IMG/VR virus record: IMGVR_UViG_3300025012_000251
Coordinates: 1-28,029 of that record
Strand: one strand, 5' to 3'
DNA: 28,029 nt
Source: a virus
Position 1 is the stretch's first letter. Every line of letters begins with the position of its first letter. The position numbers and the translations under genes were made by a program. Shown here in pieces: positions 1 through 28,029 of this stretch. The notes under the pieces were generated by a model. That model searched no databases and had not been told where the DNA came from. It worked only from the letters and a program-made list of their open reading frames with translations.

Positions 1-2
1 CG

Positions 3-91
3 TGATCCGGGAGAAGAGCTCGACTCGTGGGCCTAACATCAAGCGATCGAACGGATCGCTTCCCACGAGGCAAGAGCTCTTCGGCGGATCA
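3..91 (+). promoter_or_regulatory. Structured 5' leader 1, long imperfect hairpin before the VWA gene
   Basis: Four nested arms are visible. TGATCCG (3-9) pairs with CGGATCA (85-91), GAAGAGCTC (13-21) with GAGCTCTTC (74-82), CTCGTGGG with CCCACGAG, and AAGCGATC (41-48) with GATCGCTT (54-61) around a GAACG loop. The fold ends directly at the AAAGGAGG ribosome binding site (92-99) of the next gene. There is no T-run, so it does not look like an intrinsic terminator. It probably acts as an mRNA leader structure. It shares CTAACA and the GAACG hairpin with leader 2. No coding sequence was recognised in 1-103. Confidence 0.7.
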
Positions 92-103
92 AAGGAGGAG
101 TGA

Positions 104-1558
104 GTGAGTCAGCTTAGAACGTTTGAGATTCTCGCAAAGTATATTGGCAAGGCCTCTAATGTGAAGGTGCGTCTTGAGAAGGATGCAGTACCGCATGCGT
201 ATCCTGAAACACGAGAGATTGTGCTGCCGTACAACATCGCTGAAGACAGAGTCTATCCTGCCATTGCTGAGTGTATCCATGAAGCCTGTCATATCCGTTA
301 CACGACTTTCAAAGTAAAGGATGTTATCGATGATGATTACGAAATGCACATTCTTAACGCCATCGAAGACATTCGGATTGACAAGAAAGCATTTGGAATA
401 TTACCAAATATCCCAGGTTTTTACGAAGACCTCTACGCTGACATCAAGAAACGACAACCTCCCCCCGCTGAGCGTAAGAAGATGGCGTTCGAGGGTCGCG
501 TGCTGGTCGATATCATTTGTGACCAGGAGGGCTTTGGTCATTACAAGTCAGGGGACAAGGAAGTTGAAGAGTTCATTGCTGATTACGGTATTAGTCATAA
601 AGTCTATGAGGCGCGTGATGCTCTGGATAATGGCGACCTTAAGAAAGCTCGGAAGAAAGTTAAAGAGATCGCTGATGCCTTTGATGTAGACCGCAAGAAG
701 CCAAAGCCTAAAGACCCTAATGCTCAAGGTGGTGGCGGAGCTAGACCGGCAGCGCAGCAGGTAGCTGATGCAATGAAGGCTATTGGTAAAGATGCTTCGA
801 AGATCTGGGGTCACACAAGCGATGTATCAAGCGCTCCATTCATGGTGCTTGATCCGCTTGCTCTACGCGAACAGACGCAAAAACAATTCGAAGAACTCTT
901 GAAAATGAAAGAAGAGCAGCTTTTTATCCATGAAGAAGGTGGCCTTAACACGGAAAATCTCACCTCATTCTTTACTGAGGACATTGAGGAGCTGTTTGTG
1001 GATTCCAGAATCATTGAACCGAAGAAGAGCAAAATCATTATTGTTCTTGATGCCTCTGGATCCATGAGCTCTTCACTTCTCTGTGGCACGTCAGCTAAGG
1101 ATGCGGTCGCGAAGACTGCCGGGTCAATCAAAGAAGTAATCGACCGCGTGAACGAAGCTGAGGGCCTATGCGTTGATTATGAGATCGCTGCCTTCAACGA
1201 AAACTACATCAAGCTAGATAAAGAAAACTGGATGAAACAGTACAACCAGCATACCGGAGGGACCTGTGTAATTAACGCGTTCAAACAGGCACAGAAGGAC
1301 CTTCTTAGCGATTTTGATATAGAGGGTAACAAAATGATCGTGTTCTTAACTGACGGTCAAGTGGACTCCACTGAAATTGACCAGGTTAGAGCTGAGATCA
1401 TTAAGACGAACTCCGAAATTAAGGTTCTGATCCTGGGAGTGGGAGCTGATCCGCATGGATCATTCGTTCAGAACATCATTGAAGATGCCAATATCATGGA
1501 CCTCGAATCTGCGGATGTCATCCTACTCGAAGCAATCATGGGTGCTCTGGGGTCCTGA
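104..1558 (+). CDS. VWA-domain protein with N-terminal HExxH motif (CobT-like)
   Basis: This 484-residue protein starts at GTG 104, five bases after a strong AAAGGAGG site; a GTG at 100 hits a stop within six codons. The N-terminal part has HEACH at residues 59-63, a zincin-type HExxH. A charged linker with a Gly run lies near residue 205. The C-terminal half is a von Willebrand A domain: the MIDAS motif DASGS is at residues 316-320, followed by a Thr in HTGGT and an Asp in FLTDG. Phage and bacterial proteins with this layout resemble CobT/NorD-type VWA partners of MoxR-family AAA+ ATPases. A partner gene might lie left of the window, which is inference. Whether HEACH binds metal is unknown. 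The VWA call is secure; the role is not. Confidence 0.85.
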   Translation: MSQLRTFEILAKYIGKASNVKVRLEKDAVPHAYPETREIVLPYNIAEDRVYPAIAECIHEACHIRYTTFKVKDVIDDDYEMHILNAIEDIRIDKKAFGILPNIPGFYEDLYADIKKRQPPPAERKKMAFEGRVLVDIICDQEGFGHYKSGDKEVEEFIADYGISHKVYEARDALDNGDLKKARKKVKEIADAFDVDRKKPKPKDPNAQGGGGARPAAQQVADAMKAIGKDASKIWGHTSDVSSAPFMVLDPLALREQTQKQFEELLKMKEEQLFIHEEGGLNTENLTSFFTEDIEELFVDSRIIEPKKSKIIIVLDASGSMSSSLLCGTSAKDAVAKTAGSIKEVIDRVNEAEGLCVDYEIAAFNENYIKLDKENWMKQYNQHTGGTCVINAFKQAQKDLLSDFDIEGNKMIVFLTDGQVDSTEIDQVRAEIIKTNSEIKVLILGVGADPHGSFVQNIIEDANIMDLESADVILLEAIMGALGS

Positions 1559-1559
1559 G

Positions 1560-1666
1560 ACGAAATCATGGAGCGGTGCCGTTGCGCAGGGAATGGATGG
1601 CTAACAGCGAGCGAACGGCGAGCGGCATCCATGACCGGAGCAGAGGCAAAAGCGTAATGATTTCGT
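1560..1666 (+). promoter_or_regulatory. Structured 5' leader 2
   Basis: The gap between the VWA gene and the next gene is closed by a perfect 10-bp inverted repeat, ACGAAATCAT (1560-1569) with ATGATTTCGT (1657-1666). Inside it, ATGGATG (1593-1599) pairs with CATCCAT (1626-1632). At the tip is CTAACA followed by the 18-mer GCGAGCGAACGGCGAGCG (1607-1624). That 18-mer recurs exactly at 2126-2143. The ribosome binding site AAAGGAG (1669-1675) follows directly. No ORF with a start site explains this stretch. Confidence 0.7.
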
Positions 1667-1682
1667 AGAAAGGAGCGCGAGC

Positions 1683-1868
1683 ATGAGCACCCTGACTTTC
1701 ACAGAACAGTCTTTCAAAGAATTTAAGCGGCTGTATGAAAACTGCAAACCTAAAGGAGTTTTTAAATTTGAAGAACACGATGTTCTCAAAGAGTACGCAA
1801 AGTATCTAATTCAGTATGTCGAATCTAAACAGGAGGTAAAAAGTGGACAGGCTTTTAAACGTAAGTAA
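1683..1868 (+). CDS. Small phage protein, unknown function
   Basis: This 61-residue charged protein starts at ATG 1683 behind AAAGGAG. It is predicted to be mainly helical, with no cysteine cluster, membrane segment or recognisable motif beyond an amphipathic stretch around EYAKYLIQYV. Its end overlaps the next start by 26 bases, and it carries the AGGAGG of that gene, so the two are probably translationally coupled. It follows structured leader 2. Function not recognised. Confidence 0.7.
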   Translation: MSTLTFTEQSFKEFKRLYENCKPKGVFKFEEHDVLKEYAKYLIQYVESKQEVKSGQAFKRK

Positions 1869-2037
1869 AGTGAAGAAGTTTTTACTGGAGGCCGGGAAAT
1901 TAAAGTATGCCCATACGCCAGAGTACATTCCAACGCGTGTATCGAAAGAGTTCATTCAGGATCTTGATGACAAGGTACGTCTATGGATTCGTGAGTATTT
2001 TGAAACACGACCGAGTAAGGGCCGTACGATTGGTTAA
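1843..2037 (+). CDS. Small protein resembling a truncated histone fold
   Basis: This 64-residue protein starts at GTG 1843, after AGGAGG within the end of the previous gene. Visible pieces are VKKFLLEAG near the N-terminus, then TRVSKEFIQDL leading into a long helix, then GRTI close to the end. The order (short helix ending in AG, RVS at the start of a long central helix, GR-TI after it) matches archaeal and bacterial histone-fold proteins, where GRKT(I/V) lies in the loop after helix 2. A third helix is absent because the protein stops there. The similarity is my own reading of a short sequence. DNA binding is inference. If wrong, it is an unknown small phage protein. Confidence 0.7.
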   Translation: MDRLLNVSKVKKFLLEAGKLKYAHTPEYIPTRVSKEFIQDLDDKVRLWIREYFETRPSKGRTIG

Positions 2038-2053
2038 CTTAACGACGAGTGAC

Positions 2054-2172
2054 GTGCCAGAAGGTGCAGCGATAGAGCGAGGGAACGCCGAGCGAGTGAC
2101 TGGAGGTTTGCTCGAAGCAAACCAAGCGAGCGAACGGCGAGCGACCAGGCACCTAACGCTCACCGTTGGCAC
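2054..2172 (+). promoter_or_regulatory. Structured 5' leader 3 with two GAACG hairpins
   Basis: The 150-base gap 2038-2187 is highly structured. Outer arms GTGCCA (2054-2059) and TGGCAC (2167-2172) enclose GGTGC (2063-2067) and GCACC (2149-2153). A perfect 8-bp hairpin with loop CGA lies at 2105-2123 (GGTTTGCT/AGCAAACC). It is flanked by two copies of the GAACG stem-loop, at 2077-2093 and 2126-2142. The ribosome binding site GAGGAGG (2178-2184) follows at once. The second stem-loop is inside the exact 18-base repeat shared with leader 2. Confidence 0.7.
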
Positions 2173-2187
2173 ACAACGAGGAGGTTT

Positions 2188-2418
2188 ATGAAGCATCTAT
2201 ACGATGAGACTAAGGTTCTTCAGACGTATCAAAGTGAGAGTAACCACAATCGTTTTTACACAGTGTACCGTGATAGGGACGGGATCATTTCCTGTGACTG
2301 TCCTTCATGGAAGTTCCAATCAAAGCCATCCCATAGCAGAGACTGCAAACATAAACTCTTCTATATGGGTGAGCAAATGCAGGAGGAGGTGTCCATTGAA
2401 GAACTCGAAACAACATGA
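2188..2418 (+). CDS. SWIM-type zinc finger protein
   Basis: This 76-residue protein starts at ATG 2188 behind GAGGAGG. Residues 36-55 carry CDCPSWKF followed by CKH, that is C36-x-C38-x14-C53-x-H55, the spacing of a SWIM zinc finger (CxCx(n)CxH). The flanking pattern of a short beta hairpin (FYTVYRDRDGIISC) before the first Cys also fits SWIM domains. Such domains bind DNA or protein partners, so a nucleic-acid role is likely here but the target is unknown. The gene overlaps the next start by 23 bases. It is a single-domain protein, without the ATPase or transposase usually fused to SWIM. Confidence 0.85.
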   Translation: MKHLYDETKVLQTYQSESNHNRFYTVYRDRDGIISCDCPSWKFQSKPSHSRDCKHKLFYMGEQMQEEVSIEELETT

Positions 2419-2899
2419 ACCTATAGCCATGGCCTTAGCTGACCAGGTATTTAAACCGGGTAAGGCTTTCTCTTATTCCGACATCGCTAAGATGATCGAG
2501 CACGAGAGAGCGCAACGCGGCGTGATGAAAAAGACTACCGTTGAAGAAGTGTCTCGACACGTCAGCGCTATGCGGATTCGTCTGGAAACCAACAGAGCTT
2601 GCACGTTAATCAATATCCGTGGGTATGGATGGAGATGCGTTGGAGCTTACGGTCAGTCCATCGCTGTCTTCGCCATGCAGAATGTTAAGAAGACAATCAT
2701 GCAAGCTGAAAGGACAAACCGGTTGAAGCCTCTAGTGGATCAGAAACATATCCCTGAGGCTATCACGAAGGTGTTTACCAAGGCTTCAAATCAGCTAGTC
2801 AACATCAGTAAAATCAAGAAAGACTTTGTGCTTAACTACGAAAAACTGAGAAAGGGAGGAGCTCTCCATGAAGAAACAAAAGCAATCCGCGCTCACTGA
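2396..2899 (+). CDS. Winged-helix (OmpR/PhoB C-terminal type) DNA-binding protein
   Basis: The reading frame is open from 2204, but the likely start is TTG 2396, six bases after AGGAGGAGG (2381-2389). This gives 167 residues. Residues about 25-85 contain VEEVSRHVSAMRIRLE, then INIRGYGWRCVG. That order matches the recognition helix and wing of OmpR/PhoB-type domains, where the wing usually reads I-x-T-V-R-G-x-G-Y. No receiver domain is present. The C-terminal half is basic and helical with no known motif. The start lies inside the SWIM gene and the end overlaps the next gene by 32 bases, so the three genes are probably co-translated. Likely a phage transcription regulator. Confidence 0.75.
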   Translation: MKNSKQHEPIAMALADQVFKPGKAFSYSDIAKMIEHERAQRGVMKKTTVEEVSRHVSAMRIRLETNRACTLINIRGYGWRCVGAYGQSIAVFAMQNVKKTIMQAERTNRLKPLVDQKHIPEAITKVFTKASNQLVNISKIKKDFVLNYEKLRKGGALHEETKAIRAH

Positions 2900-3173
2900 T
2901 CTTGGATTTTTAGAGAACATATCAACTCCGTATAAAAGAGAGTGGACTATTGAGAAGGCTCGGGTGTTTCTTGAATACCTAAAGAGCCTTCCGTTTGGGA
3001 CTCCGTTTAAAGCAACACAAATCGCGGAGTCTGCTAAACTTGTCGGCATGTCAAACCAATCCATGGCTCCATTTTTAAAAGAACTTAAAGTCGCTAATCA
3101 GAAGGGGTGGTCTCTTGAAAAATATTTCGAAGCTGGGCGCCCTTTTCGTCCGGGTAAGCAGGTTGTTAAGTAA
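2868..3173 (+). CDS. Small helical protein, possible HTH
   Basis: This 101-residue basic protein starts at ATG 2868 after AAGGGAGGAG. The segment EWTIEKARVFLEYLKSL, then ATQIAESAKLVGMSNQSMA, looks like a helix-turn-helix: a helix, a glycine turn, then a recognition-like helix. It is short and rich in Lys and Arg. It overlaps the winged-helix gene upstream and the next gene downstream (59 bases), again suggesting coupling. No family was recognised. A DNA-binding role is inference from the HTH-like pattern and the neighbours. Confidence 0.7.
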   Translation: MKKQKQSALTDLGFLENISTPYKREWTIEKARVFLEYLKSLPFGTPFKATQIAESAKLVGMSNQSMAPFLKELKVANQKGWSLEKYFEAGRPFRPGKQVVK

Positions 3174-3435
3174 GGATTACGTACAGGTCTGTGATACTTG
3201 CGGGCGTAAGCCTATCGACTTCACTACAGATGCAAAGGATAAAGGGTACTGGATATTGCAGCATATTGATTCAGCCTCGCCTTCGCATCTCATGTCAGAT
3301 ATGAGCATCAAGCTGTACGTATCACTAGAGCGGAGACCTAAGCGCAAAGAGAACTATTTGTACAACTGCTTCTCATGCACGCCGAGTCGCCGCGAACCTA
3401 TAACGATTCAACTTCCGGAGTCAGCATCAGGTTGA
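3115..3435 (+). CDS. Small protein with two CxxC pairs (zinc ribbon-like)
   Basis: The chosen start is TTG 3115, preceded by AAGGGGTGG, giving 106 residues. CDTC lies near residue 26 and CFSC near residue 86, so one four-Cys zinc site is plausible. The space between holds a mixed strand/helix region with no familiar motif. It overlaps the previous gene by 59 bases in another frame, and it has the second TTG start in this operon. The gene ends about 50 bases before the tRNA-like gene. Function unknown; structural zinc binding is inference. Confidence 0.65.
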   Translation: MKNISKLGALFVRVSRLLSKDYVQVCDTCGRKPIDFTTDAKDKGYWILQHIDSASPSHLMSDMSIKLYVSLERRPKRKENYLYNCFSCTPSRREPITIQLPESASG

Positions 3436-3483
3436 TTTGAGAACGTTGCAGAGAGTGGCAGATTAACCGATCTTTAAAATCAT

Positions 3484-3602
3484 GGTGCTTGTAGCTCAGG
3501 TAGTAGAGCAGGGTAAAGACTATCATGTCGCGTGGGTTGCTCCACGAATCGCAGGTAGCTAGTAACTCAGGTCGGGTGTGCAAGTCACCCCAAGCACCAC
3601 CA
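3484..3602 (+). tRNA. tRNA-like gene with aberrant anticodon region
   Basis: Acceptor GGTGCTTG (3484-3491) pairs with CAAGCACC (3591-3598), 8 bp, followed by A and an encoded CCA (3600-3602). Bases TA (3492-3493) precede a perfect D arm, GCTC (3494-3497) with GAGC (3506-3509). The T arm is GGGTG-TGCAAGT-CACCC (3574-3590), with AGGTC before it as a variable loop. Between D arm and T arm there are 63 bases instead of about 22, and I cannot place a normal 5-bp/7-nt anticodon arm or assign an anticodon. The insert folds as a long rod: GGGT/ACTC, ACTA/TAGT, and CGTGG (3531-3535)/CCACG (3542-3546). It may be an intron-containing tRNA, a degraded tRNA, or a tRNA mimic. tmRNA does not fit, since the D stem is intact. 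Confidence 0.65.
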
Positions 3603-3619
3603 GTTTTTGAATAACATTT

Positions 3620-3724
3620 TGCCAGAAGCGTATATGCGTAACGCCGTGACCTGCGGTAAGCGGCTAAAAGGTGAATGCCAAATAGTTTCCCTGCCTCACT
3701 TTTGGAATAGTCCTACATCTGGCA
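3620..3724 (+). promoter_or_regulatory. Structured leader 4 between the tRNA-like gene and the next CDS
   Basis: TGCCAGA (3620-3626) and TCTGGCA (3718-3724) form a perfect 7-bp closing helix. Inside, GCCG/CGGC (about 3643-3664) forms a hairpin, and AAAAGGTGA (3666-3674) nearly pairs with TCACTTTT (3696-3703). The ribosome binding site AAGGTGG (3733-3739) lies 9 bases beyond. It resembles leaders 1-3 in position but lacks the GAACG stem-loop. The remaining bases of the 3436-3742 gap show no ORF with a start site. Confidence 0.5.
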
Positions 3725-3742
3725 TTCTCTTTAAGGTGGATT

Positions 3743-4063
3743 ATGGATGAAGAAACGAGAAATTGGGCAAAGGAAGAAGCGAAGAAGATCGGGCTGTGGC
3801 TGTATGGCCCCGATGAAGGTCAGACTGAAGGCGTTGTGAGGACTTTGATAGATAAGATTAGTGCGGTGATCTTAGAGGGGTATGAGCGCGGAAGGCAGGA
3901 TGAGCGCGAGGCGGTGAAGATGGGTGTGCTGTCAAGGCTGCGCCATCTTGAGAGAGGATTGAATGTGGACAGCCCCGCATGGCTCCAGATGGGTGAGATT
4001 ATGGGCGTTTTGGAAAATTATTTTAAGGGGCGGGAAGCCATGAAAGACTCGGTGAAACCATGA
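3743..4063 (+). CDS. Unknown small phage protein
   Basis: This 106-residue acidic, helical protein starts at ATG 3743 behind AAGGTGG. It has a patch GYERGRQDEREAV typical of charged helices and no cysteine, membrane or catalytic motif. It begins a chain of overlapping small genes that runs to 6015, and its stop overlaps the next start (ATGA at 4060). Its last codons and stop lie in GTGAAACCATGA, a junction sequence that recurs in this operon. Function not recognised. Confidence 0.7.
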   Translation: MDEETRNWAKEEAKKIGLWLYGPDEGQTEGVVRTLIDKISAVILEGYERGRQDEREAVKMGVLSRLRHLERGLNVDSPAWLQMGEIMGVLENYFKGREAMKDSVKP

Positions 4064-4236
4064 GCAGCTCTTGGAATTGTGAAGAAGAATTGAGAAGCCT
4101 TGCGGCTGATCTATATCGGCAAGCGGCTGAGTTAGAAGCGGCGGCAGAAGTCCTAAGAACTCTTCGTGAAACAGATGGAATTAACGACAAGATTAAAAAG
4201 GCCAAGCAATGGGCGAAAGATTGGATGAAACCATGA
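4060..4236 (+). CDS. Unknown 58-residue helical protein
   Basis: An ORF of 58 codons starts at ATG 4060, overlapping the previous stop by 4 bases, and ends at TGA 4234-4236. The translation begins MSSSWNCEEELRSLAADLY and is an Ala/Glu/Leu-rich helix, probably a coiled coil, ending in DWMKP. Its stop in turn forms an ATGA with a possible start of the next gene. The perfect fit between neighbours and the coding-like composition make it real although short. Function unknown. Confidence 0.65.
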   Translation: MSSSWNCEEELRSLAADLYRQAAELEAAAEVLRTLRETDGINDKIKKAKQWAKDWMKP

Positions 4237-4256
4237 ACCGCACAACGGAGGTGGGC

Positions 4257-4454
4257 ATGAGTAAGGATGAGGATAGGCTGAAGGAGAAGAAAGTACCCCG
4301 CAGGATTCCGTATGACTCTTGGATAAACAGTCAGCTCTCGATTGCGAGGCATTACGGGGGCTGTAAGGTGAATGGAAAGACCTACAAGCTTGATAGAAAG
4401 TGTAAGGCTGAGGCTAATGGGAAGTATAAACCTGATCTTGTGGAGGTGGTATGA
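4257..4454 (+). CDS. Small basic protein, unknown
   Basis: Three in-frame ATGs are possible. ATG 4257 is preferred because CGGAGGTG lies just upstream; ATG 4233 would overlap the previous stop as ATGA, and 4209 would give 81 residues. From 4257 the protein has 65 residues and is strongly basic. It contains DSWINSQLSIARHYGGCKVNG and a Lys-rich tail, ending PDLVEVV. The stop overlaps the next start as ATGA. The pattern of a short helix, GG turn and strands is seen in small phage proteins of unknown function. No role assigned. Confidence 0.65.
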   Translation: MSKDEDRLKEKKVPRRIPYDSWINSQLSIARHYGGCKVNGKTYKLDRKCKAEANGKYKPDLVEVV

Positions 4455-5029
4455 GCGACCAGAATCCTGATGAGAAGCTTACCGAAATCGCTTTGTATGC
4501 TAGGACACTACCGCCTCATAAAACAAAGCAAAAGGAATACTTCAAATATCTTCTTACTGCCCTGACATCCTTGAGGGCGGAGAAGGATGCGGAGATTAGG
4601 CAGATTAAAGATTATTGGGATAATTCAGTTGATAAGTTTATGAATAAGAAATTGGGCGAGCTTGCGGTCGAGAGGGATGCGCTGATGGCTGAGAATGAGA
4701 GGCTGCGAGCTTCAGACTTTTTGTACCACGCAAATACGATCATTCAACATGCCAACGAGTATTACGATAGTTTCTACAAAGATCAAATTGAAGAACTCGA
4801 AGCCCAACTCTCCTATCTCAAGAAGTCTGAGGAGCGGATAAGGAGCGCCCTTTTGCGATATGCCGATTCCGCTAATTGGGTTGACGGTGGTTTTAGAACT
4901 GAAGAAGCAAACGTCATATTTATGAACCCTTTCGGGAGAGATGAAGCGGGTTATGTTATAGCCAAACAAGCCCTCAACGCCACTGAGGAGAAGGGCAAAC
5001 CCATGACTCAGGAATCGGAGGTTAATTGA
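4451..5029 (+). CDS. Coiled-coil phage protein, unknown
   Basis: This 192-residue protein starts at ATG 4451, with GGAGGTGGT at 4442. Residues about 35-130 are rich in Glu, Lys and Leu with heptad-like spacing (ELAVERDALMAENERLRA; KDQIEELEAQLSYLKKSEE), indicating a long coiled coil. The last third has LLRYADSANWVDGG and a C-terminal helix YVIAKQALNA. This short ending is a pattern I associate with small phage proteins of unknown role. The last residues, KGKPMTQESEV, recur nearly unchanged at the end of the next protein. Function unknown. Confidence 0.7.
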   Translation: MSDQNPDEKLTEIALYARTLPPHKTKQKEYFKYLLTALTSLRAEKDAEIRQIKDYWDNSVDKFMNKKLGELAVERDALMAENERLRASDFLYHANTIIQHANEYYDSFYKDQIEELEAQLSYLKKSEERIRSALLRYADSANWVDGGFRTEEANVIFMNPFGRDEAGYVIAKQALNATEEKGKPMTQESEVN

Positions 5030-5391
5030 TGAAGTACACAGTAGATGGTTGGAATAACTTTTGTAGTGTTTTTGAGCTTCCAGAGCGTTACCCAAGCGGT
5101 TTTTGTTTCGGTGGTGGAATCCCCGTGACAGTCACTATGGTTGATTGGTTTAATCCAGTTTCAGGTATGGGACAGCCCGCCATTAGCAAAGAGCAATGGG
5201 TAAAAAAACTAGGAGAATTTCAAACAGAAGAAGTATCGGATGACGGTCTGAGAGAGTCACTTTTGCCGTGGGTGAGCATGAAAAATTACGTCAAGAAAGG
5301 AAGGACTTATTTAATACTATGCAACTTCGGAGCATCTTTGACGTTTAAGGGTGGTGAACCCATGACTCAGGAAGACGAGGTGAAGCCGTGA
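5029..5391 (+). CDS. Unknown phage protein
   Basis: The start is taken as ATG 5029, which overlaps the previous stop (ATTGATG) and follows CGGAGG; a TTG three bases earlier is less likely. The 120-residue product has several aromatic-rich strands (DGWNNFCSVF, GGIPVTVTMVDWF) and a tail KGGEPMTQEDEVKP. The tail matches that of the previous protein, which points to a duplicated gene-end segment. No family recognised. Its stop overlaps the next start as GTGA. Confidence 0.65.
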   Translation: MKYTVDGWNNFCSVFELPERYPSGFCFGGGIPVTVTMVDWFNPVSGMGQPAISKEQWVKKLGEFQTEEVSDDGLRESLLPWVSMKNYVKKGRTYLILCNFGASLTFKGGEPMTQEDEVKP

Positions 5392-5573
5392 CGGAGCAAG
5401 AGAGAGGGCGAGGAATGGTTAAGAGAATCAAAGCCTGTTGGATTCATAGCGAGGAAAATACCGAGGGAGAATGTGTCAGGTATACAGATTACCAGTCCTT
5501 AGAAACCGAACTCTACACCCTCACCAAAGAGCGTGACGCGCTCCTTGTGGCGAATAACAAAAGAAAGAAATAG
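5388..5573 (+). CDS. Small protein, unknown
   Basis: This 61-residue protein starts at GTG 5388, overlapping the previous stop by 4 bases with GACGAGGTGAAG upstream. It has two cysteines (ACWIHSEE and GECVRY) and a C-terminal charged helix SLETELYTLTKERDALL, like the coiled coil of the 4451-5029 product. The shared TKERDALL/VERDALM pattern suggests a common origin of the helix. It is followed 1 base later by the nuclease gene. Function unknown. Confidence 0.6.
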   Translation: MTEQERGRGMVKRIKACWIHSEENTEGECVRYTDYQSLETELYTLTKERDALLVANNKRKK

Positions 5574-5574
5574 C

Positions 5575-6015
5575 ATGAGTTGGACACCCTGGAAGGCTGC
5601 TGAAAAGCAGGTCTCCGAGTTCTTTGGCGGTAAACGAAGGGTCCGGATCAACTATTCTGACTTTGCCGGTGACATTGAACATCCCCGTTTAGCCATTGAA
5701 GTTAAGCAAGGTAAGCAGATACCTAGCTATCTAAACGCTAAATTCCCAACGGTCATCAGAGCGTTGGCTAAATCATATGTAATCTATCCGGCGCATAAGA
5801 CGCAAGAGATGGTAGACGTGATTAAGTCTGGGAACGCGCACTGCTTTGAGACTCGCGTCAGGAAGGACGCTAAGTTCTTATTGGATGGTTTACGGCAGGC
5901 GTCTGCTTACCCTGAGAACACCGGGAAGATTCCAATCCTTGCTATGAAACCTCCACGGTGCCGAGGATTTATTGTTGCGATGTCCCTCTATGACTGGTTC
6001 GATCTATACCTCTAA
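5575..6015 (+). CDS. PD-(D/E)XK nuclease, Holliday-junction-resolvase-like
   Basis: The frame is open from 5533, but ATG 5575 is the likely start, with AAGAAAG just upstream. It gives 146 residues beginning MSWTPWKAAEKQVSEFFGG. The core is DFAGDIEHPRLAIEVKQGK at residues about 28-46, with the Asp of GDIEH and the E-V-K of the PD-(D/E)XK fold. After it come IPSYLNAKF and a strand SYVIYPAHK. Small phage proteins of this type are usually annotated as resolvase- or VRR-like nucleases that cut branched DNA. Being last in the + strand block, it may resolve replication or packaging intermediates, which is inference. Its stop overlaps the opposite-strand gene by 4 bases. Confidence 0.8.
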   Translation: MSWTPWKAAEKQVSEFFGGKRRVRINYSDFAGDIEHPRLAIEVKQGKQIPSYLNAKFPTVIRALAKSYVIYPAHKTQEMVDVIKSGNAHCFETRVRKDAKFLLDGLRQASAYPENTGKIPILAMKPPRCRGFIVAMSLYDWFDLYL

Positions 6016-6341
6016 CATCTAAGTTTAGCTGCTTCCTCATTAACAACCTTAGTCAAGGGATCAACCTCTAGTGCTTTGCCCTGAGCCAGGATAGTTTCAA
6101 TCCTACCCTGTATCCGATTCTTCTCGATCAATAGTTCATCCAAGCTCAAGTTATCAATGCTGGGGCTAGCTGCTGTCCATGCTGCAAAATTTGATGGCAC
6201 TGATTGGTTACTGGTAGTGACCCCTGACCAGTAAATATTATTCAGAGCCTGCTGCGTCTGCGTCTGTGTAGCTACCTGCTCGTTGGTAGCAGACCCAACA
6301 AAGCCAAAATTCTTCGCAAAATCACCTAGACTTGTCGCCAT
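6012..6341 (-). CDS. Unknown 109-residue protein, Gln/Thr-rich N-terminus
   Basis: The start at 6341 follows AAAGGAGG. The N-terminal half is rich in Thr, Gln, Ser and Ala (NEQVATQTQTQQALNN), like structural or low-complexity phage proteins. The second half has a predicted helical hairpin, SLDELLIEKNRIQGRIETIL. The tail VDPLTKVVNEEAAKLR resembles the tails of the two zinc-binding proteins encoded just upstream. This is the last gene of the - strand block, and its stop overlaps the convergent + strand nuclease gene. Function unknown. Confidence 0.65.
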   Translation of the reverse strand: MATSLGDFAKNFGFVGSATNEQVATQTQTQQALNNIYWSGVTTSNQSVPSNFAAWTAASPSIDNLSLDELLIEKNRIQGRIETILAQGKALEVDPLTKVVNEEAAKLRC

Positions 6342-6582
6342 TTGAAGCCTCCTTTAATTTTTCTGTTTCGTTTTCAACTGCTGATTGAACGTCATCGATA
6401 TTATTTTTCTTCTTCATAAGCAGAACAGACCGGACATGATACATAATCTTGAGACATCCTTTACAAAACAAGGCCACCTCTTTAGATGGTTTTTTTTCAC
6501 TGGTAAGGATAAGGCCACCCCGTGAAGCGCAGACCTTCGTGACTTCCTGACCAGAACGCCCGCAAAAGAAGCAGTCCTGCAT
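6322..6582 (-). CDS. Small CxxC zinc-binding protein A
   Basis: The frame is open from 6615, but the best start is ATG 6582, preceded by AAGGAGAG; it gives 86 residues starting MQDCFFCGR. CFFC near the N-terminus and CKGC about 30 residues later form a likely four-Cys zinc site (CxxC-x(n)-CxxC). The tail IDDVQSAVENETEKLK matches the tails of its neighbours. The 6609-6881 product has the same layout, so the two look like divergent paralogues. They may bind nucleic acid or protein; the role is unknown. Confidence 0.65.
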   Translation of the reverse strand: MQDCFFCGRSGQEVTKVCASRGGLILTSEKKPSKEVALFCKGCLKIMYHVRSVLLMKKKNNIDDVQSAVENETEKLKEASNGDKSR

Positions 6583-6608
6583 ACCGATCTCTCCTTGATC
6601 GTGATCCA

Positions 6609-6881
6609 TTACCATTTACCCTTCTTGATTTTAGATGCTTCGTTGTTGATTAGATCCACCAGCGATTGATCAATCGTATCCGGTGAGCTTAGTAAATTCT
6701 TACCAAACTTGGACTCGCGGTATAGCAGGCAGTCATCACACAAACCAGCCTTCTCAACCAAGTCGCGCTCAGTATCACCCTTCTGTCTCGTTGCGGTTAT
6801 CAAACGGACACCGCTGTTTATCTTAGCGCAGAGGAAGCATTGCCCTTCAACAAGAACACGCTCAAAGGTATTGCTCATATT
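6609..6881 (-). CDS. Small CxxC zinc-binding protein B
   Basis: The frame is open from 7031, but ATG 6881 (MSNTFERVLVEGQCFLC) is preferred: GAGGG lies upstream, and the earlier part only overlaps the HNH gene. The product has 90 residues, with CFLC, then GLCDDC about 30 residues later. Between them is a hydrophobic strand plus Arg/Lys, as in protein A. The tail is IDQSLVDLINNEASKIKKGKW. It is a likely paralogue of the gene at 6322-6582. The start overlaps the HNH gene by 20 bases. Confidence 0.65.
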   Translation of the reverse strand, partial: NMSNTFERVLVEGQCFLCAKINSGVRLITATRQKGDTERDLVEKAGLCDDCLLYRESKFGKNLLSSPDTIDQSLVDLINNEASKIKKGKW

Positions 6882-7137
6882 CCCTCGCTTCTTCTGCAGT
6901 GACGCTGTGTTCGTGCGGATTGCTGACATGATGCCGCTTACAGAGGCCGCAAGAATTGAAGATAGACTGGATGAACTTTGGGAACAGCCTTTGATTTGTT
7001 TTTGTGTTGTGGAGTTTGTGATGGATCTCATCGATAGGTCTCACGCAGTTCGGGTGCTTGCACAGGCCGAGCTGGGCTCTTCTTATCGCTTGCTTCACCT
7101 CTGGGTCGAATCCACATCTCGTGGGATTTGATTGCAT
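6862..7137 (-). CDS. HNH endonuclease-like protein
   Basis: The start is placed at ATG 7137 because GGAGGAAGG lies just before it; a longer frame begins at 7164. The 91-residue product has C26 and C31 (CKHPNC), then IDEIHH at about residues 35-40, and later C63-x2-C66 and RHH (68-70). This is the Cys-His scaffold of HNH nucleases: two zinc-binding pairs and a His-rich ββα active site. It overlaps the 170-residue gene by 110 bases and the next gene by 20. It may be a free-standing homing-type nuclease or a packaging/DNA-processing HNH. Confidence 0.75.
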   Translation of the reverse strand: MQSNPTRCGFDPEVKQAIRRAQLGLCKHPNCVRPIDEIHHKLHNTKTNQRLFPKFIQSIFNSCGLCKRHHVSNPHEHSVTAEEAREYEQYL

Positions 7138-7540
7138 CGAGCACCTTCCTCCGGTTTTTAGCATCCTGTTCTGGAATCCAGTCTTTGTAAATTCTGAGCC
7201 AGTGCAGGTTCCCTGAGTTTTCTGCTAGAACTTTATCACACTGTTCCCGGTAACTCACCACCTCGTCAAGACCCCCCACCTTTTTGTACATCTTTGCTTT
7301 ATCTTCCTTGTCCGAGTCCTTCCAGTCCGGTGTGTTCCGCAGCATATCAAAATCAAACAGCTTCTTAGGCTTAACTGGTTCCGGTAGGTAGCACAGCTTG
7401 TTGATTGATTCCAACGCTATGTATGCCAGCTCCTTGTTAAAGTCCGGACCAGACAACTTACCACGCATGTAATTAGACAACAGCTTCATGCAGGGCGCAT
7501 TCTCTGACCCGTTAAATATTTTCTTAAAGTCTAAAATCAT
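7028..7540 (-). CDS. Unknown 170-residue phage protein
   Basis: ATG 7540 follows GGAGGGGG and overlaps the previous stop as ATGA. The protein is soluble, mixed in charge and Trp-containing (NTPDWKDSDKEDKAKMY, LHWLRIYKDWIPEQD). It has two scattered cysteines but no paired motif and no catalytic signature. Its C-terminus is basic and Pro-rich. It lies directly downstream of the initiator and the small membrane protein and could belong to DNA metabolism, but nothing visible proves it. Function unknown. Confidence 0.7.
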   Translation of the reverse strand: MILDFKKIFNGSENAPCMKLLSNYMRGKLSGPDFNKELAYIALESINKLCYLPEPVKPKKLFDFDMLRNTPDWKDSDKEDKAKMYKKVGGLDEVVSYREQCDKVLAENSGNLHWLRIYKDWIPEQDAKNRRKVLDAIKSHEMWIRPRGEASDKKSPARPVQAPELRETYR

Positions 7541-7773
7541 AACCCCCTCCGTTCTAGCTCCGCTACCGCTTGCTCGAAAGAAATCTTCGCTTCGAGATAC
7601 TGGTCGAATAACCTGTAGTTTTCAGCCACCAGTTGCTCTATACGGGGCTGCAACTGTTTAACCGTATCAAGAGCGCCCTTAGATTCTGCCGCGCTTATAG
7701 CGTCATTGTGGAGGTCGTTTAAGTACCAAGCCCAAACACATAAAATCATTAACACCAAGCTAATTAATAACAT
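7537..7773 (-). CDS. Small membrane-anchored coiled-coil protein
   Basis: ATG 7773 follows GGAGGACTGAC. The 78-residue product has an N-terminal membrane segment, LLISLVLMILCVWAWYL, then a charged coiled-coil-like helix to the end (LQPRIEQLVAENYRLFDQYLE). A single N-terminal anchor with a helical extramembrane domain is seen in inner spanins, but this gene sits next to replication genes and no outer spanin lipobox was seen nearby. It could equally anchor replication to the membrane. Membrane location is well supported; the role is open. Confidence 0.75.
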   Translation of the reverse strand: MLLISLVLMILCVWAWYLNDLHNDAISAAESKGALDTVKQLQPRIEQLVAENYRLFDQYLEAKISFEQAVAELERRGL

Positions 7774-7774
7774 G

Positions 7775-8785
7775 TCAGTCCTCCAGAGCCCTTTCGAAGG
7801 CTTTTAATCCTGCGTTTTTGTTATCGTAAACCCCCTCTAACAACCGCACATAGTTACGATCGTTCTGGATGAACCAGTCGAACGTCGCCCGCCATGACTT
7901 ATCCGGCATCCTACCCATGCAAAACTTTGAATCCAAAATCTTGTCAATCGCTGCTGCCCAGTCCTTCTCAAACAATTCCTCCTTGAGCCTCTCACGCACT
8001 TTAGCCTGTCTCGATGCTGAGAAACAGAGCACCTTCGGTAAAGCTTTCGAGTTCCAGTAATTAAGTATATTACTGAGTGTATTAGTATGTTTATTACTAA
8101 AGCCACTACCCAGCTTTTGAAGAGAGTGAGTAAGAGGGTTAGGGGGAGTATGAGGGGGGAAGGGAGAGAGAGCGAGAGGGACTTTTACTTCCCCCAGAAG
8201 AGCTTGTTTGTGGGTCTCTAATGGGTTTTCGGCCAGCCTAAATAGCTGCTTTTCCAAGGCTTTAGGTTTGGTCTCGACGTGGGTGGGCCGCGTCGTTGTT
8301 GGGGGTAAAACTGTGGGTCTCATGTGTGGGTCAGACCCATGGGTCTCATGACCATTAGCTGATGCCATAGAACCGTTACCACGTATAGCTTTAGCGTAGG
8401 TCAGTTTGTGGGTCTCAGTTGTGGGTGAGACCCATGGGTCTTTAACGCCCTCAAGCGCTTTGATCTTTTGATACGAGCTCCAATTTATAATTGTGAGCAG
8501 AGACCCTTCTTTGTCTCCCTCGATATCCAAGATCTTATGCTTGTGGTGGAGACGTTTAAGAGCGTTCTTTACTGTCGATTCGGGCATCCCTAAGCCCTCA
8601 GCGATCTTCCGCCGTGCGAGTACAAGTTGACCAGGGATTAAGTCAATGAGTTGGTTCCGGAACAGAACCTTATTGCTCTCCTGATCGGGGGCTGTGACTA
8701 GCAGGTAGATGAACACACAAAGAGCGTTGCTGTCCCGCATCACGGAACTAGAGACAATCTTTCTGTGTAGAAGAATAGCGCTCAT
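7775..8785 (-). CDS. Phage replication initiator (lambda O-like / replisome organiser)
   Basis: The 336-residue product starts MSAILLHRKIV. Residues about 45-110 form a winged helix with PGQLVLARRKIAEGLGMPES and STVKNALKRL, then a wing ending SLLTIINWSSYQ. A long Pro/Thr/His-rich linker (about 115-230) follows. The C-terminal domain carries RQAKVRERLKEELFEKDW and SWRATFDWFIQNDRNYVRLLEGVYDN, typical of phage replication organisers that load the helicase. Layout and neighbours fit an O-like origin-binding protein. The linker DNA carries iteron-like repeats (8207-8443), as in lambda O. No good Shine-Dalgarno site lies at the usual distance before ATG 8785; the nearest is in the hairpin 8797-8870. 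Confidence 0.85.
   Translation of the reverse strand: MSAILLHRKIVSSSVMRDSNALCVFIYLLVTAPDQESNKVLFRNQLIDLIPGQLVLARRKIAEGLGMPESTVKNALKRLHHKHKILDIEGDKEGSLLTIINWSSYQKIKALEGVKDPWVSPTTETHKLTYAKAIRGNGSMASANGHETHGSDPHMRPTVLPPTTTRPTHVETKPKALEKQLFRLAENPLETHKQALLGEVKVPLALSPFPPHTPPNPLTHSLQKLGSGFSNKHTNTLSNILNYWNSKALPKVLCFSASRQAKVRERLKEELFEKDWAAAIDKILDSKFCMGRMPDKSWRATFDWFIQNDRNYVRLLEGVYDNKNAGLKAFERALED
8058..8100. other. AT-rich tract in the initiator gene (possible DNA unwinding element)
   Basis: Bases 8058-8100 have only about 8 G or C among 43, in a region otherwise richer in G+C. The tract lies inside the initiator gene, downstream of the repeats in its reading direction. With the polypurine tract (8117-8181) between it and the repeats, it has the layout of an unwinding region at a lambda-type origin. 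Its coding meaning is only the C-terminal linker. Confidence 0.55.
8117..8181 (+). other. Polypurine tract next to the iteron-like repeats
   Basis: The + strand from about 8117 to 8181 is almost all purine (G and A) with only scattered T and C; the coding strand is the pyrimidine strand. It encodes a Pro/Ser/Thr-rich linker. Such strand-asymmetric tracts occur next to the AT-rich part of some phage origins, including lambda. It may adopt unusual structure or simply reflect Pro/Ser codons. Confidence 0.5.
8207..8443. repeat. Iteron-like repeats, candidate replication origin
   Basis: The motif TGGGTCTCA occurs at 8314-8322, 8340-8348 and 8409-8417, and TGGGTCTC at 8211-8218. The exact 14-base palindrome AGACCCATGGGTCT occurs at 8333-8346 and 8428-8441. 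The two best modules (8312-8346 and 8407-8441) match at about 30 of 35 positions in the same order: TGTGGGTCTCA, two bases, TGTGGGT, then the palindrome. They are 95 bases apart, which is not a multiple of three, so they encode different peptides (VSPTTETHK against HETHGSDPH). They are therefore conserved as DNA. In lambda, initiator iterons lie in the same linker. Confidence 0.75.
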
Positions 8786-8796
8786 GTTTAAAAGGT

Positions 8797-8870
8797 GCTC
8801 TCCGGACGCTCCTGAGAGGGGAAATCAGGTCAAGGCCAAAAGGAGTTAAGGCGCCTGAGGTCCGGAGAGC
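8797..8870 (-). promoter_or_regulatory. Hairpin leader of the initiator gene
   Basis: A perfect 11-bp inverted repeat, GCTCTCCGGAC (8797-8807) with GTCCGGAGAGC (8860-8870), fills most of the 94-base gap between the DUF669 gene and the initiator gene. Read on the - strand, the only Shine-Dalgarno-like sequence before ATG 8785, GGAGAG, is inside the 3' arm and about 12 bases from the start. Folding of the mRNA would hide it, so initiator synthesis may be limited at translation. No T-run follows, so a terminator is unlikely. Confidence 0.6.
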
Positions 8871-8879
8871 GATCTTCGT

Positions 8880-9350
8880 TTACGGCCGCTTAACCCACGA
8901 AGGGACATCTTCGATGGATGCAGGATCAAACCCAGGATTCCCTTGCGCGGGAGCGTAGGGGTCCTTTGTGGTTGTTTTGTTCTTGGTCTTGCCGTTGTAG
9001 GTGTCAGTGAAAATATTCATATACACCTTCCGACCGACACATGCATCAAGGAGGTTCTTGAACTCCTGAGCGTCTGTATCGATTGGGGGTAGGCTAGACA
9101 CGTCAAACTGGAGAACCTGTCCCAGAAACGAAGATAGACGCCATAGCGCCGATTCTGTGAGGGTATGGTACTCCCTTAAAGATGCCCCCATATGTTCGGC
9201 GGGCGCATTAACTTCCGTTGACCACTCGACCTGCTCATTTGAAGAACCCTTTGATGCGATCTTTTTCCAGCTATTGATCGTCACAAGGTAAGCTCCATCT
9301 GGTAAAAGCGGGTGTTCCCCTTCTCCTGCTGCTTTGAAATTTGCTAACAT
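8880..9350 (-). CDS. DUF669-like phage DNA-metabolism protein
   Basis: ATG 9350 follows AAAGGAG. The 156-residue product has features of the DUF669 family: an N-terminal FKAAGEGEHPLLPDGAYL, a strand VEWSTEVNAP, then a helical section with LLDACVGRKVYMNIFTDTYNGK and a disordered Pro-rich tail DPYAPAQGNPGFDPASIEDV. DUF669 proteins in phages are encoded next to Sak4-type ATPases and are thought to act as single-strand DNA-binding partners. The adjacent ATPase gene here fits this. The exact activity is not shown by the sequence. Confidence 0.8.
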   Translation of the reverse strand: MLANFKAAGEGEHPLLPDGAYLVTINSWKKIASKGSSNEQVEWSTEVNAPAEHMGASLREYHTLTESALWRLSSFLGQVLQFDVSSLPPIDTDAQEFKNLLDACVGRKVYMNIFTDTYNGKTKNKTTTKDPYAPAQGNPGFDPASIEDVPSWVKRP

Positions 9351-9365
9351 CGTATTGCTCCTTTG

Positions 9366-10157
9366 TTATACGTCGTTGACAGTATCGCCCTTGATTAGTT
9401 GCAACTCACCAGAAGACAAGGGCTTGAATGGTTTAGCCTTCTGGTAACTGAACTTCCGAACCTTGTCAAAGATGAAACACAAGTCGGCCGGTTCAAACTT
9501 ATCCACACCCCGGTACTGGCTCTTAGCCAGGATGGTTGGGGTAGGTTCAAAACGGATATAGCGGTCCTCTGTCTTCTCGTACTTTTCAAGATGACCAACC
9601 ATATCCACGATTCCGCACAGCTCTGTTGCGAGGGATGGAAATACCTTCGGTACAGTACGGGTCTTGTCACCGTCCGCAGACTTCTCGATTGTGAACGGCA
9701 TCTCCCAGGCATTGAAGACTACATTTATTCCGACTTCGATCAGGTTCCTGAAATTGTACGTGTACTCGCGGAGTTTGGATGCGGCCTCGCCCTTGTCAAC
9801 CAACGTAGCAAAGTCCTTCTTCTTCATCTTCACAATCGCTAACACGAACCACTCCTGAAGCTCTGAGATGTTGTCGATGACAACGTACTTGAACGGGTGC
9901 TTCTCCGTCAGCAAGAACCGGTACAGCCCAGCAATCTTGTCGAGATCCCGATCCATCTCGAACACGGTGTGTCCGCTGCCAAGCAGTGCTCCGCGCCCGC
10001 ACTCAACGTTGATGATCAGGGTTTCCCCAACGGGCAGACGCTTAATGCAAGTCGTCTTCCCGGTCCCTGGATCAGCGTAGATGACAACCGCAATACCTCT
10101 GTCAACGGTGTCGCCGATAACCTTGAAGTCCTTACGTGGATCGTATGCGACGGCCAT
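9366..10157 (-). CDS. Sak4-like RecA-fold ATPase (phage nucleotide-binding protein)
   Basis: ATG 10157 follows GGAGGTC. The 263-residue product has a Walker A motif ADPGTGKT at residues 28-35 and a Walker B strand KYVVIDNI with D95. It is of the AAA_24/Sak4 type, a short RecA-fold ATPase found in many phages beside DUF669 or single-strand-binding genes. It assists single-strand annealing recombination. No lid domain or extra motifs are seen. The neighbours (DUF669 on one side, a Cas4/RecB-like nuclease further upstream) complete a typical phage recombination cassette. Its start touches the stop of the HNH gene (TAATG). Confidence 0.85.
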   Translation of the reverse strand: MAVAYDPRKDFKVIGDTVDRGIAVVIYADPGTGKTTCIKRLPVGETLIINVECGRGALLGSGHTVFEMDRDLDKIAGLYRFLLTEKHPFKYVVIDNISELQEWFVLAIVKMKKKDFATLVDKGEAASKLREYTYNFRNLIEVGINVVFNAWEMPFTIEKSADGDKTRTVPKVFPSLATELCGIVDMVGHLEKYEKTEDRYIRFEPTPTILAKSQYRGVDKFEPADLCFIFDKVRKFSYQKAKPFKPLSSGELQLIKGDTVNDV

Positions 10158-10624
10158 TAACGACCTCCTAGTGATTGCAAACGTATTCTTTTAACCGTCA
10201 TATGCGTCACTCCTATTCTTCTGCCGATCTCGCGCAAGGATAAGCCCCAAAGATCGTTAACCTTCTTCTGGTATTCGGGATTGTGCTTCAAGGACCACTC
10301 CTTTACATGATGGTTAACGTGACAGGCATTGCAAAGAGTCTCTAGATTGCTCGGATCATTGTTAGGTCTAGCGGACCCACGACCATTACCGTCCCTGTGA
10401 TGCAACGAAAGCCTCTTAGTGGAACCACACTGACACTTAGCGCCGATCAATTCCTCTCGTGGGGCGCCAAAGCGCTTTTTATCGATACATCTCCTGACGG
10501 AAGCCCTCGATTCCTCTAAATGAGTGGATCGGTAAGCCGATTGATAGGCTCTCTTACACGCCTTGCACTGACTCTCCCTGTCATAGAACTCGCCTTCTTT
10601 ACCACACCTAGAACATATTTTCAT
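10157..10624 (-). CDS. HNH homing-type endonuclease with C-terminal HTH
   Basis: ATG 10624 follows CGAGGTGG. The 155-residue product starts with two Cys pairs (C4/C7, C20/C23), a zinc ribbon. Then comes C64-x-C66, the HNH core LSLHHRDGN at residues 72-80, and a C-terminal C98-x2-C101 plus HH (105-106). Residues about 128-148 (LSLREIGRRIGVTHMTVKRI) form a clear helix-turn-helix, the usual DNA-specificity domain of these enzymes. Insertion between recombination genes, with a stop/start overlap to the next gene, suits a free-standing selfish nuclease. Target unknown. Confidence 0.85.
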   Translation of the reverse strand: MKICSRCGKEGEFYDRESQCKACKRAYQSAYRSTHLEESRASVRRCIDKKRFGAPREELIGAKCQCGSTKRLSLHHRDGNGRGSARPNNDPSNLETLCNACHVNHHVKEWSLKHNPEYQKKVNDLWGLSLREIGRRIGVTHMTVKRIRLQSLGGR

Positions 10625-10636
10625 TTTACCACCTCG

Positions 10637-10834
10637 TTAAGAGATGATACAATTACCTAGTGTTCCAAGCAATATAAAACTTATACTAAATTTACCAGCG
10701 CGATACCACTTCCTACTCTCAGCTATCACCTCGTTCATTTTCTCTTTAAGCTCTGTGATCGCAGTCACCACTTTTCCAAGTGTCTCCATGATGAGGTCTG
10801 TATCTGATTTCTTTTCTTCAACTTTCTCGCTCAT
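10637..10834 (-). CDS. Small membrane protein with coiled coil
   Basis: ATG 10834 follows AGGAGATGAG and overlaps the stop of the nuclease gene (ATGA). The 65-residue product has a charged N-terminal helix (MSEKVEEKKSDTDLIMETL, then KVVTAITELKEKMNEVI) and one hydrophobic segment near the C-terminus, ISFILLGTLG. It looks like a small membrane-tethered protein with a cytoplasmic helix. It could be holin- or anchor-like; there is no further evidence. Confidence 0.65.
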   Translation of the reverse strand: MSEKVEEKKSDTDLIMETLGKVVTAITELKEKMNEVIAESRKWYRAGKFSISFILLGTLGNCIIS

Positions 10835-11766
10835 AGCTCATCTCCTAGGGTTAGGGTGTTATCGTCAGGGAACTTCTGTCTCTTGTCGAACAGCCCATCG
10901 ACAATGATTGGGTCAAGCACTTCTTGAAAGCAGATCGATTTGTACGGACACTCTCGGCCGTACATGAAGCAGGCATCCGTAGAGCGTTGGAATGAATTTG
11001 TGTCCAGAGCGTTGTTCATGTCCGTGATGTCAGCAAGCAAGTCCTGCTCGAACAGATTTAGCTGGAGTTCTGATCTGTAGGAATAGTGCCTGTCATACAG
11101 TTTGCTCTGATTTGCGGGGTCTTTGTAGTAGTCGTAGTTTCGCTCACCGAACGTCGTCGCAGTTTCGTACTGGCCTTTGCGGAGCAAGGGCTTGCGGATC
11201 ATGTCGTAGAAGACACCGTGCACGCGCTGCTTAAGGATCTGTTGCATCGCCCAGATATAGCCAGTAGCCTGGTAAGACACGTCAGCTCGCCGTTTAAGCT
11301 CATTTAAATTCATCCCGGTGGTCTTGACCTCCCGGATCCAATACTTCCCCTGATCGAAGATTAGGCCATCTAAAACGCCAACCATATCGATTCCCGTATC
11401 CTTCACAGGGACTTTGAACTTCTGTTCAGGATAGATCTTGTTGAAGATTACAGAGGTGAACGGGTAATTCTCCCACATCCCGAGAGCAATGTACTTGCCG
11501 ACCGTTTGATCCTCTTCTTCGTTCATGGATTGAGACTCGCCAATAGCCTTATCGAAGTCCTTAATAATCTGAGCGTGGCAGGATTTGATATCGATGCCAC
11601 GGAAGTAGGATTCAAAGGCACCGTGTATGGATTTTCCGACAGAGACCGAAGCCCCTTCAGAGCGTTTAGGAACCAGACCGAGTTGATTTTTGAAGTAGTA
11701 TTTTTTCTTGCAGGACTTGAAAGTAGCGAGGGATGAGTAGCTGATCGTAGGCGTGTCTTGCGTCAT
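10831..11766 (-). CDS. PD-(D/E)XK nuclease, Cas4/RecB-like
   Basis: ATG 11766 follows GGGAGGTAATGA. The 311-residue product starts with SYSSLATFKSCKKKYYF, the N-terminal helix typical of RecB/Cas4-family nucleases. The core strands are IDMVGVLDGLIF (Asp) and WIREVKTT (Glu-x-Lys), followed by a QxxxY-like helix (SYQATGYIWAM). Near the C-terminus, residues CFMYGRECPYKSIC may form an iron-sulphur cluster together with C18, as in Cas4. It is likely a 5'-3' exonuclease or resectase working with the Sak4 and DUF669 proteins in recombination. The promoter candidate 11799-11826 lies just upstream. Confidence 0.85.
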   Translation of the reverse strand: MTQDTPTISYSSLATFKSCKKKYYFKNQLGLVPKRSEGASVSVGKSIHGAFESYFRGIDIKSCHAQIIKDFDKAIGESQSMNEEEDQTVGKYIALGMWENYPFTSVIFNKIYPEQKFKVPVKDTGIDMVGVLDGLIFDQGKYWIREVKTTGMNLNELKRRADVSYQATGYIWAMQQILKQRVHGVFYDMIRKPLLRKGQYETATTFGERNYDYYKDPANQSKLYDRHYSYRSELQLNLFEQDLLADITDMNNALDTNSFQRSTDACFMYGRECPYKSICFQEVLDPIIVDGLFDKRQKFPDDNTLTLGDEL

Positions 11767-11798
11767 TCATTACCTCCCTTTTTTGGCTGTGAGACGCA

Positions 11799-11826
11799 AT
11801 AATATCACGCTGTTTTTTTTTCGCAA
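11799..11826 (-). promoter_or_regulatory. Candidate sigma70-like promoter before the recombination genes
   Basis: Read on the - strand, TTGCGA (11826-11821) is followed by a 16-base spacer that begins with an A-tract, then TATTAT (11804-11799). This is a plausible -35/-10 pair in one of the few real gaps of the - strand block. It lies about 30 bases before ATG 11766. The A-tract favours bending. It would drive the nuclease-to-initiator operon. It is a pattern match only. Confidence 0.45.
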
Positions 11827-11847
11827 CAGGATTTTTAAAAATTATTT

Positions 11848-12306
11848 TCAGATCATGAACGGCAACAAAATAACGTAAGAACTCGCGATGCACGCATCCT
11901 CAAGCATCGTAGATTTATCGTCATGAATAAACTTAAAAGGGTTGAGAACACCGAATAAAATAGATCCAGATGTTGCGAGCAAAAGCTGAAGAGCGCCAAG
12001 CCACGGATGTCCGGCAAGGATTCCAACGATGAGACCCACCAGCCCGTAAGATGCACCACAAAGACCACGGAAAAGGATCTTCAAGCCAGCCCGATCATGC
12101 GTGTACTTAATTCCATATGAGAATCCGTTAGCGGCAGCGAGATACAACAGCGCTAGGAGCGCAACGAGATTCATCTGGAACAGCACGATGACGGCAGCGA
12201 GAACGGAAGGGCCAATCCAACGGCGCATAAACTTAGGGCCTTGACCACCAAGAAAATAACAGATCACGAACGGAACAATTAAAAGCAGAGATTTAAAAAG
12301 AGGCAT
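11848..12306 (-). CDS. Multi-span membrane protein, possible holin
   Basis: ATG 12306 follows GGAGA. The 152-residue product is strongly hydrophobic, with about four to five membrane segments: LLLIVPFVICYFLG, VLAAVIVLFQMNLVALLALLY, the region around GLVGLIVGILAG, LGALQLLLATSGSILFG and a C-terminal YVILLPFM. There are no catalytic motifs. Size and layout could fit a phage holin, or an unrelated inner-membrane protein. Together with the single-span proteins next to it, it might form a lysis cluster, but no endolysin is visible. The membrane call is sure; the role is open. Confidence 0.7.
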   Translation of the reverse strand: MPLFKSLLLIVPFVICYFLGGQGPKFMRRWIGPSVLAAVIVLFQMNLVALLALLYLAAANGFSYGIKYTHDRAGLKILFRGLCGASYGLVGLIVGILAGHPWLGALQLLLATSGSILFGVLNPFKFIHDDKSTMLEDACIASSYVILLPFMI

Positions 12307-12578
12307 GTTTTTCTCCTATCGTCTGAGCTGGTTGACACTTTACCGTTATTGGTTGAGATCGAGATCGGAGGCACGGGAGGTGTCGACTTCTTACTGTGAA
12401 AATGTTTCCAAATTCCAATACCGAGCCATATCACGCTGACCACAATCGTCAAAACAAGTATCTGATGGAAGGTTGTCGTGATAGCTTTTGCAGTATTCAA
12501 GCCATTAAAAAAACCACCAAAAAACTTTCTCCAACTCCACGCCTCGCCACCTTCAGGCAGTTCTGCAACTTCAGCCAT
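12279..12578 (-). CDS. Single-span membrane protein with Pro/Ser-rich tail
   Basis: ATG 12578 follows CAAGGAG. The 99-residue product has a soluble amphipathic N-terminus (SWRKFFGGFFNGLNTAK), then one membrane segment ILVLTIVVSVIWLGIGIW, then a basic, Pro/Ser-rich tail (HFHSKKSTPPVPPIS). It overlaps the next gene by 28 bases. It is likely part of the same membrane gene cluster, possibly lysis-related by position only. Confidence 0.7.
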   Translation of the reverse strand: MAEVAELPEGGEAWSWRKFFGGFFNGLNTAKAITTTFHQILVLTIVVSVIWLGIGIWKHFHSKKSTPPVPPISISTNNGKVSTSSDDRRKTCLFLNLCF

Positions 12579-12771
12579 ATTTAGTCTCCTTGTGTTTTAT
12601 AAACTCGCGGTCCATGAAAGAAATGTAACGGTCAATCTCTTTCGGGTCGGGCAAGACATCCCGAATACGCTTAAGCTCAATAGCCAGATCCTTCATTGCG
12701 TGCAACAAACCGTGGTACTCAAACCTATAGTCTCTATCCATGACACCCTTATCAGGCTTAGCCCTACTCAC
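12571..12771 (-). CDS. Small soluble helical protein
   Basis: The frame begins at GTG 12771 (66 residues) with a weak AAAGG before it; an internal ATG at codon 11 with AAGGG before it (56 residues) is also possible. The product is charged and helical (LLHAMKDLAIELKRIRDVL), without cysteines or membrane segments. It is the first gene of the small cluster ending at 11848. The CTTTAA/TTAAAG palindrome (12779-12794) lies just upstream. Function unknown. Confidence 0.55.
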   Translation of the reverse strand: MSRAKPDKGVMDRDYRFEYHGLLHAMKDLAIELKRIRDVLPDPKEIDRYISFMDREFIKHKETKYG

Positions 12772-12778
12772 ATATAGC

Positions 12779-12794
12779 CTTTAATGCGTTAAAG
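12779..12794. promoter_or_regulatory. Palindrome between divergent genes, possible operator
   Basis: CTTTAA (12779-12784), a four-base TGCG spacer and TTAAAG (12789-12794) form a perfect inverted repeat. It is centred in the 47-base gap between the - strand gene starting at 12771 and the + strand gene starting at 12819. Such a site could be a repressor or regulator binding site for both. No clear -10/-35 boxes were found. Confidence 0.4.
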
Positions 12795-12818
12795 TTTACC
12801 TAACTAGGAGGATGATAC

Positions 12819-12971
12819 ATGCTCAAAGAAACGCCGCTGATTTTAGGAGACACTTGGTTCGTACCTTGTTTGTCATGTGGTCAATGCAACGAAGAAAATG
12901 AACGCTACTGCACTGGCTGTGACGAACAAATGGTCACTGATAAAAAGCTAACTAGCCCTGAAGGTCCTTAA
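12819..12971 (+). CDS. Isolated 50-residue zinc-ribbon-like protein on the opposite strand
   Basis: ATG 12819 is preceded by a consensus AGGAGG (12807-12812) at good spacing, and the ORF runs 50 codons to TAA 12969-12971. The product contains CLSCGQC (C-x2-C-x2-C) followed by CTGC, enough cysteines for a zinc ribbon; the N-terminus is hydrophobic and short. It is the only + strand gene in the - strand block and overlaps the 3' end of the 12952-13263 gene by 20 bases. Its strong ribosome site and Cys pairs argue for a real gene. Likely a small regulatory or DNA/RNA-binding protein; unconfirmed. Confidence 0.6.
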   Translation: MLKETPLILGDTWFVPCLSCGQCNEENERYCTGCDEQMVTDKKLTSPEGP

Positions 12972-13263
12972 AGTCATTCGATGTTTTTAAAGCAAGGGCA
13001 GCGATGCTATCTTTAAGCTTGTCAATGCTATCCCATATCTTGTCTGTCATGCGCTCGCGTTGTTCACATTCGTGTTTAATGCTGAGCTCTCTCGCTGCTT
13101 TTTCGTATTGAATTTGTTCAAGCAGATCTTTCATATCCGCTTCCGCAGACTGAATACGTGAGGCCATTCGTCCACCCCAGTAACACATAACAGCAATGTT
13201 GGCGATAATAGCCCCGACAATCGCAGCTAAAAAATAAATTAGAGGTAAAAACCATTCAGGCAT
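12952..13263 (-). CDS. Membrane-anchored coiled-coil protein (spanin- or holin-like)
   Basis: ATG 13263 follows GAAAGGATAG, and the stop of the giant gene sits inside this site. The 103-residue product has an N-terminal membrane segment (FLPLIYFLAAIVGAIIANIAVM), then a long charged helix with heptad spacing (QSAEADMKDLLEQIQYEKAAREL). One N-terminal anchor plus coiled coil fits an inner spanin or other membrane-tethered helper. The next genes downstream are also membrane proteins, so a lysis cluster is plausible but not proven. No outer spanin seen. Confidence 0.7.
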   Translation of the reverse strand: MPEWFLPLIYFLAAIVGAIIANIAVMCYWGGRMASRIQSAEADMKDLLEQIQYEKAARELSIKHECEQRERMTDKIWDSIDKLKDSIAALALKTSNDFKDLQG

Positions 13264-13267
13264 GGGG

Positions 13268-16200
13268 CTATCCTTTCGATTTAGACGTTCTGATTTTTTC
13301 TCTCAACCAGTCCATCGTGTGCTTGCTGTTCTCATAAAAATTAGGTTCCCGAGGGTTTATCCCTGCTTTCTTCCACTCATCCGGTCTCAGCTTCTTAGCT
13401 ACTGAAAATAAAGCAGCGATGCGCTGAGCCCTATCAAGCTCTTCGTTACGCTTATTGATCGCATTGACGGCGCCTATCTCATAGCCGGGGAAGTCTCTTG
13501 CATAGCCAATGATCGCGTCCTTTAGGTCAGCTTCGGAGACCTGAGCTATCTGCAATGTTCGCTCACTGATCCTATCCAGCTTATCCTTTGTGAACCGACG
13601 GAACTCTGAAGGACTGATGACCTTGCTACCAATAAAGATCGGCGTCTCGTCACCGCGCATAGACTTCGAGATGCTGACACCGGTAAAGTATTGGAGCATG
13701 TACTGGTCGAGCGTTTTGTTCCTGTCTGCGTTGGGTCTAGCGAAATCAGGACCGGCAACGGAGAGCAGCGTGTAACCGGAAGACAACCAGTTCACTATGC
13801 CATCAGCAGGAGTACCAAAGTTCGGGCGCCTCAATTTCTGGGACGGGTCGTTAGGGTCTTTGTCTGCGATGTAGTAAGCGATCATCCTTGGCACGACGCC
13901 GAGACGGCTCACAAAGGCTTCCTCACCTTTACCCATACCGAACAAAGAGAAATTCTCAGGCAAGAACTCCTGCATGGTCGTGAACTCCTGCATGAGCGGG
14001 ATCTTCATATACATCGGTTCGCCGCGCTGGTTATACCCCATAAAAATAGAACTCTTTTTACCAACAGGATTCTGGGATGCCATCAGCGGGCGCTTCTCTT
14101 TACTGAACAGCGCTGTGGTCACGAGATTTAGAATCTGGATCAACCCAACGCCAAGCATGGTTCCGATTGCGAACTGACGCAGGATCATCTGCTGCATATG
14201 CTTTCGCTCAGACGGGAGAAGCTCACCCCAGAAAGCGCTCTTGGTCATGCGCCGCATAAACTTATTACCAGCGTTGTCGTTCGGCCCAAACATCGTGGCC
14301 GCGCCTTCACCGGTCAATCCCAACGCACCCGTAGCGTAGCGAGCCATGGTGAAACTGAACTCACGGGCAAACAAGAAGTTGTTTAGAAAATTACCTTCCC
14401 TGCCATGGATGTACTTACCGGGAAAGTTCATCGTCAGGTTCGTGCGCTGACCGGCCAGTCGTTTAGCCATCGGCTCTGGAAAACCACGGCGCATAAAGTC
14501 AGCCTTGGTCTCGTAGTAAAGTGTTTTCGACATCCCGCCAATCCAGGTCTCCCACAAATTGCGAGAGAACGGTGTCATGAACTGAATCGTTTGCGCCCAC
14601 GCGCCCTTATCAGGATTCAGCAACGGCTCTAGCGATTCGTAATCCGACATCTGCTGGAAGGCTGTTGAAGCGCTTACTGTGGCAACACCTGCGCTCATCA
14701 GCTCAGTGACTTCCTCGGTTACGGTGCGGCCGGTGCTTGGAGCAAGCGTTGAGAAAGGCTGTCTCTTTACCGGGAGAAGGAACGCTTGAGGATCATGCGT
14801 GATCGTAGCGATGGTGCTTTTTAAGATCTTCTCCATGTTCGAGCCGCCGTTATCCTCGCCCTTCGTTAGCATCATACCCAACGCAAAGGATGACCCGACC
14901 TGATACAGCTGAAAGAACGGGGAGTACATGATCATCATCTTGGACAGGAACGCAGCTCTGGAAACATACTTCTCCACCTTGCTGACGTCACCAAACTCAT
15001 TCTTGAAAAACCATTCAAACTCTTCAAAGGCTTTCTTCGGCATCCACGGAAGCTCTTTGAGATTCCCTCGGCGATTTACGAGCGCTTGGTAGCTATTGTT
15101 CTCTGAGTACCCGAGCGCTTCCATGATCTGATGGATTTCATGAATGTTTTTCTTCTCACCGGTTCCGACACCGAAGATCTCATCAGAGCCATCCGGCTTA
15201 ATCCAGTAGCTCTTGTCGTTTTCAGTGTTGGATTTATCCTGTTTCCAACCATTCTTCTTGAGCCAATTAGCAAGCGTGCTCTTGTACATTACGATAGGAA
15301 GACCCATAGGAATCAGCGGATTCTCCCATGACTTAAAAGTATTCGCTAGGCTAGCGTTGGTTAAAGACTTCATCCCGTCGTACATGTAGCGGGCAGTTGC
15401 TGTCGCTGCGTTGTTAGCGATCTCGAACTTCTGCTCGTCTCTAGCGCGATGCTCGAAGTCATCAGCATCGATGCTCTTATGCTGGGTCTCTGAAGCGATC
15501 GAGTCGTTGGTGAAGGTGGATCCACCCGGACCACGCAGTCTCGTCTCCTCGGATTTCTGGTTGTGCGCCGGGAAGTAACCGTGCGTGATGCGCGTATATA
15601 AATCGGAAGAGTCGTGATGCCCTGCATTGATGAGCTGGTCACGGACACGGGTGATCTCAGCGTTGGCGAAAGCAACGGCTTGCTGCTCCTCCGGATGCAG
15701 CTGCTTCCAGTAGAAAAGCTCCGGCCGAGCCTTAACGCCTCCGAGCATGGCCTCGTTGTTGCGAAGAAATGCTTCTGACGGGATCGATCGTCCTTGCCCA
15801 ACGAGCGTCTTAACCACCCGCGTTGGCTTGCCGATAGCATCCCTCGATGTCACGCGGACCTCTTCCATGGATTTCCACATGATATTCAGGCGAGCATTAA
15901 CCAATTCCAACGGAATTGAAAACGAACCGTCCGCGAGCTTCGTGACCAAGTGCGGCGTGTTCTTGATGATGGACCGGTACGCAGCCCACGTTATCTCACT
16001 GCCAGCGTGCCACGCTAGGAACTCAGCCATGCTCCGGTCAGTCTGGAAGGTCAACTTCTGACGCTTAAACATATCGTTCATAGCGTTCATCATCTGTGAT
16101 TCTGTGTACGCCCGAGCGTTGGGGTGCATGTTCTTGAAGACCATATCAGCGTCTTCTTTACCAGCTCCGTTGACGACGTTAACCGTGTTCTCAGGAATCT

Positions 16201-19200
16201 TACCCCACAGCATGTGAACGAATCCTAGGGATCCATTAGCAACCTTGGTGACAGCGCTCCAGGCCTGCCGGTAAGCCGACCCCTTCTTTGTGGGTGCTTC
16301 TGAGCTGTAGACCGGTAACTCTTCAGGCATCTCCGTAGGTGTGTCTAGACCACGATCCTTCGTCCAATCGCCATCTAGGGCCTTTCTTGTGGATGTGAGC
16401 AGGGTTCTCAGCTCTTCGGGTAGCAAGTTAAGGATCTCTTCAGCCTTAACCTTGCCGTCCCGGACCTTACTTAAGAGCTCTGCCCCTTCAGCGTTGGCTA
16501 AATACGACCCGACCTTCTCCAGGATCTCACTGTCGAAGACGCCGCCTTCTTCTTGCTGAAGCTCGTACTCTTCGAGGAAATCAAGCAACGCGTTGTACAG
16601 GTTGTATTCACGGGTGTTCTCCCTCAGAGTCTCCATGGCTTCTTGGTTCTCTTTAAGAACCTTCTCACCCTGCTCGGTCTTGGCCCATAGCGCAGCACCT
16701 TGATCGGTCATATCCCGCTCAGCCTTGTCGATATTGAAACTCTCACCGCTTTCGTAATCCACAACTTCTTCCGTGGAATCCGCTCCACGCTTAGGTGTCC
16801 TCATCCCGGCTTCCTGCGACAAGCGCATTGCTAATTTTTCGAGATACGCTTTCTCGCCCATGAAGTCACCGGGCTTGTAGGTATCTGAGAGCTCGTCATT
16901 TTTAATCCCCATCGTATTTGGGACCACGTTAACAATGTCAACTCTAGGATTATCGTGCAGCTCGATGAGCGCCTTAGTGGAAAGAACTCTTGAACGGAAA
17001 CCGTTGTCTCCAGATTCAGATCCCTCGCCGACCTCCTTCGCGCGCAGCTGGATCTCATCGAGGGTATTTTTATCCAACGCTCTGAAAGCAGATCCCTCAT
17101 CTTTTCCCATTGCTTGCTTGGCTGCGCTGGTCTTGAGAGACACGTCGTAATAAGACACAACGTACTCTGTCGTTGAGTTTGGGTCTAAGCGCCAAGGCAT
17201 ACCAGGGATATGACCCTTAATCTTATTTGCCATGACATCCAGGATTCTACGGATCTCGAGATCGAGCGTTGGGGTCTCTTTGCCTGTAGCGTTTACTTTG
17301 TCGCGGACCAGCTCCAACGCCAGGATCTTTGTCAGGTTCTCGTCCATGATCGTTGAGTCAATGCCGAGGAGAATATGGACTTGTTCGTGCGCTAAAGCGT
17401 AAGCGGCATACGCACCGCCCGGATCTTGGAAGTCATCAAACGTATCTGTGGACAGAGCCTCAACGCCTTTGGATGTGCGCAGCTTGCCTTGTTTAAGAGC
17501 GTTGTAATCATTTCGCAGCATCACGTCATCGATGATGATCTTGGATGTGACGATAGAACCGCCAACCCGAGCCTTAGCACCAACCTTCACTGGAGCCTGG
17601 CCCTCCTTCAGAAGAGCGTTCAGCTCTTTGGCTATCCGAGCAATCGTTGGTTTATCGTTGACCAAGCGAGCCTTGATGAGATCAGATCTTTTCTCAGCAA
17701 TCTTGTCAGCGTTCATCCGGACAGCGATATTGCCTTTACGGATAACCTCAATCTTGCTAGCGAACTTCTCGTACACGCCCATAAGAACTTCTTTGGCGTC
17801 ATCGTAATTTTTCCAGAACTCTTTACGGTTCTTTGTGTGCAGCTCGGTGGGGAGCTTATCCTCCGAGAGCTTTCCGACCACATCGCCACCACGAGGACCA
17901 AGCTTTTCTTTTAGAAGATCGTACGCAGTCTTTTTAGCTTCGCCTTCGGCGCGAGCCTTTGCCATCTCGACGATCAATTCCTGTTCGTTTGTAACCTGCC
18001 CCTGTGGAATTATTGACAAGATTTCGTCGCGACTCACAGTGAAAGACGAGATAGTTCCATCAAGCCCAGCCGCTATTCTTTTCTTAGAGAAGGACTCCGC
18101 GACCTCCTTTGATCGAGTAACAGACATGGGTCCAGAAGACTTTGGCCCAGCCCTGTAAACCGTCACCCGCGACCCAAGCTTCTCTTCCCTGAACATAGCG
18201 CTTATCTGGTTATCGAAGAACGGTCTGTTAGCCGGATCTTTCGCCATGGAGACGAGGTTATCGAGGCTTATTTTGAGGGAGGTTGGGTCCCCCCAGGTCT
18301 GCGACCGATAGTCCAACTGCGCATTAAGGATAGCTTTCCTAGTTTCAGGTTTCTGGTTAGCTTTCTCGAGCGCTTCATGGATCTTCTGACGTTCAACAGC
18401 TAAGTCCAATCCGCGCTGAAGCTGCTTTGCTTTTTTTGCATCAGCTATCAGACCGGTAAGAACCTTCTCTCTGTCTCTGAGCGCCTGCTTGAACTTTTCA
18501 TTACCGCGAATAGACTCGCCGTAAGCCCAGGCGTCCTCTGTGTTAGCGAAAGTCAGCCGGACTCTTTGATTGGCTTTAGCAACCTGATCACGCATTTTAT
18601 CCAACGCTGTTTTCTTTTCGATAACAGCGATTGAGCCCTCAACGGTCTCTGTTTTCTCAGAAGCTTGTTGTTGTTTTGCTTGATCTACAGCTTGAGCGAC
18701 GGTGATCTGATGCATGGAACGAAAGGCCATCTCTGAAGGAGACTCTGTCTTAATACGACGCCGAGCCTTCTCTTTCTGCTGGGCTTCTTTGATCGCATCC
18801 TTTACTTTAGCACCGCGCTCAACGTCATCGTCCCATAGAGTAAACTCCTCGTTAAGCTGATCGTTATCGAGACTGTCCATAAAGCTTTTGATCGGACCGT
18901 GAGGCTCGGGTCCATCGCCCTGCTGGAAGATTGTGTGCTTGTAATGCACAACCCCATCTTTATCCGCTGTCTTTTTGAACCCGCTAAACTTCCAATCCTT
19001 TGTATCTGTATCTCCGACAAAGAAATAAAGTTCGTTCTTAAATTCTTCGCTCAACTGAGCCGGTGTCTTGCCGCGCATTTCATCGATCGGCATCAGCAAC
19101 AATTTCTTTCTGAGAGAAGCTGGCAAGCGAGTGTCATCAGAGATGTCGATGCCGAGCTTATCCTTAACAACCTGTCTCTTGTCTATGTAATCAACATCTT

Positions 19201-20761
19201 TAATGCCGTAGGCTTTATCGGCTTCGACCATAGCTTTTGCATCTTTGATGCGGTGAGCCGTCGGGTCATCGTCAACGCTCGCGTAATCGATTACTTCCGG
19301 AGGCGCTATGGTCAGCGAGTTGAACGTCTTGCGCTGCTGGTCCAGGTCGTTTTGGCGGATAATAACTTGCTCGAACTTGTCGCGGATCTCTTTGGGCAAG
19401 GCTTCGATGAAGCGGGCTCTAACCATCGGATCGTCCATGAGCTCAAGAACTTCTTTCGGATCAAGAGCTCTCTGTTCCGCGAGCTTAGCGTACCGCTCAG
19501 GAAGAGAATCCAGCAGGGCCTGTTTGTCCTTGGGAGACATCTTCGAAAGAGCTGAGGGAGTGATCTCCTCGAACGCTTTTTGTTGCATACCGCGCATCTT
19601 GAGACTGCTGACTGTGGTGGTAAGACCGCCAACGCCACCGCCCAAGATTACTCCGACTAAGCCAGATTCCAATCCGCGTTTCTGGATCTCGCTGCTAGAC
19701 CATTGACCTGTTGGCGTAGGAGCCATCCTGGTCATGTTATCCACCATGTCCTGGCCAACACTAGCGAAGTACTCTTCCATTCCCTCAACACCAGCGCTTG
19801 CCCCAACTACAGTCATGATTTTAGAGAACGCTTCTTTTGTTGTCTGAAGACCGAGATCTGAAAGCATCTTCGCTCCAAACTTAGAGATTGGAACCGTGCC
19901 ACCAACGACTTCAGAGAATCCGTCGATCGCTCCGCTCAAGACAGAGTCCAGCAATAAGTTCGCTTTCTCTAACGGTGGCTTACCGCTACGAACACGGGCC
20001 TCGCTCTGCTCTGTGAGCTGAGCGTATTTATTCCCAGCGGAAATTGCCGACAGCCCCCCGAGTAATTGATATGACGGGACTCCGTATAGTGCGGCAGCTG
20101 CTGTTCCAAACGTTTGAGGTAGGTTCTCAGCGACAGCGAGACCGAGAAACTCACGAGCCTTAGAGTAGTCTGCGAATTTTTTATTCTCTGGCGTGCTAGT
20201 GGCTTTAGCGATAGCGTTGGCTTTATCAATTAACGTGAACAGAGTCTCGCCCTTAAACTTTCTTGATCTGACATCCAACGCGTCATGCGCTTTATCCAAC
20301 GCTCGCATAGCCGGATTCTTTAACAGGAACTCCGGAGCTTCTCTCCCAGATACGGTGAACCCAAACAGCGAGTCAATGCCTTTAAGCTTAGACCCATCAG
20401 CTTTCACACCCGCAGTCAGCACATTCGGAAGGTTCACGACGGTTTCATACGCCAGCGGGACTGCTTGAAACCCACCCTGGATCATCCCAACGCCCGCAGC
20501 TCCCATCTGAGAAATCAGATCCGGAGTCTTCGAGTTGATGACGGGGTGATTTAAGCTGTCGATGAACTTAACGATGGCTTGGCCGGTATCAGCGGTCTTG
20601 CTAGCCTCTAAGTTGTCAAAGAAATTTCCCTTAGATTCCGGAGCCACAGCCTGCGCATCTGGATTGGTTTGAAAGTCATCAAAGAAATTACCACTTTTCT
20701 TTGGCGCTGTTGCTGTTGGAGCTAAGTGGGAATCTTGAAAATCATCAAAGAAATTAGCCAT
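13268..20761 (-). CDS. Giant virion-associated polyvalent protein (2497 residues)
   Basis: ATG 20761 follows GAGGTTC. The N-terminus has three linear repeats, NFFDDFQ (3-9 and 25-31) and NFFDNLE (46-52). A Gly-rich segment follows near 370-385, then a coiled coil (about 690-790). Residues about 863-935 look like an ADP-ribosyltransferase: VYRAG, SVTRS, then EQE (926-928). Residues 1125-1129 are HEQVH, a zincin-type HExxH, followed by LGID. The C-terminal third has hydrophobic segments near 1945 and 2190-2215. Polyvalent proteins are known in phages as very long, multi-enzyme proteins carried in the virion and delivered with DNA. Its place beside internal-virion-type genes supports this. There are no N4-type RNA polymerase motifs. 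The exact substrates are unknown. Confidence 0.75.
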   Translation of the reverse strand: MANFFDDFQDSHLAPTATAPKKSGNFFDDFQTNPDAQAVAPESKGNFFDNLEASKTADTGQAIVKFIDSLNHPVINSKTPDLISQMGAAGVGMIQGGFQAVPLAYETVVNLPNVLTAGVKADGSKLKGIDSLFGFTVSGREAPEFLLKNPAMRALDKAHDALDVRSRKFKGETLFTLIDKANAIAKATSTPENKKFADYSKAREFLGLAVAENLPQTFGTAAAALYGVPSYQLLGGLSAISAGNKYAQLTEQSEARVRSGKPPLEKANLLLDSVLSGAIDGFSEVVGGTVPISKFGAKMLSDLGLQTTKEAFSKIMTVVGASAGVEGMEEYFASVGQDMVDNMTRMAPTPTGQWSSSEIQKRGLESGLVGVILGGGVGGLTTTVSSLKMRGMQQKAFEEITPSALSKMSPKDKQALLDSLPERYAKLAEQRALDPKEVLELMDDPMVRARFIEALPKEIRDKFEQVIIRQNDLDQQRKTFNSLTIAPPEVIDYASVDDDPTAHRIKDAKAMVEADKAYGIKDVDYIDKRQVVKDKLGIDISDDTRLPASLRKKLLLMPIDEMRGKTPAQLSEEFKNELYFFVGDTDTKDWKFSGFKKTADKDGVVHYKHTIFQQGDGPEPHGPIKSFMDSLDNDQLNEEFTLWDDDVERGAKVKDAIKEAQQKEKARRRIKTESPSEMAFRSMHQITVAQAVDQAKQQQASEKTETVEGSIAVIEKKTALDKMRDQVAKANQRVRLTFANTEDAWAYGESIRGNEKFKQALRDREKVLTGLIADAKKAKQLQRGLDLAVERQKIHEALEKANQKPETRKAILNAQLDYRSQTWGDPTSLKISLDNLVSMAKDPANRPFFDNQISAMFREEKLGSRVTVYRAGPKSSGPMSVTRSKEVAESFSKKRIAAGLDGTISSFTVSRDEILSIIPQGQVTNEQELIVEMAKARAEGEAKKTAYDLLKEKLGPRGGDVVGKLSEDKLPTELHTKNRKEFWKNYDDAKEVLMGVYEKFASKIEVIRKGNIAVRMNADKIAEKRSDLIKARLVNDKPTIARIAKELNALLKEGQAPVKVGAKARVGGSIVTSKIIIDDVMLRNDYNALKQGKLRTSKGVEALSTDTFDDFQDPGGAYAAYALAHEQVHILLGIDSTIMDENLTKILALELVRDKVNATGKETPTLDLEIRRILDVMANKIKGHIPGMPWRLDPNSTTEYVVSYYDVSLKTSAAKQAMGKDEGSAFRALDKNTLDEIQLRAKEVGEGSESGDNGFRSRVLSTKALIELHDNPRVDIVNVVPNTMGIKNDELSDTYKPGDFMGEKAYLEKLAMRLSQEAGMRTPKRGADSTEEVVDYESGESFNIDKAERDMTDQGAALWAKTEQGEKVLKENQEAMETLRENTREYNLYNALLDFLEEYELQQEEGGVFDSEILEKVGSYLANAEGAELLSKVRDGKVKAEEILNLLPEELRTLLTSTRKALDGDWTKDRGLDTPTEMPEELPVYSSEAPTKKGSAYRQAWSAVTKVANGSLGFVHMLWGKIPENTVNVVNGAGKEDADMVFKNMHPNARAYTESQMMNAMNDMFKRQKLTFQTDRSMAEFLAWHAGSEITWAAYRSIIKNTPHLVTKLADGSFSIPLELVNARLNIMWKSMEEVRVTSRDAIGKPTRVVKTLVGQGRSIPSEAFLRNNEAMLGGVKARPELFYWKQLHPEEQQAVAFANAEITRVRDQLINAGHHDSSDLYTRITHGYFPAHNQKSEETRLRGPGGSTFTNDSIASETQHKSIDADDFEHRARDEQKFEIANNAATATARYMYDGMKSLTNASLANTFKSWENPLIPMGLPIVMYKSTLANWLKKNGWKQDKSNTENDKSYWIKPDGSDEIFGVGTGEKKNIHEIHQIMEALGYSENNSYQALVNRRGNLKELPWMPKKAFEEFEWFFKNEFGDVSKVEKYVSRAAFLSKMMIMYSPFFQLYQVGSSFALGMMLTKGEDNGGSNMEKILKSTIATITHDPQAFLLPVKRQPFSTLAPSTGRTVTEEVTELMSAGVATVSASTAFQQMSDYESLEPLLNPDKGAWAQTIQFMTPFSRNLWETWIGGMSKTLYYETKADFMRRGFPEPMAKRLAGQRTNLTMNFPGKYIHGREGNFLNNFLFAREFSFTMARYATGALGLTGEGAATMFGPNDNAGNKFMRRMTKSAFWGELLPSERKHMQQMILRQFAIGTMLGVGLIQILNLVTTALFSKEKRPLMASQNPVGKKSSIFMGYNQRGEPMYMKIPLMQEFTTMQEFLPENFSLFGMGKGEEAFVSRLGVVPRMIAYYIADKDPNDPSQKLRRPNFGTPADGIVNWLSSGYTLLSVAGPDFARPNADRNKTLDQYMLQYFTGVSISKSMRGDETPIFIGSKVISPSEFRRFTKDKLDRISERTLQIAQVSEADLKDAIIGYARDFPGYEIGAVNAINKRNEELDRAQRIAALFSVAKKLRPDEWKKAGINPREPNFYENSKHTMDWLREKIRTSKSKG

Positions 20762-21537
20762 TAAGAACCTCGAAGTGAATTCAGGTACGCTAGCACAGCT
20801 TTCTTTTTCTTTTCATCGAACCGACTAGAGGCGTTCAATTCAGCGACCATGTGATCGTAACCGACATCTTTGAACCTTTTGTAAAAAGCATCAGATTCGT
20901 CCGTGGTTAACAATCCAGCCAGAGCATTACGCGCATCAGTCTCTGCCTTGGTCATCTGACCGTTAGAAAAATCAATGGATGGATTATCCGTTGGCTGAAC
21001 ACCCGGCTGGCCGTAAGCAGCGAGAGCTTTAACAGCTCGGACAGTCGCGTCTTCTTGCCCAATCGAAACGCTGGCGTTGCCTGACTTAACGCGACCAGTT
21101 GCTTCAGGGTGAGCCTTCCTGTACCTTTCAATGGCCGAAGCCCCTTCAAACATCGTCTGGTAATCAGGCGGCCTAAGACCCTGAGCCTTAGCATAGGCAG
21201 ACGCCATGTTTGCAGGAACGCTTGAGGCTGGAGCGTTCATGAGATCCTGAACCGAAGTCAGGTCGTTACCTGAGCCTGTGTATAACGGGAAGGGAAGGCC
21301 CTTTAAATTGATTCTATTAGCCTCTTCCCCTGTCGTTGATAGCTGGTTCCTGGCAGCTAGAGATGGCCCTAGCAATGACAGAAGCTTAATCATGTCATCT
21401 TGATTAGACTTCTGCGCCGTTTGCTTTGCTGCGAACGTGCTGGCAAGAACGGTTAAAGCGTCTGTTGCAAACGAACCCTGTCTTTGGGGGATCGGTATCG
21501 GCCTACTGAAAGTCTGCGCTGATGCTGGTAAAATCAT
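20761..21537 (-). CDS. Internal virion-type protein
   Basis: ATG 21537 follows AGGGGGG. The 258-residue product is Ala, Ser and Gln rich with a helical N-terminal half (ATDALTVLASTFAAKQTAQ, DDMIKLLSLLGPSLAARNQL). The C-terminal part has ALAGLLTTDESDAFYKRFKDVGY and a Lys-rich helix. No enzyme motif is seen. It stands between the Gly/Gln-rich structural protein and the giant protein, the position of podovirus internal core proteins. Its stop overlaps the giant protein's start (TAATG), so translational coupling is likely. Confidence 0.6.
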   Translation of the reverse strand: MILPASAQTFSRPIPIPQRQGSFATDALTVLASTFAAKQTAQKSNQDDMIKLLSLLGPSLAARNQLSTTGEEANRINLKGLPFPLYTGSGNDLTSVQDLMNAPASSVPANMASAYAKAQGLRPPDYQTMFEGASAIERYRKAHPEATGRVKSGNASVSIGQEDATVRAVKALAAYGQPGVQPTDNPSIDFSNGQMTKAETDARNALAGLLTTDESDAFYKRFKDVGYDHMVAELNASSRFDEKKKKAVLAYLNSLRGS

Positions 21538-21546
21538 AAAACCCCC

Positions 21547-22407
21547 CTAATACTGACCAAGTTTAAGGTTCCCGTAATTAGACAAAAAGTTAGGAGCGAA
21601 CCAGTTCGGCTTAGCTGCTTGAGATTGAGGTGAGTACGCGTTCTGAAAACTCTGGGTCAACGTATTAAATTGAGGCCCGGGTAACTGACTCGGAAACGCC
21701 ATCCCACTAAATTGAGGCATCTGAGCAGGGAACGCATACTGGCTCTGAGGTAGGTTCGGGATGTACCCAGCGTTTCCAGAGTTCTGTCCACCTTGTTGAT
21801 TGCCAAGCATTGTCCCGATAACCGAACCAGCCTGGCTCAAAAGCCCAGAGTTATCCGATGGAGCTTGAGCGGGATATCCATACTGAACAATCTGAGCCGG
21901 AGGACCTTGAGGAATCCCAAGACCGATAGCCCCGGCATCTCTGATCGTTTGCTGCGTACCCTGAATCTTCTGACCAGCGATGTACTCATCGATCTTACGG
22001 GCTGAGTCAGCATAGTTAATCATCTGCTTATCAACCGCTCTATTCGCAACCCCGCTACCAGCGCCTGTGATGGCCGCACCTTCAAGAGCTCCTTGCACAA
22101 CGCCCCTGCGGCGCTGACCAGGGAGTCCGTAATACGTATTGTTGAGATCCTGTTCCATGCCAGCCTGAACCTGAGGCAGGAAGTTTTGAAGCCAAGACGG
22201 TAGCTCGCCCTGACCTATTGAAGTAAATTGATTCTGAACAAAATCAGACATTGCCTTGAAGCGAGGTTCGGTAAAATCATACGTAGGTAAACGCACAACA
22301 TCATACGCATTCTGACCTTCAGCTCCGCCACCACCGCCTTTCTTGCTTCTACTAATCGCCGCAGATCCAAGAGCAGCACCACCAGCTATAACAGCTCCCC
22401 ATGACAT
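21547..22407 (-). CDS. Gly/Gln/Pro-rich internal virion or tail-associated protein
   Basis: ATG 22407 follows GGAGGTATAG. The 286-residue product starts with a small hydrophobic segment (GAVIAGGAALGSAAISR) and a GGGGG run, then a helical core with DYADSARKIDEYIAGQ-type charge (about 130-150). The second half is low complexity, rich in Gln, Pro, Asn and Gly (QNSGNAGYIPNLPQSQYAF). This composition, with an N-terminal membrane-active segment, is typical of podovirus internal core proteins such as T7 gp14-like. That match is by composition and position only. Confidence 0.6.
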   Translation of the reverse strand: MSWGAVIAGGAALGSAAISRSKKGGGGGAEGQNAYDVVRLPTYDFTEPRFKAMSDFVQNQFTSIGQGELPSWLQNFLPQVQAGMEQDLNNTYYGLPGQRRRGVVQGALEGAAITGAGSGVANRAVDKQMINYADSARKIDEYIAGQKIQGTQQTIRDAGAIGLGIPQGPPAQIVQYGYPAQAPSDNSGLLSQAGSVIGTMLGNQQGGQNSGNAGYIPNLPQSQYAFPAQMPQFSGMAFPSQLPGPQFNTLTQSFQNAYSPQSQAAKPNWFAPNFLSNYGNLKLGQY

Positions 22408-22409
22408 AA

Positions 22410-22856
22410 CTATACCTCCGTAAGTAATTGCGTCAGTTTTGCATCAATGTAATCGTTGTCTTCTTTCTGGATAACCTGCTCTTCGATCTTTTCCAAGTCA
22501 GTCTCATCCGTTGGGTGGACAGTAACCCATATCGTATCCTCATGCGCGAAGCCAACGCGCTTAGCGTTTGGCTGTGACAGGATTACCATCGGAGCCTTAA
22601 GCCTTTTGATTCCTTCTTCAGACACAACCGTAATCTCGCCCTTCATCAAGAAACTATGGTGCGCCTGCTTATGGGTTTTCCCAACGACGATGGTGCCCTT
22701 AGGAATCAGCATCTCTCTCGCATAAGACCCTGGTGCAAAGTGATGCGTCACCGGAGCAAGAGCAGAGTCACCGAACTCCACACCGGGTAACTTAGCAAGC
22801 TCGCCCTGGAACTTAAGAATGTCTTCTCGTGATACTTTTCCAACAAGATCGTTCAT
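22410..22856 (-). CDS. Cupin-fold virion-associated protein
   Basis: ATG 22856 overlaps the previous stop (ATGA) and has only a weak ribosome site, so it is probably coupled. The 148-residue product has the cupin strand set: HHFAPGSYAREMLIPKGTIVV, then THKQAHHSFLMKGEITVVSEEG, then APMVILSQPNAKRVGFAHEDTIWVTVHP. Clustered histidines (HH, THKQAHH, H in FAHE) could bind metal. Small cupin proteins are common in phage tail regions. No enzyme reaction can be assigned. The last 25 residues are acidic. Confidence 0.75.
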   Translation of the reverse strand: MNDLVGKVSREDILKFQGELAKLPGVEFGDSALAPVTHHFAPGSYAREMLIPKGTIVVGKTHKQAHHSFLMKGEITVVSEEGIKRLKAPMVILSQPNAKRVGFAHEDTIWVTVHPTDETDLEKIEEQVIQKEDNDYIDAKLTQLLTEV

Positions 22857-23194
22857 GCGATTAACCCGAGCTCTTGAAGCCTGTCGATTAAAGAGTTGAT
22901 TGCTGTACGAGCTTCTGCGTCGACCGTTGCCCCGCCAGTAGGATCAGCGATGGTCGCCGGTTGATCCACAGGTGTCACCCCGTAGAAGGCTAACTTCTGA
23001 GAAGTGGCTGTTCCTATTTTTGTTCCAGTTGTCGTTCCAACAGGAATGTTAAAGCTGTCGCCCATAGTCAGGTTACCCTTAAGGGTGTCCCCGTTTGAAT
23101 TAAGAGCCGCACGCTGTATTTTCTCAAGGATCTCTCGAAGATGCGCCACAGATTCAGGACTGAAGTCCACAATGTCTTTGGTTTTAGGTATCAT
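22853..23194 (-). CDS. Small tail-fibre-associated protein
   Basis: ATG 23194 overlaps the previous stop (ATGA) with no own ribosome site, so it is probably coupled. The 113-residue product has an N-terminal helix (SVAHLREILEKIQRAAL) and a central motif NLTMGDSFNIPVGTTTGTKIGTATSQKLAFYGVTPV broken here only by position, which resembles short adhesin or spike modules seen at the ends of phage fibres and bacterial surface proteins. It is followed by IADPTGGATVDAEARTAIN and a C-terminal helix. It probably assembles with the 252-residue protein. Confidence 0.65.
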   Translation of the reverse strand: MIPKTKDIVDFSPESVAHLREILEKIQRAALNSNGDTLKGNLTMGDSFNIPVGTTTGTKIGTATSQKLAFYGVTPVDQPATIADPTGGATVDAEARTAINSLIDRLQELGLIA

Positions 23195-23949
23195 AAGTTG
23201 TTGATCTTGAAACCATGTAAGTAAGCGATGAAAGTGGACGAATCGCTCAGAGCATACAGTGTGTTCGCTGTGAGAATGTCAAGTTCCCAACGCTCAATTC
23301 TGGTTGAGCCACTCCCGGGAGTCCCGCCATATTTGTTCGGAGCTGTTGTTGCGCCAGTTGCAACAGAGTTCAAATTTGAAATAGCGCCCACTGACGACGG
23401 TTTAATCGTTCCATAGCAGTACGATGAAAGCGTAACCGGGACGAAGTTGGTTGTGTCTACAGCTACCCACGCAGAAGAACCAAGGTTCCCGGATGTCAGC
23501 GTCTGCCAAGCAGAAAAATTGTAGTCATCGCCTTTCTGAACGAAAGGTTCGATGACTGAACCGCTGGTTGTTCTAAACATCGATATCAGCCGTGTATGAG
23601 TTCCCGCAGGGCTAGAACCATCCTCAACGATCTCACCGGTAAATGTCGTGGCGGTCGCGTCAGCCACCGCGAAGACCTTGTACCACTTACTGGCGCCAAG
23701 CGAGGCAGTACAAGTGATGTTGCTCGTAATGGCTCTGAACTTGTACGTTGTTCCGTTAGTGCAAGCAACCTCAGACGCACCAATCGTGATCTCCGTCGTT
23801 GAAGAGTTGTAGACTGTCGTTACGTGCCGGTATTTAGCCAGGATAGTCTCCAAAGCGTAGTTATTATCTTCCTGGTACCCATCGATGTCGGAGATAAGAT
23901 CTCCGCCCGCAGGCTTCGTTACCAACCATTGCTTATCACCAATCGCCAT
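23191..23949 (-). CDS. Fibre or appendage protein, beta-rich
   Basis: ATG 23949 follows AAGGGGGA. The 252-residue product is almost all beta-type, rich in Thr, Ser, Gly and Ala (TEITIGASEVACTNGTTYKF, LTSGNLGSSAWVAVDTT). There is a short N-terminal attachment-like segment (LVTKPAGGDLISDIDGY) and many aromatic-alternating strands. This is typical of podovirus tail fibres or appendages, which attach at the nozzle. No receptor is visible and no hydrolase motif seen. It is encoded directly after the nozzle gene. Confidence 0.7.
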   Translation of the reverse strand: MAIGDKQWLVTKPAGGDLISDIDGYQEDNNYALETILAKYRHVTTVYNSSTTEITIGASEVACTNGTTYKFRAITSNITCTASLGASKWYKVFAVADATATTFTGEIVEDGSSPAGTHTRLISMFRTTSGSVIEPFVQKGDDYNFSAWQTLTSGNLGSSAWVAVDTTNFVPVTLSSYCYGTIKPSSVGAISNLNSVATGATTAPNKYGGTPGSGSTRIERWELDILTANTLYALSDSSTFIAYLHGFKINNL

Positions 23950-23959
23950 ACAATCCCCC

Positions 23960-26215
23960 TTAGATAAGCATCGGTCGCGGAGACCAGACGCCTAAGATTT
24001 CTTTTAAAGTTAAGTCGCTAGTATCGGTCTTAGCAACTGTGAATTTTACAGTTCTCCCGAAAGCATTTGAAGGAAAGAATGATTCCCAGCGGTACGGGTA
24101 GAGACTCATATCCACAGTGAATGATCCCGTCTCTCCTGAATCAGTCGTCCATGTCAACGTGTACGTGCCTACACCGGAATGCGAAACAATGATCTTCTTG
24201 TAAATTTTATCGTCGTTGTGTCTCCCGAAATTTCGAAACCCTGTTCCGTAGACGAAAGGGATGTTCGTGGTTTCCTCAGTGCCTCCAGGAGTGTAAGTAA
24301 ACTGAATCGCGTAACCATCCTGAGAGACAATGCGAGGTGTTGAGTAAGCATCTGGAGATGTTAAGACTGCCTTGAATTGAATATACTCCGCTGCCGCTGA
24401 AGCGATAGTGCTGCCGTTGGGGTTTGTAAGACCACCGTCCCATGCAGCAGCTAAGCAGGCAGCCTCAGTTGACCCTGACCGCGTCGAGAACACGACGTCG
24501 CATCCCGTCGGTAAGATCTCATGCCACTTGATAGTTCCAAAAGCAGACGCGCTCACAAAGAAAACCTCCGAGGTGTACGTTCCTGAAGCGTCCGGCTGAT
24601 CGATAGTCGCTGTCCCGCTGTAACCAGCGTTCAGAGTCCCAACAGCATTGTTGATTGTCGTCGCCCAGCCGATGCGTATAGTTGGCTCTTCCTCAGTGCC
24701 TTCAAAGGATATGTCGTCCAGCCCAGAGTATATGTTGGTCGGGTAGCTTAAGTTTCCATTGAGCTGAGTCGTGGTTCTCAAAGAGATCGTCTGTGGAAAG
24801 TTCCTGGCCAGGTAAACATATCCATTCTGCGAGTCCCCAATATAGAGCTCGCCCGTTTCATCCCCGCCCTTAAAGGCCGCGAAGCTTGCCGCCCCATAGC
24901 TGTCGATTGAAAGAGCGCTGCGCAGCTGATTAAAGATCATGGTCCTGTCCTGGTAATCGACACCGCCATCAGCGGAGATGTAAGACAGGTAGTAATCGTT
25001 ATCGTTCCAGAACCCAACGCTATACTGCTTCGAGTTGCTTTTGATCTGCTCATCGACCTTGAACTCATCGATGATGGGCGTGGACGCAGCGCCGTTGAAA
25101 TTGTAAAGGTGATCCCAACCCTGGTAGTAAACGCCATAGGGCGTCTGCTGAATGGATTGCGGAGCAGGGCTCCCTTGATAGGAAATCGGGTCATCTATGA
25201 ACCACCCATCAGGATCAGAAGAGTCGATGTGCATCTTGCGGATATTATTCCGTTTGAAGATACACATGGTGCCGAGCTGGATCGGAATACCGGTAATTTC
25301 ATCGCCGTCATCAGGGCTGACATCCTTGTAGGATGTAGCTGTGGTTCCCTGAATATAGTGCGGTAAGAACGCGTCTGAGAAATAGATCCTGTTAGGTTCA
25401 TTCGCTCCGGAAGCTACAAACAGACGCTCCCGGTAAATCTTGATGTATTTGCCTTTAGGCATGTCATCGGTCACCGCTGGCATCGTCGCCCCAAGGGAGG
25501 CATCTGCTATGTCATCAACGTACGTTGTCGTCGTGTTGTCTGATATGGTGGCCAATAGCTTAAGCGTTGAACCTCCACCCTCAGTTCTGTAAATGATTCT
25601 GTTGGCGGTGCCGGCTGGACCAAGCGGAATGTTGCTGAGCGTCACCTTCCGGCTATTCCCAGCGGACCCTGTGGTTACCGTATTACTCACCGCGCCGCAA
25701 GTGTAAGCATCCGTATCCATCGTTACGGCGTAGTAATAAGCCGCTGAGGCATCCAAATTAGTTCCCCCTGCCAAGAGGGTAGCCTTGCACGCACCGAGCT
25801 CCCAGGCCGCTACACCGTCCGTTTGCATGATGTTGTCTGAACCATTTGAGAAGATACACAGGTTCTTGTAGGTGGCAAAGGTAAAGGCCTCGCCGGAAGT
25901 CAGACCTGTCGCGATAGAAGCAAAGGTTCCTCCGACATCCGTACCCACCTTCATGGTGCCAAGGTACGCCCCAAGCAGGAACTTGCTCGTTGTCGTGTAA
26001 AACCGGTAAAGCGCGTGAAACGGATTAGCTCCAACGCTTGTAGTGTTGTAGTACGCTCTCTTGGGACGTTTAACCACAGAACCAACCTCTTCGTTGAATC
26101 TAGCGTTCTCAGCCGATTCAACCTTGTTGGTCTCCAGGAGGGTGTCGCGGTTAGTGCGATCCTGTCCAGGAACAAGCCTCAAGTGGAATGGAATGAACTC
26201 ATCCGTTAACGGCAT
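23960..26215 (-). CDS. Podovirus nozzle (tail tubular B-like) protein
   Basis: ATG 26215 follows GAGGAATTA. The 751-residue product begins with an N-terminal segment containing ENARFNEEVGSVVKRPKR, the usual start of nozzle proteins. It is followed by long beta-propeller-like repeats (LYRFYTTTSKFLLGAYLG, YKNLCIFSNGSDNIMQTDG, YYAVTM) and the conserved patch IYRERLFVASGANEPNRI with IYFSD. Size and content match T7 gp12/P22 gp10-type nozzles, the tube through which DNA exits. Overlap with the adaptor gene by 10 bases agrees with assembly order. Confidence 0.85.
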   Translation of the reverse strand: MPLTDEFIPFHLRLVPGQDRTNRDTLLETNKVESAENARFNEEVGSVVKRPKRAYYNTTSVGANPFHALYRFYTTTSKFLLGAYLGTMKVGTDVGGTFASIATGLTSGEAFTFATYKNLCIFSNGSDNIMQTDGVAAWELGACKATLLAGGTNLDASAAYYYAVTMDTDAYTCGAVSNTVTTGSAGNSRKVTLSNIPLGPAGTANRIIYRTEGGGSTLKLLATISDNTTTTYVDDIADASLGATMPAVTDDMPKGKYIKIYRERLFVASGANEPNRIYFSDAFLPHYIQGTTATSYKDVSPDDGDEITGIPIQLGTMCIFKRNNIRKMHIDSSDPDGWFIDDPISYQGSPAPQSIQQTPYGVYYQGWDHLYNFNGAASTPIIDEFKVDEQIKSNSKQYSVGFWNDNDYYLSYISADGGVDYQDRTMIFNQLRSALSIDSYGAASFAAFKGGDETGELYIGDSQNGYVYLARNFPQTISLRTTTQLNGNLSYPTNIYSGLDDISFEGTEEEPTIRIGWATTINNAVGTLNAGYSGTATIDQPDASGTYTSEVFFVSASAFGTIKWHEILPTGCDVVFSTRSGSTEAACLAAAWDGGLTNPNGSTIASAAAEYIQFKAVLTSPDAYSTPRIVSQDGYAIQFTYTPGGTEETTNIPFVYGTGFRNFGRHNDDKIYKKIIVSHSGVGTYTLTWTTDSGETGSFTVDMSLYPYRWESFFPSNAFGRTVKFTVAKTDTSDLTLKEILGVWSPRPMLI

Positions 26216-26868
26216 TTATAATTCCTCATCTGGATAACGTCTTCCTCTTGGTCGCTGTTAATCATGTAATCCTTGAGACCTGAATTGAAGATCGACCGGG
26301 AGTTGTTCGCACGGTCTCCGAGCCCGCGAGACTCGAATCCAACGATCTTAACGGCCTCCACAATAAGCTCATGGAGGACATCAGGAATTTGCGGATAGTC
26401 TGTATCAGCGGTCATATCCGTTGGCTTAAACGTGTAGTACGCTTTTACGTATGCACCACCCACGTTATCAGAGTCAGGAGGCGGCCAGATCAGAAACCAA
26501 TCCTGTTCATGATCGTAAGCGAACTTGTACGGTGCCCCGCTCGAAGCAGATAACCATCCATCGTTTTCGAGATCCAGCTCTTTACGATCAGTCTCTTCGA
26601 GCTTCCTCCAGGTATCGCCACTGACCTTGTAATACACCTCTGTGAACTTACGGGCTGTCGGGAAGTACGTGGACAGCGTGTACTCCATCGTGTCAACCAC
26701 AGCTGTCATCGTTGATTTGGTTCGGAGACATCGTGTCCGGAAAGCAATGTCATCGACTGCATCATTGATCCACAGGTTCAATTCCGTATCGCTCCAAAAT
26801 GAGCTGGTGGTTTCACCCAACTGCTTCCGTGCTTTATTTCTAATCTCAGCTCTAGTCATCTTTGCCAT
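26206..26868 (-). CDS. Head-tail adaptor (connector)-like protein
   Basis: ATG 26868 is preferred over the first Met at 26898, because GAGGTTACT lies just before it; it gives 220 residues. N-terminal MAKMTRAEIRNKARKQLGE, then ELNLWINDAVDDIAFRTR is the helical start of phage adaptor proteins (T7 gp11, P22 gp4-like). The middle has FTEVYYKVSGDTWRKLEETDR and an aromatic patch WFLIWPPPDS. It bridges the portal and the nozzle. Its order next to the nozzle gene supports the call. The 7-base gap upstream shows tight packing with the Ser/Pro repeat gene. Confidence 0.75.
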   Translation of the reverse strand: MAKMTRAEIRNKARKQLGETTSSFWSDTELNLWINDAVDDIAFRTRCLRTKSTMTAVVDTMEYTLSTYFPTARKFTEVYYKVSGDTWRKLEETDRKELDLENDGWLSASSGAPYKFAYDHEQDWFLIWPPPDSDNVGGAYVKAYYTFKPTDMTADTDYPQIPDVLHELIVEAVKIVGFESRGLGDRANNSRSIFNSGLKDYMINSDQEEDVIQMRNYKCR

Positions 26869-26875
26869 AGTAACC

Positions 26876-28029
26876 TCAAAATAGCGCGAGAAACGCACTG
26901 ATTGTTAACGGACTTGTTGATGGTGAACTGCTTGGACTCGCGCTCACACTCGTAGAAGGCGACGCGCTCGGTGACGAAGACGGACTCGGTGAACTCGATG
27001 GCGAAGCGCTCGGTGATGGCGAACTTGACGGCGACGGCGATGACGATGGCGACGAGCTCACGGAAGTACTCGGCGACGGCGATGTCGACGGAGACGGCGA
27101 GCTTGATGGCGATGAACTTACTGACGTACTCGGAGAAGGACTCGTAGACGGCGACGGCGATGATGATGGGCTAGTGCTCGGTGACACGCTGGGTGAAGTC
27201 GAAGCTGACGTACTCGGCGATGCGCTCGGCGAGCTCGATGGCGAAGCGCTCGGTGAGCTCGAAGCCGATGTGCTTGGAGATGCACTCGGTGAAGTCGACG
27301 GCGACGTGCTAACCGAAGCACTCGGCGAACTCGATGGCGATGAACTCGGCGACGTGCTAGCCGAAGTACTCGGGCTCGTAGATGCTGATGACGATGGCGA
27401 GCTTGACGGACTCGGACTCGAGCTCGGACTATTGCTCGGGCTCGTGCTCGGGCTCGGGCTAGAACTTGGACTTATACTTGGGCTCGTACTTGGACTTGGG
27501 CTCGCGCTCGGCGAAGTCGAAGCACTCGTAGACGGCGATGCACTCGGACTTGAGCTTGGAGACGGGCTAGTGCTCGGCGACGTGCTTGGAGAAGCGCTCG
27601 GGCTAGGTGACGGCGACGTGCTCGAGCTCGCACTTGGCGAAGAACTTGCGCTAGAGCTCGGGCTCGATGACGGAGAAGAACTCGGCGATGAGCTTGGAGA
27701 AGTGCTCGGGCTCGGCGAAGAACTTGGAGAAGTGCTAGGAGACGAGCTTGGGCTCGTGCTCGGGCTCGGGCTAGAGCTCGAACTTGCGCTTGGTGACGTG
27801 CTCGGACTCGCACTTGCGCTAGAGCTCGGACTACTGCTCGGGCTCGGCGAAGAACTTGGGCTCGTGCTCGGGCTAGAGCTCGGCGAAGAACTTGGGCTAG
27901 GTGAAGTACTAGGGCTCGTACTTGGGCTCGTGCTCGGGCTCGATGACGGAGAAGAACTCGGCGATGAGCTTGGACTGCTAGTGACTTCAGTCATCACAAT
28001 CGTTTCATCGTTCCCCGAAAGACTTCCAC
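26876..28029 (-). CDS. Partial protein with a long Ser/Pro/Thr/Ala repeat tail
   Basis: The frame is open to the right edge, with no stop or start site before 28029. Reading at the edge gives GSLSGNDETIVMTEVTS before the repeats. A start at 27997 has no ribosome site, so the gene is most likely longer and its N-terminus is outside. About 350 residues are tandem SPSx and TSPx units (S-P-S-S, S-P-S-T, S-P-S-A), ending SPLTISAFLALF. Serine codons switch between AGY and TCN, so the DNA is less uniform than the protein. The order next to the adaptor gene suggests a virion surface or fibre protein. Function unknown. Confidence 0.7.
   Translation of the reverse strand, partial: GSLSGNDETIVMTEVTSSPSSSPSSSPSSSPSTSPSTSPSTSPSPSSSPSSSPSTSPSSSPSPSSSPSSSASASPSTSPSASSSSSPSPSTSPSSSPSTSPSSSPSPSTSPSSSPSSSPSSSPSSSASSSPSASSSTSPSPSPSASPSTSPSTSPSPSSSPSASPSTSASTSPSASPSPSTSPSISPSSSPSPSTSPSNSPSSSPSPSSSPSSSASTSPSTSASTSPSSSPSSSPSASVSTSPSTSPSASPSTSASSSPSASPSSSPSASPSTSASTSPSVSPSTSPSSSPSPSTSPSPSTSVSSSPSSSPSPSTSPSPSTSVSSSPSSSPSPSSSPSPSASPSSSPSPSSSPSASPSTSVSASPSSSPSTSPLTISAFLALF

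Follow-up and report, generated by a model that had tools for sequence, protein, structure and literature searches.

The question raised by this locus is whether the replication initiator gene of an uncultivated phage also contains the phage's origin of replication. A preliminary description of the 28,029-nucleotide stretch analysed here (hereafter the window; IMG/VR record IMGVR_UViG_3300025012_000251) had proposed a lambda-like origin built into that gene. The gene and its neighbours are the following:

7775-8785, minus strand: replication initiator gene, 336 aa, O/DnaD-like by its PHROG profile matches
8880-9350, minus strand: SSB-like gene, upstream of the initiator on the same strand
9366-10157, minus strand: Sak4-like ATPase gene, upstream of the initiator on the same strand
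Minus strand, likewise upstream of the initiator: HNH gene

In profile searches, the product of 7775-8785 matched phrog_10469 'DnaD-like helicase loader' (1.2e-22), phrog_2514 (5.2e-19) and phrog_345 'replication initiation O-like' (4.5e-17). Three profiles, phrog_2514, phrog_345 and phrog_5810, are matched by lambda O and the window protein alike, which places the latter in the O/DnaD-like superfamily; on phrog_2514, the regions matched by the two proteins are for the most part different. Against lambda O over its length, a hidden Markov model of the window's initiator family gave a non-significant E value of 0.44. Pfam matches were limited to weak helix-turn-helix hits, Phage_rep_O (the lambda O N-terminal family) being absent among the initiator's matches up to E = 1. 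No sequence relative of the initiator was found in the PDB, no close relative of it or of the neighbouring Sak4 gene in the viral contigs, and no close relative of it in the genome contigs. The annotated gene order of Lactobacillus phages Lrm1 and Lc-Nu is similar to the initiator/SSB-like/Sak4 neighbourhood of the window. In TP901-1, the gene of ORF13, annotated as DnaD-like, also follows ssDNA-annealing and SSB genes, as in the window.

The gap 8786-8882 (minus strand), upstream of the initiator start, has a strong predicted RNA fold (z = -4.77) with arms GCTCTCCGGAC at 8797-8807 and GTCCGGAGAGC at 8860-8870. The structure, without a match in Rfam, may serve as a leader element or as an operator.

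An AlphaFold2 model of the initiator, built from 41 aligned sequences, has the following layout:

8450-8785, minus strand: N-terminal winged-helix domain, residues 1-112 (pLDDT mostly high; helices and strands arranged as in a winged helix)
8099-8449, minus strand: disordered linker, residues 113-229 (pLDDT mostly 39-59)
7778-8098, minus strand: C-terminal helical domain (pLDDT about 85-96 over residues 231-320)

The C-terminal domain bears the motif FDWF...N(Y/F)V..LEG.YD, which is conserved across homologues, and the modelled winged helix is the presumed iteron reader. Foldseek matches to the PDB were generic and weak (ArsR, TubR and CodY winged helices, E about 0.01), while the viral proteins matched by the model were named replisome organizer or replication initiator. 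An 84-residue entry, the 'O protein' of Escherichia phage ECP1, matched with an rmsd of 1.6 and a TM of 0.88 (target length). Every repeat described below lies in the linker DNA (residues 115-193), and the repeated sites therefore lie between the DNA-binding and C-terminal domains. Profiles and the predicted linker agree with the claim that the repeats fall within the linker of an O-like initiator.

The repeats consist of two modules and a lone unit:

8405-8443, minus strand: iteron module A, three 13-bp units AAAGACCCATGGG, TCTCACCCACAAC and TGAGACCCACAAA, with a palindrome at 8428-8441
8310-8348, minus strand: iteron module B, three 13-bp units TGAGACCCATGGG, TCTGACCCACACA and TGAGACCCACAGT, with a palindrome at 8333-8346
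8207-8219, minus strand: lone iteron unit C, AGAGACCCACAAA, with a 13-nt exact match to a module A stretch

The exact palindrome that had been claimed, AGACCCATGGGTCT, was found at both sites and at no third site in the window even with 2 mismatches allowed, the shuffle expectation being 0.12 matches. The similarity of the two modules was also borne out, the 35-nt stretches 8312-8346 and 8407-8441 being 91% identical at an offset of 95 bp. The further partial copy proposed at 8207-8225 corresponds to a 13-nt exact match (8206-8218 = 8404-8416). AGACCCA/TGGGTCT occurs 7 times in the 231 bp of 8211-8441 and 7 times in the remaining 27.8 kb, and Tandem Repeats Finder independently reported a period of 13 at 8401-8426. 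This order exceeds that of the preliminary account, as it comprises triplets of tandem 13-bp units headed by an exact palindrome, plus a lone unit. The repeats span nt 345-579 of the initiator gene and form the densest local repeat cluster of the window, the Ser/Pro-repeat gene at the right end excepted. The latter (26876-27997, minus strand) is a 373-aa reading frame made almost wholly of Ser/Pro repeats. A search of the viral contigs with a longer module motif gave zero matches. The 14-bp palindrome was found there in 22 contigs at one site apiece, a chance-like distribution, and was set aside.

The origin proposal was open to refutation by homologous initiator genes that lack such repeats. 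The sample comprised 160 viral-contig loci from profile searches and 12 annotated phages, and a gene was scored as repeat-bearing when its 12-mer repeats exceeded those of all 60 synonymous shuffles. Most homologues carry their own repeats at the same linker place: 86 of 154 distinct initiator genes passed, the window gene included, compared with 6 of 213 other genes of the same loci. About 44% of the relatives are without significant exact repeats. In control runs with 10-mers, lambda O passed (0 of 500 shuffles reach it), as did 80alpha, and TP901-1 failed despite its literature-reported gene-internal origin; the test is therefore conservative, and missing exact repeats in a relative are not proof of absence. 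The larger alignments of the initiator family contained zero stretches conserved enough for a genome-contig search; 41 additional distant loci came from scanning the genome contigs with a smaller one.

The repeat clusters of the relatives lie mostly at residues 81-160 (centre 101-140), directly after the winged helix. In the 30 bp that follow them, the AT content exceeds the gene mean by 13 percentage points, and on the coding strand no other part of the averaged linker is as rich in purines. The dominant spacing is most commonly 11 nt (40 genes), followed by 22 and 23; in 89 of 113 genes it is not divisible by 3. Most relatives use an 11-bp spacing, whereas the 13-bp unit of the window is out of helical phase. 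Where the winged helices are nearly identical, 98% of gene pairs have repeat words in common; the share falls to 16-32% at intermediate winged-helix similarity and to 0.2% for unrelated pairs. These pairs are non-independent, however, and codon sharing in the Gln/Asn/Thr-rich linkers may add to the agreement. The gradient is suggestive of co-evolution between repeat words and winged helices. In one distant relative (L118), the iterons at gene nt 409-453, CGAGAGCCACAA, resemble the window unit TGAGACCCACAA in 10 of 12 bases. This likeness was dropped as evidence, the winged helix of L118 not being close to that of the window.

Repeats within a coding sequence might also have arisen by slippage, or be repeats of the protein itself, functionless in a low-complexity linker. 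A disordered linker may indeed vary freely, and the forward copies at gene nt 371, 440 and 569 share one frame, in which they encode Glu-Thr-His. The two modules do lie in different frames (95 = 3x31+2), as had been stated, but with three of the five forward copies in one frame this is not true of every copy; the other two are in other frames. The 13-bp step shifts the frame unit by unit, so that the protein is not repetitive: the units occupy all three frames and yield no repeated peptide. In 5000 synonymous recodings with the protein fixed, AGACCCA/TGGGTCT occurred 1.09 times on average and at most 6 times, against 7 observed, and no 35-nt self-match in 300 recodings was better than 25/35, the observed best being 32/35. 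Such repeats are also missing from the neighbouring genes. The view that the repeats are kept for the DNA and not the protein was thus confirmed, synonymous recoding never reproducing the pattern. On the frame changes and the recoding, the protein-repeat explanation was rejected, and we consider it, together with slippage, very unlikely.

Exact palindromes are typical of dimeric operators and the gene itself encodes a winged-helix protein, and the repeats might accordingly be an operator by which the initiator or another phage regulator controls transcription of the replication genes. However, more than 340 bp of the gene precede them, and a search nearby found no promoter-like site beyond chance expectation. 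The arrays of relatives, moreover, have many units, mostly without palindromes and with an AT-rich flank, and control of transcription in place of an origin is in our judgement improbable. The two palindromes could also pair in the mRNA, forming a long hairpin with an effect on its translation or decay: the 16-nt arms 8333-8348 and 8426-8441 are fully complementary and the 151-nt RNA folds at z = -4.46. Self-pairing is, however, expected of any repeated palindrome. A hairpin leaves unexplained the direct repeats formed by unit C and the remaining units (TGAGACCCACA), and in most of the relatives inspected the repeats are direct and tandem, with no such pairing. A function as an mRNA hairpin is thus extremely improbable.

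Origins inside initiator genes are established for lambda O (PMC5043065). They are established in the homologous position for TP901-1 and Tuc2009 as well, where the direct repeats to which each replisome organiser binds lie in the organiser's gene and act as the origin (PMC8965321). SPP1 oriL sits in gene 38, and a gene-internal origin was inferred for 80alpha from the lack of complementation of ORF20 in trans (PMC5499656). ORF20 matched the window family model (E 1.6e-11), and a putative origin is annotated at its nt 236-461. 80alpha and SPP1 gene 38 thus have an initiator-gene-embedded origin, as proposed for the window, but a different repeat sequence. A DnaC-like loader adjoins ORF20, whereas none was identified among the window genes scanned. 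TP901-1 Rep showed very weak similarity to the family model (E 0.08), and the TP901-1/Tuc2009 repeat sequence is unrelated to that of the window.

In lambda, four 18-19 bp iterons are directly followed by an AT-rich, purine-asymmetric region with nearly all purines on one strand (PMC5043065, PMC7466680), and each iteron contains an inverted repeat (PMC7466680). The four annotated lambda iterons occupy nt 349-433 of the O gene, against nt 345-579 for the window repeats, which comprise two modules of three 13-bp units and a lone unit. The corresponding elements of the window are:

8119-8178, plus strand: purine tract, 53 of 60 purines
8045-8110, no strand assigned: AT-rich block, candidate unwinding element, about 74-76% AT

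The purine tract is the most one-sided 60-mer of the window with both strands counted. It is 40-46% AT and lies on the non-coding strand of the initiator gene; the pyrimidine-rich coding strand opposite encodes a Pro/Ser/Leu linker. The AT-rich block is not unique, 26 of the 27,970 60-mers of the window matching or exceeding it in AT. It starts about 100 bp beyond unit C, apart from the purine tract, and runs into the beginning of the C-terminal domain coding region. The purine tract and AT-rich region that had been described both exist, but their arrangement resembles that of lambda only loosely: the AT-rich region of lambda is beside the iterons, while in the window the AT block is distant and the tract lies on the strand opposite to that of the family trend.

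Membership in an initiator superfamily that lambda O also matches by profile, the position of the repeats, at the place of the lambda iterons in the linker, and the presence of the homologues' own repeats there support the core of the origin idea well; the finer lambda parallel, in the order of purine tract and AT-rich region, is weaker. As far as sequence can tell, the phage very probably has an iteron-type replication origin inside its own initiator gene, bound by the encoded protein, and we infer that the 8200-8445 region functions as that origin. In the proposed mechanism, the winged-helix domain would recognise the AGACCCA-containing units, and several initiator copies would assemble on modules A and B and unit C, distorting the DNA. 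A nearby AT-rich stretch would then open, the best candidate for the site of opening being 8045-8110. The C-terminal domain may bring the host replicative helicase, either directly or via a host loader.

Gene-internal origins are known already, and the window is a further case with unusual palindrome-headed 13-bp triplets. A broader proposal, for and against which we see equal chances, is that a gene-internal origin is the plan of the whole O/DnaD-like superfamily, in which the iterons of each phage co-evolve with its winged helix, whose coding sequence lies a few dozen bases upstream. The window phage would then be a variant in which palindrome-headed 13-bp triplets replace the usual 11-bp helical-phase array. 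If this is true, the initiator-iteron recognition code would be readable from sequence alone. With the present analysis, the likely origin of an uncultivated phage is narrowed to about 250 bp. Judging by the comparative test, many O/DnaD-like phages could have their origins called from frame-independent repeats directly after the winged-helix domain, and pairs of initiator and iterons could help to decipher binding specificity. Of the by-products, the broad survey of linker repeats is the most useful.

GC skew was rejected as an origin marker. The cumulative curve peaks near 6 kb, at the switch of coding strand (about 6000), so that the skew follows the direction of transcription and not the origin; the record may also be a fragment. 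Elsewhere in the window, 13268-20761 (minus strand) is a single open reading frame of 2497 aa for which a PHROG search gave no match. It adjoins podovirus-like structural genes, and 23960-26215 matches an internal virion protein profile. Finally, the product of 104-1558 (plus strand), 484 aa long, weakly matches peptidase-like and other phage profiles, and its C-terminal half looks like a von Willebrand factor A domain.
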